From Collinsella tanakaei YIT 12063 (lineage in GTDB: Bacteria; Actinomycetota; Coriobacteriia; Coriobacteriales; Coriobacteriaceae), in assembly GCF_000225705.1 (NCBI RefSeq), contig NZ_JH126469.1:141790-205789 (forward strand): a DNA stretch of 64,000 bases. The letters are read 5' to 3'. Positions 1-64,000 of the stretch are shown here, piece by piece. The position numbers and the translations under genes are program-made. The stretch's first letter is position 1. Each line of letters opens with the position of its first letter. A model generated the notes under the pieces. The model was not told where the DNA came from. It made no database searches and saw nothing but the letters and a program-made list of their open reading frames with translations.

Positions 1-464
1 CCCCCGCGAGCTCCCCGGCTCCCGTTCCGCAACAGCCAGCTCCGGCACCGGCCCCCGTGCCCGCGGCAGCTCCCCAGGCTGACCATACAAGCGGTCCCAC
101 CGTTGTTGCCGAGCGCGATATCGAGGTGGATCGCAAGGCATGGGAGGATGAGCAGGTTCCCTATGACGACGCCGCGATTGCCGCCTATGAGGGCGACGCG
201 GACGTTCCGCCCGTGGACCTGCCCGCAGACGCGCCCGCGACGCCGTCCGTGCCCGCGCCGACGGCGGCCCCGTCCGTGGCTCCAAATTCCGCGCTGCCCG
301 CATCTGCCCCCGTCGCCCCGTCTGCCCCCGCGGCTGCGCCCGGAGCCCTGCCGTGGGCGACTCATCCCGGTGCCGAGGACCAGATTCCAAAGAACGAGGA
401 AGAGGCCAAGTCCATGCTGGGCGACATCTTTGGCCCCGGCATCGTGTTCAAGCCTGGCGAGTAG
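1..464 (+). CDS. dnaX: DNA polymerase III subunit gamma/tau, C-terminal part (5' truncated)
   Basis: The open frame enters from the left edge in frame 3 and ends at TAG 462-464. The visible 150 or so residues are a Pro/Ala-rich, low-complexity linker, then an acidic C-terminus (EDQIPKNEEEAKSML, then GIVFKPGE). No catalytic or AAA motif lies inside the window, so the call rests on context: a Pro/Ala-rich tail directly before ybaB and recR is the classic dnaX-ybaB-recR order. DnaX is the clamp-loader subunit of the replicative polymerase, and its C-terminal tail typically contacts the polymerase core. The tail composition fits tau-type extensions in high-GC Gram-positives. The family assignment is an inference from synteny. 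Confidence 0.72.
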   Translation, partial: PASSPAPVPQQPAPAPAPVPAAAPQADHTSGPTVVAERDIEVDRKAWEDEQVPYDDAAIAAYEGDADVPPVDLPADAPATPSVPAPTAAPSVAPNSALPASAPVAPSAPAAAPGALPWATHPGAEDQIPKNEEEAKSMLGDIFGPGIVFKPGE

Positions 465-648
465 CCCCGCCTTGTCCCCTGCTGCCGCCTTCCATCGCAA
501 GCCGCTTGCCGCGGTCCGGCGGTTTCCGTCGCGGACGCGCCTACGGGGGGCGTGGCGCTACGGCGCCCTCGCGCGCGTGGTACCATGCCAAACGTAAAAG
601 AAGCGAAAGCCGGGGCCACCCGCGCCCCTCGACCAGACAGGAGTCCCC

Positions 649-969
649 ATGGCCGGAATGAACATGCAGGAAATGATGAAGCAGGCCCGCAAGATGCAGG
701 AGCAGCTTGCCCAGGCGCAGGAGAGCATGAAGGACGTCACCATCGATGCTTCCGCTGGCGGCGGCATGGTCAAGGCGACCGTCAACGGCGATCTCGAGCT
801 GGTCTCCATCCAGATCGACCCGGATGCGCTCGATCCCGAGGACGTCGACCTGCTGCAGGACATGATCGTCGCCGCCGTCAACGAGGCTATCCGTGGCGTC
901 AGTGAGGTCGCCAGCAAGCAGATGAGCTCCATCACCGGTGGACTCAATATCCCCGGCATGCCCTTCTAG
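649..969 (+). CDS. ybaB: YbaB/EbfC family nucleoid-associated protein
   Basis: A 106-residue protein of the usual family length. It opens with a Met/Gln/Lys-rich amphipathic helix (NMQEMMKQARKMQEQLAQAQ), followed by the conserved core around GGGMVKATVNGDLELVSIQI and DLLQDMIVAAVNEA, and ends Gly-rich with GLNIPGMPF. These are hallmarks of YbaB/EbfC, a dimeric DNA-binding protein that coats the nucleoid. The start ATG has an AGGAG site about 8 bases upstream (CAGGAGTCCCC). It lies between dnaX and recR, the conserved order in many bacteria; recR begins 30 bases after the stop, so the two are probably co-transcribed. Confidence 0.95.
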   Translation: MAGMNMQEMMKQARKMQEQLAQAQESMKDVTIDASAGGGMVKATVNGDLELVSIQIDPDALDPEDVDLLQDMIVAAVNEAIRGVSEVASKQMSSITGGLNIPGMPF

Positions 970-998
970 TTTCCGCGCGATTGGACGAGTAGACGGAG

Positions 999-1595
999 AT
1001 GTCAGCAGACCGCAGCTTGCAAATACTCCTCGATGAGCTGGGGCGGCTTCCGGGCATTGGCCCTAAGTCCGCCCAGCGCATCGCGTATCACCTTCTGGAG
1101 GCGGACGCCGAGGAGGCGCGCCGGCTGGCCCATGCGATTTTGCAGGTGAAGGAGCAGGTTCATTTTTGCAGTCGATGCTTTAACTACGCTACGGCGGACG
1201 AGTGCGATATCTGCACAGATTCCACGCGCGACACCACCCGAATCTGCGTGGTGGGCGAGCCGCGCGACGTGTCCGCCATCGAGCGCACGGGCAGCTATCA
1301 CGGTCTGTACCACGTGCTGGGCGGCGTCATCAGCCCCATGGACAAGATCGGACCGGACCAGCTGCGCATCCGCGAACTCATAGGACGTTTGGGCGCAGAG
1401 GACATCCAAGAGGTCATCATCGCGACCAACCCCAATATCGAGGGGGAGACCACCGCGAGCTATCTCGCCCGCACCATTAAACCCTTGGGCGTGGCGGTGA
1501 GCCGTCTGGCGAGTGGGCTGCCCGTGGGCGGCGATCTTGAGTATGCGGACGAGTTGACCCTGGGGCGTGCCATCGAGGCGCGTCGCACGTTGTAG
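999..1595 (+). CDS. recR: Recombination mediator protein RecR
   Basis: A 198-residue protein of normal RecR length. In order it shows the N-terminal helix-hairpin-helix ([20 protein letters not shown], residues about 12-31), a four-Cys zinc finger (CSRC...CDIC), and the Toprim domain ([17 protein letters not shown], then [14 protein letters not shown]), finishing with [20 protein letters not shown]. RecR acts with RecO/RecF to load RecA at gaps during recombinational repair. The start ATG follows GACGGAG. The motif TGGACGAG at 982-989 lies just before it (see findings). No terminator is visible directly after the gene; the 640-base gap that follows contains inverted repeats instead. Confidence 0.97.
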
Positions 1596-1672
1596 CGACA
1601 GCCGGAAAGGGGCGGTGCCTTCGGGGCGGTCGCATTGGTGTTTCAAGGCGCGTCTTACATGCGATTACGTTT

Positions 1673-1958
1673 TGGTCAGAAGTGATACTTGTATTACTTC
1701 TGACCACTTTTAGCTACAGAAATAGTAAATGGTAATACGCAGATGATCCTGGGTATTACCATTTACCATTTTTCTTCGAAATAATGGTCATCCTTAATGC
1801 CTATTCCAAAATTGGTATTAAGGATGACCATTTTGAGGCGTCAAAGTGGTTTATTGCAATACCGGTATTACAGCGGGCCATTTCTGGAAAAGGCCGGCAT
1901 CCTTCCAGGTATTACAAAGAACAATTTTAAAGCGAAAAAAAGTTACTTGTAATACCTG
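1673..1958 (+). repeat. Array of four inverted repeats upstream of nifJ
   Basis: This AT-rich stretch lies inside the 1596-2236 gap. IR1 is 1673-1688/1691-1706 (16-base arms, one mismatch). IR2 is 1725-1738/1753-1766 (14-base arms, perfect). IR3 is 1783-1801/1814-1832 (19-base arms, one mismatch). A perfect 12-base palindrome AATACCGGTATT sits at 1858-1869. IR4 is 1906-1917/1947-1958 (12-base arms, perfect). Their centres are 56-69 bases apart. The half-sites are related: TGGTCAGA, TGGTAATAC, TGGTCATCC and AGGTATTAC. I read them as operator-like sites or small RNA hairpins controlling nifJ. A TACAAT at 2073-2078 could be a -10 box downstream. The rest of the gap shows no gene. Confidence 0.8.
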
Positions 1959-2236
1959 ATGATATTTGGACTCGCAAGGTCTCAATATACGGGGTTACCT
2001 CGTCTAATCGTGAATCTCAACATCTGAGGTGAGTACGTTCGCAATTAGATAAGGCTAACCGAAATATGGGGGTACAATGAGCCTGCATGCAGATTTTGAT
2101 CTGAGGGCGTTTCCCGACATCGCCTGGGCACGTCTACATGCGAACGGCAACACCGGAGTTCCGCGCTCGCCGAGGGAGTCCGAACGGGGGTGACGCGCCC
2201 CCACACATGTACACCCACACGAGAGGAGAGGGGTAT

Positions 2237-5200
2237 ATGGCGCGTAAGTTCAAGTCTATGGACGGCAACGAGGCCGCCGCATACGTTTCGTATGCGTTCA
2301 CCGAGGTGGCGGGTATCTATCCCATCACGCCGTCCAGCCCTATGGCCGATCACGTCGACCAGTGGGCAGCCCAGGGCAAGAAGAACATCTTCGGAACGCC
2401 CGTTAACGTCGTCGAGATGGAGTCCGAGGCAGGCGCTGCTGGTACCGTTCACGGTTCCCTTGGCGCTGGCGCTCTGACCACCACCTACACGGCGTCTCAG
2501 GGCCTGCTGCTCATGATTCCGAACATGTACAAGATCGCTGGCGAGGGCCTGCCGGGCGTGTTCCACGTCTCCGCGCGCTGCGTCGCTTCCCACGCGCTCA
2601 ACATCTTCGGCGACCACTCCGACGTCATGGCCTGCCGCCAGACCGGCTTCGCCATGCTCGCCGAGGGCAACGTCCAGGAAGTCATGGATCTTTCTCCGGT
2701 CGCCCACCTCGCGGCCATCGAGGGCAAGGTTCCGTTCCTCAACTTCTTCGACGGTTTCCGCACCTCCCATGAGATCCAGAAGGTCGCCGTTTGGGATTAC
2801 GACGATCTGGCCGAGATGTGCGACATGGACGCTGTCCAGGCGTTCCGCGATCACGCTCTCAACCCCGAGCATCCGCACACCCGCGGCAGCCATGAGAACG
2901 GCGACATCTTCTTCCAGCACCGCGAGGCCTGCAACTCCGCCTACGACGCGCTTCCCGCCGTCGTCGAGGAGTACATGGGCAAGATCAACGCCAAGCTGGG
3001 CACCGATTACGGCCTGTTCAACTACTATGGCGCTCCCGACGCCGACCGCGTCGTCGTCTGCATGGGTTCCTTCTGCGACGTCCTCGAGGAAGTCATCGAC
3101 TACCTCAACGCCAAGGGCGAGAAGGTCGGTCTGGTGAAGGTTCGCCTGTTCCGTCCGTTCTCCATCAAGCACTTCGTTGACGTTCTCCCCGAGACCGTCA
3201 AGAAGATCGCCGTCATGGACCGCACCAAGGAGCCGGGTTCCATCGGCGAGCCTCTGTATCAGGACGTCGTCTCCGCTCTCTACGAGGCCGGCAAGAGCGA
3301 CATCACCGTCATCGGCGGCCGCTACGGTCTGGGTTCCAAGGACACCACCCCTGCCTCCGCATTCGCGATCTACGAGGAGCTCAAGGCTGACGCTCCCAAG
3401 TGCGAGTTCACCGTGGGCATCGTGGACGATGTCACCAACCTGTCCCTGGCTGAGGATCCGGACGCTCCCAACACCGCTGCCCCCGGCACCATCGAGTGCA
3501 AGTTCTGGGGCCTCGGTGGCGACGGCACCGTTGGCGCCAACAAGAACTCCATCAAGATCATCGGCGACCACACGGACAAGTACGTCCAGGCCTACTTCCA
3601 GTACGACTCCAAGAAGACCGGCGGCGTGACCGTGTCCCACCTGCGCTTTGGCGATTCGCCCATCCGTAGCCCCTACTACGTCACCAAGGCCGACTTCGTT
3701 GCGTGCCACAACCCCAGCTACATCGTCAAGGGCTTCAAGATGGTCCGCGACGTCAAGCCCGGCGGCACCTTCCTGGTCAACTGCCAGTGGACGCCCGAGG
3801 AGTTCGCCTCCCACATGCCGGCGACCGCTAAGCGCTACATCGCCAAGAACGACATCCAGGTTTACCTGATCGACGCTATCGACCTGGCCGAGCAGGTCGG
3901 CATGGGCAAGCGCACCAACACCGTTCTGCAGTCCGCGTTCTTCGCGCTGGCAAAGGTTCTGCCCGCCGAGGAGGCGCTGCAGTACATGAAGGACGCCGCT
4001 ACCAAGTCCTACATGAAGAAGGGCCAGGCCATCGTCGACGCCAACCACAAGGCCATCGACGCCGGCGCTACCGCCTTCAAGAAGTTCGACGTCCCCGCTG
4101 ACTGGGCTGACGCCACGGACGAGGCTCCCGCTGAGATCCTCACCGACGATCAGAAGAGCGCCATCGCCAAACAGGTCAAGGAGCTCATGGAGCCCATCGC
4201 CCGCATGGACGGCGACTCCCTGCCCGTTTCCGCCTTTAAGGATTGCGCCGACGGCCAGTTCGAGCTGGGCGCCTCTGCCTATGAGAAGCGCGGCGTCGCC
4301 GTTATGGTTCCGCATTGGGACGAGACCAAGTGCATCCAGTGCAACCAGTGCGCGTATGTCTGCCCGCATGCCACCATCCGTCCGTTCGGCCTGACCGAGG
4401 ACGAGGTCGCCGCCGGCCCCGATACCATGCGCACCCTCGACGTCAAGATTCCCAAGGACACCGGCCTCAAGTTCGCTATCGCGATCAGCCCGCTCGACTG
4501 CATGGGCTGCACCAACTGCGCCAAGGTCTGCCCCAAGGAAGCTCTCACCATGGTTCCCGCCGAGGGCGAGCTCGTCGAGCAGAAGACCTTCGACTACTGC
4601 GTCGCCAACGTCTCCGAGAAGCCCGTTCTCATCAACAAGAACCTCAAGGGCAGCCAGTTCAAGCAGCCGCTGCTTGAGTTCTCCGGCTCCTGCGCAGGCT
4701 GCGCCGAGACCGCTTACGCTCGCCTGGTCACCCAGATCTGCGGCGACCGCATGTTCATCTCCAACGCCACCGGCTGCTCCTCCATTTGGGGCAACCCCGC
4801 TGCCACCGCTCCTTATTGCACCAACAAGGACGGTCACGGCCCGGCATGGAACAACTCCCTGTTCGAGGACAACGCCGAGCACGGCCTGGGTATGGAGCTT
4901 GGCTACAAGGCCGTCCAGGGCAAGCTCGTCGCCGAGACCGAGGAGCTCATGGCCAGCGATTGCGCTACCGACGAGCTGAAGGCCGCTGCTCAGGCATGGC
5001 TGGACGCCCGCAACGACGCCGAGGCCTCCAAGACCGCCGCTGCCGCCTACATCGAGCAGCTCGAGGCCTGCGGTTGCGACAAGGCCAAGGCTATCCTGGC
5101 CGATAAGGCATACCTCACCAAGAAGTCCTTCTGGATCTTCGGCGGCGACGGTTGGGCTTACGACATCGGCTTCGGCGGCCTGGACCACGTCCTGGCTTCC

Positions 5201-5779
5201 GGCAACGACGTCAACGTCTTCGTCTTCGATACCGAGGTCTACTCCAACACCGGCGGCCAGGCCTCCAAGGCTTCCAACCTGGGTCAGGTTGCCCAGTTCG
5301 CAGCTTCCGGTAAGGCCATCAAGAAGAAGAGCCTCGCCGAGATCGCTATGAGCTACGGCTATGTCTATGTCGCCCAGATCGCTATGGGCGCCAACCCGGC
5401 TCAGACCCTCAAGGCCATCCAGGAGGCCGAGGCTTACGACGGCCCGTCCCTCATCATCGGCTACAGCCCCTGCGAGATGCACTCCATCAAGAAGGGCGGC
5501 ATGCAGAACTGCCAGGCCGAGATGAAGAAGGCTGTCGAGTGCGGTTACTGGAACCTCTTCCGCTTCAACCCGGCTGCCGACGAGGGCAAGAAGTTCTCGC
5601 TCGACTCCAAGGAGCCCGCAGGCGGCTATCAGGACTTCCTGATGAACGAGGCCCGTTACGCCTCCCTCACCCGTTCCTTCCCGGAGCGTGCCGAGGAGCT
5701 CTTCGCTGCTAATGAGAAGGCGGCTATGGAGCGCTACCAGCACCTGCTGAAGCTCAAGACCCTCTATAACGAGGCCTAA
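2237..5779 (+). CDS. nifJ: Pyruvate:ferredoxin (flavodoxin) oxidoreductase, single-chain
   Basis: A 1180-residue homodimeric-type PFOR, the family's usual length. It converts pyruvate and CoA to acetyl-CoA and CO2 while reducing ferredoxin in the cytoplasm. Seen in order: the N-terminal domain (YPITPSSPMADHVDQW), the gamma-type region with RPFS and DRTKEPG, two bacterial-ferredoxin [4Fe-4S] motifs (CIQCNQCAYVCP from Cys699, CMGCTNCAKVCP from Cys755), then the TPP domain with GDGWAYDIGFGG (Asp971) and EVYSNTGGQ. I chose ATG 2237 (MARKFKSMDGNEAAAY), which follows GAGAGGAGAGGGG; the frame is open upstream to 2138, but those residues do not look like PFOR. Codon use is strongly biased, suggesting high expression. 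It links glycolysis to hydrogen formation; a strong terminator follows. Confidence 0.97.
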   Translation: MARKFKSMDGNEAAAYVSYAFTEVAGIYPITPSSPMADHVDQWAAQGKKNIFGTPVNVVEMESEAGAAGTVHGSLGAGALTTTYTASQGLLLMIPNMYKIAGEGLPGVFHVSARCVASHALNIFGDHSDVMACRQTGFAMLAEGNVQEVMDLSPVAHLAAIEGKVPFLNFFDGFRTSHEIQKVAVWDYDDLAEMCDMDAVQAFRDHALNPEHPHTRGSHENGDIFFQHREACNSAYDALPAVVEEYMGKINAKLGTDYGLFNYYGAPDADRVVVCMGSFCDVLEEVIDYLNAKGEKVGLVKVRLFRPFSIKHFVDVLPETVKKIAVMDRTKEPGSIGEPLYQDVVSALYEAGKSDITVIGGRYGLGSKDTTPASAFAIYEELKADAPKCEFTVGIVDDVTNLSLAEDPDAPNTAAPGTIECKFWGLGGDGTVGANKNSIKIIGDHTDKYVQAYFQYDSKKTGGVTVSHLRFGDSPIRSPYYVTKADFVACHNPSYIVKGFKMVRDVKPGGTFLVNCQWTPEEFASHMPATAKRYIAKNDIQVYLIDAIDLAEQVGMGKRTNTVLQSAFFALAKVLPAEEALQYMKDAATKSYMKKGQAIVDANHKAIDAGATAFKKFDVPADWADATDEAPAEILTDDQKSAIAKQVKELMEPIARMDGDSLPVSAFKDCADGQFELGASAYEKRGVAVMVPHWDETKCIQCNQCAYVCPHATIRPFGLTEDEVAAGPDTMRTLDVKIPKDTGLKFAIAISPLDCMGCTNCAKVCPKEALTMVPAEGELVEQKTFDYCVANVSEKPVLINKNLKGSQFKQPLLEFSGSCAGCAETAYARLVTQICGDRMFISNATGCSSIWGNPAATAPYCTNKDGHGPAWNNSLFEDNAEHGLGMELGYKAVQGKLVAETEELMASDCATDELKAAAQAWLDARNDAEASKTAAAAYIEQLEACGCDKAKAILADKAYLTKKSFWIFGGDGWAYDIGFGGLDHVLASGNDVNVFVFDTEVYSNTGGQASKASNLGQVAQFAASGKAIKKKSLAEIAMSYGYVYVAQIAMGANPAQTLKAIQEAEAYDGPSLIIGYSPCEMHSIKKGGMQNCQAEMKKAVECGYWNLFRFNPAADEGKKFSLDSKEPAGGYQDFLMNEARYASLTRSFPERAEELFAANEKAAMERYQHLLKLKTLYNEA

Positions 5780-5833
5780 AGCTTTTTCGGACTGCTTTTT
5801 TAGGGCATGCGTTTAACGCTTGACCGGTAGAAC

Positions 5834-5876
5834 AAGGGACCAACTCGTCTTCGCGGGCGAGCTGGTCCCTTTTGTT
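5834..5876 (+). terminator. Intrinsic terminator of nifJ
   Basis: A 14-base stem with one mismatch (AAGGGACCAACTCG against CGAGCTGGTCCCTT) with a short loop, followed by TTTTGTTT. It lies 55 bases after the nifJ stop. The remaining sequence to 6070 shows no gene. Confidence 0.9.
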
Positions 5877-6070
5877 TGAGAACTATTCTCGTAGGCTGGG
5901 CGGTGGATGGGCGTATCGATGTCTATCTGTCGTTCTTTTGAGTTGGCTTCGTATTTGAATCGCTTGTTTCACCCCAACTTGATTCGCTTGCGGAATCCGC
6001 TTGCGGAAAGAGGCTTGCCGTTCACCGGAGGACATATAGGGCGGTTTAATGCCGGTGTATAAATTTAATT

Positions 6071-6143
6071 GGAACGTTATTTGGGACTCCCGAAGCGCTA
6101 TCCAATGTGAGATTCGCATGGATACTGCTCCGGGAGTTTTTTT
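6071..6143 (+). promoter_or_regulatory. Leader attenuator with probable LicT/BglG-type antiterminator target
   Basis: A long terminator hairpin is visible. ACTCCCG (6086-6092) pairs with CGGGAGT (6131-6137), the inner part TATCCA pairs with TGGATA, and a run of seven T follows. It ends about 30 bases before the start codon of a BglG-family antiterminator gene. The segment from GGAACGTTATTT into the 5' arm of the terminator could form the competing antiterminator (RAT) hairpin, as in other BglG/LicT leaders. The terminator is directly visible; the RAT role is inferred from position and the neighbouring gene. Confidence 0.75.
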
Positions 6144-6172
6144 GTTAGAGATGCACAGGGAGGGAGGACGAG

Positions 6173-7045
6173 ATGCGCGTGACCGCAAAGATTAATAACA
6201 GCGCTGTGCTATGTATAGACGACAACGGTGAGGAACTTGTTGCCTTTGGCAAAGGAATAGGTTTTTGCGAGTTGGGTTCCGAGGTGGATTTGCGGCGCGT
6301 ACAGAGGACGTTCTACGACCTTGACCCCCAGAGTTCCCTGTTGTTGGAAGAAATTGATCCGCGGGTCCTATCCCTTGCTAGCCAGACTGTAGACTTGGTT
6401 CGAGATCGTTTTGCCTATCGATTGAGCTCGAACTTTACCTTCGTATTGGCAGACCATTTGAGTTTTGCCCTCAAGCGCATTAGGGAAGGAATTGCCGTTC
6501 ACATGCCGCTTGTCTTCGATGTGGAGCAGCAATATCCAGCTGAGTACGAGGTTGGCTTGCATCTCTGTAAGCGGATGAGTCGCGAGTTTGGCTTGTCCAT
6601 TCCGCAGCGAGAAGCGGCGGGTATTGCATTGTGCTTCGTTAACAATATGGATCGTGGTGCGGAGGGTGACGGGGACTCAGCTGACGATTCCCAGTTGTCA
6701 TTCGATGAGCTTCTCGAACGTTCCGTTTGCGTAATAGAGAAGGGCTTTGGAATCGATCTCGACCGATCGAGTTTCAATTTCAGCCGTTTCGCAACACATT
6801 TGCAGTATCTCTATATGCGTGCTTCTGGGGGCAAGTCGCTTACAAGTGGGAATGCTTCTATGTATCCCATGCTTGCCCGAGAGTATCCCGATGCATCCGA
6901 TATCGCCGATTCTATTGCCGCGATCTTTCTTGATGGTATGTCGCGCGAGCTATCGGACGAGGAGCTGTTGTATCTCATCATGCATATAAACCGATTGTGC
7001 GAGAAGGCTCAGATTGAGCGCTGTGATGTTGATTGTGAGGCCTAG
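6173..7045 (+). CDS. BglG/LicT-family transcription antiterminator
   Basis: A 290-residue protein, the normal length for a CAT-PRD1-PRD2 antiterminator. The N-terminal RNA-binding domain covers residues 1-60 (KINNSAVLCIDDNGEELVAFGKGIGF). Two PTS regulation domains follow. Candidate phosphorylation sites are His95 (ADHLSFAL), His209 (FATHLQYLYMR) and His271 (LIMHINRLC). The second PRD1 site, usually His in an IALHIVN-like context, is Cys154 here (GIALCFVNN). Such proteins bind a leader RNA hairpin and allow read-through when the sugar is present. The gene is first in an operon with a PTS EIIBC and two catabolic-looking genes, and its own leader carries the attenuator, so autoregulation is likely. 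Confidence 0.93.
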   Translation: MRVTAKINNSAVLCIDDNGEELVAFGKGIGFCELGSEVDLRRVQRTFYDLDPQSSLLLEEIDPRVLSLASQTVDLVRDRFAYRLSSNFTFVLADHLSFALKRIREGIAVHMPLVFDVEQQYPAEYEVGLHLCKRMSREFGLSIPQREAAGIALCFVNNMDRGAEGDGDSADDSQLSFDELLERSVCVIEKGFGIDLDRSSFNFSRFATHLQYLYMRASGGKSLTSGNASMYPMLAREYPDASDIADSIAAIFLDGMSRELSDEELLYLIMHINRLCEKAQIERCDVDCEA

Positions 7046-7132
7046 GGTCTCATGAGATACCAGCTTTTCAAGGCTCATAGCGCGCGGGGCCGAGAAGAGC
7101 TGATTGGTACGGCAACGTAACAAGGAGGAACG

Positions 7133-8539
7133 ATGTCGAAGTATTCGGATATCGGAGAGAAAGTCCTAGCGTGCGTGGGAGGTAAGGACAACGTAAGTTC
7201 CTTTACCCATTGTGTCACGCGTCTGCGTTTTATCTTGAAGGATAAGAGCGCGTACGACGAGGCCGCTATGAAGGGGATCGCGGGCGTTCTGGGAACGCAG
7301 TGGGCTGGCGAGCAACTGCAGGTCGTTGTTGGGCAGACGGTCGAAGAGGTCTATGATGCTATGTGTGAGCTAGGAGGCTTCAAGCGCATGGCGGGAATAG
7401 ATGAGAATCTGGATGCCGATCTTGAGAAGAAGCCGTTTTCCATCAAGGATATTCCCGGCAATATGCTTCATGCACTATCCGGATGCATTTTCCCTCTCAT
7501 TCCCATCCTTATCCCTGCTGGTCTTATGCTTCTTCTTGGGTCCGTGTTGGGTCCAAACCTTCTTAATCTCCTACCTGCCGATCATGATCTAATTGTTCTG
7601 TTCAATTTCGTAGGCAATGCCGGAATGTACTTTATGCCCGTGTTTGCCGCCTGGTCAGCAGCGAAGTACTTCAATACAAGCGCTCCGGTCGCTATGTTTT
7701 TGGGCGCGGTGCTGATTCATCCAACGCTGATGCAGATTGTGGCCGACCAGACTCCGTTTACGGTGTATGGCATTCCGATGACGCCCGTTACATACTCAAG
7801 CCAGTTCCTGCCCAGCATCGTATCCGTGTGGATTATGTCCTACGTGTACGGTTTCCTGCGTAAGCATATGCCGGAGTCATTGCGTTACGCGTTTCTTCCC
7901 CTGTTCACGATTATGATCATGCTCCCCATCAGCCTGTGCGTGATCGGACCTCTGGGTAGCTGGATGGGCAATCTGATCGGCGCCTTCGCTGCATGGCTCG
8001 CCGAGGTTGCAGGTCCTATTGCTATTGGTCTCATCGGTGGACTGTGGTATTTCCTCGTTGCTCTCGGTATGGACAAGGCTATTGTTCCTATTGTTCTGCA
8101 GCAGTTTGCACAGCATGGATTTGATAATCTGTTTTGGTGCAGCGCCGTGTTTGGCACTTATGCGCTTCTTGGTGTTGCCGTGGCAAGCGTGTTTACCCAG
8201 CGCGGCGAGAAGCGCTCGATGGCGGTTTCAAATGCCGTGACGCTTGGTGTTGGTGGTGTAAGCGAGCCGACGATTTATACAAGCTTACTTCCCAACAAGC
8301 TCAATTGGGCTGCGTTGTTCTCTGGTGGTTTTGTTGGAGGAGTAATCGGTGGTCTCTTTAGCTGCAAGGCATGGGTGCTGGGAACGGGTAACGCTTTGTT
8401 TGCAACCGTGTTCGCTGGAGGCGATGGAACATCGTTGATGCCCGGAATAATCGCCTCCGCCGTGGCGTTTGGTCTATCGTTTGCGATTTCGCTCATCGGC
8501 TCTCGTATTTCTCAGAAGAAAGTCATTCAGAAAGATTGA
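7133..8539 (+). CDS. PTS transporter EIIBC, glucose/beta-glucoside superfamily
   Basis: A 468-residue integral membrane permease. The N-terminal EIIB domain carries the phospho-Cys motif HCVTRLRF (Cys27) and ends near residue 90. The EIIC domain follows from about residue 105 with many hydrophobic segments (FPLIPILIPAGLMLLLGSVLG, GVGGVSEPTIYTSLLPNK). No EIIA domain is present, so it would rely on an EIIA encoded elsewhere. It imports and phosphorylates a sugar, but the substrate cannot be read from sequence. The start ATG 7133 follows AAGGAGGAACG. The gene is second in the operon after the antiterminator, with 87 bases between and no terminator. There is no phospho-glycosidase nearby, so the substrate may not be a simple beta-glucoside. 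Confidence 0.93.
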   Translation: MSKYSDIGEKVLACVGGKDNVSSFTHCVTRLRFILKDKSAYDEAAMKGIAGVLGTQWAGEQLQVVVGQTVEEVYDAMCELGGFKRMAGIDENLDADLEKKPFSIKDIPGNMLHALSGCIFPLIPILIPAGLMLLLGSVLGPNLLNLLPADHDLIVLFNFVGNAGMYFMPVFAAWSAAKYFNTSAPVAMFLGAVLIHPTLMQIVADQTPFTVYGIPMTPVTYSSQFLPSIVSVWIMSYVYGFLRKHMPESLRYAFLPLFTIMIMLPISLCVIGPLGSWMGNLIGAFAAWLAEVAGPIAIGLIGGLWYFLVALGMDKAIVPIVLQQFAQHGFDNLFWCSAVFGTYALLGVAVASVFTQRGEKRSMAVSNAVTLGVGGVSEPTIYTSLLPNKLNWAALFSGGFVGGVIGGLFSCKAWVLGTGNALFATVFAGGDGTSLMPGIIASAVAFGLSFAISLIGSRISQKKVIQKD

Positions 8540-8579
8540 TCGCGCCTTTTGAAAAAGTTGAACGAGAGGAGTGGACGAT

Positions 8580-9509
8580 ATGAAGCGACTGCTTGATTGT
8601 GTTGCGAGCGATTTTGCTGCAATGGGTAAGGATGAGTTACTAAAGGCGATTGCGGCAAGTGAAGGCCGGACGCTTGTTTCCGAGAGTATTGTCAATTTGC
8701 CATGCCCTATCACCGGTGCGTGCAACTCTGAGGTTTGCGCGGCAATGGGAGCTGATATCCTTTTGCTCAACTTCTTTGACGTGGCAAATCCTTCGATCGT
8801 TGGGCTGCCCCCGTGTCCTCCGGCAGAAACGATACGAATGCTCAAGAAGATGACGGGACGTCCTGTTGGAATCAACTTGGAGCCCGGTAACCTTGGTAGC
8901 AGCGTCGACGAGGGCGGGCCTGGTGCTTGGAACGAGATGTTGCCCGGCTTGGCAGCAACTGCGGATAATGCGAGGCGCGCTGCCGATTTGGGGATAGACA
9001 TCATTCTCGTCACGGGCAATCCCGGCCACGGCGTGAGCAACGAGCGCGTGCATGCGGCCGTGAAAGAGCTGAGCGATGCTGTTGGCGATCGAGTGATTAT
9101 TGCTGCTGGGCGCATGCATTGTTCCGGTGTTGCCTCAGAATCTTCAGAGCGCCTGATCACCGTGGAAGATGTTGCTTCGTTTGCTCGCGATGGTGCTGAT
9201 ATCATTCTTATGCCTGCTCCGGGGACGGTCCCTGGAATCACACTCGAATTGGTTCGCTCTCTTGTGGGTGCTGTTCATCGTGAGGGCAAGTTGGCTATGA
9301 CATCGATTGGAACCTCTCAAGAGGGGGCGGACACTTCGACAATTCGTGCCATTGCTCTTATGGCGAAGCAAGCGGGGACGGATATCCATCATATTGGTGA
9401 CACCGGTTTTATCGGTATCGCCTTGCCGGAGAACATAATGGCTTATAGCATCGCGATTCGAGGCATTCAACACACCTATCGGCGCATGGCGCTATCGGTG
9501 TGCAGGTAG
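8580..9509 (+). CDS. Uncharacterised PTS-operon protein, probable TIM-barrel
   Basis: A 309-residue soluble protein. I recognise it only as a type found beside PTS genes and sometimes annotated as a haloacid-dehalogenase-like or DUF7916 protein. Gly/His-rich loops recur at regular intervals, as at strand ends of a beta/alpha barrel: VTGNPGHGVSN, IAAGRMHCSGVAS, MPAPGTVPGIT, SIGTSQEGAD, HHIGDTGFIG. It has neither a DxDxT/V HAD motif nor a transmembrane segment. I chose ATG 8580, 8-10 bases after GAGAGGAG; a GTG at 8571 is too close to that site. It lies 40 bases after the PTS gene and 48 before the M81 gene. A role in converting the imported phospho-sugar is inferred from context only. Confidence 0.75.
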   Translation: MKRLLDCVASDFAAMGKDELLKAIAASEGRTLVSESIVNLPCPITGACNSEVCAAMGADILLLNFFDVANPSIVGLPPCPPAETIRMLKKMTGRPVGINLEPGNLGSSVDEGGPGAWNEMLPGLAATADNARRAADLGIDIILVTGNPGHGVSNERVHAAVKELSDAVGDRVIIAAGRMHCSGVASESSERLITVEDVASFARDGADIILMPAPGTVPGITLELVRSLVGAVHREGKLAMTSIGTSQEGADTSTIRAIALMAKQAGTDIHHIGDTGFIGIALPENIMAYSIAIRGIQHTYRRMALSVCR

Positions 9510-9557
9510 AAGGGAGGGACGTCGCGTCGCGGCGCCCCTCTAGATGGGAGAACAAGC

Positions 9558-11021
9558 ATGAAGGTATTTGTTGCTCATATGACGTCGGAGTGCAACGAGC
9601 ATGTTCGCAAAGATGCGACGCTCGATGACTTTTTGCTGCTCTATGGCGATGAATGCATAGATGCGATGCATGTGCGCGATATATTCGAGGGGCATGGCAT
9701 CCAGATTGTGCCTTCGATCTTCGCTTCGTTGCACCCAAGTGGCATGATTGAGAAGGCTGCGTTCGATTACATTTGCGATACCATTCTCGATACTCTCAAA
9801 AGTAATATAGACGAGATAGATGCGATCTATTTGCAGTTTCACGGGGCAAGCGGCATTCGCGATCTTGAAGAGGTATCTGCAGAGCACGTTTTGCTTAAAC
9901 GAATACGCGAAATAGCAGGCAGGTATATTCCTGTCGCGCTGGTCATGGATCCTCATGGCAACGTGACGCAAGATCTTGTTTCACGCGTCAATATTGTTCG
10001 GTGCTATCGTCAGTCACCACATTCCGATTCTGTCGATACCGAGCGGGTCGTTGCAGAAAAGCTCGTCGATCTTATGGAGCATCGGCGTCCCATGAGGCCC
10101 GTTATGCGGAAGATTCCCATTATGGTCGGCGGCGAGCGAAGCGTTTCTGCTATGGAACCGATGTGTTCTATAAACCGTCTGCTTGATGAGGCGGAAGAGG
10201 ATCAACGCGTGTTCTCATGTTCATACCACATTGGATATATTCGTCACGATGACGACAAGTTGGGCGCTGCTGTGGTTGTCGTTCCTAATGATCCAGGCGA
10301 TACGGAGTATTGCGCTCAGGTGGCTGAACGTATCTCGCGATATGCGTGGGACCATCGTTTCGAGTTTAAGTTCACGGGTAATTACGGTGAACTTGATGAA
10401 GCGGTGCGTGCGGCTATTGAATTTGACGGGAAGACCGCTGTCATCACAGACTCGGGCGACAACTGTGGTGCGGGTGGTGCCGGTGAAAGCACACTTGTTT
10501 TGCGCGAGCTGCTTACTCAGAGCGTTGGCAAGAAGCGTGTTCTTGTCGCAGGCATTAACGATGCGGGAGCATGCGAAGAACTGTCTTCTGTTACAGTGGG
10601 AAGCCATGTGAGCTTTGAACTCGGTACGGGGTTTGACGATCTGAGCGCTCCCGTTGCCATTGAAGGAACGCTAGCGCATATTGGCGAAGCGGCGATGGGT
10701 CTCGGTAAGATTCACGTGGTGGGTCCATGCTACGTGGTATCAATTGACAGGGCTCCCATCGATGTTCTTGTCGTCAACCGCAACGTGCAATATGGAACGA
10801 TGGAGCAGTTTGCGTACGCAGGGGTCGACTTCCATGACTACGATATCGTGGTGGTGAAAATGGGCTATCTGGATACCTATCTCATCCCGGAGACCGCATT
10901 CCATGTCATGGCGTTGACTGACGGACCAACCATTCAGCGCTCCGAGAACATTCCGTTCAAGCGCGTCTATCGTCCGATGTGGCCAATTGATGATGTGGAC
11001 GAATTAACGTTTATCAAATAG
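9558..11021 (+). CDS. M81 (MlrC-type) family metallohydrolase
   Basis: A 487-residue protein matching the MlrC/M81 layout. The N-terminal domain has HMTSECNEH, where the family has an E-T-N-type motif, then YLQFHGAS and the metal-binding MDPHGN (Asp131, His133) with SPHSDSVDTER. The C-terminal domain has DSGDNCGAGGAGEST, corresponding to the family's D-N-x-G-G-G-x-x-G-D. MlrC is known for degrading linearised microcystin and is a zinc-dependent hydrolase of peptide-like or amide bonds; the true substrates of gut homologues are unknown. No signal peptide is seen, so it is cytoplasmic. It is the last gene of the antiterminator-PTS operon and is followed by a hairpin. I infer cleavage of an amide- or peptide-linked sugar derivative after uptake. 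Confidence 0.85.
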   Translation: MKVFVAHMTSECNEHVRKDATLDDFLLLYGDECIDAMHVRDIFEGHGIQIVPSIFASLHPSGMIEKAAFDYICDTILDTLKSNIDEIDAIYLQFHGASGIRDLEEVSAEHVLLKRIREIAGRYIPVALVMDPHGNVTQDLVSRVNIVRCYRQSPHSDSVDTERVVAEKLVDLMEHRRPMRPVMRKIPIMVGGERSVSAMEPMCSINRLLDEAEEDQRVFSCSYHIGYIRHDDDKLGAAVVVVPNDPGDTEYCAQVAERISRYAWDHRFEFKFTGNYGELDEAVRAAIEFDGKTAVITDSGDNCGAGGAGESTLVLRELLTQSVGKKRVLVAGINDAGACEELSSVTVGSHVSFELGTGFDDLSAPVAIEGTLAHIGEAAMGLGKIHVVGPCYVVSIDRAPIDVLVVNRNVQYGTMEQFAYAGVDFHDYDIVVVKMGYLDTYLIPETAFHVMALTDGPTIQRSENIPFKRVYRPMWPIDDVDELTFIK

Positions 11022-11040
11022 GGAATCTGAATTTACTTTT

Positions 11041-11072
11041 AGGGGTCTGTGGCTGGTCGTTGCAGGCCCCTA
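11041..11072 (+). terminator. Hairpin terminator of the PTS/M81 operon
   Basis: AGGGGTCTG pairs with CAGGCCCCT around a loop of 13 bases. The T tract is poor (ATTTG), though a TTACTTTT run precedes the stem. It lies 20 bases after the M81 stop. The sequence from here to 11248 shows no gene. Confidence 0.6.
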
Positions 11073-11248
11073 TTTGCGTGCAGCGCCAGCGCGTGCGGAT
11101 TTGCCTTTGCATCACGTTGGGTTTCTACCGGGTTTTGCTGCTTCTCGCGTCGCCTTCCTGCACGCTCTGCTCTTTATATGGTTGCGCCGTCCTCATGCGC
11201 ACGCATGTTGGATAATTGCATGCGGATGGATTGAACGGGAGGAATTGA

Positions 11249-11986
11249 ATGGCGCAAACAACAGTTGAGATACTCTATCCCGAATTTGGCAACCAGGCGG
11301 GGGACAACGGCAACGCGATGTACCTTCGCGCCTGCCTGCCTCATGCCACCTTTATAGAAACCGCGTTTGGCGAGGTCCCCGCGTTTGCCACGCGCGATGA
11401 CCTGTCGTTGGTCCTGCTATGCGGCATGACCGAGCGCCAGCAGGAGCGTGTGCTCGAGGCGCTCATGCCGTATCGCGACCGCCTGGCGGAACTCGCAGAC
11501 GCCGGCGTCCCCATGCTCTTTACCGGTAACGCGGTCGAGCTTCTGGGCAACATGATCATTACGCCGGAGGGCCGCGGCATCACCGGCCTGGGACTGTTTG
11601 ATATCGTGACGCACCAACTGACGCCCCAGCGATTCACCGGCGTTGGCCTGGGCACCTTTGAGCCCGCGCCGGGGGCGGACCCCATCGATATCGTCGGTTT
11701 CAAAATGCAATTCACGCAGGCCGAGGGCAAAAATGAAAAATGTCCCTTCTGCGTGCTCAAACAGGGTTTTGGCATCAACAAGAAAAGTGCTTACGAGGGC
11801 GTGCGTCGCAAGAACCTCATCGGCACTTGGTTTTTGGGCCCGCTTCTCACCATCAATCCGCCTTTCACCCGCTGGTTGCTCGATACCATGGGCGAGGCGG
11901 ATGCGCCCCTGGCGTTCGAAGGCGTTTCGATGAGGTCCTATAGCCAGCGCGTCAAGGATTTCGCGACCCCGGGTATGGATGTCTAG
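11249..11986 (+). CDS. GatD-like glutamine amidotransferase-fold protein lacking the catalytic Cys and His
   Basis: A 245-residue CobB/CobQ-type class-I amidotransferase-fold protein that precedes a MurT homologue. The GatD framework is recognisable: YPEFGNQAGDNGNAMYL near the start, GLGLFD, and a C-terminal AYEGVRRKNLIGTW...GPLLTINP. However, where GatD has the nucleophile (ICGGYQ-like), this protein has FTGNAVELLG, with Gly93. Where GatD has the catalytic His (GTYLHGPLL-like), it has GTWFLGPLL, with Leu196. In Staphylococcus aureus GatD these residues are Cys94 and His189, so the positions match. Glutaminase activity is therefore doubtful; a structural partner for the downstream MurT is more likely. 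The start ATG 11249 follows GGGAGG. Confidence 0.8.
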   Translation: MAQTTVEILYPEFGNQAGDNGNAMYLRACLPHATFIETAFGEVPAFATRDDLSLVLLCGMTERQQERVLEALMPYRDRLAELADAGVPMLFTGNAVELLGNMIITPEGRGITGLGLFDIVTHQLTPQRFTGVGLGTFEPAPGADPIDIVGFKMQFTQAEGKNEKCPFCVLKQGFGINKKSAYEGVRRKNLIGTWFLGPLLTINPPFTRWLLDTMGEADAPLAFEGVSMRSYSQRVKDFATPGMDV

Positions 11987-12069
11987 GCGCTAGGCTGGGT
12001 TTAGGCCCGCGACCTGTCCTCGTCCACAAACATGCACTACACGCCCTCCTAGCCAAGGAGTTCATAATA

Positions 12070-13485
12070 GTGAGTACTTCCACCAGCAAAACGCCTCGCT
12101 TCTACCTCGCGCTCGCCGCGGGTAAGGCAACGGCCACCGCGCTTAAGCTTGCCCGCAGAAACGGCGGCCAGCTTCCCGGTTCCGTTGCCGAGGCCATCTG
12201 CCCCGATTTTCTCGCCCGCTGCCCCAAGCCGCGCCGCGTTGTATTTGTAACGGGTACCAACGGCAAAACAACCACGTCCAATTTGCTGGACGATATTCTG
12301 CTTGCGTGCGGGTTCGATCTGGTGACCAACCGCGCCGGCGGCAACATCATCACGGGTATCGAGAGCTCTCTCATAAAGAACGCGCGTATGAGCGGCTCCC
12401 CGCGTTGCCAGGTAGCATGCATGGAGCTGGACGAGTTGTCCTCGCGCCGCGTGCTGCCCCATATGGTTCCCGAGGTGATGCTGGTCGCTAACCTGTATCG
12501 CGACAACTTTACCCGTAACGCTAACCCTGACTATATCTTTAGCGTGATCGATGCGAACATCCCGGCCTCGACGCATTTGGTACTCAACGCGGATGACTTG
12601 ATCTCCTGCCGCCTTGCGCCGCAGGCGACCAATCGCACCTACTTTTCCATCGACCATCTTGAGGACGATCTTGAGGGGCCGGAGGGTATTGTCTGCGATC
12701 TTACCGCGTGCCCGGAGTGCGGCGGCGCGCTTGAGTATGACTGGTGCCACCTGCGCCATCTGGGTCGCGCACACTGCACGTCGTGCGGTTTCAAGAATCC
12801 CGAGCCCGACTATCTGGTGACCCGCGTTGATAAAGAGGCGCATGAGTTTACGGTGCGCGAGCTGTGCCATGCGAAAGACGGCGTGGCGCCGGAGTATACC
12901 TATCACATCGGCACGTACTCAATCACCAATCTGTATAACTTGGTTTCCGCGTTGGTGACGGCTCGCGAACTTGGTGTCTCGGCCAAGGACCTGCAGCGCA
13001 CATTGGCGGACGGCAAAGTCAACGTCACCGCGGCGCGCTTTAGCGAGGAGACGGTGAAGGGCATGCGCCTGGTCAACACCGCTTCCAAGGGCGAGAACAG
13101 CACCGCCACCTCGACCGCCCTGGCGACTATTTGCCGCGAGGCGGGCGACAAGGCCGTGGTGCTGATGCTGGCGGATTACTACCTCGCAACCAATCCCAAG
13201 AAGACCGAGTACACCGGTTGGTATTATCAGGCTGATTTTGAATACCTGGCAGACCCAGCCATCAAGCAGGTTATTGTCCAGGGTGCGAATTCGGACGATT
13301 TGCTGCTGCGTTTGCTGATGGCGGGTATCGATAAGGACAACATTTATCTGGCTGAGACCGAGCAGGAGGCTGCGGATATGGTCGAGCTGGACGGTATCGA
13401 TGGCGTGTTCTGCGCGTATGACATCTTTAACGGCGAGCAGGCCGATGCGTTTCGCACGCGCGTGGCGGAGCGCCTGCGCGGGTAG
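12070..13485 (+). CDS. murT: MurT-like Mur ligase (lipid II amidation type)
   Basis: A 471-residue Mur-ligase-family protein of MurT type. It shows the P-loop VTGTNGKTTT (residues 60-69), the MurT-specific zinc ribbon with Cys214/Cys217 and Cys236/Cys239, and a C-terminal DUF1727-like domain. MurT with GatD converts D-Glu to D-isoGln in lipid II at the inner membrane. The C-terminal site that normally reads like SWIWDVDFE, carrying the third triad residue (Asp349 in S. aureus), here reads GWYYQADFE, with Gln387. That loss parallels the loss of Cys and His in the GatD-like partner. The start is GTG 12070, after CCAAGGAG at 12053-12060. The 83-base gap from the upstream gene contains CTCGTCCA (12019-12026). 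Confidence 0.88.
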   Translation: MSTSTSKTPRFYLALAAGKATATALKLARRNGGQLPGSVAEAICPDFLARCPKPRRVVFVTGTNGKTTTSNLLDDILLACGFDLVTNRAGGNIITGIESSLIKNARMSGSPRCQVACMELDELSSRRVLPHMVPEVMLVANLYRDNFTRNANPDYIFSVIDANIPASTHLVLNADDLISCRLAPQATNRTYFSIDHLEDDLEGPEGIVCDLTACPECGGALEYDWCHLRHLGRAHCTSCGFKNPEPDYLVTRVDKEAHEFTVRELCHAKDGVAPEYTYHIGTYSITNLYNLVSALVTARELGVSAKDLQRTLADGKVNVTAARFSEETVKGMRLVNTASKGENSTATSTALATICREAGDKAVVLMLADYYLATNPKKTEYTGWYYQADFEYLADPAIKQVIVQGANSDDLLLRLLMAGIDKDNIYLAETEQEAADMVELDGIDGVFCAYDIFNGEQADAFRTRVAERLRG

Positions 13486-13554
13486 GAATCGCGCGCCGGC
13501 GGCATCTGCGTGCATGATGCGCGGCGAGCCGTCTGTATAACGATGATGGGGGGG

Positions 13555-13581
13555 GAGGTGCCTGAGGGCGCCTCTCTTTTT
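13555..13581 (+). terminator. Intrinsic terminator of murT
   Basis: GAGGTGCC pairs with GGCGCCTC (one G-T pair) around a four-base loop, followed by TCTTTTTG. It lies 70 bases after the murT stop. Confidence 0.82.
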
Positions 13582-14059
13582 GTGTGCATCTATGTTGTTT
13601 AGGCCCGCTATGCCATTGTGTGGGCTCGCGGTTGCATGGGGGCAGTGTGGGCGTCGGGCGGCGCGTTGCGGGGACCGTCCGGCAAACCGATGAATAAAAC
13701 CAAGAACAACCTGTATCGTATGCTGAGCGCCGTTTACTCATTTCGTAAGCGCTCAGAGGGCTGAATATGCATAAGATGTATAAAGTGCAGCAAGCGCTAT
13801 AGTCATATAGAGTGCCCAACAGGGAAGATATGCATGAGCGACTATGATGAAATATGTAGGATTAGCAGGTATCTTTCAAAATAAGCGTCCAAGATTACGC
13901 TGAGGGGCAAAAGAGTACCGTTCACCCGTCCTTATTGCTAGAAATGAATAAAAACAAGCATATTGAGAATATACTCCTAGACAAGCGCACAGGCGTCGCT
14001 TAGGCGTTTGTGGTAAGAGGCACAAGAAGCAATGTTCCTCTGTGAGAAAGGAAACCACC
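13582..14059 (+). other. Intergenic region before arcC, no convincing gene
   Basis: About 480 bases, the distal part AT-rich. A perfect 8-base inverted repeat (CTGAGCGC 13723-13730, GCGCTCAG 13749-13756) is visible. Short open frames such as a 24-codon one from ATG 13690 lack a ribosome site and overlap that repeat. TATACT near 13971 may be a -10 box for arcC. I see nothing else to annotate. Confidence 0.5.
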
Positions 14060-15022
14060 ATGTCCAAGCCGCTCGGCAAGCCCGATCGCATCGTCGTCGC
14101 CCTCGGCGGCAACGCGCTCGGCAACACCCCTGAGGAGCAGATCGAGAAGGTCGGCCACGCCGCCCACGCCCTCCTGGGCCTCATCGAGCAGGGCAACGAG
14201 ATCATCATCACCCACGGCAACGGCCCGCAGGTCGGCATGATCCAGAACGCCTTCGCCGCCGCCCACGACGCCATCGGCACCCCCGCCATGGACCTGCCCG
14301 AGTGCGGCGCCATGAGCCAGGGCTACATCGGCTACCACCTGCAGCAGGGCATCGGCCGCGAGATGCACCGCCGCTACAAGCGCTGGCACGCCGCCACCGT
14401 CGTCACCCAGATCGAGTGCGACCCGGACGACCCCGCGTTCGCCAACCCCACCAAGCCCATCGGCCCGTTCTACACCGAGGAGCAGGCCAAGGAGATTATG
14501 GCCGAGAATCCCGAGATGGTCTTCGTCGAGGACTCCGGCCGCGGCTGGCGCCGCGTCGTCGCCTCCCCCGAGCCCAAGAAGATCGTCGAGGCCGACTCCA
14601 TCCTGAACCTGCTCGACAACGAGTTCATCGTCATCGCCTGCGGCGGCGGCGGAATCCCCGTGGTCCGCGACTACGGCAACAAGGGCTGCTACAAGGGCGT
14701 GGCCGCCGTCATCGACAAGGATATGGGCGGCGAGCTGCTCGCAGAGGACTGCGGCGCGGACGTCCTGTTCCTGCTGACCGCCGTCGAGCACGTCGCCATC
14801 AACTTCGGCAAGCCCGACCAGCAGGAGCTCGAGGAGCTCACCGCCGACGAGGCCGAGCGCCTCGCCGACGAGGGCCAGTTCGGCAAGGGCTCCATGGAGC
14901 CCAAGGTCCGCGCCGCCATCAAGTTCGCCCGCTCCCGCAAGGGCCGCACCTGCATCATCGGAGCCCTCGACAAGGCCGCCGAGACCATGGCCGGCCTCTC
15001 CGGCACCCGCATCTGCGGCTAA
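14060..15022 (+). CDS. arcC: Carbamate kinase
   Basis: A 320-residue protein of normal length. It has the amino-acid-kinase motifs VVALGGNALGNTP near the N-terminus and ITHGNGPQVGMIQN, then GYIGYHLQQ, VVTQIECDPDDPAF, a GGGGIPV loop, IDKDMGGELLAEDCGAD and GSMEPKVRAAIKF. It makes ATP from carbamoyl phosphate and ADP, releasing ammonia and CO2, in the cytoplasm. The start ATG 14060 follows GAAAGGAAACC. No arginine deiminase or ornithine carbamoyltransferase lies within the window on either side; it appears monocistronic, bounded by its own upstream region and a terminator. Codon use is extremely biased, resembling nifJ, so it is probably a strongly expressed ATP-yielding step. The source of carbamoyl phosphate is not visible. 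Confidence 0.96.
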   Translation: MSKPLGKPDRIVVALGGNALGNTPEEQIEKVGHAAHALLGLIEQGNEIIITHGNGPQVGMIQNAFAAAHDAIGTPAMDLPECGAMSQGYIGYHLQQGIGREMHRRYKRWHAATVVTQIECDPDDPAFANPTKPIGPFYTEEQAKEIMAENPEMVFVEDSGRGWRRVVASPEPKKIVEADSILNLLDNEFIVIACGGGGIPVVRDYGNKGCYKGVAAVIDKDMGGELLAEDCGADVLFLLTAVEHVAINFGKPDQQELEELTADEAERLADEGQFGKGSMEPKVRAAIKFARSRKGRTCIIGALDKAAETMAGLSGTRICG

Positions 15023-15069
15023 CCCCGTCTCCCTTCAGCAGGGCAACCTGCAAGCTAACCTCTCTCCTC

Positions 15070-15098
15070 GACGCCCCCGCTCCCCCTGCGGGGGCGTC
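15070..15098 (+). terminator. Hairpin terminator of arcC
   Basis: GACGCCCCCGC pairs with GCGGGGGCGTC around a seven-base loop. The downstream tract (CTCGTTTAAAT) is only weakly T-rich. A second small palindrome, AGCGGG/CCCGCT at 15185-15203, lies before the next gene. Confidence 0.65.
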
Positions 15099-15296
15099 CT
15101 CGTTTAAATGACATCTTCATCTATGCTTCGGGTCCGTCATCGCGGCTCGTTACATTTTATGAACCGAGATATTGCCTGTCGCAAAGCGGGAAATTTGCCC
15201 GCTAGCTGGGTAGGATAAAAAGACGTGTGCGCGGGGTGCATGGATGCGCCTCGTGCCCGTTCGCTGCCCATCTATATATCTCGAAAGGTGCCGCCC

Positions 15297-17294
15297 ATGC
15301 ATGGAGACACCATTTTGCTCATGACGTTCGTCCTTGCCCTGGTCGCCGCGTTTGCCGGCGGTTTGGTCGCTCGTGCCCTGCGCTTGCCCCCGTTGGTGGG
15401 TTATCTGTTGGGCGGCTTGGCGGTGGGCCCGTTTACGCCCGGCTTCATTGGTGATTCGCAGGCCATGAACCAGCTCTCAGAAGTGGGCGTTATGTTCATG
15501 ATGTTTGGCACGGGCTTGCATTTCTCACTTAAAGACCTGGCCCAGGTCAAAGGTATCGCCGTGCCGGGCGCCATCATCCAGATTGCGCTGGGCACGTTGG
15601 CGGGCTATGGCTTGGCCCAAGCTTTTGGGTGGTCTGCCCAGGCGGGTATCATGCTGGGCCTCTCCGTGTCCATTGCATCGACCGTGGTCCTTATCAAGAA
15701 CCTTACGGATGAGGGCTTGTATCAAACGCGCGGCGGACGCATCGCCACGGGATGGCTGATTGTAGAGGACCTTGCCACCGTCTTGATCTTGGTGGTGCTG
15801 CCGGTGGTGTTTGGTCCGGGCGAGGTGGAGCCCGCGCAGCTTGCGGGGCAGATTGGAGTCGCCCTGGCTAAGACCGCGGCGTTTGTGCTGCTTATGCTGG
15901 TTGTTGGATCTAAGGCGCTGCCGTGGCTCCTCGACCATATAGAGCGCTCCTGTCCGCGCGAGCTATTTCAGCTTGCCGTGGTGGTAGTGGCGCTGGGAAC
16001 GGCCATGCTGGCGTCGGCGGCGTTTGACCTGTCGGTTGCGCTGGGCGCGTTTTTAGCGGGCGTGGTGGTGTCCGGCGATAAGTTGTCGCACCGCATCGCC
16101 GCAGAGGCAATTCCGTTCCAGGACCTGTTCTCGATCATCTTTTTCGCATCGGTGGGCATGATGGTCAATCCGGCAATTTTGGCGGCGCACCTGCCGGAGC
16201 TTCTCGCCCTGGTCGCCTTGATCATGGTGGGCAAGTGGCTCATCAACATGATGCTGGGCATGGCGTTTTCCGCGGGCGTCGAGACATCGCTTACCATCGC
16301 GTCCGGCCTGTCGCAGATTGGCGAGTTCTCGTTCATCATCGGGCAGACCGGTATGGCGCTGGGGATTTTGTCTGCGGATCAATACAGCCTTATTTTGGGC
16401 GGCGCCGTGGTTTCGATTGCACTGAACACCTTTGTGTTCAAGATTGCGGGGCCGGCGGCGCACGCGATCCACAGCCGTCCGGGTCTGGCGAGGTTCTACG
16501 AGCGCCATGCCAAAGCACCCGAGCCGGTAGCGTGCGATATGTGCGGCCACGTGGTAGTTGTTGGTTACGGTAGCGCCGGTGAAAGCGTGGTCGATGCGTT
16601 GACGCGCCTGGACGTGTCCTGCCTGGTGGTCGAGCGCGATTTGGAGACGGCGGAGGCGGCGCAGGCGGCGGGCGCGCACATTCTTGTGGGCGATGCGGCG
16701 AACTCCGAAGTGCTGCGCCATGCGCACCTGGACCAGGCCCGCGTACTTGCAATCGCCATGAGTCACGAGCATTCCGCCGAGAAGATCGCAAGCGAGGCGC
16801 GCGCGGCGAACCCCGACATCAAGATCGTGACGCGCGCCGATACCGCCGCCGGCGTCGCCGCGCTGGTGGAAGCCGGCGCGGACGAGGTTGTTCGTCCCGA
16901 GCTTGAAGGCGGCATAGAGCTGCTTCGCCATACGCTGATCGACCTGGGGTATCGCCCCAAGCAGATCTCCGGTTGCGTGGAGCGCCTGCGCGAGAGCGGC
17001 TACGAGGCGCTGGGCGAGACGTCGCGCACCAAGCGTATCCAGGCGTTTGAGCGCATGGTATCTACTATGTCGGACATCGACATCCAATGGGCGAGCGTGG
17101 GCGAGGGCGCTGCCGGCAAGTCGCTGGCGCAGCTCGATGTGCGCGGTCGCACCGGCGCCCAGGCGGTCGCGCTGCGTCGTGCGGGGTCTGTGCAGCCGTA
17201 TGTCGACCCCGCTGCCCCCTTGCAGGCGGGCGATGTCTTGGGACTTATGGGCACCGTTGAGCAGACCGAGGCGGCCGAGCATCTGTTGGCGTAG
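15297..17294 (+). CDS. CPA2-family cation:proton antiporter with TrkA domains (YbaL/Kef type)
   Basis: A 665-residue membrane protein. The first 400 residues carry about twelve hydrophobic segments typical of Na+/H+ or K+/H+ exchangers (LPPLVGYLLGGLAVGPFTPG, then VSIASTVVLIKNL). Residues from about 425 form a TrkA-N (RCK) nucleotide-binding domain (HVVVVGYGSAGESVVDAL, a GxGxxG fold). A TrkA-C domain closes the protein (GKSLAQLDVRGRTGAQAVALRR). It exchanges a monovalent cation for protons across the inner membrane, gated by nucleotide binding. I chose ATG 15297 after GAAAGGTG; an in-frame GTG at 15225 would add 24 residues unlike the family. The ion cannot be told from sequence. Confidence 0.9.
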   Translation: MHGDTILLMTFVLALVAAFAGGLVARALRLPPLVGYLLGGLAVGPFTPGFIGDSQAMNQLSEVGVMFMMFGTGLHFSLKDLAQVKGIAVPGAIIQIALGTLAGYGLAQAFGWSAQAGIMLGLSVSIASTVVLIKNLTDEGLYQTRGGRIATGWLIVEDLATVLILVVLPVVFGPGEVEPAQLAGQIGVALAKTAAFVLLMLVVGSKALPWLLDHIERSCPRELFQLAVVVVALGTAMLASAAFDLSVALGAFLAGVVVSGDKLSHRIAAEAIPFQDLFSIIFFASVGMMVNPAILAAHLPELLALVALIMVGKWLINMMLGMAFSAGVETSLTIASGLSQIGEFSFIIGQTGMALGILSADQYSLILGGAVVSIALNTFVFKIAGPAAHAIHSRPGLARFYERHAKAPEPVACDMCGHVVVVGYGSAGESVVDALTRLDVSCLVVERDLETAEAAQAAGAHILVGDAANSEVLRHAHLDQARVLAIAMSHEHSAEKIASEARAANPDIKIVTRADTAAGVAALVEAGADEVVRPELEGGIELLRHTLIDLGYRPKQISGCVERLRESGYEALGETSRTKRIQAFERMVSTMSDIDIQWASVGEGAAGKSLAQLDVRGRTGAQAVALRRAGSVQPYVDPAAPLQAGDVLGLMGTVEQTEAAEHLLA

Positions 17295-17358
17295 GGCGCA
17301 TGCGGGCGAGGTAGAGGTGGGCGTAAACCCATGAACCTGCCAATTCTCGTCCAAAAAT

Positions 17359-17396
17359 ACTAGTTATAACTAGTAAAAATACGAGTTGTAATTAGT
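17359..17396 (+). promoter_or_regulatory. Twin palindromic operator-like sites upstream of the AAA/DUF4143 gene
   Basis: A perfect 16-base palindrome, ACTAGTTATAACTAGT, lies at 17359-17374. A degenerate second copy, ACGAGTTGTAATTAGT, lies at 17381-17396, with centres 22 bases apart (about two helical turns). The CTCGTCCA motif lies just upstream at 17346-17353, and the start codon is 27 bases downstream. TATAAC inside the first palindrome may double as a -10 box, so a protein bound here would block transcription. Confidence 0.65.
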
Positions 17397-17422
17397 AAAG
17401 CTATGTATGCAGAGGTGAGAGC

Positions 17423-18616
17423 ATGTATCAAAGGAATCAGGTTTCCACCCTTGTTCAGCGCCTTGTCGAAGATACTGTCTGGACGATGCAGATCATCGTT
17501 GTTCCCAGGCAAACAGGAAAAAGCACGATGATCGCTCAGGCGCTTAGCGCTGCCGACGTCATTTCGCATTATGTTAGTGCTGATGACGCTGCCAACCCAA
17601 ACGAGTCGTGGATTGAGCGCGAGTGGCAAGTTGCGAGGGGAATGACGCGCAACGGTTCGAGGAAGGTGGTTCTGTGCATTGACGAGGTCCAGAAGGTCTC
17701 GGGTTGGGCTCGACAGGTGAAATCTCTTTTCGATCGCGACAGGATGAACGGAACGCCTGTCCGCGCCGTTCTAAGCGGCTCATCGTCCCTGCTTCTTCAT
17801 AAGGGCTTGGAAGATTCCCTTATGGGTAGATTCGAGCTTATCCATTCTCCGCATTGGAGCTATGCGGAATGCAGGGATGCCTTTGGATTTTCGCTTGATC
17901 AGTTTCTGTACTTTGGTGGCTATCTGGGTGCGGCGGCGCTTGTCGCGGACAAGCAGCGTTGGAAGGCGTACGTTCGCGATGCGATAGCGGAGCCTACAAT
18001 TTCCAAGGATGTTCTGGAGATGGAGGACGTGCGCAAGCCCGCCCTTATGCGCGCGTTGTTTAGGCTTGGCTGTGCGTATTCGGGCCAAGAGCTTTCGTAC
18101 ACAAAAATACTGGGTCAGCTTCAGGATCGGGGCAACACCATAACAGTGGCGCATTGCCTGGACTTGCTGGGAAAAGCGGGTATGCTCTCCGCCCTTCCTA
18201 AGTTTTCGGATAAGGAAGTGGCAAAACGCCGTAGCTCCCCTCGACTTATGGTGCATAACACGTTCCTCATGACGGCGATGTCCGATAGGGGTCCTGAGGA
18301 ATTCCTTGCACGAGGGGACCTTCGCGGTCATTTGGTTGAGTCTGCTGTCGGTGCTTATCTCATTGCGCGCTCTGAATGCGAGGGCTTTGAGGTTATGTGG
18401 TGGCGCGAGGGCAATAAAGAAGTCGACTTTGTTATTCGCAGCGAATCCGCTCTTACCGCTATTGAGGTCAAGGGCGGTGCGGAGTCTGGGCAGAGTGGCA
18501 TGGCGTCGTTTCTCGATGAGCATCCAGAAGCAAAAAGACTGGTTGTGGGAGGTGCGGACGCTGGCGCGTGTACGGTCGAAGAATCTCTCGCGGGCGATGT
18601 GGAGCTGTTCTACTAG
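17423..18616 (+). CDS. AAA-family ATPase with C-terminal DUF4143 domain
   Basis: A 397-residue protein of the widespread AAA_14-DUF4143 type. The Walker A region reads VPRQTGKST (residues 27-35), where the family usually has GPRQVGKTT. The Walker B is VVLCIDEVQ. A sensor-like VLSGSSSLLL and GRFELIHSPHWSYAE follow. The C-terminal half contains the DUF4143 nuclease-like signature VMWWREGNKEVDFVIR...TAIEVKGG. The cellular role of these proteins is not established. The first Gly of the P-loop is replaced by Val, which may matter for ATP binding. It is a single-gene unit with twin palindromes upstream and a very strong terminator downstream, consistent with autonomous, possibly self-regulated expression. 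Confidence 0.9.
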   Translation: MYQRNQVSTLVQRLVEDTVWTMQIIVVPRQTGKSTMIAQALSAADVISHYVSADDAANPNESWIEREWQVARGMTRNGSRKVVLCIDEVQKVSGWARQVKSLFDRDRMNGTPVRAVLSGSSSLLLHKGLEDSLMGRFELIHSPHWSYAECRDAFGFSLDQFLYFGGYLGAAALVADKQRWKAYVRDAIAEPTISKDVLEMEDVRKPALMRALFRLGCAYSGQELSYTKILGQLQDRGNTITVAHCLDLLGKAGMLSALPKFSDKEVAKRRSSPRLMVHNTFLMTAMSDRGPEEFLARGDLRGHLVESAVGAYLIARSECEGFEVMWWREGNKEVDFVIRSESALTAIEVKGGAESGQSGMASFLDEHPEAKRLVVGGADAGACTVEESLAGDVELFY

Positions 18617-18655
18617 AGTCGTTTCATTTGTTTGGCATCCTTGTGTTTTGCTAGA

Positions 18656-18700
18656 CAGATCCACCCGTATGCGAATAGGCATACGGGTGGATCTGTTTTT
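18656..18700 (+). terminator. Strong intrinsic terminator of the AAA/DUF4143 gene
   Basis: A perfect 16-base stem: CAGATCCACCCGTATG pairs with CATACGGGTGGATCTG around an eight-base loop, followed by TTTTT. Confidence 0.95.
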
Positions 18701-19056
18701 GAGTCGCCTGCGCGCACGGTAGAGGTTCCTCGTCCAAAAACTGCACGGGGGACGCGTGCGACAGTGGGAACAAATCTGCAGGTAAAAATGGCACCCAAGC
18801 AGGAGCTTTATTCAAATGCAGCGCCGTTGGTCGGTGAATTGCATCCGTTCATTTTAGCGGCGTTTCCTCCAATCGGTTTGCCCCGCGCCGCCCGTCCGGC
18901 TCCCCGTATTGTTCAACTCAACGAGCGCGCACGGTCGCGCGAGAGGGGAGGGGCAAGCCGGTACGGGCTCGCTCCCCGCGAAGGGGGAGGCCATACGGCG
19001 GCCCCAAAGGCTAGGGACGAAGGTACACGTCCCAAAACTACGAAAGGAGGAGTGAT
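18701..19056 (+). other. Intergenic leader region before the amino-acid permease
   Basis: About 355 bases without a convincing gene. CTCGTCCA followed by AAAAA lies at 18729-18740. Several small GC-rich hairpins can form in the distal half, for example GGGACG (19014-19019) with CGTCCC (19028-19033), just before the ribosome site GAAAGGAGG. A long 5' leader of the permease transcript is possible; I recognise no known riboswitch in it. Confidence 0.45.
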
Positions 19057-20511
19057 ATGGCGGATACGACTGCAGACCAGGGCGGAATGAAGAAAACACT
19101 GTCGCTCTGGAACTTCTTCACCATCGGCTTCGGCGCGATCATCGGCACCGGTTGGGTGCTTCAGGTCGGCGACTGGATGGTCGTCGGTGGCGGCCCCGTT
19201 CCCGCAATGATCGCGTTCCTCATCGGAGCCATCTTCCTGGTTCCCATCGGAGCAGTGTTCGGCGAGCTCACGGCTGCCATTCCCATCTCGGGCGGCATCG
19301 TTGAGTACGTTGACCGCACCTTTGGCCGCGTTCCTTCCTATATCACCGGTTGGTTCCTGGCTCTGGGTAACGGCATCCTGTGCCCGTGGGAGGCTATCGC
19401 CATCTCCACCCTGCTGTCCGATATGTTCGGCACCATCCCCGGCCTCGAGTGGCTTCGCGCTTTCGAGCTCTATGAGATCCTGGGTGCCAAGGTCTACCTG
19501 TTCCCCACGATCATCTCTCTGGGATTTGCTGCCTACGTTATCTTCTTGAACTTCCGCGGCGCATCCTCTGCTGCTAAGCTCCAGGCCTTCCTTACCAAGG
19601 CGCTGCTGTGCGGCATGCTGCTGGCTATGGGCATCTCCATCTTTACCGGCTCCCCGGCGAACGCCCTTTCCGATGGCCAGGTCTTCTCCCAGGTCACCGG
19701 CGCCGGCGGCGGCGTAGCGGCGACGGGTGCCGACAACATCTTTGGCGGTATCCTCTCCGTCCTGCTGCTGACCCCCTTCTTCTACGCTGGCTTCGATACC
19801 ATTCCCCAGCAGGCAGAAGAGGCGGCCGAGGGCCTCAACTGGAACAAGTTTGGCAAGATCATCTCCCTCGCCCTGCTTGCTTCCGGCGGCTTCTACATGG
19901 TCTGCATCTACTCTTTCGGCACCATCCTGCCCTGGCACACCTTCGTCGAGTCTCCTGTGCCCGCGCTGGCCTGCCTCAAGGACATCAACTTCATCTTCTA
20001 CATCATCATGCTCTGCATCGCGACGCTTGGCCCCATGGGCCCCATGAACTCCTTCTACGGAGCCACGAGCCGCATCATGCTCGCCATGGGTCGCAAGGGC
20101 CAGCTGCCCGAGAAGTTCGCTGAGGTTGATCCCAAGTCCGGCGCTCCCAAGCTTGCTTGCATCGTCCTCGCTGCCATCACCCTGGTTGGTCCTTTCATGG
20201 GCAAGAACATGCTCATCCCGCTGACCAAGGTCTCCGCTCTGGCGTTCATCTTCTCCTGCACCATGGTTGCCCTTGCGTGCCTCAAGATGCGCTTCACCGA
20301 GCCCGACCTGCCCCGTCCCTACAAGGTCCCCGGTGGCAAGTTCGGTATCGGCCTGGCTATCGCCGCTGGTCTGATCATCATCGCCCTGATCGTCCTTCCC
20401 ATCACCGCCGAGTCCCTCGACCTCACCGGTTGGATCATCGTTCTCGGTTGGCTCGCCCTTGGCATGGTGCTCATGTTCATCACCAACGCCCGTGCCAAGG
20501 CGAAGGCATAG
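19057..20511 (+). CDS. APC-family amino acid permease
   Basis: A 484-residue integral membrane protein with about twelve hydrophobic segments. It has the APC signature in the first segment (FFTIGFGAIIGTGWVLQVGDW) and the conserved region TPFFYAGFDTIPQQAEEAAEG at residues about 233-253. It should import or exchange an amino acid or a related amine across the inner membrane; the substrate is not readable. The start ATG follows GAAAGGAGGAGTGAT, a strong ribosome site. Codon use is strongly biased, like nifJ and arcC. An amidohydrolase gene follows 177 bases later in the same direction, and the shared terminator comes only after that gene, so the two probably work together. Confidence 0.92.
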   Translation: MADTTADQGGMKKTLSLWNFFTIGFGAIIGTGWVLQVGDWMVVGGGPVPAMIAFLIGAIFLVPIGAVFGELTAAIPISGGIVEYVDRTFGRVPSYITGWFLALGNGILCPWEAIAISTLLSDMFGTIPGLEWLRAFELYEILGAKVYLFPTIISLGFAAYVIFLNFRGASSAAKLQAFLTKALLCGMLLAMGISIFTGSPANALSDGQVFSQVTGAGGGVAATGADNIFGGILSVLLLTPFFYAGFDTIPQQAEEAAEGLNWNKFGKIISLALLASGGFYMVCIYSFGTILPWHTFVESPVPALACLKDINFIFYIIMLCIATLGPMGPMNSFYGATSRIMLAMGRKGQLPEKFAEVDPKSGAPKLACIVLAAITLVGPFMGKNMLIPLTKVSALAFIFSCTMVALACLKMRFTEPDLPRPYKVPGGKFGIGLAIAAGLIIIALIVLPITAESLDLTGWIIVLGWLALGMVLMFITNARAKAKA

Positions 20512-20688
20512 CAACTGTCTAGCTGGTAGCTATGCTGCGCGGTCGCCGGCTTATCGCCGCAGCGCCGCACCCTGCCCGCGTCCATACGCATGCGCTCGGA
20601 CGCATCTGTAGGCTATCTTGCGAAGGGCCGCTCTTACCCAACATATGCGGCCCCTCGCTTCCGTGATTTGGATCCATAAGGAGGAACC

Positions 20689-21966
20689 ATGTCCACTAAG
20701 TTTGCAATCGTTGGCGGTAAGCTCATCGACGGCACCGGTGCCGATCCGGTCGAGAACTCCCTCGTCCTCGTTGACGAGAACGGTAAGATCGAGTACGCCG
20801 GCGCTATGCAGGACGTGCCCGAGGGCGCCCAGGTTATCGACGCCGCCGGCAAGACCGTTATGCCCGGCCTGATCGACACCCATCTGCACTTCTCCGGCAA
20901 CCTCACCGACGATGACACCGACTGGGTCATGCAGCCGCTGCTCGAGAAGCAGGCCGTCGCCGTCAAGCAGGCTTACGACTGCCTCACCCACGGCCTCACC
21001 ACCGTCTGCGAGATCGGCCGCTTCGGCATCCAGGTTCGCGACTGCATCGAGAAGGGCGTCTTCAAGGGCCCGCGCGTTCTTGCTACCGGCCTGGGCTTCT
21101 GCCGCGTCGCCGGCCATGGTGACTCCCATCACTGCAGCCAGCTCGAGAACAAGAACTCCCACCCCTGGGGCGACCAGGTCGACGGTCCGTGGGATCTGCG
21201 CAAGGCCGTTCGCCGTCGCCTGCGCGAGAACCCCGACGCCATCAAGATCTGGGCTACCGGCGGCGGCATCTGGCGCTGGGACTCCGGTCGCGACCAGCAC
21301 TACTGCGCTGAGGAGATCAAGGCCGTCATCGACGAGGCCAAGATGGTGGGCATCCCGGTGTGGAGCCACTGCTACAACAACCACGCCGCCGCTTACGATT
21401 CCGTCCGCTTTGGCTGCGAGCAGCTGATCCACGGCTTCGATATCGACGAGCGCACCATGGACCTCATGGCAGAGCAGGGCACCTTCTTCACCCCGACGAT
21501 CGCCTTCCTGCCCACCTGGTACTCCACCTATCCGCCCGTCTACGTCCCCGAGCTGCATGACAAGTACGAGGGCACCCTGGTCGAGAAGGAGCTGCAGCGC
21601 AACTACGACTGCCTGCGCGAGGCCAAGAAGCGCGGCGTCGTGATGACCATCGGTTCCGACTCCTTCTCCTTCGTCACCCCGTACGGCACCTGCTCCATCG
21701 AGGAGATGTACGAGTTCGTCGACAAGATCGGCTTCACCCCTGTTGAGACCATCACCTGCGCCACCCTCAACGGCGCCAAGATGTGCCACATCGAGGACGA
21801 GACCGGCTCCCTCGAGGTTGGCAAGTGCGCCGACCTGCTGGTTGTCAACGGCGACGTCGCTGCCGACATCCACACCCTCAACGTTGACAACATGGACGTC
21901 ATCATGAAGGACGGCTGGATCGTCGATCCCGGCACCTTCGGCGAGGGCAACAAGTACTCCGAGTAG
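20689..21966 (+). CDS. Metal-dependent amidohydrolase (imidazolonepropionase/prolidase-like)
   Basis: A 425-residue amidohydrolase-superfamily enzyme with all the binuclear-site residues: HLH (His65, His67), a probable carboxylated Lys186 (AIKIWATGG), His227 (VWSHCYN), His248 (LIHGFDI) and Asp324 (GSDSF). The N-terminal small domain and C-terminal GKCADLLVVNGD are typical. Relatives hydrolyse Xaa-Pro dipeptides, N-acyl amino acids or cyclic amides; the substrate is not set by sequence here. It lacks a signal peptide, so it is cytoplasmic. The start ATG follows AAGGAGGAACC. It lies after an APC permease, suggesting uptake and then hydrolysis of a small amide or dipeptide. A 12-base-stem terminator closes the unit. 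Confidence 0.9.
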   Translation: MSTKFAIVGGKLIDGTGADPVENSLVLVDENGKIEYAGAMQDVPEGAQVIDAAGKTVMPGLIDTHLHFSGNLTDDDTDWVMQPLLEKQAVAVKQAYDCLTHGLTTVCEIGRFGIQVRDCIEKGVFKGPRVLATGLGFCRVAGHGDSHHCSQLENKNSHPWGDQVDGPWDLRKAVRRRLRENPDAIKIWATGGGIWRWDSGRDQHYCAEEIKAVIDEAKMVGIPVWSHCYNNHAAAYDSVRFGCEQLIHGFDIDERTMDLMAEQGTFFTPTIAFLPTWYSTYPPVYVPELHDKYEGTLVEKELQRNYDCLREAKKRGVVMTIGSDSFSFVTPYGTCSIEEMYEFVDKIGFTPVETITCATLNGAKMCHIEDETGSLEVGKCADLLVVNGDVAADIHTLNVDNMDVIMKDGWIVDPGTFGEGNKYSE

Positions 21967-22008
21967 CACCTCCTCCAAGCTACGCTAACCTTACCAACTC
22001 CCTCATCG

Positions 22009-22046
22009 GGACCCCGGCGGAACTCCAGCCCGCCGGGGTCCTTTTT
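22009..22046 (+). terminator. Intrinsic terminator of the permease/amidohydrolase unit
   Basis: A perfect 12-base stem, GGACCCCGGCGG with CCGCCGGGGTCC, a nine-base loop, then TTTTT. Confidence 0.95.
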
Positions 22047-22241
22047 GATGGAGCTCAAGGGGGTTCGCGGTTGGCCCCCGGGGGTTGCATGGCCGCACGG
22101 TTCACCGATGGGTAGGCGCGCGGTCCGGCAACCTTTTCAGGTGGAGCCGCCGAGCGGCGGAAGCCGTCTCATTTCACGCGTTAGCCTCCAGCGGGGAGGG
22201 GCATAATCAAAGACAGCTGTCACCTTCTAGAAAGGTTCTCT

Positions 22242-23156
22242 ATGCCCGCTTTGATTACCCACCATCTCTTCGGCGAAGAGAGCATCGATCGTCTGCCCGC
22301 CGGCATTATCAACACGGACGAGGAGCGCTGTGCGTTCCTGCTGGCCAACCAAGGACCGGATCCGTTCTTCTTCCGCGTCCGCACCCTTAAGATGCGCGAC
22401 TGCATGGGCCTGGCCCAGCGCATGCACCGTTGCCGCATGTCCCGTCAGTTCACGGCGCTTCGCGACGGTGTAAGCCGCCTCAACAAGCATGACGCCGCCC
22501 TGGGCCGCGCCTTCGTGCTGGGCCTGCTGTCCCACTACGCGCTCGACCGCAACGCGCATCCCTTTGTCTACGATCAGCAGTGGGGCATCATGGAGGCGGA
22601 CCCCACCCTGGCGGATCAGGGAAACCACGTCCACGCCGTCATAGAGAGCGACCTGGACATCCTCATGCTGCAGCTCAAGCGCGACCACGCCACGGTCCTC
22701 GATTACCCGCCGGAGAGCGAGATCGTCACCACTGAGCGCATCAACAAGGTCGCCGGCGTGCTGATGAGCCACATGGCACGCACCGTCTACGATCTGGAGA
22801 TAGGGGCGAACGAGTACGGCGGCGCCGTCGCGGACATGAAGCTTGCCTACCGTGCTATCGAGCCCGCTGGCTCGCCCATCTCGCAGGTGCACGCTATGTT
22901 TACCAGTCTGGCGCACCCCGTCACGGTGGAGCTTCCGCGCCGCGCCGGCAACCTGGACCACCTCATGTGGACCAATCCCTTCAGCCAGGCGCAGTCTGAC
23001 GAGTCCTTCCCGGATATCTTCAACCGCGCGCTGGACGACTACTCCATCGCCGCCGCCCGCTTTATCGAGGGCGTCGCCATGGACGATGTCACCGGTCACG
23101 TCAACTACTCCGGCCGTCCCTTGGACGTGGACGAGGAGTTCGACCGCGAGGAATAA
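22242..23156 (+). CDS. Zinc-dependent phospholipase C-fold protein
   Basis: A 304-residue protein with the helical zinc-PLC pattern: ITHHLFGEE at the N-terminus, NQGPDPFFF, LGLLSHYALDRNAHPFVYD and HVHAVIESDLD. These carry His and Asp residues spaced as in the three-zinc site of Bacillus-type phospholipase C. No signal peptide is seen, unlike the secreted enzymes, so it probably acts in the cytoplasm on an unknown phosphodiester or phospholipid. Its length suits the short intracellular members of the family common in Firmicutes and Coriobacteria. The start ATG 22242 follows AGAAAGGTTC. It is a single gene with a hairpin after it. Confidence 0.85.
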   Translation: MPALITHHLFGEESIDRLPAGIINTDEERCAFLLANQGPDPFFFRVRTLKMRDCMGLAQRMHRCRMSRQFTALRDGVSRLNKHDAALGRAFVLGLLSHYALDRNAHPFVYDQQWGIMEADPTLADQGNHVHAVIESDLDILMLQLKRDHATVLDYPPESEIVTTERINKVAGVLMSHMARTVYDLEIGANEYGGAVADMKLAYRAIEPAGSPISQVHAMFTSLAHPVTVELPRRAGNLDHLMWTNPFSQAQSDESFPDIFNRALDDYSIAAARFIEGVAMDDVTGHVNYSGRPLDVDEEFDREE

Positions 23157-23200
23157 GCTTTTTGGACTTCTGACTGAATGCTTCTGTCATTGGTTTGCGC

Positions 23201-23230
23201 AAGCGGCTCGGGCTTATTCTCGGGCCGCTT
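23201..23230 (+). terminator. Hairpin after the Zn-phospholipase-like gene
   Basis: AAGCGGC pairs with GCCGCTT across a 16-base loop, followed by CATTTATG. It is a modest terminator candidate. Confidence 0.55.
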
Positions 23231-23405
23231 CATTTATGCTGAACCCACGGGCTATACCGTTCATTTTATGCATGCAAAATCGGTAAACCTCGTCCCGCCC
23301 ATCGAAGATGTGGCATCGCCTGTCGGATGGGTGCCCGGTGATCAAGCGCCCTTTTGTACAATGGGGGAGCAAGCATAAAGGAGAAGAGAGAGAAAGCAGG
23401 GCCGA

Positions 23406-24815
23406 GTGGATAACCAGCCTCGCGTGTTCCATAAATCGGCGTCGCGCAACATGACCAGGACATTGCGAAATGCCCAGCGCGTCGCAACAATTCTCTTGGG
23501 ACTGTGCGTCCCCTTTTTATTGATTCTCCTGGTTTGGGACCTTATGGCAAACCCCAGCCCGGTACCCGCGGTTGTCACCATCGCTGGCCTGGTTATGCTG
23601 TGCTTCTTCTTTAGCTACGTGTTCGTGGTTCCCGATGACCTTACCTCTAGCGCAACGGACCGCACGCTTAGCATCGCGTCCAAGATCTTTGTGCACACGC
23701 GCAAGGGCATGACGCCGGACGCCGCCATGGGCGCCTGCCAGATCATCTTGCCGGAGACGCTGGCGTCCGCCATGTGCATCACCGACGGCAAGCAGGTGCT
23801 GGCAAGCTGGGGCGAGGGGTGCGAGCGCTATCCCACCGGCCAGCCCGTGGTGCTGGATACCACGCTCAACGTGGTCTCGTCCAAGGTGATGAGCGTGTTC
23901 TCACGCGACGCCAACGACACGCGGGAGCGCGAGTTCTTCCCCCGTCTACGCGCGGGCATCGTGGCGCCGCTTACGGTGCGCGACCGCTGCGTGGGCACGC
24001 TGGAGCTTTACTACCCGCGCTTCAGCAACATCGACATGCGCCAGACCGCGCTGGCAACGGGCTTTGCGGACCTTATCTCTACGCAGCTGGCAAGTTTTGA
24101 GCTCGAGCGCCAGTCCGAGGTCTCGGCCCGCGTGGAGCTGCGAGCGCTGCAGTCGCAGGTGGATCCGCATTTCCTCTTCAACACCATCGGCACCATCGTG
24201 TCGCTGGTGCGCACCGAGCCCGAGAAAGCGCGCTCGCTGCTTATCGACTTTTCCAACTACTACCGCCAAACGCTGTCTGATTCCGAGAGCCTCACCACGC
24301 TTGAGCGCGAGGTGGAGCAGGGCATTCGCTACATCAACCTCATGCAGGCGCGCTATGGCGAGGGGCGCCTTAAGGTGGAGACGCGCATCGATCCGGATAC
24401 GGTGGAGTGCAAGGTGCCGCCCTTCATCTTGCAGCCGCTGCTAGAGAACTGCGTCAAGCACGCCATGCGCGAGGTCGAGCCGCTGTCGATCTTTGTTTTG
24501 TCGCGCACAACCGCCCGGGGCCTGGAGATAGTGGTCGCAGACGACGGCATAGGTATGAGCGAGAAGGTTCAGCAGCACCTGTTTGACCCACCGGAGGCTC
24601 CTCGTCCAGATGAGCCGGAGACCGTGACGGCAGATGGCTCCATCAAGCGCGGGTGCGGCCTTGCGCTCTGCAACGTCTTGATGCGCATCCACTTCTTCTT
24701 TGGTGAGGAATCGGGCATTAAGGTCGAGTCGAAAGAGGGCGAGGGCACCGCGATCACGGTTGCGCTTATTGGCGAGCCGCACGAGCCCGCGCCCGCGCAA
24801 AGCCTGCTGCCCTAG
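23406..24815 (+). CDS. LytS-type sensor histidine kinase (first of two)
   Basis: A 469-residue membrane kinase. Two transmembrane segments lie near residues 28-45 and 56-76, followed by a GAF-like sensor region (residues about 110-235). The His-kinase domain has the phospho-acceptor motif DPHFLFNTIGT (His255) and a HATPase with LQPLLENCVKH and DDGIGMS. It would autophosphorylate and pass phosphate to the LytTR regulator that starts 44 bases downstream. The start is taken as GTG 23406; an ATG at 23451 is an alternative. A TACAAT at 23357-23362 may be the -10 box. The protein is closely similar in layout to the kinase at 28934-30292. The signal is unknown. Confidence 0.9.
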   Translation: MDNQPRVFHKSASRNMTRTLRNAQRVATILLGLCVPFLLILLVWDLMANPSPVPAVVTIAGLVMLCFFFSYVFVVPDDLTSSATDRTLSIASKIFVHTRKGMTPDAAMGACQIILPETLASAMCITDGKQVLASWGEGCERYPTGQPVVLDTTLNVVSSKVMSVFSRDANDTREREFFPRLRAGIVAPLTVRDRCVGTLELYYPRFSNIDMRQTALATGFADLISTQLASFELERQSEVSARVELRALQSQVDPHFLFNTIGTIVSLVRTEPEKARSLLIDFSNYYRQTLSDSESLTTLEREVEQGIRYINLMQARYGEGRLKVETRIDPDTVECKVPPFILQPLLENCVKHAMREVEPLSIFVLSRTTARGLEIVVADDGIGMSEKVQQHLFDPPEAPRPDEPETVTADGSIKRGCGLALCNVLMRIHFFFGEESGIKVESKEGEGTAITVALIGEPHEPAPAQSLLP

Positions 24816-24859
24816 GCAATCAACACGTTCGAGCCCAGCACGTTCGAGAGGGGATAGAC

Positions 24860-25594
24860 ATGAGTGATCAGTGGAGCGTTCTGGTGGTCGATGATGAACC
24901 GCCCATACGCGCAGAGCTTCGCTATTTGCTTGAGCAAGACGAGCGCATTGGCAGAGTGGATGAGGCGGGCGGCGCCACGCAGGCGGTCGAGAAGATCCTG
25001 GGCAGCCGTCCGGACGTGCTGTTTCTAGACATACAGATGCCGGGTACCAGCGGTATCAAGCTGGCAGAGACGCTATCGAACCTCAAGACGCCCCCGGTGG
25101 TGGTGTTTGTAACCGCGTTTGCCGAGTACGCCGCTACGGCCTTTGAGCTCGATGCCGTCGACTACGTGCTCAAGCCGGTGGAGACCAAGCGCCTGGAGAA
25201 GGCGTTGGACAAGGTGGCTACCGCTATGTCGGCCCGCACGCCCGCGCCCGTGGCGGAGCGCGTTATGCGCCTGTCGGTCGAGCGCGGCGGCAAGCGCGCG
25301 TTCATCCCCGTGAGCGACATTGTCTATATAGAGGCCAAGGCGGACTACTCCAGCGTGATCACCGCCGCTGGCAGCTATTTGGTGAACGAGTCTATCTCGT
25401 CTCTCGAACGTCGCCTGGCGCCGCAGGGCTTTATGCGCGTGCACCGCAGCTTTTTGGTGAATCTGGACGATGTACATGATGTCGAGGTGTCGCGTTCCGG
25501 CCTGATGGACCTCAAGGTCGAGCGGGTGGATGCTTCGGTGCCCGTGTCGCGCCGCCGCGCGTCTGAGGTCAAGGTTCGCCTTGGTCTGGCGTAG
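24860..25594 (+). CDS. LytTR-family response regulator (first of two)
   Basis: A 244-residue regulator. The receiver domain has VLVVDDEPPIRAELR, the phospho-acceptor Asp57 (FLDIQMPG) and FVTAFAEYAATAFELDAVDYVLKP. The C-terminal LytTR DNA-binding domain covers about residues 145-244 (DIVYIEAKADYSSVIT, then FMRVHRSFLVNLDDV, ending SVPVSRRRASEVK). It pairs with the kinase immediately upstream. LytTR regulators often control autolysis, cell-surface or competence genes; the targets are not visible. The start ATG follows GAGAGGGG. Confidence 0.94.
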   Translation: MSDQWSVLVVDDEPPIRAELRYLLEQDERIGRVDEAGGATQAVEKILGSRPDVLFLDIQMPGTSGIKLAETLSNLKTPPVVVFVTAFAEYAATAFELDAVDYVLKPVETKRLEKALDKVATAMSARTPAPVAERVMRLSVERGGKRAFIPVSDIVYIEAKADYSSVITAAGSYLVNESISSLERRLAPQGFMRVHRSFLVNLDDVHDVEVSRSGLMDLKVERVDASVPVSRRRASEVKVRLGLA

Positions 25595-25705
25595 ACGTTG
25601 CACCGCCTTTACAGGACGCTGAGCGAAAGCTGATAGTCAGGGACGCGGATGTGCCCTACCATGTCTCGTTATGAATGCGCAGCGTCGCCAAGAGGGGAGC
25701 CATAG

Positions 25706-26962
25706 ATGAAATTCACCAAGATGGAGCGCAACTGGGTCATGTATGACGTGGGCAACTCCGCCCTTGTCCTGCTCAACACCTCGATTGTGCCTATCTATTT
25801 CAACGCTATCAACACCGGTGCGTCTTCTGCCGAGCTGGTGACCGCGTGGGCCAACGCCCAGACCGTGGCCTCCCTGATCGTCGCTTTGCTCATGCCTATC
25901 CTGGGTTCGCTGGCAGACTATGCGGGCAACAAGATCAAGTTCTTCACCGGGTTCTTCCTAACAGGCGTGGTGCTGTGCCTGGCGCAGGCCATCCCCATGT
26001 CCGCTATGGCGTTTCTGGTGGTCTACGTGCTGTGCACCATCAGCCTTAACTCGTCCATGACGTTTTACGACGCCATGTTGCCAGATGTCACCACGGACGA
26101 ACGCATGGACCGGGTGAGCTCTTCCGGTTTTGCCTGGGGGTACGTGGGCTCCACCATTCCCTTCATCCTGTGCATCGCCCTCATCTTCGGCGGCCCCAGC
26201 ATCCTGGGCCTGGATACCCTTACCTGCACGCGTCTGACGTTTATCATCACCGGCGCATGGTGGCTGGCGTTCACCGTTCCGCTGCTTCGTACCTACCAGC
26301 AGCGCTACGGCAAGGAGCGCGAGCACGGGGCGCAGGGCGTCTTGCACAACATCGCCAAGACCTTCACCGGGCTTTTGGACACGTGCTGCCGCATCGCGCA
26401 CGATCGCGTGCTGCTGGTCTTCATGATCGCGTTTTTCTTCTACATCGACGGCGTCCACACCGTCATCTCCATGGCTACCAGCTACGGTGCCGCATTAGGT
26501 ATCGATTCCACGCAGCTGGTGTTGGCGCTTCTGGTCACGCAGTTTGTCGCCTTCCCGTCCGCCATCATCTACGGCAAGGCAGCCGGCAAGTTTGGCACCC
26601 TGCGCATGATCATCGTGGCGGTTGCCGCTTACGTGGGCATCGTCTTGTTTGCGGCGTTCTTCTTGAAGTCCGCTACGGAGTTTTGGATCCTCGCCATTCT
26701 AGTGGGCATGTTCCAAGGCGGCGTGCAGGCGCTTTCGCGCAGCTACTTTGGCAAGATCATCCCCAAGGAGCATTCAAACGAGTACTACGGCTTCTTTGAT
26801 ATTTTTGGACGATACGCTTCGGTCATGGGCACTCTGCTAGTATCTGTTGTGACATCGCTCACGCACGATCCTTCTTTAGGAGTGCTTTCCATCGGGATCT
26901 TGCTGGTTGTGGGCTTTGTCATGCTAGTAAAGCTCTCCAGCATGCAGAAGGCGGCAGCCTAA
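25706..26962 (+). CDS. MFS transporter, Atg22/UMF1-like
   Basis: A 418-residue, twelve-segment membrane protein. The N-terminus KMERNWVMYDVGNSALVLLN is the family signature (W-x-x-Y-D-x-G-N-S-A), followed by LMPILGSLADYAGNK and, late, FQGGVQALSRSYFGKIIPKE. These are typical of the UMF1/vacuole-effluxer (Atg22-like) branch of the major facilitator superfamily; bacterial substrates are unknown. The start ATG follows AAGAGGGGAG. A strong hairpin with six T follows, 37 bases after the stop. Confidence 0.9.
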   Translation: MKFTKMERNWVMYDVGNSALVLLNTSIVPIYFNAINTGASSAELVTAWANAQTVASLIVALLMPILGSLADYAGNKIKFFTGFFLTGVVLCLAQAIPMSAMAFLVVYVLCTISLNSSMTFYDAMLPDVTTDERMDRVSSSGFAWGYVGSTIPFILCIALIFGGPSILGLDTLTCTRLTFIITGAWWLAFTVPLLRTYQQRYGKEREHGAQGVLHNIAKTFTGLLDTCCRIAHDRVLLVFMIAFFFYIDGVHTVISMATSYGAALGIDSTQLVLALLVTQFVAFPSAIIYGKAAGKFGTLRMIIVAVAAYVGIVLFAAFFLKSATEFWILAILVGMFQGGVQALSRSYFGKIIPKEHSNEYYGFFDIFGRYASVMGTLLVSVVTSLTHDPSLGVLSIGILLVVGFVMLVKLSSMQKAAA

Positions 26963-26998
26963 AGCTCGCATGCCGCAACGAGTGCGCTTCTCTATGGA

Positions 26999-27037
26999 CG
27001 GAGGGCTTGCTGGCAACAGTAAAGCCCTCCGTTTTTT
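26999..27037 (+). terminator. Intrinsic terminator directly upstream of queT (possible attenuator)
   Basis: A perfect 10-base stem, CGGAGGGCTT with AAGCCCTCCG, a 13-base loop, then TTTTTT. It ends the MFS gene, but it also ends only 18 bases before the queT start codon. queT must therefore be read through this hairpin or start transcription inside it. Confidence 0.85.
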
Positions 27038-27055
27038 AGTAGAAGGTGACCTTAT

Positions 27056-27637
27056 TTGAAATCTCAATACATCGCCCGCGTTGGTGTTATCGCGGCCGCG
27101 TACGCTGCGTGCACCCTGGTGACCATGCTCTTTTTGGGCAGCCTTGCATGGGGCCCCATCCAGTTCCGCGTCTCAGAGGCGCTATGCGTGCTGGCGCTCT
27201 TCACCCCCGCGGCCGTCCCCGGCCTTACGCTGGGCTGCGTGATCGCCAACGTTGCCAACATCGTGCTTTCCGGCACCGGTATGCTGGGCATGCTCGACGT
27301 GGTCTTTGGTTCGCTGGCAACCTTTTTGGGCGCGCTGTTCACGTGGAAGATGCGCTCCTGTCCGCTAATCGCGCTGGCTGGACCCGTGCTTGCCAACGCG
27401 CTCATCGTTCCGGCGTACCTGCCCCTGCTGCTGCAGGGCATTGGTTTTTACACCATTCCCTTCACGTCGATTTCCCTGGATGGCTCCTGGGGCCTTATGT
27501 ACCTCTTTGGTCTTGTGACCACGGGCGCGGGCGAAGCGGTTATCATGTATGTGCTGGGCTACCCGCTGCAGCGCTCGCTGGCAAATACGCCGTTTATGAA
27601 GCGCGAGCTCGCTCAGATGGGTACAACAGCTAAGTAG
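27056..27637 (+). CDS. queT: QueT-type transporter, predicted queuosine-precursor ECF S component
   Basis: A 193-residue membrane protein with about five or six hydrophobic segments. It carries the QueT family pattern: WGPIQFRVSEALCVLALFTPAA near the N-terminus and PGLTLGCVIANV. It is predicted to be the substrate-binding subunit of an energy-coupling-factor importer for a queuosine precursor (preQ0/preQ1 or queuine). No ECF ATPase genes are in the window, as usual for shared energisers. The start is TTG 27056 after GAAGGTGACC. A perfect terminator hairpin lies immediately upstream; its sequence does not match the preQ1-I consensus I know. Confidence 0.9.
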   Translation: MKSQYIARVGVIAAAYAACTLVTMLFLGSLAWGPIQFRVSEALCVLALFTPAAVPGLTLGCVIANVANIVLSGTGMLGMLDVVFGSLATFLGALFTWKMRSCPLIALAGPVLANALIVPAYLPLLLQGIGFYTIPFTSISLDGSWGLMYLFGLVTTGAGEAVIMYVLGYPLQRSLANTPFMKRELAQMGTTAK

Positions 27638-27660
27638 TTGGCTCTCGGGCACATTTAGCC

Positions 27661-27706
27661 CCGCGCCAACGCGTACGCACTCCAACACGTTGGCGCGGCG
27701 GCTTTT
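27661..27706 (+). terminator. Intrinsic terminator of queT
   Basis: CCGCGCCAACG (27661-27671) pairs perfectly with CGTTGGCGCGG (27688-27698), followed by CGGCTTTT. Confidence 0.8.
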
Positions 27707-27752
27707 GCTTGCCGCCCCTTTCGATAGCTGCAATGGAAAGGGATGAGTGGCT

Positions 27753-28937
27753 ATGAAACCTGCGATCGTGATTCCCACCTACTGGGCGGGCAATCATGAG
27801 GACACGCTGGCCCCCGGTGCCTACGACCACTCCACAAGCCTTACCGCGGAACGGCCCGAGCTCGAGCGCTGTCTTGCGTCTCTCGAGCAGGTTCGCGGGC
27901 TACCACGCATCATCTTGCTTGTCATATGCCCCTTGTCTGCCACGCGGGACGTCACGCTGCGTATCGAGCACATTCTCTACCATCATCCCAACCTCAACGT
28001 CACGCTTCTCACCAACATCGAGGCCTCGCGCATCATGGACCGCGTGAACGAGCTTGCGCCCAAGATCAAGGGCGAGGCCGTATCGCTGCGCGGGTACGGC
28101 GCCATTCGCAACATGGGTCTGGCAGCCGCCGCCATCTTGGGCCATGACGCGGTGGTGTTTTTGGACGATGACGAGGTGGTCCTCGCCCCGGATTTCATGG
28201 AGAAGGCCCTCTATGCGCTTGGTGCGGAGACGCGCCAGCGCCTGCCCATCCTTGCCAAGAGCGGTTACTTTTACGATCGCGAGGGGTCTCCGCTGGCGGA
28301 TACCTCGCGTGCCGGCATCACCCAGCGCTGGTGGACCAAGCGCATCGAGTTCAACCGTTGGATGAAAAAGGCCCTCTCTGCCACGAGGATCTCGCGGTCC
28401 AACTACGTGTGCGGTGGCTGCATGGCCCTGCATGCCCGGGCGTTTACGCGCGTGGCGTTCGACCCCTTTATCACCCGTGGCGAGGATCTTGATTATCTGT
28501 TCAACATGCGTCTGTTTGGCTATGACGTGTGGTTTGATAACGCATGGGTGGTCAAGCACCTGCCGCCGGAGAGCCATGAGAGCGCGCCGCGCTTTATGCA
28601 AAACGTCTACCGCTGGTATTATGAACGGGCAAAACTGACGTATGCCAGCAGGCAGAAGGAATACAACCAGGTAACGCCGGCGTCGCTCATGCCGTATCCG
28701 GGTCCGTGGATCTCGCCGGGATTGGATGAGCGCGTTCGCAAGACGTCCCTCGCCCGCGCCGTGTTCACTCGCGAGCGCCGCGCGTATTGGAACATCTGGC
28801 GCCACGGTCGCGAAGATGCGGAACGCTATGCCGCGGACAACGCTGACCAATACCTGAAATTCCAAAGCTTCTGGCCGAGTATCATGGACGGCTTGTGGGG
28901 AGATATCTCGCTTGCCGCCATGCTGGAGCGCCGATGA
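27753..28937 (+). CDS. Glycosyltransferase, GT2-like (GT-A fold)
   Basis: A 394-residue cytosolic enzyme. The N-terminus AIVIPTYWAG is the start of a GT-A Rossmann fold. The metal-binding motif VVFLDDDEVVL lies at about residues 133-143, and a later GEDLDYLFNMRLFGYDVWF corresponds to the acceptor and catalytic ED region. No membrane segment is clear. It probably transfers a sugar to a surface glycan or lipid; donor and acceptor are unknown. I chose ATG 27753, about ten bases after GGAAAGGG; GTG 27747 is possible. Its stop overlaps the start of the next histidine kinase by four bases (ATGA), so the two are translationally coupled. Confidence 0.85.
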   Translation: MKPAIVIPTYWAGNHEDTLAPGAYDHSTSLTAERPELERCLASLEQVRGLPRIILLVICPLSATRDVTLRIEHILYHHPNLNVTLLTNIEASRIMDRVNELAPKIKGEAVSLRGYGAIRNMGLAAAAILGHDAVVFLDDDEVVLAPDFMEKALYALGAETRQRLPILAKSGYFYDREGSPLADTSRAGITQRWWTKRIEFNRWMKKALSATRISRSNYVCGGCMALHARAFTRVAFDPFITRGEDLDYLFNMRLFGYDVWFDNAWVVKHLPPESHESAPRFMQNVYRWYYERAKLTYASRQKEYNQVTPASLMPYPGPWISPGLDERVRKTSLARAVFTRERRAYWNIWRHGREDAERYAADNADQYLKFQSFWPSIMDGLWGDISLAAMLERR

Positions 28938-30292
28938 ACGATAAAAACAAGTCTATTCGGGGGGCTGCGCGTTCAGCGCTGCTGGCGAGCATTCCGTTGC
29001 TGCGCGTCGCCGCCGCGGTGTGCGCGCTTGCGCTCGCCGTCTATCTTGTCTACTCCATTATCGAGGGGACGGAATCCATTCTCACGCTGGTGGCGTGCGC
29101 GCTTATGTGCGTCTTCCTGCTCATCTTCGCCCACCTGTGCCTCAACCCGGATACCCTGCGCTCCCAGTACGCCGAGCAAACGCTTTCCATCGCGTCGGAG
29201 ATGCTTGAGGATATTCGCGATGGCCTTACGCCCGAGAGCGCCGAGGCCATTTGCCGGCGCCTGCTGCCCGAGACCCGCGCGATGACCATCGCCGTGACCG
29301 ACCGCGAGCGCGTGCTCGCCTGCGTGGGCACGCTTGCAGAGCAGTTTCCACCTGGGTCTCCCATCCATACGCCCGCGACGCGTTATGCCTTGGACCACGG
29401 CTTGGTGCAGTCGTTTACCAACGCCACGCCCACGTTTAACGACTCCCTTACGGCGCCGCCGATCCCGGCGGGCATCATCGCCCCGCTCAAGGTTCGCGGC
29501 AAATCCGTGGGAACGCTCAAGTTCTATTTCAGCAGCCCGCACGCGGTCAATCGCACGCAGTACGCTTTGGTGTCTGGTTTTGCGGAGCTGATCTCTACCC
29601 AGCTGGCCACGCATGAGCTGGAGCGCCAGGACGAGTTGACGGCGCGCGCCGAGCTTCGCGCCCTGCAAGCGCAGATCAACCCGCATTTTCTGTTCAACAC
29701 GCTCAACACCATCGCCGCGCTTACGCGCACGGAGCCCGCTCGCGCTCGCGAGCTGCTTCGAGACTTCGCGGCGTTTTACCGCTCTACGCTCGATAACTCC
29801 GGTTCGCTGATCCCCGTGTCGCGTGAGCTCACGCAGACCAGTCGCTACCTTACGTTTGAACGCGCTCGCTTTGGCGATGACCGCGTCATCGCGACCATGG
29901 ATGTCGAAGAGGGGGTCGAGGACGCCCCGGTGCCCGCTTTCATCATCCAGCCATTGGTGGAGAACGCCGTGCGCCACGCTATGAAGGACGAGGGCGCGCT
30001 GCATATCACGGTGAGGGTGCGCTCAGAGGGCGGCGAGGGGATTTGCATCGAGGTGAGCGACGACGGCGCCGGCATGGATCGCGACACCGCTGCGCGCCTG
30101 TTCAACGCGTCGCTTCCCATGCCCGATTCCCAGTCGCCCCAGGGCGGCGGCGCGGGCGTGGCGACGCGCAACATCTCAGAGCGCATCAAGCGCTTCTACG
30201 GCCCCCGCTCCAGCGCGGAGGTTTCGTCCACCCCCGGTGAGGGCACCACCATTACGCTGCACCTTGATTTGCAAGAAAGTATGTTCGCGTAA
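28934..30292 (+). CDS. LytS-type sensor histidine kinase (second of two)
   Basis: A 452-residue kinase with the same layout as the one at 23406-24815. It has two N-terminal membrane segments (about residues 16-36 and 42-62), a GAF-like region, then NPHFLFNTLNTIAALTRTEP (His251) and a HATPase with IQPLVENAVRHA and DDGAGMD. I chose ATG 28934, giving a four-base overlap with the upstream glycosyltransferase; an upstream in-frame start at 28895 would lie inside that gene. The cognate LytTR regulator starts 101 bases downstream. The kinase senses an unknown signal, possibly related to the cell envelope, given the coupled glycosyltransferase. Confidence 0.92.
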   Translation: MNDKNKSIRGAARSALLASIPLLRVAAAVCALALAVYLVYSIIEGTESILTLVACALMCVFLLIFAHLCLNPDTLRSQYAEQTLSIASEMLEDIRDGLTPESAEAICRRLLPETRAMTIAVTDRERVLACVGTLAEQFPPGSPIHTPATRYALDHGLVQSFTNATPTFNDSLTAPPIPAGIIAPLKVRGKSVGTLKFYFSSPHAVNRTQYALVSGFAELISTQLATHELERQDELTARAELRALQAQINPHFLFNTLNTIAALTRTEPARARELLRDFAAFYRSTLDNSGSLIPVSRELTQTSRYLTFERARFGDDRVIATMDVEEGVEDAPVPAFIIQPLVENAVRHAMKDEGALHITVRVRSEGGEGICIEVSDDGAGMDRDTAARLFNASLPMPDSQSPQGGGAGVATRNISERIKRFYGPRSSAEVSSTPGEGTTITLHLDLQESMFA

Positions 30293-30393
30293 GGGTTCTT
30301 ACTTCGGGGTAGAATGGTATAACGCCGTCTCATCGCTCGTGCTTGGATGAGAGGCGTGACGCACGGGATATTGTTGTTGGAAGGAATGTACGT

Positions 30394-31113
30394 ATGCTGC
30401 GTGCAATGATCGTTGATGATGAGGCGCCAGCCCGTTCCGAGCTTCGGTTCCTGCTTGAGCAGACGGGGAAGATCGGTTCGATCAACGAGGCGTCGAGCGT
30501 TCGCTCGGCAATAGAAATGCTGATGGAGAATCGGGTGGACGTTGTGTTCCTGGATATCTCCATGCCGGGCGCATCGGGCATTCAGCTCGCTGAGGCGCTG
30601 CACAAGCTCAAGAACCCGCCCGCCGTGGTCTTTGTGACCGCCTATAGCGACCATGCCGTTGAGGCGTTTGATGTCGATGCCACCGATTACCTGATGAAGC
30701 CGGTTGAGGAAGCCCGTTTGGATCAGGCGATCAACAAGGTGCTCGCGCGCGTCAAGCCCACATCGGACAGTAGCAAGAGCTCTATCGAGCGCATCCCCGT
30801 CGAGAAGGGTGGCCGCAAGGTCCTTATTCCCGTCGACCAGATTCGCTACATCATGGCCAAGGACGATTATTCCTGCATCTTCACGGAGGACGATCGATAC
30901 CTGTCCACCACCTCGTTGGCACAGTTTGAATCGAAGCTGGGCGACTTTGGGTTCTTTCGCGTGCACCGTCGCTACATTGTTAACCTCGCCAACGTCGAGG
31001 ACGTCGAGACGGTGCCCTCTGGCGCTATTCAGCTGGGCGTGTCGGGTCTAGATGACCGTATCCCGGTTTCTCGTCGCAGGGTGGTTCCCCTCAAGAAGGC
31101 GCTCAATCTGTAG
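30394..31113 (+). CDS. LytTR-family response regulator (second of two)
   Basis: A 239-residue regulator. The receiver has AMIVDDEAPARSELRFLLEQ, Asp54 (FLDISMPG) and VTAYSDHAVEAFDVDATDYLMKP. The LytTR domain follows (QIRYIMAKDDYSCIFT, FFRVHRRYIVNLANVE, IPVSRRRVVPLK). It is strongly similar to the regulator at 24860-25594, indicating a duplicated two-component system. ATG 30394 follows TTGGAAGGAATG; an in-frame start at 30343 would add residues not seen in receivers. TAGAAT in GGGGTAGAATGG near 30308 may be its own -10 box. Confidence 0.93.
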   Translation: MLRAMIVDDEAPARSELRFLLEQTGKIGSINEASSVRSAIEMLMENRVDVVFLDISMPGASGIQLAEALHKLKNPPAVVFVTAYSDHAVEAFDVDATDYLMKPVEEARLDQAINKVLARVKPTSDSSKSSIERIPVEKGGRKVLIPVDQIRYIMAKDDYSCIFTEDDRYLSTTSLAQFESKLGDFGFFRVHRRYIVNLANVEDVETVPSGAIQLGVSGLDDRIPVSRRRVVPLKKALNL

Positions 31114-31147
31114 CGAGGAATTGAAAGAGCATAGAAAAGAGGCTTCC

Positions 31148-31621
31148 ATGCAGATTCAGGAAGGGCATGCCAAGCGCATCGATATTGTTTCTGATACGCA
31201 CGGACACCTCTCAGCGGAGCTCCTTGAGCAGATCGCCGGTGCGGACCTTATTGTCCATGCCGGCGATCTTACGTCTGAGATGGATTACGAGCACCTGTGC
31301 TGCATCGCCCCGGTGCGCGCGGTGCTGGGCAACAACGACTACTATCGCGACTACGGTCCGGATGTAGCGCGCCTGTGCGAGTTCGACTACGAGGGGCTGC
31401 GTTTCGCCGTCGCTCACTATCAAGAGGATTTGCCCGTTACCGGCGTGGACGTTGCCGTGTGCGGCCACACGCATCGTTCCAAGATCGAGAGATCTTGCGG
31501 ACGCCTGCTGATCAATCCAGGTTCCGCCACGCTGCCGCGAGGGACAAGGACGCCGAGTATCGCGCGTCTCTATGTAGGTGATGGCGCTGTTATGTCGGCA
31601 GAGATCATTCCGTTGAAGTAG
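31148..31621 (+). CDS. YfcE/MJ0936-type metallophosphoesterase
   Basis: A 157-residue single-domain calcineurin-like phosphoesterase. It carries the five metal-site motifs: SDTHGH, HAGDLT, GNNDYY, the late GHTHRS, and INPGSATLPRG. These small enzymes hydrolyse phosphodiesters such as cyclic nucleotides or model substrates; the physiological substrate is unknown. It is cytoplasmic. I chose ATG 31148 after AAAAGAGGCTTCC; the frame is open further upstream but that part overlaps the LytTR gene. It lies 34 bases after the response regulator and may be part of that transcript. It is followed by the tRNA-Asp cassettes. Confidence 0.92.
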   Translation: MQIQEGHAKRIDIVSDTHGHLSAELLEQIAGADLIVHAGDLTSEMDYEHLCCIAPVRAVLGNNDYYRDYGPDVARLCEFDYEGLRFAVAHYQEDLPVTGVDVAVCGHTHRSKIERSCGRLLINPGSATLPRGTRTPSIARLYVGDGAVMSAEIIPLK

Positions 31622-31714
31622 GGGTGGGCGCGCCGGCTTTTACGGCGAAACCGTTGCGTTACGGCTGGTTGTGGACGTCTTGTGCATGGCCGCAAACTTT
31701 TTCTAAAAAAGTTC

Positions 31715-31744
31715 TTGCGTGCAAAACGCACCTCTGTATATAAT
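31715..31744 (+). promoter_or_regulatory. Promoter of tRNA-Asp copy 1
   Basis: A -35 TTGCGT at 31715-31720, an 18-base spacer and a -10 TATAAT at 31739-31744 end 22 bases before the tRNA. Confidence 0.75.
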
Positions 31745-31766
31745 AGTTCCCGCAGCAATTCGCTGA

Positions 31767-31843
<77 letters not shown>

Positions 31844-31854
31844 TTTGAAATGGT

Positions 31855-31880
31855 AAGCCTCACTTCGGTGGGGCTTTTTT
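31855..31880 (+). terminator. Terminator of tRNA-Asp copy 1
   Basis: AGCCTCAC pairs with GTGGGGCT around TTCG, followed by TTTTT. Confidence 0.92.
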
Positions 31881-31994
31881 CATATTAAGTCTCGCTCGCC
31901 TGCTTCTCGTCCAAATTAATCTTCATCTAAGGGAATGCGTTGGGACCATGGGGGAGCTCCAAGCGGGCATCGTCCAAAGATTTAAAAAAAGTTG

Positions 31995-32024
31995 TTGCAT
32001 CCAATCCAAGGTTCTGTGTATACT
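31995..32024 (+). promoter_or_regulatory. Promoter of tRNA-Asp copy 2
   Basis: A -35 TTGCAT at 31995-32000, an 18-base spacer and a -10 TATACT at 32019-32024. The geometry is the same as for copy 1, although most spacer bases differ. Confidence 0.75.
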
Positions 32025-32046
32025 AATCCACGCAGCAATTCGCTGA

Positions 32047-32123
<77 letters not shown>

Positions 32124-32134
32124 TTTGAAATGGT

Positions 32135-32167
32135 AAGCCTCACTTCGGTGGGGCTTTTTCTTTTTTT
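32135..32167 (+). terminator. Terminator of tRNA-Asp copy 2
   Basis: The same AGCCTCAC/GTGGGGCT stem with TTCG loop, followed by TTTTTC and TTTTTTT. Confidence 0.92.
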
Positions 32168-32356
32168 AGTGCATCTTAAGTCAATGCTTTTCTGGCGGCG
32201 CGACATCGTGATATAGATTTGCTGGTGTTATTTGATGAATATACGAGCATCGTTTTGCATGTTGCCGACGCTTGGGTATATCAGCTGCATCATTACGGTA
32301 TCCTCTAGCGCGTGAATTATTCTTTTGGAAGGTTAATCCTGCGTGTTATGTGGGGC

Positions 32357-32379
32357 GATTGAGTATTGAATACTTAATC
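32357..32379 (+). promoter_or_regulatory. Palindromic operator candidate upstream of the Rrf2 regulator
   Basis: GATTGAGTATT and AATACTTAATC form an 11-base inverted repeat (one mismatch) around a central G. It lies 130 bases before the rrf2 start in an otherwise featureless gap (32168-32506). An Rrf2 dimer acting on its own promoter is the obvious candidate; this is inferred from position. Confidence 0.6.
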
Positions 32380-32506
32380 TCCGTTATGGTAAGGTCAAAT
32401 CCATTGGTTTTCAGGTACCTGTTTGCATAGTCCGACCCGATCTGTGCGCGTGGTCTCTCCGCGCGCGCAAACTAAGGGTTGGTCGAGCAAGAAGGATAGG
32501 GGAGAG

Positions 32507-32995
32507 ATGGACATTTCAAGGAAGACGGACTACGCCCTGCGCATGTTGGCGATGCTGGCAGAGGACAGGGAGAGTCTCCTTTCTGTGAGAACGGCGGCCG
32601 AGAAGGTTGACGTTCCGTATTCTTTTGCGCGCTCGATCCAGCATGGGCTGGTGCTTGCAGGCATTGTCGAGAGCCTTCGCGGCGTGCATGGCGGCATGCG
32701 CCTTAAGGTCGATCCCGCCCAGATCACCATTCGCCAGGTTGTCGAGGCAATTCAGGGCCCGTTGGTTATGAACGAGTGCACCGCTCCCACCGCTGACTGC
32801 GCCCGTATGGGCGGTTGCTGCTATCATCCCCTGTGGGTTGGTACGCAGGCCCTGGTTCACGACTATCTTGATTCCGTCACATTGGATGACGTGGTGAACC
32901 GTCGCCTGAGCCCCGCGGTCGATCCCAAGTTTGCCGATCGCGACCGTTTTTACGAGTATGTAAGCTGTGGCGAGGGCTGCCGCGCTGCCGAATAG
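32507..32995 (+). CDS. Rrf2-family transcriptional regulator with putative Fe-S cysteines
   Basis: A 162-residue winged-helix protein. The N-terminus MDISRKTDYALRMLAMLAED and SVRTAAEKVDVPYSFARSIQ are the Rrf2 DNA-binding helix region. Cys91, Cys98 and Cys104 (plus Cys105) match the spacing of the [2Fe-2S] cysteines of IscR (92/98/104), so it may sense iron-sulfur status, nitric oxide or redox state. I chose ATG 32507 after GGATAGGGGAG; upstream in-frame residues do not match the family. It is followed 46 bases later by a MutY-like gene and then rubrerythrin, consistent with an oxidative-stress setting. Confidence 0.92.
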   Translation: MDISRKTDYALRMLAMLAEDRESLLSVRTAAEKVDVPYSFARSIQHGLVLAGIVESLRGVHGGMRLKVDPAQITIRQVVEAIQGPLVMNECTAPTADCARMGGCCYHPLWVGTQALVHDYLDSVTLDDVVNRRLSPAVDPKFADRDRFYEYVSCGEGCRAAE

Positions 32996-33041
32996 GCCGC
33001 ATGTGCGATCCTTGCCGCAAGGGACAAGGAGCTTCGCCATC

Positions 33042-33953
33042 ATGATGAATCGTGACCCCTTCCGCACCCTGGTTCGCGCGGAGGGGGTTCGTTTGTATAG
33101 GGACCTTCCGTGGAGAAACACGCGCGACCCCTATGGCATTTGGATTTCAGAGGTCATGCTGCAGCAGACGCAGGTTCCGCGCGTGCTGACGCGCTGGGGA
33201 GCATGGTTGGATAGATTTCCCAGCGTGCAAGCCCTTGCCCAGGCGCCCGTGGCAGACGTGCTCGAGGAGTGGCAGGGAATGGGGTATAACCGCCGCGCGT
33301 TGGCGCTTAAGGGCGCGGCGGAGGCAATTGTTGCCGAATACGATGGCGAGATCCCGCAAGATGCCCGCCGGCTTTGCGCACTTCCCGGTATAGGTCCGGC
33401 GACGGCGCAGGGCATTCGGTCGTTTGCATTCGATCTTCCCGGAGTGTACCTAGAGACCAACGTGAGAACCGTCTTCCTGCATCATTTCTTTCCCGACGTG
33501 CCCGGCGTGCCCGATCGCGAGCTTGTTCCACTTGTTCAGGCGGCATGCCCCGCATGCGAGGATGCGGCGGGCGATTTGTTTGCCATCGCTCAAGATGAGA
33601 ACGATACGCCGCGATCTTGGTATTACGCGCTTCTGGACTACGGTGCGCATCTTAAAAAGACCGTCCCCAATCCTTCACGGCGCTCCAGCTCCTATACGCG
33701 CCAGTCTGCGTTTGAGGGTTCGCGCAGGCAAAAGCGCGCTCATATTGTGCGCATGCTGCTTGACGCCTCCAAGTGCGGGGAGCTGTTGGGCATTGATGAG
33801 ATCGCGGCGGGGGTTAATGATATGGAGCTCAAGGCTGGCCGTCCGCACGTCGAGCGCGAGCTGGTTGCATCCATTCTTGACGACCTCGAGCGCGAAGGCT
33901 TTTGCGTGCGCGGGGAGAGCGGGGGCTTGGACGTGTGGGCCATCTGCTCGTGA
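33042..33953 (+). CDS. MutY/Nth-like HhH-GPD DNA glycosylase without Fe-S cluster
   Basis: A 303-residue helix-hairpin-helix glycosylase. It has LPWRNTRDPYGIWISEVMLQQTQVxRV as in MutY, the HhH LCALPGIGPATAQGI, and VYLETNVRTVFLHHFF, where MutY has its catalytic Asp (LDGNVKR). Here that position is Glu. After YYALLDYGAHLKK the C-terminal Cys quartet that binds [4Fe-4S] in MutY/Nth is absent, and no NUDIX-like MutY C-terminal domain is present. Related short proteins are often annotated as adenine glycosylases. Base specificity is therefore uncertain. The start is ATG 33042 (or 33045) after CAAGGAG. A role in base-excision repair is inferred. Confidence 0.82.
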   Translation: MMNRDPFRTLVRAEGVRLYRDLPWRNTRDPYGIWISEVMLQQTQVPRVLTRWGAWLDRFPSVQALAQAPVADVLEEWQGMGYNRRALALKGAAEAIVAEYDGEIPQDARRLCALPGIGPATAQGIRSFAFDLPGVYLETNVRTVFLHHFFPDVPGVPDRELVPLVQAACPACEDAAGDLFAIAQDENDTPRSWYYALLDYGAHLKKTVPNPSRRSSSYTRQSAFEGSRRQKRAHIVRMLLDASKCGELLGIDEIAAGVNDMELKAGRPHVERELVASILDDLEREGFCVRGESGGLDVWAICS

Positions 33954-34141
33954 GTAACGCGGCTATGATATTTGATAGGAATGAATCCTAATTATTTGGA
34001 CAATGGCGTGCTTGGAGCGACTCTGCTGGGGGTATAACTCAAAGACGGGCACGGCAAAAGCGTGTCCGCACGGTGCCGGATACTATTCGCCATATCCGGC
34101 AAGCGTAGTGCGCGGTGGTCCGCGCAGAGAGGAAGTACACC

Positions 34142-34681
34142 ATGGATTTTGAGAACTCCCAGACAAAGAAGAATCTTGAGACCGCTTTCGCGGGCGAGTC
34201 CCAGGCCCATACCAAGTATCGTTACTACTCCTCCAAGGCTAAGAAGGAGGGCTACGTTCAGATCTCCAACATCTTTATGGAGACCGCGTTGAATGAGTCC
34301 GAGCATGCCAAGCTGTGGTTCAAGTACCTGCATGAGGGCGAGGTGCCCGATACCCTGACCAACCTCAAGGATGCCGCCGCCGGCGAGAACTACGAGTGGA
34401 CCACCATGTATGATGAGTTCGCCAAGACCGCTGACGAGGAGGGCTTCAAGGAGATCGCGGCCAAGTTCCGCGGCGTCGGCGCCGTCGAGAAGGCTCACGA
34501 AGAGCGTTATCTCAAGCTTGCCGAGCGCGTTGAGAAGGGCGAGGTCTTTACCCGCGAGGGCGTTAAGGTGTGGAAGTGCCTCAACTGCGGCCACCTGCAT
34601 GTTGGTCCCGTGGCGCCCGAGCTCTGCCCCGTCTGCGCCCATCCCAAGGCCTACTTTGAGGAGCAGGTTGTTAACTACTAG
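34142..34681 (+). CDS. rbr: Rubrerythrin
   Basis: A 179-residue rubrerythrin of normal form. The four-helix diiron domain supplies Glu and His ligands ([47 protein letters not shown]). A C-terminal rubredoxin-like domain has CLNCGH...CPVC. It reduces hydrogen peroxide in the cytoplasm of anaerobes using electrons from rubredoxin or NADH oxidoreductases. The start ATG 34142 follows AGAGGAAG. Upstream at 33976-33990 there is a small palindrome, TAGGAATGAATCCTA, a possible stress-regulator site. A strong terminator follows. Confidence 0.97.
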
Positions 34682-34768
34682 GGATTCTCGTCCCCACGCT
34701 CTATAGCGCGTTATGGAGGACAGCCTTCCTCGTCCATGTTATCTGCATGCATCGCATAACTTTATGGG

Positions 34769-34807
34769 GGCCGCCCCGCCTGAGACGTCGTGTCAGGTGG
34801 GGCGGCC
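34769..34807 (+). terminator. Hairpin terminator of rubrerythrin gene
   Basis: GGCCGCCCC pairs with GGGGCGGCC, with CTGA/TCAG inside, followed by TTATTG. The stem is strong, the T tract short. Confidence 0.7.
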
Positions 34808-34971
34808 TTATTGTGCGGGTTGGCCAAGCGTGTGCGGCGAATGCCGTCTTGGCATCCAGCGATGGCGCGGCAGCGTGAGGTATATGTTGGACGCCCCGGG
34901 GTATGAGTGTGGAGCAGGGCGCGAGCGCGGCCGTGCAGTAGCCGCAGGCGTCCACAGGGGGGGTATTGTTG

Positions 34972-35832
34972 ATGCACAAACCTATCGAGCTCATTGCAAC
35001 ATGCGATGGGGCGTACCTGGCGCCGCTGCGAAGCGCCATGGCTTCTTGCGTGATCAATAACCCGGGCGAGAGCTTCTGCCTGCACCTGCTGCACAGCACG
35101 GTGGACGAGAAGAGCCTGCTGCATATGGATGCCTATTGTCGCTACCTTGGCGTCGACTTTTGCGCCCACGGCATAGACCGCTCTTTGTTTGATGGCGCCT
35201 ACGCAAGCAAGCGCTATCCGCAAGAGGTGTATTACCGTCTTCTTGCGCCCCATGTGCTTGCGGGGGTTGAGGGGAGGGCCTTGTACCTTGACCCGGACGT
35301 GCTGGTAATCAATCCCTTGCGGCCTCTTGTGGAGGCCGATCTTAAGGGGCGCGCGTTCGCCGCGGCGTCGCATTTGGATGCGGCGCACCCCGTTACGGGC
35401 ATCAACAAGATTCGCCTGGATACCACGGGGGCATATTTCAACACGGGCGTAATCTTGATGGACATGTCCGTCGCTCGCCGCGCGATCGACCCTGCGGGCA
35501 TGATGGCATATGCTCGCGACCATGAGGCGGAGATGCTCTTTCCCGATCAAGACCTGTTTTGCGCGCTCTACGGCGCATCCACCCTTGAGGTTCCGGACAA
35601 GCTGTGGAACTACGATGCCCGCAAATACACGGACTACCTGGTGAGAACGGGTGGAGAGAGCACCATGGCGTGGGTGATGGAGAACACCTCGATCCTGCAC
35701 TTCTGCGGCAGGGATAAGCCATGGAACGTTGGCTATCATGGTCGATTCGACGCGCTGTATAAGAACTATATGATGATTGCCGCCCGCGCTGCAGAGCGCG
35801 CTTGGGCAGAGGGAGAAGAACGTGGACGATAA
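34972..35832 (+). CDS. Glycosyltransferase family 8 protein
   Basis: A 286-residue GT8-type enzyme. It shows the N-terminal IELIATCDGAYLAPLRSAMAS, the retaining-GT8 DxD motif LYLDPDVLVI at residues about 104-113, GAYFNTGVILMDM, LFPDQDLFCALYG and, near the end, ILHFCGRDKPWN. It probably adds a hexose (galactose or glucose) to a surface glycan or lipopolysaccharide-like acceptor in the cytoplasm. I chose ATG 34972, eight bases after AGGGGGGG. Its last 11 bases overlap the next gene, an AI-2E-type carrier, so they are co-translated. Confidence 0.9.
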   Translation: MHKPIELIATCDGAYLAPLRSAMASCVINNPGESFCLHLLHSTVDEKSLLHMDAYCRYLGVDFCAHGIDRSLFDGAYASKRYPQEVYYRLLAPHVLAGVEGRALYLDPDVLVINPLRPLVEADLKGRAFAAASHLDAAHPVTGINKIRLDTTGAYFNTGVILMDMSVARRAIDPAGMMAYARDHEAEMLFPDQDLFCALYGASTLEVPDKLWNYDARKYTDYLVRTGGESTMAWVMENTSILHFCGRDKPWNVGYHGRFDALYKNYMMIAARAAERAWAEGEERGR

Positions 35833-36964
35833 AAAGTTGAAGGATGCGCTGTTTCTTATTGCATTTGGCGTGGTGCTCTACGTTGGCATGACGCATCTTT
35901 CAACGGTGCTCGCCGCGGTCTCCTCCGTGGTCGACCTGCTGCTGCCCGTGCTGATAGGTGCAATCTTCGCATTTGTCCTCAACGTGCCCATGTCTGGTCT
36001 TGAGCGCATGTTCCACCAGGCTGGAAAGTCCCTTGGCAGGGAGCTTCCGGTCATTCCGGTGCGTGTGGCGAGCCTGCTGATTACGCTTGCGGGCATTGTG
36101 CTTGCGTTTGTGGGTGCGGTTGCCCTGGTGATTCCCGAGTTGATCGAGTCTGCGCGCAGCATCATTCCTCTAGCGCAAGAGAAGATTCCCGAGTGGATCG
36201 CTTTTGCAGAGGCGAATGGCATCGACCTGTCTGGATTGGTTCAGCAGATGAGCGAGCTGAGTCAGAAGGTGTCCGCCGATGGCGCCTCTTCGCTTGTGGG
36301 GTCTGCTGCCGTTATCGCTAGGTCGACTATCTTGACCGCCGGAAACACCATGCTTGGCATGGTGATTGCGATCTACTTGCTGCTTGGCAAGCACAACTTC
36401 TCACGTCAGGCCCTTATGATCGCGCGGGCAAACCTGCCGGCGGGCGTAGTCCAGAAGATTCGCTTTGTGGGCAATCTCGCGTGCGAGACCTATGCAAAGT
36501 TCTTGTCCGGCCAGTTTGTTGAGGCGATCATTTTGGGCTGCCTCATGTACACCACGTTTAAGATCTTCGGTCTGCCCTATGCGGGCATCACCGCCTACCT
36601 CACCGGCTTGTGCGCGTTCGTTCCGTATGTGGGCGCATTTTTGTCCGGTGCTTCCGGCGTGGTGCTCACCTTGCTGGCGGATCCCGTGAAGGCGCCCATT
36701 TGCCTGGTGGTCTACCTGGCGACCCAGTTTATCGAGAACCAATTTATCTATCCACGCGTAGTTGGCGGGTCCGTTGGCCTGGCTCCCATGTGGGCGCTGC
36801 TGGCGGCGATTGTGGGCGGCAAGCTCTTTGGCGTGGTGGGCATCGTCTTCTTCATCCCGCTTGCTAGCGTTATCTACACCTTGGTGCGCGATGACACGCT
36901 GGCGAAGCTGGCACGCAAACGGGGGCAGGACGCTTTGGGCCAGGGCACGGCCATCGAGGAATAG
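35822..36964 (+). CDS. AI-2E family (TqsA/PerM-type) membrane transporter
   Basis: A 380-residue membrane protein with about eight hydrophobic segments. It has the family arrangement: two N-terminal segments, a hydrophilic helical stretch (residues about 110-165), a hydrophobic stretch from about residue 180, then CETYAKFLSGQFVEAIILG and PYAGITAYLTGLCAFVPYVGAF, and late VVGGSVGLAPMWALLAAIVGGKLFGVVG. Such proteins export small molecules or ions; the AI-2 link applies to few members. I chose GTG 35822, preceded by AGAGGGAGAA, overlapping the GT8 stop. The substrate is unknown, and coupling to a glycosyltransferase is noted without further inference. Confidence 0.88.
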   Translation: MDDKKLKDALFLIAFGVVLYVGMTHLSTVLAAVSSVVDLLLPVLIGAIFAFVLNVPMSGLERMFHQAGKSLGRELPVIPVRVASLLITLAGIVLAFVGAVALVIPELIESARSIIPLAQEKIPEWIAFAEANGIDLSGLVQQMSELSQKVSADGASSLVGSAAVIARSTILTAGNTMLGMVIAIYLLLGKHNFSRQALMIARANLPAGVVQKIRFVGNLACETYAKFLSGQFVEAIILGCLMYTTFKIFGLPYAGITAYLTGLCAFVPYVGAFLSGASGVVLTLLADPVKAPICLVVYLATQFIENQFIYPRVVGGSVGLAPMWALLAAIVGGKLFGVVGIVFFIPLASVIYTLVRDDTLAKLARKRGQDALGQGTAIEE

Positions 36965-37017
36965 AGTCTTCGGCGCTACCCGGCGGTACCGTTTGAAATG
37001 GACGAGTAAAGAACAAA

Positions 37018-37044
37018 TTGAACAGATGTAACTTTATGTATAAT
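37018..37044 (+). promoter_or_regulatory. Promoter of the LPXTG surface protein gene
   Basis: A -35 TTGAAC at 37018-37023 and a -10 TATAAT at 37039-37044 (15-base spacer). TGGACGAG, the reverse complement of the recurrent CTCGTCCA motif, lies at 36999-37006, directly upstream of the -35. Confidence 0.65.
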
Positions 37045-37088
37045 CGATCGCCGTACTTTAAACGCGCTACAACATAAAGGAACGCATT

Positions 37089-40000
37089 ATGACCACCCCC
37101 GACTTGCACGAGGGCAAAGGCCTTGTTCTGCCTTCTTCCGAACCCGGTTTCCGTACATCGGTGGGCGTTGTTAAGGCAACGCTTATAGCTGCAAGCATAG
37201 CGACGGCGGCTGTTGCAGTGCCCGTGTTGCTCATGCCTTCTCATGCGCATGCCGCCGCTTCCAATGCCATCCAGTCGCTCGATAGCCTCGATGCTGCAAT
37301 CAGGGCGCTTGGGGATGCATCCCAGCTTTCCGCTGCGGCGTCCGCGGGTGCGCTTTCTCCTGAAGCCGAGCGTTTGGTTTTGCAGCGAGAGCTTGTCCGC
37401 CGCGCCGGCTTCGATGGTCTTACCGAGTACAGCGATCGTTCCGATGCGCACAAAGAGTTTCTCACGTGGTTTATGGGAGACCTGCCGGCGCTGCGCTACT
37501 ACATAACCGGCGGCACGGTGTGGACCAATAGCAGCAAGGGCCCCGTCTCTTCTGACTACATTACGTCGCTGGACATATTGCGAAGGCTTCGCGAGGAGAA
37601 TCATGACGATCTTGAGCGCGCGGACGCCGACGTGCATCTGCGCATGATGGTTGCGGCCTCGCTTGATGTTTCGGGTCGCTCCCGCCTCTGGACCGGCGAC
37701 CCGGGCTTTGTGTCCGATCCTTTGGTGCGTTATCGCACGCTGAGAATCTTCCGCGATGACTCCAGGTACCGCTTCAAGCGCGATCTTTTCGACAACCTTC
37801 CGGTCGAGACCATGCGCTACGTGTTTGAAAACCAGATCACCGACGCCGAACTGCCCTGGCTTGCCAGCTATTCTCTGCATCGATTCTCGGCGGACGATGC
37901 AAAGTCAGAGGATAGTCGCTTGAACGCGTATTCCTATATCTGGTATACGGGCGATTACTCCGCCAATAACGGTTACAGCAACGCGGCGTTCTACGACGAC
38001 GCGCTGTTCTCGGGCCCCGTGACCGAGATGAAGCCAACGGACGGTGCGGGAAAGCCGCCTCGCACGTGGGCGGGCGGGTGGAAAGAGAAGTACCGTTTGG
38101 AGTATGACGACGCGAACTTCCCAAACGCTTTGGGTCAACAATTCCATATTGGATGCGGAGATACCTCATTGGTTCCCGGCGCTACGCAAGATAAAACGAA
38201 GTACCACCGTTTATGGATGGTGTTTGAGAAGGGCGGCGTGTGCGGCGCCCTTGCCAAGACCTTCGCGAATCTCAACGGTATGGTTGGCGTTCCGTCTTTT
38301 GTGGTGGGCCAGCCCGGTCACGCCGCAACGCTCACCTATGAGCTTCGCGCCAATTCCTCTGGAAAGATGGTCCCCACCTATCGCATCCAAAACGATGTGT
38401 CGGGATGGGGAAGGAGCAAAGCGCCGTCCGCAGCGCATTGGCAGTGCGGGTGGGGCGCCTCGTCCACATCTTCCGATTCCGGTAACTACATCCTTTATTC
38501 GCAGGACGCCCTCTCTGACTGGGACGGCTATGTGCGCAGTCTTGAAACGCGTTTGCTGGCCGGTACCTTTGAGGGTGCGGCGGAACGCGCTGCTATCGCA
38601 CGTGCGTCTCGCGGGGCTCAGGAGATCAACTTCGATGCCATTCGCATGCAGATTGACGTTATGGCAAAAAACGGCACCAGCGCTACCGACTGGGAGGTGT
38701 TTGCCCAGGGAGTCGCTGAAGACCTGGCGTATTACCCGCTTGCCATGCACGACTTGATAAAGGAGATGGAGAAGCGCGCCGGAGAGGAATCGAAGGTTTG
38801 CCTTGAGGCGGTACGACTCGCCGGTCTGCAGCGCTCCTCGACCGTGACTTCGTCCCAAACGGTGAATTCTGATGCGTGCGTTCGCGTTGCCAAGCAGCTT
38901 ATGGGCGAGAAAGATGGATCCGTCGCGACGTTTTCCTTCGATGGCGAGGACGCGCTGAAGATCAAGCTTGGCGAACACTTGCGCGGCGGCGGGGTTCCTT
39001 GGAAGTTCAGCCTTGACGGCGGCAAGACGTGGACGGAGCTTACCGATGGGTCGTATGAGTATCAGCTTACGGAGGAGCAGGCCGAGCTTATCACGGCGGA
39101 AAACAACATCATGATTCAGTTGATCGGAGTGAATACGGTCAACTGCATCGATATCCTTGAGGGCGCTAAGGCAACCTTGAAGTGCGAGGCGAACGATCGC
39201 GCCAACCGCATCTACTTCTTTGATGGACAGGTTCCCAAGAGCGGCTACCAGATGAAGGTGGACGACGGCAAGTGGGAGCCCCTGGATGTCACCCGTACGT
39301 TTGAGGGCGATCGAGTGGTGAAGATTCGCACTGCCCCGTCCGGCGCGACTATGGGCCGGGTGCAGTGCGAGCTCAGCTTTACCGCCAACGAGGGAGAGGC
39401 GAGCCTTGTCCCTTACGAGGAGATGCGCGTGAACTCGTACTCCTCGTCCCGCGACGGGGCAGCCATGGCGAATCGCGTCATCGATGGTTATTACGGTCCC
39501 GGAAACGAATTTTGGATCACAGCCAAAGAGCCAACGGCCAATGCGTGGATTGTTATCGATCTTGGGCGCGAGCGCTCCATCAGCTCGATCGACTACTGGC
39601 GCCCTAAAAACTTGAACACCAACGGCATCCCCCGTTGGGGAAGGATGACCGTGACGGTCTCCGCGGCGCCCGATACGGGCCTTCCCGCCGGGAGCGCCAT
39701 TGACTCCAGCTCATTTGTGGAAGTTGGTCGCTATGGCAGCAACGGCACCTCGATGGCTGGATGGAACGATGCGGACTTAAGCCGTGCGTTGCAATTCCCA
39801 AATGGCCCTATAAAGGCGCGCTACTTCAAGATCCATCTCACGGATATCTATTTCAGCGCCACGCTGTTTGATTTCTGGGAGGCTCACGAGCCCGGCTTGG
39901 AGGCGCCTTCTATAACGTTCGGCCGCGTCGAGGCTGGCTATGGGTCCATTGCCGCGCAGACGGTCGAGCTTTCAAACACCGGCAAGGCGAAGGCGACTAT

Positions 40001-41204
40001 CGAGTCTGTTTGCCTGGACTCCGACGATGCGTTCGAGATCGTTGAGCAGGGCGCTCAGAGCATCGAGGCGGGGGCTGTTGACCGTTCGTGGAAGGTGGCA
40101 CCCAAGGCGGGGCTTTCTGCGGGCTCGTACAGGACCACGCTTCGCGTCGCCTATCGTGGCTCTCATGATTCGTCGCGCCGCGAGCTCGAGATCCCTGTGG
40201 AGATCGAGGTTGCTGCAAAGCCGGTAAAGGTGAAAGTTGAGTTTGAAAAGGTTGATGCGACATCGGTGAGGCTGCATGCCGCGGTGAGCGGTGCGGAAGG
40301 CGTTGATTATCGCATCCAGTACGCTTTGTGTGAGAAGAACGAGAGGCCGTCTTCCGTTCTTGCTCTTGCAGTAGAGGACGAGCAGGTTCAGGGCAACCCG
40401 TTGAACGCGTGGACCGATGACCCCCTCTTCAGCGGTCTTACTCCGGGAGCCACGTACTACGCGTTCGCGCGGGTGCTGGGTATTTCCGGTGTGGACGAGG
40501 AAGAGTCGACGGGTAGCTCCCAGCTTGTTGTCGAGGACGCCGATGGGGGAGATGCCGATAGCGAACAGGGCAACGGCTCTGGTGGTTCGGGTTCTGGAGG
40601 CGGCTCCGACAACGGGTCTGATAACGGATCTGACAATGGCTCAGGTAACGGGTCCGACAACGGGCCTGATAACGGCTCTGGCGATTTGGACAACGGGTCG
40701 GGAAACGGCAACGAATCGGGAGATGACAACGACGGGGGTTCGAGCGACGGGTCTAATAGCGGCTCTGATAACGGGTTCGGAGACGGCTCTAACGGCGGTA
40801 CCGACGGCGGGGCCGAAGACGGCTCCGGCGAAGACTCGGGCGATGACGAAGACGCTCCCGGCATTGACGGGCCGGATGCTCCAGAAGATGAGGGCAGCGG
40901 GCAGGAATCCCCCGATACCGGAGCGGGAGACAGCCAGGAGGAAGATCAAGAGGGTCCGGATGACGACGATCGTCCGGGCGGCGGCCAAGCGGGAGAAGCA
41001 GCCGAAGATGAGGACGCGGGCAGCACGTCCGAAGAGTTGGAGTCGGCTACGCATCCTGACCTGGGCTCTGCGCACTCCGCGCTCCCCACAACGGGAGATG
41101 TCGCGCCTGTCTCCTTGGTCGCCCTTCTAACGGTGGGCGTTGCCAGCATCATTGCGGGGGCGGCTTTGCGTCTTCGTCAGCACGGCGGGGCCTCCAAGCG
41201 CTAG
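37089..41204 (+). CDS. Sortase-anchored surface protein with transglutaminase-like core and discoidin domain
   Basis: A 1371-residue exported protein. The signal region has a hydrophobic core at 26-50 and probable cleavage after AHA (about 53-55). The N-terminal half holds a transglutaminase-like Cys-His-Asp set: Cys385 in GGVCGALAKTFANLNG, His411 in GQPGHAATLTYE, Asp436 in YRIQNDVSGW. An F5/8 type C (discoidin) domain follows at about 779-930 (NRVIDGYYG, NAWIVIDLGRERSISSIDYW). Next come an Ig-like segment (about 940-1050), a fibronectin-like segment and a Ser/Asn/Asp/Gly-rich spacer (about 1157-1314, SDNG repeats). It ends in LPTTG (1332-1336), a hydrophobic segment and a basic tail. It should be covalently fixed to peptidoglycan by a sortase encoded elsewhere. 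Whether it cross-links, hydrolyses or only binds host or glycan ligands is unknown. Confidence 0.85.
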   Translation: MTTPDLHEGKGLVLPSSEPGFRTSVGVVKATLIAASIATAAVAVPVLLMPSHAHAAASNAIQSLDSLDAAIRALGDASQLSAAASAGALSPEAERLVLQRELVRRAGFDGLTEYSDRSDAHKEFLTWFMGDLPALRYYITGGTVWTNSSKGPVSSDYITSLDILRRLREENHDDLERADADVHLRMMVAASLDVSGRSRLWTGDPGFVSDPLVRYRTLRIFRDDSRYRFKRDLFDNLPVETMRYVFENQITDAELPWLASYSLHRFSADDAKSEDSRLNAYSYIWYTGDYSANNGYSNAAFYDDALFSGPVTEMKPTDGAGKPPRTWAGGWKEKYRLEYDDANFPNALGQQFHIGCGDTSLVPGATQDKTKYHRLWMVFEKGGVCGALAKTFANLNGMVGVPSFVVGQPGHAATLTYELRANSSGKMVPTYRIQNDVSGWGRSKAPSAAHWQCGWGASSTSSDSGNYILYSQDALSDWDGYVRSLETRLLAGTFEGAAERAAIARASRGAQEINFDAIRMQIDVMAKNGTSATDWEVFAQGVAEDLAYYPLAMHDLIKEMEKRAGEESKVCLEAVRLAGLQRSSTVTSSQTVNSDACVRVAKQLMGEKDGSVATFSFDGEDALKIKLGEHLRGGGVPWKFSLDGGKTWTELTDGSYEYQLTEEQAELITAENNIMIQLIGVNTVNCIDILEGAKATLKCEANDRANRIYFFDGQVPKSGYQMKVDDGKWEPLDVTRTFEGDRVVKIRTAPSGATMGRVQCELSFTANEGEASLVPYEEMRVNSYSSSRDGAAMANRVIDGYYGPGNEFWITAKEPTANAWIVIDLGRERSISSIDYWRPKNLNTNGIPRWGRMTVTVSAAPDTGLPAGSAIDSSSFVEVGRYGSNGTSMAGWNDADLSRALQFPNGPIKARYFKIHLTDIYFSATLFDFWEAHEPGLEAPSITFGRVEAGYGSIAAQTVELSNTGKAKATIESVCLDSDDAFEIVEQGAQSIEAGAVDRSWKVAPKAGLSAGSYRTTLRVAYRGSHDSSRRELEIPVEIEVAAKPVKVKVEFEKVDATSVRLHAAVSGAEGVDYRIQYALCEKNERPSSVLALAVEDEQVQGNPLNAWTDDPLFSGLTPGATYYAFARVLGISGVDEEESTGSSQLVVEDADGGDADSEQGNGSGGSGSGGGSDNGSDNGSDNGSGNGSDNGPDNGSGDLDNGSGNGNESGDDNDGGSSDGSNSGSDNGFGDGSNGGTDGGAEDGSGEDSGDDEDAPGIDGPDAPEDEGSGQESPDTGAGDSQEEDQEGPDDDDRPGGGQAGEAAEDEDAGSTSEELESATHPDLGSAHSALPTTGDVAPVSLVALLTVGVASIIAGAALRLRQHGGASKR

Positions 41205-41268
41205 GCATCGTCCAAATCTCATACATTCGATTGATCCCGCATCAATATACGAATGAGTCTTATGTCTT

Positions 41269-41314
41269 AAACGCCTGCGTGGGCTTGCCGTTTGCGGTGC
41301 CTGTGCAGGCGTTT
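41269..41314 (+). terminator. Hairpin after the surface protein gene
   Basis: AAACGCCTGC pairs with GCAGGCGTTT across a long 26-base loop, followed by GGCG. The stem is perfect, the T tract within the arm. The remaining 41315-41642 has no gene; TGTGCGC/GCGCAC around 41598-41619 is a further small inverted repeat before the hydrogenase. Confidence 0.6.
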
Positions 41315-41642
41315 GGCGTATATGGGCGCTTACGGAGCCGTGTGCTGGGGATGTTATCGAATGTAGCGATGCCGAGATGGGGGTGACGCTAGGATTGGAG
41401 ACGGCTTCCCAAATTCGGCAAGGCTATTGGGATGCTACGAACCGAGTAAAAGTTCACACCGGCGAGGGCGGGCAGATGTATAGCACAACCAATTTAAAAC
41501 CGTCATAATGGGTTGGTCTATGCCCTCGCCATGCGAGGATTTGCGTCCGGGCGGTATCGCCGCCTCCGCGGCGCATGAGGTACAGACAAGGGAGTTATGT
41601 GCGCGAAAGTATGCGCACCGCACAGAACAGGGAGGTGTATGG

Positions 41643-43016
41643 ATGGTTACTGATCATCAGATGCAGGACATGACGCTTGCCGAACGTCTGGAGGCGCACG
41701 GGTTCACCCGCCGCGATTTCCTCAAGTATTGCGGCAGCCTCGCGGTCCTTCTTGGCATGTCCGCTACGGCGGCGCCCAAGATTGCCCAGGCGCTGGAAAC
41801 GGGAAAGAAATCCGGAAAGCTTCTGCCCGTGATCTGGATGGAGGGCGGATCGTGCTCGGGGTGCACCGAGGCGCTCGCCCAGACAAACACGCCGGACATT
41901 CCGCAGTTGGTGCTGGAGTCTATCTCGCTGAACTATAGCGAGACGCTGTCCGCGGCGGCAGGCCATTCAATGGAGCAGGCTCGTCGCGATACCATCGAGG
42001 CGGGTGGATATGTTCTCATCTATGAGGGCGCTGTCCCCACTGCTTTTGATGGCAACGTTTTGATGGTCGGTGGCGAAAAGGGTATCGACTCCCTTATGGA
42101 GACCGCCGAGCATGCCGATGCCGTGATCGCGCTTGGCTCGTGCGCTTGCGACGGCGGTTGGATGGCCGCTCGCCCCAACGACGCGCATGCCATGGGCGTT
42201 CAGAAATTCCTTTCCGAGCAGGGAATCTCCACCCCGGTGGTCAACATTCCGTGCTGCCCGGCTAACCCCGAGTGGCTGGTCGCCGTCATTGTGGAGTACA
42301 CGCTGATGGGCCGCCTGCCCAAGCTCAATAGCAAGAACCAGCCCGCCGCGCTGTTCAACCAGACCGTTCATGACAACTGCCCGCGCCGCGGACACTTTGA
42401 GAACGGCGAGTTTGTCTATCAGTTTGGCAGCGCGGAGGAGGCTAAGGGCTACTGCCTGTATCCGCTGGGTTGCCGTGGTCCGCAGACCTTTACCGTTTGC
42501 CCGGTGACGCGCTGGAACCAGTCGGTTTCCTGGTGCGTGGAGTCCGGCGCCCCGTGCATTGGCTGCGGCGTCATCAATCCCATGCATCCGCAGCGCAACT
42601 GGGTGGACGAGAACACGCCGTTCCTCAAGCGCCATCGCAACATTTCGCTGGGAGATTTTCACTTCCAGCCCCCGCTGGCGGCAGCCGCGTGCACGGGTCT
42701 TATTGTTGCCGTGCTGGTTGTCCACGGCGTCGGCATGAAGCTGACCGGCCGCGTCGACGGCGGTGCGGACTTCGAGGCGGAGCGCCGCTGGGACGTCAAG
42801 CACGGCACCGAGCAGGCGCACCAGGCTGGCGAGCGCGCGGCCAAGCTCTATGACGAGCTGGACGAGCGCGGCCTGGAGCCCAAGAACATCGACCGTTTGA
42901 AGAAGAAGCGCGCCGCTAAGAAGGCCGCCCACGAGGCTGCCGAGGCCGCTGAGATCGAAAAGCGCCGCGGATCCTCGTCCGCAGGCGAATCCACCGAGAA
43001 GGGAGGCGATGAGTAA
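41643..43016 (+). CDS. [NiFe] hydrogenase small subunit, Tat-exported
   Basis: A 457-residue small subunit. The Tat signal has FTRRDFLKY (Arg23, Arg24) and a hydrophobic stretch. The mature part begins near VIWMEGGSCSGCTEAL, with proximal-cluster Cys71 and Cys74, then GSCACDGG, IPCCPANPEW, CLYPLGCRGPQT, and CIGCGVINPMHP for the distal and medial clusters. A C-terminal membrane anchor (AAAACTGLIVAVLVVHGVGM) is followed by an unusually long charged tail of about 90 residues rich in Lys, Ala and Glu. It carries electrons between the large subunit and cytochrome b at the outer face of the membrane. The start is ATG 41643 after CAGGGAGGTG. The stop overlaps the large-subunit start (TAATG). Confidence 0.95.
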   Translation: MVTDHQMQDMTLAERLEAHGFTRRDFLKYCGSLAVLLGMSATAAPKIAQALETGKKSGKLLPVIWMEGGSCSGCTEALAQTNTPDIPQLVLESISLNYSETLSAAAGHSMEQARRDTIEAGGYVLIYEGAVPTAFDGNVLMVGGEKGIDSLMETAEHADAVIALGSCACDGGWMAARPNDAHAMGVQKFLSEQGISTPVVNIPCCPANPEWLVAVIVEYTLMGRLPKLNSKNQPAALFNQTVHDNCPRRGHFENGEFVYQFGSAEEAKGYCLYPLGCRGPQTFTVCPVTRWNQSVSWCVESGAPCIGCGVINPMHPQRNWVDENTPFLKRHRNISLGDFHFQPPLAAAACTGLIVAVLVVHGVGMKLTGRVDGGADFEAERRWDVKHGTEQAHQAGERAAKLYDELDERGLEPKNIDRLKKKRAAKKAAHEAAEAAEIEKRRGSSSAGESTEKGGDE

Positions 43017-44680
43017 TGGCTCGCTCTGTTGTCGATCCCATTACCCGTATCGAAGGACACCTCTCTATCGAGATGGAGGTCGAGGACGGCAAGGTCACCG
43101 AGGCATGGAGCTGCGGCAACCTGTACCGCGGCCTTGAGAACGCGCTTGTGGGCCGCACACCCTATGATGCCGCGCTTATTTCCGAGCGCATCTGCGGCGT
43201 CTGCCCCGTGTCGCATGTGCACGCGTCGTGCTTCGCTGCCGAGGACGCCTACGGCATCAAGATCCCCAGCGCCGCGCGACTGATCCGCAACCTTTCCGAG
43301 GGCGGTCAGATCCTGCACTCCACCATCTTGTGGTTCTACAACCTGGCGGGTCTGGATTACATCAATCCGCTGGATGCCGTGAACGCCAACCCTGCCGACG
43401 CCTACGAGGTCTGCCGCAAGTACGGTACCGCCGGTGCCGACTTCGAGGGCTTGTCCGCCCGTCTCAAGGCGTTTGCCGAGAACGGCCAGCTGTCGATCTT
43501 CTCCGGCAACTGGTTTGATTGCAAGGATGCCGACGGCTCCTCTGCGTTCCACCTTACGCCCGCCGAGAACCTGGTTGGCACCGCCCACTACTTCGAGGGC
43601 ATCGACTACCAGGCCAAGGCGTCGCAGATCTGCGCCATCATCGGCGGCAAGATGCCCCACGTTATGACATCCATCCCCGGCGGCACCTCCTTTGTGCCCA
43701 CGCCGGAGAAGCTGGACGAGATCATCTTCCGTATCCGCGAGCTTAAGACGTGGATTCAGGGGACTATGATCCCGGACATGTTCATGATCGTTGAGAAGTA
43801 TCCCAACCTGGTGGGCATGGGCAAGGGCGAGGGCCGCTTTGTTTCCTTTGGCGTTTTGGACGATGAAAGCCGCGAGCTCAACTGTCGCTACCTGCCCGCC
43901 GGCATGGTGACGCTCAACGAGGACGGCACCATGACCATTGCCAACGTGGATGCGAGCCTGATCACCGAGGACGTGACCCATGCGTTCTACGAGAACCATG
44001 CGCCCCTCAACCCGGTCGACGGCGTGACGCGCCCCATGTGGCCCAAGGACGGCAAGAACTTTAGCAACAAGTACACCTGGTGCAAGGCGCCTCGCTACGA
44101 CGGCGAGGCCTATGAGGCAGGCGGCATCTCCCGTATGCTGGCGGCCTACGTGCGCGGCGTTGAGCCCGTGGTGAAGCTGATGGACGATGCCCTGGCAAAG
44201 ACCGGTCTTACCATGGCGCAGCTGGACTGCGTCGCCGGCCGCCTGCTGGCCCGCGTGCTTGAGGCAGACTACGTCTGCGACGTCATGGAGCAGAATTTCA
44301 ACGAGCTGGTCCAGCTGATGGCGGACGACAAGGCGGAGTACTACACGCCCGCTGCCCGCACCACCGGCGAGGGCCTGGGTCTGTGGGAGGCTCCGCGCGG
44401 CGCCCTGCTGCATACCGAGAAGGTCGAGAACGACGTGGTGACCCATTACCAGGAGATCATCCCGTCTACTTGGAACCTGTCTCCCACCGATGGCAAGGGC
44501 AACCCCGGTCCGCTGGAGCACATGCTGCTGGGCACCACGGTCACCGATATCGACAAGCCGCTTGACGCGGTTCGCATCGTCCACAGCGTGGACCCCTGCA
44601 CCGCGTGCGCCTGCCATGTGACCGAGCCCGCCACGGGCAAGAGCTTCCATACCGTCACGTCTCCCTGGGGGGTGATGTAA
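43016..44680 (+). CDS. [NiFe] hydrogenase large subunit
   Basis: A 554-residue catalytic subunit. The N-terminal nickel motif is ERICGVCPVSH (Cys60, Cys63) and the C-terminal one is DPCTACACH (Cys528, Cys531, His534). A 20-residue extension after His534 would be removed by the maturation protease once nickel is inserted. The N-terminus VVDPITRIEGHLSIEMEVE is canonical. It splits or forms hydrogen and is exported together with the small subunit. In the group-1 membrane-bound class the reaction is usually hydrogen uptake; Coriobacteria carry their own subgroup. Start ATG 43016 overlaps the preceding stop, showing translational coupling. Confidence 0.97.
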   Translation: MARSVVDPITRIEGHLSIEMEVEDGKVTEAWSCGNLYRGLENALVGRTPYDAALISERICGVCPVSHVHASCFAAEDAYGIKIPSAARLIRNLSEGGQILHSTILWFYNLAGLDYINPLDAVNANPADAYEVCRKYGTAGADFEGLSARLKAFAENGQLSIFSGNWFDCKDADGSSAFHLTPAENLVGTAHYFEGIDYQAKASQICAIIGGKMPHVMTSIPGGTSFVPTPEKLDEIIFRIRELKTWIQGTMIPDMFMIVEKYPNLVGMGKGEGRFVSFGVLDDESRELNCRYLPAGMVTLNEDGTMTIANVDASLITEDVTHAFYENHAPLNPVDGVTRPMWPKDGKNFSNKYTWCKAPRYDGEAYEAGGISRMLAAYVRGVEPVVKLMDDALAKTGLTMAQLDCVAGRLLARVLEADYVCDVMEQNFNELVQLMADDKAEYYTPAARTTGEGLGLWEAPRGALLHTEKVENDVVTHYQEIIPSTWNLSPTDGKGNPGPLEHMLLGTTVTDIDKPLDAVRIVHSVDPCTACACHVTEPATGKSFHTVTSPWGVM

Positions 44681-45484
44681 ATGGCGCATATGGCCCACTA
44701 CCGCGAGGCGCATCCGCTGCCCTTTGTGGTGACCCACTGGGTCAACCTGGTCGCTATGATCTTCTTGATCTTCACGGGTTTCTACATCCACTACCCGCTC
44801 TTTGGCGGCGTGATGACCATGGCTCGCGGCCTGCACATCTTCTGCGGCATCGTTTTGCTTATCAACTGCGTGGTCCGTATGGTGCTGGCGTTCTTCATCA
44901 AGAGCGCTCCGGCGCCGGGTACCCGCGAGCTTGTTCCGGACTACAAGACGTGGCTGCCCCAGCGCGATAACAAGCACCAGCTGTGGGCATGGATCAGCTA
45001 CTATCTGTTCCTGCGCAAGGAGCACCCCATCGCGGCTAAGCTGGGCGTTCCGCAAAAGATCGTCTACCTGCTTATTCCGCTGCTGATCTTCTTTACGGGC
45101 TACACGGGATTCTGCCTGTGGGGCACCACCGCCGGCTGGCCCATCTTCGAGGTTGGACTCAACTTCATGGGCGGCGCTATGAAGGTGCGCATCCTGCATT
45201 ACTTCATGATGTGGTGCTTCCTGGTGTTCATGTGCATCCACGTGTACCTGTCGCTGATCGAGGGCGTATCCCCCGCGACGTTGATCTTCTTCTGGAAAGA
45301 GACGCCGGGCCTGGTCTACGATCCCGAGACCATGAACATCGTCGGTTTCGATGGCATGGGCAAGGAGCCGGATTGCGGCGAGACCTTCAAGAGCGAAGAG
45401 CGCGCCGCCGTCGACCGAGCTCGCGTGGTCGAGCACGAGGCCATCAGCACGGGCGATGCCCAGCACAACGGCTTTGAGAAATAG
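44681..45484 (+). CDS. Hydrogenase cytochrome b subunit
   Basis: A 267-residue di-heme cytochrome b561-like membrane protein with about four or five hydrophobic segments. Candidate axial His residues lie in FVVTHWVNLVAMIF, ARGLHIFCGIVLL and MKVRILHYFMMWCFLVFMCIHVY. It anchors the hydrogenase and passes electrons to or from the quinone pool. It starts immediately after the large-subunit stop (44678-44680), in the same operon. The C-terminal 50 residues are soluble and acidic. A terminator lies 36 bases after the stop. Confidence 0.94.
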   Translation: MAHMAHYREAHPLPFVVTHWVNLVAMIFLIFTGFYIHYPLFGGVMTMARGLHIFCGIVLLINCVVRMVLAFFIKSAPAPGTRELVPDYKTWLPQRDNKHQLWAWISYYLFLRKEHPIAAKLGVPQKIVYLLIPLLIFFTGYTGFCLWGTTAGWPIFEVGLNFMGGAMKVRILHYFMMWCFLVFMCIHVYLSLIEGVSPATLIFFWKETPGLVYDPETMNIVGFDGMGKEPDCGETFKSEERAAVDRARVVEHEAISTGDAQHNGFEK

Positions 45485-45520
45485 CGTGTCTCACCGCGTT
45501 TCATGTGGATGAGGACAAAT

Positions 45521-45553
45521 AAGGGCTTCGGCACGTGCGCCGGGGCCCTTTTT
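45521..45553 (+). terminator. Terminator between hydrogenase structural genes and maturation protease
   Basis: AGGGCTTCGGC pairs with GCGCCGGGGCCCT (imperfect) around ACGT, followed by TTTTT. The protease gene starts 43 bases later, so it is either partly read through or has its own promoter. Confidence 0.85.
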
Positions 45554-45596
45554 CCTGGCGCGGTACGGTAAGCTGGCAGCGTTTGAGAAGAGGTGC

Positions 45597-46382
45597 GTGG
45601 ATAAGATGGAGGCTGAAGTGTATGGGGGCGATGCTCCGGAAGAGCCCATGGCGACGGATGCGGAGGCTGTGATGGCGGTGCCGGCGGCGGCGAGCGCGCC
45701 CCGCATCGCGATTATTTGCGTGGGGAATGAATATCAGTTGGATGATGGCTTTGGTCCGGCGGTGGCGCGCTATCTGGATGATCGCTATCGGTTTCCCTTG
45801 GGCGTGACGGTGCTCGACCGCGCCGTTATGGGCTATGGTATCGTCTCTGATCTCAAGGAGTGCGACGTTGCGGTGGTGGTCGATGCGCTCGACGGCACGG
45901 GCGCGGCGCCGGGAACCATCTTTTCCTTTGACCCTGCGGACATGAGAGTGTCTACCGGCAAAACGTCCCTTCATGAGGTGCGCTTTGCAGATGTGCTGGC
46001 GGCGGCGACCTTTATGGGCGTTGCGTGCACGGGCCACTGCTTTGGCGTGCAAGTGGTCGACATGGGTACGGGTGCGTTGGAGCGCGGACTGTCCCTGCAG
46101 GTGCAGGCGGCCGTTGGCCCGGTGGCGCGCATGGTTGTGCGGTATCTCGAGCGGGCATATGGGATCGAAGCCGTTGATCGCTGGCGCGAGGCGGGAGACA
46201 CGCGCGCCAAGCTAGCCAACCCTCACGACTATATGAAGGATGCCTTGGAAGCGGCGGGGATTGATGCGGCGGAACGCCCAGACAAGGCGCAGCAGCTTTT
46301 GGATCTGGCGTACCCGGGCATGCCAGATTATGAAGCGGACGATGCCATTGGCCGCTGCCTTGCCTCCTTGCCAAGTGAGTGA
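45597..46382 (+). CDS. Hydrogenase maturation protease (HyaD/HybD type)
   Basis: A 261-residue protein, longer than the usual 160-200, with about 35 extra N-terminal residues and a C-terminal extension. The protease core reads IAIICVGNEYQLDDGFGPAVARYL (the nickel-binding Glu and Asp of HybD correspond to E and D here), VTVLDRAVMGYG, VVVDALDGTGAAPGT, and SLHEVRFADVL, where HybD has its third ligand His. It cleaves the C-terminal extension of the large subunit after metal insertion. The start is taken as GTG 45597 after GAAGAGG; ATG 45606 is possible. Other hyp maturation genes are not in the window. Confidence 0.88.
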   Translation: MDKMEAEVYGGDAPEEPMATDAEAVMAVPAAASAPRIAIICVGNEYQLDDGFGPAVARYLDDRYRFPLGVTVLDRAVMGYGIVSDLKECDVAVVVDALDGTGAAPGTIFSFDPADMRVSTGKTSLHEVRFADVLAAATFMGVACTGHCFGVQVVDMGTGALERGLSLQVQAAVGPVARMVVRYLERAYGIEAVDRWREAGDTRAKLANPHDYMKDALEAAGIDAAERPDKAQQLLDLAYPGMPDYEADDAIGRCLASLPSE

Positions 46383-46457
46383 ATGGCTCGGTGTCCCAGG
46401 GGGTATACCTAGAGAACCCTCTTTTACCGCGCATGCCTCGTCATAAGGAGGCATCGC

Positions 46458-46934
46458 ATGAATCTGTTTATCGAAACGCCCCAGCGCGCTGCAGAACGCC
46501 TTGAGCGCGAGCGGCGCTACGTGCGCGCCGCCGCTCCGGCTCGCGATATCGCTCGCGTGCAGGATAGCGCGGCGTCGACCATGGCCGCTTCGCTTGATTT
46601 GGATGAGCCGGACTCCGTTGCCCGGCATCGTCCCGGCAATCGGTCTTATGCCGCCCAGCCGCGCGCCGTGCAGCCGTATTCGGTTGCCCAGGACAGCTAT
46701 CAGCGCGAGCTCGCGTTTGACAAGCAGCGAGCCCGCAGGCGCAAGGTGACCGGCATGCTCAAGATGGTGCTCTTTGTGCTGCTGCTCCCTGTAGCGCTTG
46801 TGGTGGTGTTTATCGCGGCGTACGCGCTGGCGTGCATTGCTAACGGCGCATCGCCCCAAGAACTTCTCGGGCTGCTGGGGGCGCTGCTAGAGCGCATGGG
46901 CGGCTTTGTGGCGGGGGCCCTTGCAGCGTCATGA
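46458..46934 (+). CDS. Hypothetical protein with one or two C-terminal membrane segments
   Basis: A 158-residue protein of no family I recognise. The first 95 residues are hydrophilic, rich in Arg, Ala and Asp, with no motif. Residues about 98-130 form a hydrophobic stretch (LKMVLFVLLLPVALVVVFIAAYALACIA) and a second weaker one follows, so it is probably anchored with its N-terminus in the cytoplasm. The start ATG 46458 has an excellent AAGGAGG site, which lies in the 3' arm of a small hairpin (46433-46454). It lies 75 bases after the hydrogenase protease gene and 68 before another membrane protein. Confidence 0.75.
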   Translation: MNLFIETPQRAAERLERERRYVRAAAPARDIARVQDSAASTMAASLDLDEPDSVARHRPGNRSYAAQPRAVQPYSVAQDSYQRELAFDKQRARRRKVTGMLKMVLFVLLLPVALVVVFIAAYALACIANGASPQELLGLLGALLERMGGFVAGALAAS

Positions 46935-47002
46935 CCCGCACGGCCGCGCGCTGCTACACTGGGTTGCACGTATATGGGTCGCGGTATGGGAAAGCGTGGG
47001 TT

Positions 47003-47611
47003 ATGGCTAAGCGCGCAAAGAAAACGGGACACAAGGTAAGCAAGGTGGAGCGGATGGAGCAGGGCGCGCCGGCGCCATCGCTCGAGCGTGCTGCTCGCGA
47101 CACTCCGCGCGCCCGCCCCGGCATGAGGCTGGTTGGGTATTGCAAGGCTTGCCGCTGCTTTGTTGAGCTGGACAAGAGCCTTGCCGATCCCCACGGGCAT
47201 CGGCGCCGCGACATGGCGATTATCATGGAGCTGCCCGTAGATAAGCCCATCTATCATATTCCCCAGTTCAATTGGGGGGCCTTTTTGATGCCGCCCATTT
47301 GGGGCGCTGGCCACGGGCAGGTGTTCGCGGTGGTGGTCTACCCCATGTGGCTCATGGTCGACAACCTGCTGTGGGCGGCGATTCACGGCCAGGCGAGCGT
47401 GTTGCTTGTCGCCTTGGCGCTTGCCGGAACGCTGGCGTTCATGTTCTTCTATGCGCGCATGGCGAACTATGTGGGCTACATGCGCGTGCTCACCACCATG
47501 TCGCCAGATGAGTATTGCGCCGTGGAGCGCAAATGGACCATTGCCTGCGCCGGCGTCGCCGTGCTCATGGCGGTGTTCGCCACGTGGTATAACCTGGCTG
47601 TTCGCGTGTAG
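47003..47611 (+). CDS. Hypothetical membrane protein, DUF2628-like
   Basis: A 202-residue protein. The N-terminus is basic (MAKRAKKTGHKVSKVERM), followed by a small Cys pair (YCKACRCF). The segment FNWGAFLMPPIWGAGHGQ resembles the NWGAFLF-type motif of DUF2628 proteins. About three membrane segments follow (residues about 105-200). Function is unknown. I chose ATG 47003; an in-frame start further upstream at 46931 would overlap the preceding gene. No clear ribosome site precedes the ATG, so the start is uncertain. rmuC follows after 21 bases. Confidence 0.7.
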   Translation: MAKRAKKTGHKVSKVERMEQGAPAPSLERAARDTPRARPGMRLVGYCKACRCFVELDKSLADPHGHRRRDMAIIMELPVDKPIYHIPQFNWGAFLMPPIWGAGHGQVFAVVVYPMWLMVDNLLWAAIHGQASVLLVALALAGTLAFMFFYARMANYVGYMRVLTTMSPDEYCAVERKWTIACAGVAVLMAVFATWYNLAVRV

Positions 47612-47632
47612 GGGAAGAACGGAGAGGGGACG

Positions 47633-48985
47633 ATGATGGATAACGGGTTGCTCCTCGCGGTCGCCCTGCTGGCGCTGGTCGCCGCCGGTGCGAGCTGCGG
47701 ATGCGTGGTTTTACTGGTTCGCCTTCGCCGCGAGCAGGGGCAGCAGCATCTTCTAGTGCAACGTATGGCCTCGCTTGAGGCATCGATAGAGAAGGCGTCG
47801 ACGGGCGTGGGGTCTATCGCGCAATGGGCCGCCGCGGAGGGCGCCGCCGCGCAGCAGCGCTACGAGAGCCTCGCGCGCGAGTCCGCCCAGATGGGCCTGC
47901 GTGTGGACGGTCTTCGTCGTGACACGGCGGATCGGCTGGATAAGAACCGCGACGTGGTCGATGCTCGCTTGGGCGAGGTCCGCGCCACGGTGGAGCGCCA
48001 GCTCGAGGCGATTCGCCAAGACAACGCCACCCAGCTCGACCGCATGCGCCAGACGGTGGATGAAAAACTCTCGCGCACGTTGAATGACCGCCTGTCCGCC
48101 TCGTTTCGAGAAGTGAGTAAGCAGCTCGAAGCGGTCTATACCGGCTTGGGCGATATGCGCAGCATCGCCGCGGGCGTGGGCGACCTCAAGCGAGTGCTCT
48201 CCAATGTCAAGACGCGCGGTATTTTGGGCGAGGTTCAGCTGGGGGCCATTTTGGCGGATATCCTCACGCCGGAGCAATACGCTCAGAATGTGGCGACCAA
48301 GCCGGGCAGCGCCGACCGCGTGGAGTTCGCCGTCAAGCTGCCGCAGGAGGGGGCGGAACCCATCTGGCTGCCCATCGACTCCAAGTTCCCCGGCGACGCC
48401 TACGAGCATCTTCGCGATGCCGTGGAGGCGGGGGATGCCGCCGCCGTGGAGTCCGCGCGCCGCGTGCTCGAGCAGCGCATCAAGCTTGAGGCCAAGGATA
48501 TCTCGTCCAAATACTTAAGCGTGCCCGCTACCACCAATTTCGCCATCCTGTTCTTGCCGTTCGAGGGCCTGTATGCAGAGGTGGTCGATCGCCCCGGCCT
48601 TATCGAGACCCTGCAGCGCGACTACCAGGTAAGCGTTGCGGGCCCTTCCACCATGGCGGTTATCCTCAACAGCCTGCAGATGAGCTACCAGACGTTCGCG
48701 TTTCAAAAGCGTGCGGACGAGATCCAGCGCGTGCTCGCCGCGGTCAAGGCGGAGTTCCCCAAGTACCAAGCGGAGCTGCGCCGCGCCCTTAAGCAGATCG
48801 AGACGGCGGGCAAGACCGTTGACGGCATCATCAACACGCGCACCAACGTGATAGAGCGCAAGCTGCGATCGGTGACCGCGATAGAGGATCAAGATGAGGC
48901 GGCGACCCTGCTGGGAATAGAAGAAGACGCCTTTGGCCCCGTTGCGCTTTTGGACCAGGAATCCGCGCGGGGCGAGGAGCGATGA
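47633..48985 (+). CDS. rmuC: DNA recombination protein RmuC
   Basis: A 450-residue protein with an N-terminal membrane anchor (LLLAVALLALVAAGASCGCVVLLV, residues 5-28), a long coiled-coil (about 35-175), then the RmuC nuclease-like core: GVGDLKRVLSNVKTRGILGEVQLG, VEFAVKLP, WLPIDSKFPGDAYEHL, FAILFLPFEGLYAEVV and GPSTMAVILNSLQM. RmuC limits rearrangements at repeats and has a predicted PD-(D/E)XK fold. The start is ATG 47633 (or 47636) after GGAGAGGGGACG. It lies before nth and mfd, together a small DNA-repair run. Confidence 0.95.
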   Translation: MMDNGLLLAVALLALVAAGASCGCVVLLVRLRREQGQQHLLVQRMASLEASIEKASTGVGSIAQWAAAEGAAAQQRYESLARESAQMGLRVDGLRRDTADRLDKNRDVVDARLGEVRATVERQLEAIRQDNATQLDRMRQTVDEKLSRTLNDRLSASFREVSKQLEAVYTGLGDMRSIAAGVGDLKRVLSNVKTRGILGEVQLGAILADILTPEQYAQNVATKPGSADRVEFAVKLPQEGAEPIWLPIDSKFPGDAYEHLRDAVEAGDAAAVESARRVLEQRIKLEAKDISSKYLSVPATTNFAILFLPFEGLYAEVVDRPGLIETLQRDYQVSVAGPSTMAVILNSLQMSYQTFAFQKRADEIQRVLAAVKAEFPKYQAELRRALKQIETAGKTVDGIINTRTNVIERKLRSVTAIEDQDEAATLLGIEEDAFGPVALLDQESARGEER

Positions 48986-49032
48986 TTGGCGTGGAAGCAG
49001 CCGCGATAGAGCGACCGCGATAGGAGGAAGAC

Positions 49033-49701
49033 ATGCCGCGTGAAACCAATGCAGCAAAGCGCGAGCGCGCCATCGAGACGTGCCGGCGCCTGAACGAGCG
49101 CTACGGTCCCGTCGAGTGCTTTTTGGACCATGCGAGTCCGTTCCGCTTGGTTATCTCCGTTCTGTTGTCCGCCCAGACAACGGATGCCCAGGTGAACAAG
49201 GTGACGCCTGCACTCTTTGAGCGCTGGCCCACACCTGAGGCCATGGCCGGTGCTACCGCGGCGGAGGTGGCCGAGGTCATCAAGTCGCTGGGGTTCTACA
49301 AAACCAAGGCCAAGCACTGCGTGGAGGCGGCGCAGATGATCGTCGCGGATTACGGCGGCGAGGTGCCGGCGGATATGAAAGAGCTGGTCAAGCTTCCGGG
49401 TGTGGGTCGCAAGACCGCCAACATCGTCCTTAACGTCGCCTTTGGCATCGTGGACGGCATCGCGGTGGACACGCATGTGAACCGCATCGCCCACCGGCTC
49501 AAGCTCTCGCCCAAGACGCATGAGAAAGAGCCGCTTAAGACCGAGCAGGACTTGCTTAAGATCTTGCCGCGCGAGTATTGGAACGACGTCAACCATCAGT
49601 GGATCATGCTGGGGCGCGAAATCTGCGATGCGCGCAAGCCCCTGTGCGGCGAGTGCCCGCTGGCGGACATCTGCCCCAGTGCGGGCGCTTTGGCAAAATA
49701 G
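49033..49701 (+). CDS. nth: Endonuclease III
   Basis: A 222-residue protein of standard length. The HhH motif LPGVGRKTANIVLNVAFG contains the catalytic Lys, VDTHVNRIAHRL contains the catalytic Asp, and the C-terminal [4Fe-4S] motif is C-x6-C-x2-C-x5-C (CDARKPLCGECPLADIC). It removes oxidised pyrimidines and nicks abasic sites in base-excision repair. Start ATG 49033 follows GGAGGAAGAC. It lies 47 bases after rmuC. Confidence 0.98.
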   Translation: MPRETNAAKRERAIETCRRLNERYGPVECFLDHASPFRLVISVLLSAQTTDAQVNKVTPALFERWPTPEAMAGATAAEVAEVIKSLGFYKTKAKHCVEAAQMIVADYGGEVPADMKELVKLPGVGRKTANIVLNVAFGIVDGIAVDTHVNRIAHRLKLSPKTHEKEPLKTEQDLLKILPREYWNDVNHQWIMLGREICDARKPLCGECPLADICPSAGALAK

Positions 49702-50000
49702 ATTGGGTTGTGCTATTGAACTTGGCTTTACCATAGGCCGAAGAAAATAGCCGCACCCGCAGGATAGCGGATACGGTCACTTCTCACGCTGAAAACGTGT
49801 ATTTGGAGTTGGTCACCCGTGGCCTCGGGTTGCCGTCCGTTCCCTATGGTGGCACGCCGCCTCAATCCGTTTTCGCTGGGGTAGAATGGACGTAGAAAAT
49901 TCAAGAGCCCTCACCCGCCCGGCATCGCGTTGGGTGGGTTTTGGTATGGACGCCCGCTGCTGGCATGCGTTTCGGCGGGCATGTTGAACGGGGAGAGACC

Positions 50001-53000
50001 TTGCTCATCCATCGTATTGCCGCACAGCTGTATACCGCTGAAGGCCCCCAGGTTATCGAGGCGGCGCTCGATCGGGGCGAGGACGCCACGCTTGCCGTTT
50101 CGCAATCCGGGCGAACGCTTATGGTGGCGGCTCAGTTTGCGCGCCGTCCTCGTCCCACGGTTTACATCGTTTCTGGCGAGGACGCGGCGGACCGCGCCAT
50201 GCGCTCGCTTGTCGCCTACGTTGGCCTTGAGCATGTCGCGCGTTTTCCGGAGCGCACGGATTACCCCTGGAAAGACACCGCGCCCGATGACTCCGTGGTC
50301 GCCGCTCGCTGCGCCGCGCTGGGTCGCATCGCCCGCGGCGAGCACTGTATCATGGTGACCTCTGCGCGCGCTCTGCTGCGCTGCGTGCCGCCGCGCGAGA
50401 GCCGGTATTGGGCCTCGACCACGTTTGCGGTGGGGGAGGAGACGCCGTTTGAGGACGTTTCTCGCCGCCTGGTCGGCATGGGCTACACCCCTGCCGAGGC
50501 CGCAGACATGCCGGGCCTTTTCCATGTGCACGGCGACACCGTCGACATCTACCCCGCTCAGGCGACCGCGCCGGTGCGCATCGAGTTCTTTGGCGATGAG
50601 ATCGACCGCATCCGCCGCATGGTGTCTTCCACCGGCCAGACTATCGGTGACGAGGACGCCGTGGAGATCTACCCCGTGCGCGAGCTCGCGCTTACCGATG
50701 AGGCGATCAAGCGCATCTCCGCCGCCCTCTACGTTCCCGCGCAAAACGATACCGAGCTCGCCGCCATGCTCGAGATGGTACAGCAGCGCATTGTCACGCC
50801 GGAACTCGACCGCTTTATGCCCTTGCTATACGAGAGCACCGATAGCCCGCTGGCGCATGTGAGCCACGATGCGCTGGTGATCCTGTCCGAGCCCCGCTCG
50901 CTGTTCGATGACTGCATGCGCGCCTATGAGGACTTGGAGCGCCGTGCCGGCGAGGCGAAGGTTGCCCAGCTGGATGGCCTGTACGTGCGCCCCCAGCAGC
51001 TCGACTTTGGCCGCCAGCAGCGTCTTAACTACGTGTCGCTCATCCGCGCCAGCGGCGCGGTGACCGCGGAGCTCAAGCTGGAGCAGCCCGCGCTGGCGGG
51101 TTCGGACAATCGCTTTATCTCGCGCGTCAATGAGGTTGTCAGCAACCGTTATGCGGTGGTATTCGCCATTCCGGACCGCGGTGCCCGCGAGTCCATGGAG
51201 CTCAGTTTTACGGACGAGAACATTCCCTTTGAAGAGTCGCTGGTAATGGCGGACGAGAACAAGGGCGATATCGAAGACGCCGTGCACGTGGAGTTGCCGG
51301 CCGTTTCGCGCCGCCGTGCGGACGCCCTCAACGCCCGCGGTCTGGATGAGGGCGCCGCCGGTCCCGTGGTTCCCACCATCACCCGCGGACGCGTCACTTT
51401 TGTCGACATTCCGCTGCCCGCCGGCACCGTGGTGCCAGAGGCGAACCTCGCGGTCTTTTCGCTGGCAGATCTTAACGCGCGCATGGATGCCAAGCGCGGA
51501 CGTGGGCGCGCGCGTCGCCGCGTCGATATCACGGAGGTCACCTTCCCGTTCAAGCCGGGCGACTACGTGGTCCACGCCACGCACGGTATCGCCCTGTTCT
51601 CCGAGATCGTGCGTCAAGAGGTGGGGGGTCGCGAGCGCGATTACTTCTTGCTGGAATACGCTGACGGCGACAAGCTCTACGTTCCGCTTGAGCAGGTAGA
51701 CCGCATCACCCGCTACGTGGGGCCGGACGGCGCCAATCCGCGCCTTACCCGCCTTAACACCGCGGATTGGACGCGCGCTACCAACAAGGCTCGCAAGAGC
51801 GCTAAAAAGCTGGCGTTCGACCTGGTCGATCTCTATACCAGGCGCTCGTCCATCACCGGCTACTCATTTGGGCCCGATACGCCGGATCAAATCGAGATGG
51901 AGGAGAGCTTTCCTTACGAGCCCACGCATGACCAGCTGGACGCCATCGCCGATATCAAGGGCGATATGGAGAGCTCCAAGCCCATGGATCGCCTGCTCTG
52001 CGGCGACGTGGGCTTTGGAAAGACGGAGGTGGCCCTGCGCGCCGCGTTCAAATGCGTGGACGGCGGGCGCCAGGTTATGGTGCTGTGCCCCACCACCATT
52101 CTCGCCCAGCAGCACTACGAGACGTTCTTCGAGCGTTTCGCTCCGTTTGGAGTCGAGGTCGAGGTGCTCAGCCGTTTCCGCACCGCCGCGCAGCAGCGCC
52201 GCGCGCTGGCGGCGTTCGCGGAGGGCAAGGTGGACGTGCTGGTGGGTACGCATCGCTTGCTTTCCGCCGACGTCAACCCCAACAACCTGGGCTTGGTGAT
52301 CATCGACGAGGAACAGCGCTTTGGCGTGCAGCATAAAGAGCAGCTCAAGAACCTGCGCGAGCAGATCGACGTGCTCACGCTTTCGGCAACGCCTATTCCG
52401 CGCACCATGCAGATGGCTATTTCGGGCGTGCGCGATATGAGCCTCATCACCACGCCGCCAACGGGCAGGCGCCCGGTTATCGTCCACGTGGGCGAGTACG
52501 ATCCGGACGTGGTTTCGGCGGCGATTCGCCTGGAGCTCGACCGCGGCGGCCAGGTCTACTACGTATCGAACCGCGTGAAGACCATCGATGATGCGGTGGA
52601 GCGCGTGCACGAGGTGGTGCCCGAGGCGCGCGTGGGCGTGGCACACGGCAAAATGAGCCCGCGCGAGGTGGAGGACGTCATGGTCCAGTTCGCCACGGGC
52701 AAGATCGACGTGCTGGTGGCGACCACCATCATCGAGAGCGGCATCGACAACCCGCACTCCAACACGCTGATTATCGAGGACTCGCAGCGCTTGGGCTTAG
52801 CGCAGCTCTACCAGCTCAAGGGTCGTGTGGGGCGCTCTGCCACGCAGGCCTACGCGTATTTCATGTTCCCGGGCGAGCTGCCACTTACCGAAGAGGCGAC
52901 CGAGCGCCTGATGGCGCTTTCCGAGTTCCAAGACCTGGGCAGCGGCATGCGCATCGCCATGCGCGACCTGGAGATCCGCGGCGCGGGCTCGCTTGTGGGC

Positions 53001-53594
53001 GCCGAACAGCATGGCAACCTATCCAGCGTTGGCTTTGACCTGTTCACGCAGATGCTGGGCCAGGCCGTGGCGGAGGCGCGCGGTGAGAGCGGTGCGGACG
53101 TGGAGGAATCCGGCGTCACCATCAACCTGCCGGCGGACTTCTTCTTAAGCGAGGAGTACCTGCCTGCGGTGGACCAGCGCGTGCTGGTGTATCGAAGGCT
53201 CGCGGCGGCGGATGACCTTGCCAGCGTGGACGCCGTGCAAGAGGATTGCGAGAATTCCCATGGCGAACTGCCTCGGGCGGCGGCGAACCTCTTTGACCGT
53301 GCGCGCATCCGTATCCGCGCGGAGCGCTTGGGGCTGGAGAGCATCTCGCTTACGCAGGGCCGTTTGGTGTTCCAGGGGGTGGACGTGCCCAAGAACGTGG
53401 CCTTTGATCTAAAGAGCATGCTGGGCGCCATCAACTATCCCAAGAGCCGCAAGCTCACGGTGCCCTACCGTGCCGGCGCGGGCGCCGGTTCTGGCGTTGG
53501 ACGAGGAATCGATGCGAGCGATGAGAGCATGAGCCCCGTGCAGGCGGCATTGGGTATCTTGCTGCGTCTGGGAGCTTCGGGCGACGACGACTAG
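50001..53594 (+). CDS. mfd: Transcription-repair coupling factor Mfd
   Basis: A 1197-residue SF2 translocase. It has the UvrB-homology N-terminal part, an RNA-polymerase-interaction domain (FKPGDYVVHATHGIALFSEIV), and helicase motifs LLCGDVGFGKTEVALRAAF (Walker A), IIDEEQRFGVQHKE (DEEQ box), LTLSATPIPRTMQMA, and the RecG-like TRG region QRLGLAQLYQLKGRVGRS. The TRCF C-terminal domain follows. It displaces stalled RNA polymerase and recruits UvrA. I chose TTG 50001, six bases after GGGGAGAG, which gives LLIHRIAAQLY; the frame is open to 49941, but those residues do not match the family. TAGAAT near 49883 may be its -10 box; 49702-50000 is otherwise empty. Confidence 0.96.
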   Translation: MLIHRIAAQLYTAEGPQVIEAALDRGEDATLAVSQSGRTLMVAAQFARRPRPTVYIVSGEDAADRAMRSLVAYVGLEHVARFPERTDYPWKDTAPDDSVVAARCAALGRIARGEHCIMVTSARALLRCVPPRESRYWASTTFAVGEETPFEDVSRRLVGMGYTPAEAADMPGLFHVHGDTVDIYPAQATAPVRIEFFGDEIDRIRRMVSSTGQTIGDEDAVEIYPVRELALTDEAIKRISAALYVPAQNDTELAAMLEMVQQRIVTPELDRFMPLLYESTDSPLAHVSHDALVILSEPRSLFDDCMRAYEDLERRAGEAKVAQLDGLYVRPQQLDFGRQQRLNYVSLIRASGAVTAELKLEQPALAGSDNRFISRVNEVVSNRYAVVFAIPDRGARESMELSFTDENIPFEESLVMADENKGDIEDAVHVELPAVSRRRADALNARGLDEGAAGPVVPTITRGRVTFVDIPLPAGTVVPEANLAVFSLADLNARMDAKRGRGRARRRVDITEVTFPFKPGDYVVHATHGIALFSEIVRQEVGGRERDYFLLEYADGDKLYVPLEQVDRITRYVGPDGANPRLTRLNTADWTRATNKARKSAKKLAFDLVDLYTRRSSITGYSFGPDTPDQIEMEESFPYEPTHDQLDAIADIKGDMESSKPMDRLLCGDVGFGKTEVALRAAFKCVDGGRQVMVLCPTTILAQQHYETFFERFAPFGVEVEVLSRFRTAAQQRRALAAFAEGKVDVLVGTHRLLSADVNPNNLGLVIIDEEQRFGVQHKEQLKNLREQIDVLTLSATPIPRTMQMAISGVRDMSLITTPPTGRRPVIVHVGEYDPDVVSAAIRLELDRGGQVYYVSNRVKTIDDAVERVHEVVPEARVGVAHGKMSPREVEDVMVQFATGKIDVLVATTIIESGIDNPHSNTLIIEDSQRLGLAQLYQLKGRVGRSATQAYAYFMFPGELPLTEEATERLMALSEFQDLGSGMRIAMRDLEIRGAGSLVGAEQHGNLSSVGFDLFTQMLGQAVAEARGESGADVEESGVTINLPADFFLSEEYLPAVDQRVLVYRRLAAADDLASVDAVQEDCENSHGELPRAAANLFDRARIRIRAERLGLESISLTQGRLVFQGVDVPKNVAFDLKSMLGAINYPKSRKLTVPYRAGAGAGSGVGRGIDASDESMSPVQAALGILLRLGASGDDD

Positions 53595-53618
53595 CGTGCG
53601 GCGCTGCAGCCCTGTCGC

Positions 53619-53691
53619 GACCGGAGGCTATCCCCCGCGGTGTGTTCGGCGCGGTGGCGCCTCAGAACACCGCGGGGGATAGCCTCCGGTC
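53619..53691 (+). repeat. Long perfect inverted repeat downstream of mfd
   Basis: A 25-base arm at 53619-53643 is perfectly matched by 53667-53691, around a 23-base loop. No T tract follows, so it is not a standard intrinsic terminator. The arms start with GACCGGAGGCTATCCCCCGC. Confidence 0.9.
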
Positions 53692-53733
53692 GGGGGCAGG
53701 GAGTCTCGCCGCACCTGAAGGCACATTGAGAAA

Positions 53734-53767
53734 GAAAGGGAGACCGTTTTGGCCTCCCTTTCATTTT
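53734..53767. terminator. Bidirectional terminator between mfd and the reverse-strand small gene
   Basis: GAAAGGGAG pairs with CTCCCTTTC around an 11-base loop. On the plus strand ATTTTG follows; on the minus strand it is followed by TTTCTCAATG. It lies between convergent genes. Confidence 0.8.
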
Positions 53768-53795
53768 GTGCGACTTGTTGTTGGTGGTGCCGGTG

Positions 53796-53966
53796 CTAGT
53801 CCCAGAAACCGTCCTCGTCCTCTTTCTTAGGACCGCGGTCGACGTAGAGCTTGTGGGTGCGCTTCTCCATCACGAATGCGATGAGGCCAAACAGCGCTAC
53901 ACCGCCGACGAAAAGCACGGCCAAACCCGCGCGGGTGCCGAACAAAAAGGAAAAAATCGCGTCCAT
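53796..53966 (-). CDS. Small single-pass membrane protein
   Basis: A 56-residue reverse-strand protein: a short N-terminus (MDAIFSFLFGTRAG), one membrane span (LAVLFVGGVALFGLIAFVM), then a charged C-terminus ending KKEDEDGFWD. I know no family. ATG 53966 is preceded on its strand by GAGAAGGCAT. A start further upstream would add a run without family character. It diverges from serS and converges with mfd, with a shared terminator. Its membrane-protein composition in a gap that suits one gene makes it credible, but the length leaves doubt. Confidence 0.6.
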   Translation of the reverse strand: MDAIFSFLFGTRAGLAVLFVGGVALFGLIAFVMEKRTHKLYVDRGPKKEDEDGFWD

Positions 53967-54084
53967 ATGATGCCTTCTCGCCTTCTCACTTAAGGAAAAA
54001 CTCTCACAAGTATATACTGGCGAGAGCAACACCATAATGCCAACCTTAATTGCACATCAGCTACGTGTGCGAACCGGAGGAACC

Positions 54085-55377
54085 ATGCTCGATATCAAGT
54101 TTGTTCGCGAGAACCCCGACGCCCTCGATGAGGCCATGGCGAACCGCCAGGGATCCTGGGACCGCGAGAAGTTCTTTGAGCTCGATGGCGAGCGCCGTGC
54201 CGTCATCACCGAGGTCGAGGAGCTTCAGGCGCAGCGCAACGCCGAGTCTAAGAAGATCGGCATGCTCATGAAGGAGGGCAAGCGCGAGGAGGCCGAGGCA
54301 GCCAAGGAGGCCGTCCGTCTGGTCAACGAGAAGATCGAGGGCCTGGCTGCTCGACGCAGCGAGCTTGAGGACGCCCAGTACGACTTCATGGCGCGTATCC
54401 CCAACATGCCCTGCGAGGCTACTCCCGTAGGCGTGGACGAGAACGAGAACCCCGAGGTTCGTCGCTGGGGCACCCCGCGTGACTTTGCAGCTGAGGGCTT
54501 TGAGGCCAAGGCTCACTGGGACCTTGGTACCGACCTGGGCATTCTGGACTTTGAGCGCGGTGCCAAGCTCTCCGGTGGCCGTTTCACCGTTCTTTCCGGC
54601 GATGGCGCGACGCTCGATCGCGCTCTTGAGAATTTTTTCCTCAACACCCACCTGGCCCGCGGCTTCAAGGAGTTCATCCCGCCCGTGGTTGTGAACCGCG
54701 AAATCATGTTCGGTACCGGCCAGCTGCCCAAGTTCGAGGACGATGCCTACCACACCGGCGAGGACCAGTTCCTGATTCCCACCGCCGAGGTCGCGCTCAC
54801 CAACCTGCATGCCGGCGAGACGCTTGATGCCTCGCAGCTGCCGCTTCGCTATACCGCCGGCACCCCGTGCTTCCGCGAGGAAGCCGGTTCCGCCGGCCGC
54901 GATACCCGCGGTATCATTCGCCAGCACCAGTTCACCAAGGTCGAGATGGTCAAGTTTGCCCGTCCCGAGGAGTCCGACGACGAGCTTGAGAGCATGGTGG
55001 CAGAGGCCGAGTACATTCTGCAGCAGCTTGGTCTGCCGTATCGTGTGATCAGCCTATGCACCGGCGACTTGGGCTTCTCTGCGCGCCAGACCTATGACAT
55101 CGAGGTGTGGCTCCCCAGCTACAACGCCTACAAGGAGATCTCGTCCTGCTCCAACTGCGGTGACTTCCAGGCTCGCCGTGCCAACATCAAGTACCGCGAT
55201 CCGGAGAACTTCAAGGGCGCCCGCTTTGTCCACACGCTCAACGGCTCCGGCCTGCCCACCGGCCGCACCATGGCAGCCATCATGGAGAACTACCAGAACG
55301 CCGATGGCACCATCACCGTTCCCGAGGTGCTCCGTCCCTACATGGGCGGGCGCGAGCACATCGAGATCCAGGAGTAA
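54085..55377 (+). CDS. serS: Seryl-tRNA synthetase
   Basis: A 430-residue class-II synthetase of usual length. The N-terminal coiled-coil arm that binds the long variable arm of tRNA-Ser covers about residues 27-105. Motif 2 is [21 protein letters not shown]. Active-site parts [10 protein letters not shown] and [19 protein letters not shown] follow, and motif 3 is [17 protein letters not shown]. It charges tRNA-Ser with serine. I chose ATG 54085 directly after GGAGGAACC; an in-frame ATG at 54037 lacks a site. TATACT at 54013-54018 is a likely -10 box. No T-box leader is present. A terminator follows. Confidence 0.98.
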
Positions 55378-55413
55378 GCCGTCCGGGCCTCGCATCGTCT
55401 TCCTCTCATTCGC

Positions 55414-55441
55414 AAGGACCTCCGCAAGGGGGTCCTTTTTT
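55414..55441 (+). terminator. Intrinsic terminator of serS
   Basis: AAGGACC pairs with GGTCCTT around a ten-base loop, followed by TTTTT. Confidence 0.9.
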
Positions 55442-55527
55442 CATGCCTCTCGCCCGTTTCATCCCTGCTCCCGAGCGGTCGATGGCGTTCCGCGAACGGC
55501 TCCTTGCCAGGCAATTGCTGTCACAAG

Positions 55528-55544
55528 ATGAAACAGTGTTTCAT
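55528..55544 (+). promoter_or_regulatory. RpiR/MurR-type operator candidate
   Basis: ATGAAACAGTGTTTCAT is a perfect palindrome with 7-base arms and a three-base centre. It lies 69 bases before the murR start, in the only upstream gap of the MurNAc cluster. GAAAC-n3-GTTTC-like sites are typical for RpiR-family regulators, so this is probably the MurR site. Confidence 0.7.
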
Positions 55545-55612
55545 ATATTTGCTAGCTTAATGACAGAGTTGAATCAAAAGTGTCTAATGTCGGCAGGATG
55601 AAGGGACGGATG

Positions 55613-56470
55613 ATGAGCGCTAAAGGCCTGTTCATACGGATAAAGGACTATCGGTCCCGTGCCAGCGCGGCGGAGAAGAACATCATCTCTTTCGTGTGGG
55701 ACAACATGGGCGCCGTCACATCGATGAATGTCCGCGATCTCGCGGAAGCGTCGTTCACCTCGTCATCGACCATCATCCGCTTGTGCAAGAAGCTCGGTTT
55801 CAAGGGCTATAGGGAGTTTCAGCGAGAGCTGCTTTACGAGCTGGCCGCTAGCGATGCGCGAGACGAGGTGGTGCTCGAGGACATCGCGAAAGAAGACGGG
55901 CTCGAGCAGGTTGTGAGGAAGGTGATGCGAAGCGACATCAGCTCGCTGGAGGCGACGGCCAGACTTGTTTCCTTGGATGTTCTCGAGGTCTGTGCGGCGC
56001 GCGTGCTTTCTGCCAGGACTATCAACCTGTTTGGGATAGGGCAGTCCCAGCTTGTCTGCCGTGACTTCGAAGCGAAGCTCATGCGCATCAACAAGCAATG
56101 CCATGCGTACGGCGATTGGCATAACCAGCTGTTGAGCGCGAAGAATATGAGCGAGCGCGATTTGGCGGTTGCCATCAGCTATTCGGGCATGACCAGGGAG
56201 ACGGTGGAGTGCGCTCGCGCCGCGCGCGAGACGGGTGCCTGCGTCATCGCGATGACAAGGGCCCAGCTCGATTCGCCGCTGGCTCGGCAGGCTGATTACG
56301 TTCTGAACGTTTCAGCGAGCGAGCCGTTGCTCAGAAGCGGCACCATGGCGTCGCGGATGTCCCAGCTCGTCGTGATAGACATGCTGTACGCCGCATGCGT
56401 CACCGAGGACTTCGAGCGATGCTCGGCAATCATCAAGCACAACATCATCAGCAAGGAGCCCCAGGTTTAG
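55613..56470 (+). CDS. murR: MurR/RpiR-family regulator of MurNAc utilisation
   Basis: A 285-residue regulator. The N-terminal RpiR helix-turn-helix covers about 1-80 (ASAAEKNIISFVWDN, then VRDLAEASFTSSSTIIRLCKKLGFKGYREFQ). A SIS sugar-phosphate-binding domain follows (TINLFGIGQSQLVCRDFEAKLMRI, then AVAISYSGMTRETVECARAAR). It should bind MurNAc-6-phosphate and release the cluster from repression. The start is ambiguous: ATG 55613 is chosen because AAGGGACGG precedes it; GTG 55580 and ATG 55598 or 55610 are in frame. It is the first gene of murR-murQ-murP-mupG, with a palindromic operator upstream. Confidence 0.88.
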   Translation: MSAKGLFIRIKDYRSRASAAEKNIISFVWDNMGAVTSMNVRDLAEASFTSSSTIIRLCKKLGFKGYREFQRELLYELAASDARDEVVLEDIAKEDGLEQVVRKVMRSDISSLEATARLVSLDVLEVCAARVLSARTINLFGIGQSQLVCRDFEAKLMRINKQCHAYGDWHNQLLSAKNMSERDLAVAISYSGMTRETVECARAARETGACVIAMTRAQLDSPLARQADYVLNVSASEPLLRSGTMASRMSQLVVIDMLYAACVTEDFERCSAIIKHNIISKEPQV

Positions 56471-56514
56471 GGGCTTGGAAAAACGAATGGATCTAGGAGA
56501 AGGGAAGGGAAAGC

Positions 56515-57408
56515 GTGATAGATCTGACGAAGCTGTCGACCGAGGCTCGCAACGAGCGCACCTGGGCACTCGATAGCATGACCTCTTTGCAGATAGCTAC
56601 GGCTATGAACGAGGAGGACGGTCGCGTAATCGAGGCGGTTCGTTTGGTGCTGCCCAAGATTGCGGAGGCGATCGACTGGGCGACGGACGCTCTGGAGTCC
56701 GGCGCGCGGATCATCTATATGGGCGCCGGGACCAGCGGAAGGCTGGGGGTGCTCGACGCCGTCGAGTGCCCGCCCACCTTTGGCGTCGATCCCTCTCGCG
56801 TGGTAGGGTTGATCGCCGGCGGCGAAGGGGCGTTTGTCAAAGCGGTCGAGGGCGCTGAGGACAGCATGGAGCTCGGTGAGGGCGATCTCTCGGGGCTCGA
56901 CGTGTCCAAGGACGACATCGTGATCGGTCTTGCCGCAAGCGGGCGCACCCCATACGTTATCGGAGGGCTCAGATACGCGCGGTCCGTAGGGTGCAAGACG
57001 GTCGCTATTGCGTGTAACGCCGATTCGGCGATAGGGCGCGAGGCGGACTTGGCGATCGAGCCCGTGCCGGGACCGGAGGTTTTGACCGGCTCCACGCGCC
57101 TTAAAGCGGGAACCGCCCAGAAGCTCGTCTTGAACATGATTTCCACCGGGAGCATGGTCCGCGTCGGGAAGGCCTACCAAAATCTCATGGTCGATGTGCA
57201 AGCGACAAACGAGAAGCTGGTCGCCCGTTCCCGCAACATCGTGGCCGAGGCGTGCGGTTGCACGGTGGAGCAGGCGATGGAGGCGCTCGATCGAGCGGGA
57301 GGGCACGTAAAGACCGCTATCGTCTCAATCTTGCTGGATTGCGATGTCGATACCGCTCGCGCTCGCCTCGAGGAGTCTCGAGGACACGTTCGGGACGCCA
57401 TCTCGTAG
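56515..57408 (+). CDS. murQ: N-acetylmuramic acid 6-phosphate etherase
   Basis: A 297-residue SIS-domain lyase. Signatures: [77 protein letters not shown], and [20 protein letters not shown]. It cleaves the D-lactyl ether of MurNAc-6-phosphate to GlcNAc-6-phosphate and D-lactate in the cytoplasm. Start GTG 56515 follows GAAGGGAAGGG. It lies between the regulator and the PTS permease. Confidence 0.98.
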
Positions 57409-57483
57409 AGGGGCGTTGCGGAAGCCGGCTCCAAAGCGGGTCGGGACATGATGACTGTTCAATTTGATCGAGGAGGTTCGAAG

Positions 57484-58914
57484 ATGACTGATAAGGAACT
57501 CGCCCAACGGTTGCTGGAGCTGCTGGGGGGCACGGAGAACGTGCTATCAAATGCCGCCTGCATGACAAGGCTCCGCGTGGGCGTCAAGGATGTATCGAAG
57601 GTGGACGTGGCGGGAATCAAGGCCACCGACGGGGTTATGGGCTTGGTTGAGGACCAGACCATGCAGGTTGTACTGGGCCCCGGCAAGGTCAACAAGGTGC
57701 TCGAGGAATTCTCTAAGCTCACCGGCATTGCTAAGGGGGCTGTCGACAATGATTTGCTGGCGGCGGCTGCGGAGAATAAGGCAAATCAGAAAGCTAAATA
57801 TAGCGATAAGCCGGTTCAGCGTTTCATGAAGAAGATCGCAAACGTCTTCGTCGCCTTGCTGCCCGGCATCATCGCCGCCGGTCTTATTAACGGCATCTGC
57901 AACGTCATCAACGTCTCGAGCGGGAACGCCTTTGCCGATGTCTGGTGGTATCAGGGCATTCGCTCCATGGGCTGGGCGCTGTTCGCGTACCTGCCCATCC
58001 TGGTTGGTTATAACGCCGCCAGGGAGTTCGGGGGCTCCGCGTCCCTGGGCGGTATCGCAGGCATGATGTGCATCGCAAACAGCGCCATGCCGCTTCTCGC
58101 CTCGGGCGCGGCGGACCCGGCGCAGGCGATTCTGCTCCCGTTGACCAACGCCGCATATAATCCCGCTGCGGGCGGAATGATCGCGGCGCTCATAGCCGGC
58201 GCTTTCTTCGCGTATCTCGAGAAGAATATCCGCAAGATCATGCCCGGCGTGCTCGATACCTTCATCACGCCGCTGCTCGTCCTTATCATTGGCGCCTTTG
58301 CCATGATGCTGATCATCCAGCCCGTCGGAGCGTGGCTGACCACGGGCATCTTCACCGTGCTGAACTTTGTGTATGAGAAGATGGGTCTTGTTGGCGGCTA
58401 CATCCTGTCCGCCGGCTTCCTGCCCCTGGTTTCCGTCGGTCTGCATCAGGCCCTTACGCCCATCCACGCCCTTCTGAACGACCCCAATGGCGCTACGCAG
58501 GGAGTCAACTACCTTCTTCCCATCCTGATGATGGCGGGCGGTGGCCAGGTGGGCGCTGGCTTGGCTCTGTACCTTAAGACTCGCAATAAGAAGCTTAAGA
58601 AGTTCATCGCGGAGTCTATCCCCGTCGGCATCCTCGGCGTTGGCGAGCCCCTTATGTACGCCGTGACCCTGCCTTTGATGCGGCCGTTCGTTACCGCATG
58701 CCTTGGTGCGGGCTTCGGCGGTATCCTGGCGGCTCTGTTCCATGTTGGAACGGTCTCCCAGGGCGTATCCGGTTTGTTCGGACTTCTGATCGTCGTGCCG
58801 GGGCAGCAGCTCTTCTATGTGCTTGCGATGCTCGCGGCATATGCAGGCGGATTCGTCCTCACATGGTTCTTCGGCGTGGACGAGGATCGAATCAACGAGT
58901 TCTACGGTCAGTAG
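57484..58914 (+). CDS. murP: PTS MurNAc-type transporter EIIBC
   Basis: A 476-residue PTS permease. The EIIB domain has the phospho-Cys motif AACMTRLRVGV (Cys26) and GVMGLVEDQTMQVVLGPGKVN. The EIIC domain from about residue 110 has about ten hydrophobic segments, with GLHQALTPIHALLNDPNG and GVGEPLMYAVTLPL. It lacks EIIA, as MurP does. It imports and phosphorylates MurNAc or MurNAc-containing disaccharides. The substrate is inferred from the neighbours MurQ and MupG. Start ATG 57484 follows GAGGAGGTTCGAAG. Gap to murQ is 75 bases without a terminator. Confidence 0.93.
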   Translation: MTDKELAQRLLELLGGTENVLSNAACMTRLRVGVKDVSKVDVAGIKATDGVMGLVEDQTMQVVLGPGKVNKVLEEFSKLTGIAKGAVDNDLLAAAAENKANQKAKYSDKPVQRFMKKIANVFVALLPGIIAAGLINGICNVINVSSGNAFADVWWYQGIRSMGWALFAYLPILVGYNAAREFGGSASLGGIAGMMCIANSAMPLLASGAADPAQAILLPLTNAAYNPAAGGMIAALIAGAFFAYLEKNIRKIMPGVLDTFITPLLVLIIGAFAMMLIIQPVGAWLTTGIFTVLNFVYEKMGLVGGYILSAGFLPLVSVGLHQALTPIHALLNDPNGATQGVNYLLPILMMAGGGQVGAGLALYLKTRNKKLKKFIAESIPVGILGVGEPLMYAVTLPLMRPFVTACLGAGFGGILAALFHVGTVSQGVSGLFGLLIVVPGQQLFYVLAMLAAYAGGFVLTWFFGVDEDRINEFYGQ

Positions 58915-58994
58915 GCGTTTTCCGTCTGCGGTCGTTCGATGTGGGCGGTTCGGGCTTTAGGGCTCGGGCCGCCCCTTTGGGTACGAGGGGAAGG

Positions 58995-60062
58995 ATGGAG
59001 AGGTCCATGAAGGCGGGCATCTCTTTGTATTTTGGAAGCGGTGCGGAAGAGAACGAGCGCATCATCGAGCGAGCGGCGGAAGCCGGGGCCACGCATGCGT
59101 TCACGTCTCTGCATATTCCCGAGGAGCGCGGAGTGGATTACGCCGGGGACGCGAGGAGGCTCTTGCGTCGCCTTCGCGATGCCGGTATCGGCTTGATCGC
59201 GGACGTCGGTCCGGATACGTGCGAGAAGCTTGGTTGCGCGCGCATTGAGGAATTGGAAGACCTGGGCTTCACGCACCTGAGGCTTGATTACGGTTTCACA
59301 ATCGAGCAGACGGTGGAGCTCTCCAGGCGCTTCCGCATCGTCTTCAACGCATCGACCATCACGAGGGATGAGATAGCGGCGTGGCGCGCCGCGGGCGCCG
59401 ACCTGTCGCGCTTCAGCGCCTGCCATAACTACTATCCAAAGCGATATACCGGGCTGGATATCCAAGCGGTCCGAGAGGTGAACGGGCTTCTTGCCGCCCA
59501 GGGATTCGAGACGATAGCGTTTGTTCCGGGCGACGGTCGCCTCCGGGGGCCTCTTTGCGAGGGGCTGCCGACGGTGGAGGACCATCGCGAGAGGGCTGAT
59601 AGGCTTGCCTTTAACATGCTCGAGCTGGCGCACATGGCGGGAACCGACATAGTTTTGGTGGGCGACCCCGATTTGACGGAGGGGTCTTGGGGTCGGCTTG
59701 GACAGATCTGCGCCGGCTATGTTGACGTGCGCTGCAATGTGAGGCCCGAGTACTCGTTCCTTTTGGGTCAGATCCATCATGATAGACCGGATTCAAGCGG
59801 CTTTATCTTCCGGTCGCAGGAATCGCGGACGTCTTTGCGGCCGCCCATGGTGCCTGTGGACGAGACGGCTTCAGCGCCTCGTCCCGCTGGATCCATCGCG
59901 ATATCCAACGAGCGCTACCTTCGCTATGAGGGGGAGCTCGAGATTGCTCGCGTTGATTTGCCGGGCGATGGGCGAATGAACGTCGTTGGCGAGGTCGATC
60001 CCCGAGATCTCGATTACCTCGCTGTTGTGCGCAGCGGGTTTGGGCTGCGTTTTATAGGGTAG
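58995..60062 (+). CDS. mupG: 6-phospho-N-acetylmuramidase, MupG/DUF871 family
   Basis: A 355-residue protein with the DUF871 pattern: GISLYFGSGAEENERIIERAAEAGATHAFTSLHIPEE at the N-terminus, LIADVGP, LRLDYGF, FNASTITRDEI, CHNYYPKRYTGLD, FVPGDGRLRGPLCEGLPTVEDHR, and late HHDRPDSSGFIFRSQESR. MupG of Staphylococcus aureus cleaves MurNAc-6-phosphate-beta-1,4-GlcNAc after PTS uptake, feeding MurQ. The presence here implies that the permease takes up the disaccharide. The start is ATG 58995 (MERSMKAG) after GAGGGGAAGG; ATG 59007 is equally plausible. The last 11 bases overlap the convergent dipeptidase gene. Confidence 0.93.
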   Translation: MERSMKAGISLYFGSGAEENERIIERAAEAGATHAFTSLHIPEERGVDYAGDARRLLRRLRDAGIGLIADVGPDTCEKLGCARIEELEDLGFTHLRLDYGFTIEQTVELSRRFRIVFNASTITRDEIAAWRAAGADLSRFSACHNYYPKRYTGLDIQAVREVNGLLAAQGFETIAFVPGDGRLRGPLCEGLPTVEDHRERADRLAFNMLELAHMAGTDIVLVGDPDLTEGSWGRLGQICAGYVDVRCNVRPEYSFLLGQIHHDRPDSSGFIFRSQESRTSLRPPMVPVDETASAPRPAGSIAISNERYLRYEGELEIARVDLPGDGRMNVVGEVDPRDLDYLAVVRSGFGLRFIG

Positions 60063-61071
60063 CGGGGATTCGGCGCGAGAAGAAGCGAAGGGCGTTGAGC
60101 CCGCAGAGCTTGGCGGTGATGGTTTCGCCAAAGCGCGCCCGCAGCAGGTTCTGGAAAGCTGACATGTCCGCTGCAGTCGCTATGCAGCGAGGTGTGTCGC
60201 AGCCGTCGAAGTCGCTACCCAGTGCGAGAACGTCCTCGCCGCCGCGCTCCAGCCAGCGGTCGATGTGGCGGGAGATGTCGTCGAAGTCCGCTTCGCCCTC
60301 TTCGCGTAGAAAGCCGTTGTAGAAGTTAAGACCAACAAGGCCGCCGCGCTCGCGAATGCAATCGAACTGGGCGTCCGTAAGGTTTCGCGGCGCACTGCAG
60401 ACGGTGCGGCTGTTTGAGTGGCTTGCGACCAGCGGAGCGTCCGTGGCGGCCGCGACTTCACCGAAGCAGCGATCATTTAGGTGCGAGACATCGATTGCGA
60501 TGCCTGCCGCCTCCATGCGTCGCAACGCGGCGAACCCTGCCGCGGTAACGCCGTCTGCCGTGTCATGACCGCTGGCAAGGGGGCCGGCGGCGTTCCAGCT
60601 GAGCGACGCCATGAGGACGCCGCGCCGCGACGCCTCGTCCACGTATGCGGGGTCGAGCGCGAAGAAGCGGGCGTTCTCGATGGTCCGCACGGCGGCGACG
60701 CGTTTGGATTCTAGGATGGTGGCGATGTCTCGCCCACCCGCCGCGATGCCGATGCGGTCGCTGTTGATGGCGACTTGGTTATCCAGATACGACTCCACAT
60801 GCTCAAAGAACGCCAGCGACTGCGAGGCGGAGAGTTCGTCCGGAATGAAGCAGGCGAAGCACTGAGCCCAGGGCGTGTCGCCGATGCCTTCCAACGAAAT
60901 GTGGCAGCGGTTGCGCTTCAAGTCGCGACAAAGCTCGGGTGCATTCTCGTCACCCGGGCCGTAGAAGTCCATACCGCTGGCGGTTTTGAGATCGCTGGGC
61001 AAGCTTTGCCAGGCAAGGCGGTCTGCGGTGTCGCAGTGCAGGTCGAATACGGTGTACATAATGGGGAGCAT
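60052..61071 (-). CDS. M19 (renal-type) membrane dipeptidase family protein
   Basis: A 339-residue zinc dipeptidase without signal peptide. Motifs: VFDLHCDTADRL (first zinc ligands His12 and Asp14), CHISLEGIGD (bridging Glu), IAIDVSHLNDRCF, LVASHSNSR, and LALGSDFDGCDTP near the C-terminus. It should hydrolyse dipeptides, often with a D-residue, in the cytoplasm. The start is ATG 61071, three bases after the TetR stop; ATG 61059 (MYTVFDLH) gives a better distance to AGGAG. It is probably co-transcribed with the TetR gene. The convergent location next to the MurNAc cluster suggests a possible role in muropeptide salvage, an inference only. Confidence 0.9.
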   Translation of the reverse strand: MLPIMYTVFDLHCDTADRLAWQSLPSDLKTASGMDFYGPGDENAPELCRDLKRNRCHISLEGIGDTPWAQCFACFIPDELSASQSLAFFEHVESYLDNQVAINSDRIGIAAGGRDIATILESKRVAAVRTIENARFFALDPAYVDEASRRGVLMASLSWNAAGPLASGHDTADGVTAAGFAALRRMEAAGIAIDVSHLNDRCFGEVAAATDAPLVASHSNSRTVCSAPRNLTDAQFDCIRERGGLVGLNFYNGFLREEGEADFDDISRHIDRWLERGGEDVLALGSDFDGCDTPRCIATAADMSAFQNLLRARFGETITAKLCGLNALRFFSRRIPATL

Positions 61072-61074
61072 CTC

Positions 61075-61728
61075 CTAGCGGGGTGGTTTGGTGTCTTCCA
61101 TATCAAGGTGGAGCGTTTGCTCGACCACCTTCATGAGTTCCTCGTCCGTGATAGCCGGATTGAGCTTGACCAAGCCGACCATGCCAAAGATGACCACGCA
61201 GAACATCTCGTAGACCATCTCGATTTCAACCTTGTGGAACTGCGCGTATTCACTCGCAACGCACGCGTCCAGGGCGTTGACGGTCTCTCTGACCGCGCGC
61301 ACGTCAAAGGCGTCGCGAACGCCAAGCTCTTCTATAACGCGAATCATGGGGCGCTCGTTGCCGGCGGCGTCGTAGAGCGAGCGGCGAAACGCCTGCACGC
61401 AGGCGCGCAGGGACTGGCGGGTCTTGCCGAATTCCCGGTTCTCATTCCATACCATGGCGCTTTCGACCAGATCCTCGATGTAGTCATCGAGCACGGCGCG
61501 AGTGATCTCCTTTTTGCCATGAAAGTAGTAGTAGACCAGCTCGCGCGTTACGCCGGCTTCGGCGGCGATGTCTTTGACGGTGGTTTTTGCCACGCCCTTT
61601 TTTTCGTAGAGCGCGCGAGCGGCCTGGGCGATCTGCCCTGCCTGTCCGGTGAGCCGCCGGCTTTCGAGGGAAAGCCTGCTGGTGTGGCCATCGACCCGAT
61701 GGGTCTTCATGTTCTCGGGCGTATGCAT
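61075..61728 (-). CDS. TetR-family transcriptional regulator
   Basis: A 217-residue regulator. The helix-turn-helix is at about 25-70: IAQAARALYEKKGVAKTTVKDIAAEAGVTRELVYYYFHGKKEI. The C-terminal ligand domain has no recognisable effector signature. ATG 61728 (MHTPENM) is preceded on its strand by AAAGAGAG; longer in-frame starts run into the hairpin at 61757-61788. The dipeptidase gene follows directly, so this pair is one transcript; the regulator may control it or the DUF5692 gene behind it. Confidence 0.9.
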   Translation of the reverse strand: MHTPENMKTHRVDGHTSRLSLESRRLTGQAGQIAQAARALYEKKGVAKTTVKDIAAEAGVTRELVYYYFHGKKEITRAVLDDYIEDLVESAMVWNENREFGKTRQSLRACVQAFRRSLYDAAGNERPMIRVIEELGVRDAFDVRAVRETVNALDACVASEYAQFHKVEIEMVYEMFCVVIFGMVGLVKLNPAITDEELMKVVEQTLHLDMEDTKPPR

Positions 61729-61756
61729 GGCTCTCTTTCGGGACGAGAAAACAACA

Positions 61757-61788
61757 ATGGGCACCCCGCATTCAAACGGGGTGCCCAT
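61757..61788 (-). terminator. Terminator of the DUF5692 gene (minus strand)
   Basis: ATGGGCACCCCG pairs with CGGGGTGCCCAT around an eight-base loop (perfect 12-base stem). Read on the minus strand it is followed by TGTTGTTTTC, so it terminates transcription from the DUF5692-like gene. It also lies just before the TetR gene and could overlap its operator. Confidence 0.7.
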
Positions 61789-61873
61789 ATTATAAGGACG
61801 CTTTCAGCCGATGCGGCTCACGTCTTTTGTACTTGTCGCTGGACGAGCAAGTTGAACAAGCAAGGGGTATACG

Positions 61874-62836
61874 CTAGCGGTTCTCGTCCACCACGGCCTT
61901 GTAGGGGCGAGTATGGGTGTAGATTTCATCGTGCAGGGGGTTAAGGCTCCTGCGCTTGATTTGGAGGAGCTGGTAGACCGCGACGCCCGCGTTGAATGCC
62001 AGGGCGACGGCGCTGACGATGAAGAACGCGGTGGGGTTGTGCGTGGTTGGGATGGGGGCGATGCGGTCGGCGAACTGCGGGACCGTCATGATGAACATGA
62101 TCCACAGGCCAAGGGTTTGGGCGCGGTGCTGCAGCCAGGCACCGCGCTTGATGAAGAACGTGGGAATGGTGCAAGAGAGCAGAAGGGCCAGGCCGCAGTA
62201 AGCGGAATGATCGGAGATGCAGTTGTAGGTGTAGGCGAAGTTCCACAGGTCGTAGGCGATGATCCAAGGCCAGATCATATCGGGCCAGATCATGTCACGG
62301 GTTTTGTCGCGAGAGACAAAGATGCCAAGCCAGCCGCAGATGGTGATGATGTTGAGGATGCCCGCGATGCCGTTCATGATGTTCCAGGGGCCGGAGATGG
62401 TCCACAGGTTCTCGACGGTGCCGCCCTCCCACAGGCCAAAGCTGAAGACCTGGAAATCGCGTAGCACCGCCTCGGCGATGTTGATGGCGAGGATGAGCGG
62501 CGGAAAGCATAAGGCCCACTTCTTTTCATAGAGGTGATGGGTCTGGCCGTCCTTACCGGTCCAGCTGACAAAGCGCAGTGCCATGAAGCCCAGGCAGCCC
62601 GCGAGCGCGGAGTAGGTCTTGACCCAGTTGAACCAGGTGCCGGTGCCGTATTCGTTGCCGGGGGCGGCGGTGGTGGGCCATACAAAGATGGTCAGCACTA
62701 GCGGAACGATGCCAAACAGGGTGATGCCGGCCCAGGGTTTGGAGCGACCGAGCTCATTGAACGCCATGAGGGCAAACAGGATGAAGAGCCAAATGGCCCA
62801 ATAGGACATATCGCCTGCCGTGTAGAGCAGTCCCAT
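61874..62836 (-). CDS. DUF5692-type integral membrane protein
   Basis: A 320-residue protein with about nine membrane segments, for example LYTAGDMSYWAIWLFILFAL, ITLFGIVPLVLTIFVW, IMNGIAGILNIITICGWLGIF. Aromatic motifs recur (SRDKTRDMIWPDMIWPW, YDLWNFAYTYNCISDHSAYCG). I recognise it as a DUF5692-like family of unknown function. I chose ATG 62836 after AGAGGAGG; the frame is open to 62962, but the extra residues are not membrane-like. It is the first gene of the minus-strand group and ends at a terminator. TGGACGAG (61840-61847) lies after its stop. No function can be stated. Confidence 0.85.
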   Translation of the reverse strand: MGLLYTAGDMSYWAIWLFILFALMAFNELGRSKPWAGITLFGIVPLVLTIFVWPTTAAPGNEYGTGTWFNWVKTYSALAGCLGFMALRFVSWTGKDGQTHHLYEKKWALCFPPLILAINIAEAVLRDFQVFSFGLWEGGTVENLWTISGPWNIMNGIAGILNIITICGWLGIFVSRDKTRDMIWPDMIWPWIIAYDLWNFAYTYNCISDHSAYCGLALLLSCTIPTFFIKRGAWLQHRAQTLGLWIMFIMTVPQFADRIAPIPTTHNPTAFFIVSAVALAFNAGVAVYQLLQIKRRSLNPLHDEIYTHTRPYKAVVDENR

Positions 62837-62986
62837 AAATCCTCCTCTGGTAGGGGTGTGGAACATAAGCGAGCCCAGTATACTGAGCCGCTTCTCCACA
62901 TCCTTTACATATTTAATCCGCCTGTGAAATGGACGACCTGCGGAAAGGGAGCGCTTGCTCAAAAAAGCACTGGATGTAAAAAGATA

Positions 62987-63020
62987 CGAACATACGTTCT
63001 GTTTTTTATGTTACTATAAC
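62987..63020 (+). promoter_or_regulatory. SOS (LexA) box overlapping a promoter
   Basis: CGAACATACGTTCT at 62987-63000 matches the Gram-positive LexA consensus CGAAC-n4-GTTC with perfect half-sites. TATAAC at 63015-63020 is a likely -10, placing the box over the -35 region. The next gene starts at 63054. Confidence 0.8.
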
Positions 63021-63053
63021 AGCATAGTGAAAGCGGAAGAGAAGGGAGTGGAG

Positions 63054-63437
63054 ATGGGCGATTGCGGGTTTGAATTGATCGAAGGTTGTAAGGATGTGCG
63101 GAGCAGGGCGGCGGTTCTTTTTCAAAGTGAGCGGGACGAGGAGGACTTGAGGGTCGAGTGCGCTATTACAGCGGACGGATGCATGGACATCATGCAAGAG
63201 AGCGCCGGTCCCCTGACCGAGTGGTGCTTTGAAGAAAGTCCGCATAGGGTGGAGACGTATGCTGGCGCCGGCGCGGTCGACGCGCTGATGCGGTACTTCC
63301 ACCTGGATATTCCCGAGCAGCTGCCCGAGCTTCTGCGCATCGAGTACATGGGGTATGACTGCGGCATGAGGATCCGGGCGCTCATGCGCAGCCTAGATGT
63401 TCCCTATGAGGTGATTGAAAGCGATATCGTGCGATAG
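63054..63437 (+). CDS. Small protein of unknown function, probably SOS-regulated
   Basis: A 127-residue soluble acidic protein (MGDCGFELIEGCKD...ESDIVR). It has six Cys residues scattered without a CxxC pair, no membrane span and no motif I recognise. The C-terminal half looks helical (GAGAVDALMRYFHLDIPEQLPELL). ATG 63054 follows AGAGAAGGGAGTGG, an excellent site; an in-frame ATG at 62955 would place the SOS box inside the gene and is rejected. The LexA-like box and a -10 box directly upstream indicate induction by DNA damage. It could be a cell-division inhibitor or another damage-response factor, but nothing in the sequence says so. Confidence 0.78.
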   Translation: MGDCGFELIEGCKDVRSRAAVLFQSERDEEDLRVECAITADGCMDIMQESAGPLTEWCFEESPHRVETYAGAGAVDALMRYFHLDIPEQLPELLRIEYMGYDCGMRIRALMRSLDVPYEVIESDIVR

Positions 63438-63491
63438 GGGTCCAACGGTATACTGTCACGCGGACAAGTTGGTATGAGTGGAGGCGCTTTC

Positions 63492-64000
63492 ATGGCTCGC
63501 AGATGGACGAATCGGTACCGTGCGGTTGAGATGGACGGAATTGCTGCATCGTATGACGTTGTGGTGGTTGGGGCGGGTCCTGCGGGGATCATGGCCGCCG
63601 TCGAAAGCGCCCGCACTGCGCGAAGCGTCTTGCTTGTGGAGGCGTCCTCCCTTCCGCGCGAGAAAAGCTGCGGAGGCATGCTGAACCTCTACTCCAGGCG
63701 AGCGCTTGAACCCTACGGGACGGTTCCCGAGGAGATGATTCTCGATCCCAAGTGGATTGATTTTCGCTACTACCACATTGATCGCGAGGTAAAAAAACCT
63801 ACGCAGGTACGCTTTCTGAATGTTGACAGAGGAATGTTCGACGAGTGGCTTCTCAGTTTCCTGCCCGCCAACGTGCACGTTGCCTGCGGGGTGCGCTTGG
63901 CGGACCTTTGGCAAAGCCCTGTGAAGGCGAGGGTGCTTTTGAAGGGCCTCCGCGCAGACGGATCTCGCGCGGAAGCGAGTGTGGACTGCTCGTATCTCAT
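63492..64000 (+). CDS. FAD-dependent oxidoreductase, geranylgeranyl-reductase-like (3' truncated)
   Basis: The first 169 or so codons of a flavoprotein that runs off the window. YDVVVVGAGPAGIMAAVESAR is the Rossmann GxGxxG, followed by LVEASSLPREKSCGGMLN, a motif seen in geranylgeranyl-reductase-like and related NAD(P)/FAD-dependent enzymes. Later VRFLNVDRGMFDEWLL fits the same family. ATG 63492 follows GAGTGGAGGCG; ATG 63531 is a possible later start. It lies 54 bases after the small SOS-box gene in the same direction, so it may share its transcript. The exact substrate is unknown. Confidence 0.85.
   Translation, partial: MARRWTNRYRAVEMDGIAASYDVVVVGAGPAGIMAAVESARTARSVLLVEASSLPREKSCGGMLNLYSRRALEPYGTVPEEMILDPKWIDFRYYHIDREVKKPTQVRFLNVDRGMFDEWLLSFLPANVHVACGVRLADLWQSPVKARVLLKGLRADGSRAEASVDCSYL

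Follow-up and report, generated by a model that had tools for sequence, protein, structure and literature searches.

Can a GatD-like protein without the catalytic residues of a glutaminase still serve a cell wall ligase, and which amine would such a ligase use? This question is raised by a gatD-murT pair of Collinsella tanakaei YIT 12063, carried in a 64,000-nucleotide stretch of DNA that was analysed as a whole (the window). The amidation of D-Glu by MurT-GatD is a studied antibacterial target and alters the view that host NOD receptors have of the cell wall. The pair shares its two-protein architecture with the MurT-GatD lipid II isoglutaminyl synthases of Staphylococcus aureus, Streptococcus pneumoniae and Streptococcus pyogenes (PDB 6gs2, 6h5e, 6fqb and 9sq9), which have in common the Mur ligase middle and MurT_C domains, a Cys4 ribbon and an adjoining or fused GATase_3-like GatD. 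Pfam assigned the GatD-like protein to PF07685 (GATase_3; 39.7 bits, cut-off 27) and the MurT-like protein to PF08353 (MurT_C; 50.4 bits, cut-off 25) and PF08245 (Mur_ligase_M; 26.9 bits, cut-off 24). Both proteins scored far below the NCBIfam equivalog cut-offs, with 54.2 bits against 450 and 47.8 against 400 for the GatD-like protein, and 187.2 and 143.4 against 800 for the MurT-like one.

Table 1. Features of the gatD-murT locus, in window positions.
Feature	Position	Strand	Basis
Shine-Dalgarno-like GGGAGG ahead of gatD-like gene	11237..11242	+	sequence
GatD-like protein, 245 aa, GATase_3 fold, without catalytic Cys/His	11249..11986	+	PF07685
Gly93 codon, site of S. aureus GatD nucleophile Cys94	11525..11527	+	phmmer alignment
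IVGFKMQFTQ (148-157), in place of canonical GFENHGGR next to glutaminase site	11690..11719	+	
Leu196 codon, site of S. aureus GatD His189	11834..11836	+	phmmer alignment
Shine-Dalgarno-like AAGGAG ahead of murT-like gene	12055..12060	+	sequence
MurT-like Mur ligase, 471 aa, GTG start	12070..13485	+	PF08353, PF08245
P-loop GTNGKTTT (62-69), intact	12253..12276	+	
Cys4 zinc ribbon (C214, C217, C236, C239), intact	12709..12786	+	
ASKGENSTA loop (338-346), in place of canonical KNP loop	13081..13107	+	
Gln387 codon, site of S. aureus MurT Asp349	13228..13230	+	phmmer alignment

The original prediction held that the S. aureus triad residues Cys94 and His189 of GatD and Asp349 of MurT are all replaced in this pair. 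Both open reading frames were recovered as predicted, and phmmer alignments against PDB sequences agreed on all three sites: TICGGYQFLG pairs with LFTGNAVELLG, GTYLHGPIL with GTWFLGPLL, and SWIYDADFE with GWYYQADFE. A relocated Cys and His would have spoken against the prediction, and among the 12 closest GatD-like proteins no Cys or His is invariant at any position. The framework, which had been described as intact, proved so in MurT and not in GatD, where the pocket is remodelled beyond one residue. FENHGGR is changed to FKMQFTQ (with K152, Q154, F155 and T156 near-invariant in Coriobacteriia), the second oxyanion-hole residue Gly95 to Asn94, and the cap Tyr (Y17 in S. aureus, Y30 in S. pneumoniae) to Ala17, this position being Ala or Gly in Coriobacteriia and Tyr or Phe in Clostridial members.

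On the ligase side, the P-loop, the NADD motif, the hinge Arg323 and the Glu/Asp set around E119-E122 are retained, as are Asn92 at the acceptor carboxylate (Asn85 in S. pneumoniae) and the four cysteines of the zinc-ribbon insertion, which are invariant; judged by these residues, the MurT-like half looks intact. Gln387 also corresponds to the S. pneumoniae gate residue Asp361, and the other gate residue, Asp355, aligns with Tyr381, the S. pneumoniae numbering being mapped with a chain offset that the phmmer MurT alignment suggests to be 18. The identity of the third triad residue is disputed: the role was assigned to MurT Asp349 in S. aureus (PMC6113224), whereas the S. pneumoniae study named a GatD Asp (PMC6085368), and the equivalent of that GatD residue (S. 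pneumoniae Asp32) is kept here as Asp19.

The genome (2.49 Mb, 99.9% complete) holds a single MurT_C gene. A second, canonical murT-gatD was looked for, as the original prediction had advised, and none was found, nor was a second GatD, the other GATase_3 matches in the genome resembling CobQ, CobB and HisH by sequence.

Comparison across the family showed that the replacement of the catalytic residues follows a strict pattern. Cys and His were both present in 74 of 212 aligned GatD homologues and both absent from the remainder, save four with alignment gaps, and none of the 212 had Cys or His alone. The joint retention or loss of the two residues is more than chance. The MurT loop follows GatD, being of the KNP type where Cys and His occur and of the KxxN type where they do not (92 non-redundant pairs). 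Among 187 linked murT-gatD pairs, 59 were fused, and the gatD-murT order is a peculiarity of the window's Collinsella clade, other pairs being murT-gatD or fused. In a maximum likelihood tree (quick method) computed with the Cys, His and loop columns masked, all canonical pairs lay on one side of a single branch with an SH-aLRT of 99; the tree is unrooted, so that this branch may be read as gain or as loss. Their separation by one branch despite the masking indicates that the split between canonical and triad-less pairs is old, and the same tree speaks against the idea that the canonical fused pair found in Collinsella decayed recently into the triad-less one.

Two families make up the triad-less side. 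Family I, from Coriobacteriia and Clostridia, has the motifs FTGNAxE and GFKxQF; family II, from Oscillospirales, has GFxNK and SKHENS. Family I GatD retains an Arg at, or one column off, the position of the glutamine-sequestering R128 of S. aureus GatD (PMC5871853), the alignments disagreeing by one column. At the Asp349 site, Coriobacteriia have Gln or Glu, whereas most Clostridial members have Asp and a few have Glu, which makes the loss of Asp349 a separate step. The original prediction had treated all three replacements as one correlated loss over two genes; this was not borne out, since Cys and His are absent across an ancient sister family, whereas the replacement of Asp349 is largely confined to the Coriobacteriia within it. 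In family II (loci L130-L145) the SKHENS loop of MurT is almost invariant and Asp349 is retained. Moreover, fused genes of rumen Atopobiaceae and related MAGs carry His (FTHSAAE) instead of Gly at the Cys94 site (L051, L053, L058-L063, L072), and one Collinsella genome (G022, L157:2034-4103) holds a third, highly divergent triad-less type on a long branch (VVGTTVC, TNCLGP, GTNGKST), possibly an independent loss.

The triad-less pairs are under strong purifying selection and are not decaying. The dN/dS ratio was 0.03-0.16 in ten triad-less comparisons, one further comparison being saturated, and in family I conservation reached the 95th-96th percentile in windows over the nucleophile elbow, over the stretch that corresponds to FENHGGR and over the His loop, about as in canonical GatD. 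Gene order shifts and fusions never split the pair. For a native fused member, AlphaFold2 gave a model with a pLDDT of 93 and a pTM of 0.90, whose best Foldseek matches were MurT (TM up to 0.79) and GatD (TM 0.80) structures. Random decay, already doubted in the original prediction on account of intact motifs, does not account for the replacement, given the lockstep of Cys and His and the purifying selection.

The named neighbours Collinsella sp. BA40 (88%) and C. phocaeensis (74%) agree with the origin of the window in Collinsella. Some but not all Collinsella have a triad-less GatD, which is also present in Lancefieldella rimae and strains of Atopobium, in Atopobiaceae of the rumen and in MAGs of Oscillospirales/Ruminococcus. 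Other Collinsella carry a canonical fused MurT-GatD with Cys, His and Asp present and about 35% MurT identity. When Coriobacteriia were searched with a profile built on the triad-less family, whole triad-less genes scored at E 1e-67 or better and canonical-type genes at 1e-24 or worse, only two fragments of one triad-less gene falling between both groups. A canonical match was also found in 2-3 of the 33 triad-less genomes as against 244 of the 367 others (400 Coriobacteriia genomes; Fisher p ~1e-11 for the exclusivity of both kinds, kinship ignored), with a profile that can under-detect canonical pairs and missed one in C. vaginalis. A single MurT_C gene was present in 14 of 16 triad-less genomes. 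No triad-less pair was seen among the best matches in 397 genomes of Actinomycetota outside Coriobacteriia, a search that independent losses could escape, given the family on which the profile was built. Beyond Coriobacteriia and Oscillospirales the search was a sample, and for the Actinomycetota and the Clostridial phylum the residue-by-residue reading covered the best matches.

Replacement could also be followed on the chromosome. In one Atopobiaceae genome (G049, L226:9193-11253), a canonical fused MurT-GatD lies inverted in the slot that holds the triad-less pair in relatives (L227, L211), flanked by PFOR and by QueT, glycosyltransferase, LytS, LytR and YfcE genes. Triad-less pairs usually stand in for the canonical pair, at times in the very same place on the chromosome, and this mutual replacement, together with the shared slot, argues that they do the same job. 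Tandem triad-less pairs, one of the Gln387 type and one of the Glu type, were observed in C. massiliensis (L056:8611-15150) and C. vaginalis (L057:6075-10705), the latter with a canonical fused pair in addition (L109/L151). The few genomes with both kinds, or with two tandem triad-less pairs, hint at roles that are not identical, which counts against a simple ammonia-fed substitute.

Wall chemistry and glutamine supply were also considered. A triad-less pair is present in Atopobium parvulum IPP 1246T, whose wall is of the ordinary A4-alpha L-Lys-D-Asp type (PMC3035223); consequently, the D-Glu alpha-carboxyl is not the cross-link point there, and no extra amino acid has been reported. A role as bridge ligase of group B peptidoglycan was rejected on the A-type wall of this one species, and the literature searched gave no usable data on the peptidoglycan type of Collinsella. 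Glutamine shortage was likewise dismissed as a cause, glutamine synthetase being present in 22 of 22 genomes checked, triad-less or not.

As the original prediction had proposed among its options, a ligase without glutaminase is the best reading of the pair. We consider most likely, at roughly an even chance, a glutamine-independent lipid II D-Glu ligase that works on free ammonia with GatD as non-catalytic partner, donor, acceptor and product being those that we infer. MurT, to judge from its retained ATP and acceptor residues, would phosphorylate the D-Glu alpha-carboxyl in the lipid II stem peptide; cytoplasmic free ammonia, and not ammonia derived from glutamine, would attack the acyl phosphate; and D-isoglutamine would be formed without a glutaminase. 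GatD would be kept since MurT needs it for activity, and the remodelled site where glutamine was once cleaved probably serves complex formation, gating or ligand binding. The GatD C94G mutant of S. aureus, which carries the same Cys-to-Gly change, lost the use of glutamine and in vitro kept NH3-dependent amidation of lipid II at pH 8.5, GatD still being required (PMC3266927). This experiment, the functional replacement, the shared synteny and the A. parvulum wall type favour ammonia and the usual D-Glu. Against it, however, the mutant used NH3 at pH 8.5 only and not at 7.5 (PMC3266927), the former active-site segments rank among the most conserved 4-5% of windows although the loss of a glutaminase needs none of this, the shift of the MurT KNP loop in step with GatD is unexplained by that loss alone, and an Arg at or beside the R128 position is kept in family I.

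The pocket once used for glutamine is remodelled yet highly conserved, and this counts towards a reading to which only a minority chance is given, in which the GatD pocket would bind or admit an amine larger than ammonia, either an amino acid or a polyamine, for MurT to attach to the alpha-carboxyl of D-Glu. Gly and polyamines are known as D-Glu substituents in other bacteria. The change of the cap Tyr to Ala or Gly in Coriobacteriia, the Tyr381 and Gln387 at the S. pneumoniae gate sites Asp355 and Asp361, and the MurT loop of the form [SA]Kx[EQ]N, whose spacing may match that of the MurD loop DSKATN, point the same way. On the other hand, Clostridial members retain the cap Tyr or Phe and mostly Asp349, canonical pairs are replaced in the same slot, no donor gene was consistently linked to the pair (the neighbours being the ordinary PFOR, QueT, glycosyltransferase, LytS/LytR and YfcE), and the A. 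parvulum wall is plain L-Lys-D-Asp (PMC3035223). The wider proposal that triad-less complexes are lipid II ligases of a kind not seen before, placing a non-ammonia amine (amino acid or polyamine) on D-Glu with the dead glutaminase as donor-binding pocket, is put forward with somewhat greater reserve. The tandem copies in C. massiliensis and C. vaginalis, the latter beside a canonical pair, would suit specialised enzymes that apply the same chemistry to another carboxyl of the wall precursor, such as the bridge D-Asp; this is unlikely, because the acceptor Asn and NADD motif are those of canonical MurT and the pair is the sole one in most genomes. That GatD hydrolyses glutamine through non-canonical residues might be argued from the retained Asp19 and the Arg near R128, but it is very improbable, as the family lacks any invariant Cys or His and glutaminase activity or glutamine use was abolished in S. 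aureus by C94A and H189A (PMC5871853) and by C94G (PMC3266927). Finally, the lost catalytic residues could mark an inactive remnant or a purely regulatory relic, which is scarcely credible for an ancient clade with dN/dS of 0.03-0.16, a high-confidence predicted fold and partners that stay together through fusions and rearrangements.

The pair differs from each of the systems nearest to it. In contrast to canonical MurT-GatD, the C. tanakaei proteins lack the Cys/His dyad and have Gln for Asp349, FKMQFTQ for FENHGGR and a KGEN for a KNP loop. The S. aureus C94G protein differs in being a product of mutagenesis in which the His, the pocket and the MurT loop are wild type. Archaeal MurT-like genes (PMC11915815) are likewise MurT homologues without glutaminase supply, but there GatD is absent, whereas in C. 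tanakaei it is kept and conserved. No description of a triad-less MurT-GatD family was found in the literature searched. Since this old branch is common among bacteria of the gut, mouth and rumen and has to work without glutaminase, it would alter annotation, 'glutamine amidotransferase' being the name of a protein that cannot use glutamine, and it would offer a natural system for studying how ammonia or another amine gets to a Mur-type active site. Moreover, Collinsella and Lancefieldella would lend themselves to direct tests of their wall chemistry, with the question of which amine is joined to the wall.

Some features of the surroundings deserve mention. A carbamate kinase gene adjoins the pair in the window (14042-15022), as at L036-L038, L042-L044, L047 and L052, and roughly a dozen loci have it next to the pair or close by, on a variable side; a tie to ammonia supply is possible, as a lead only. 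The window also holds two LytS/LytR-like two-component pairs (23406-25594 and 28895-31113), in a region syntenic with other triad-less loci.
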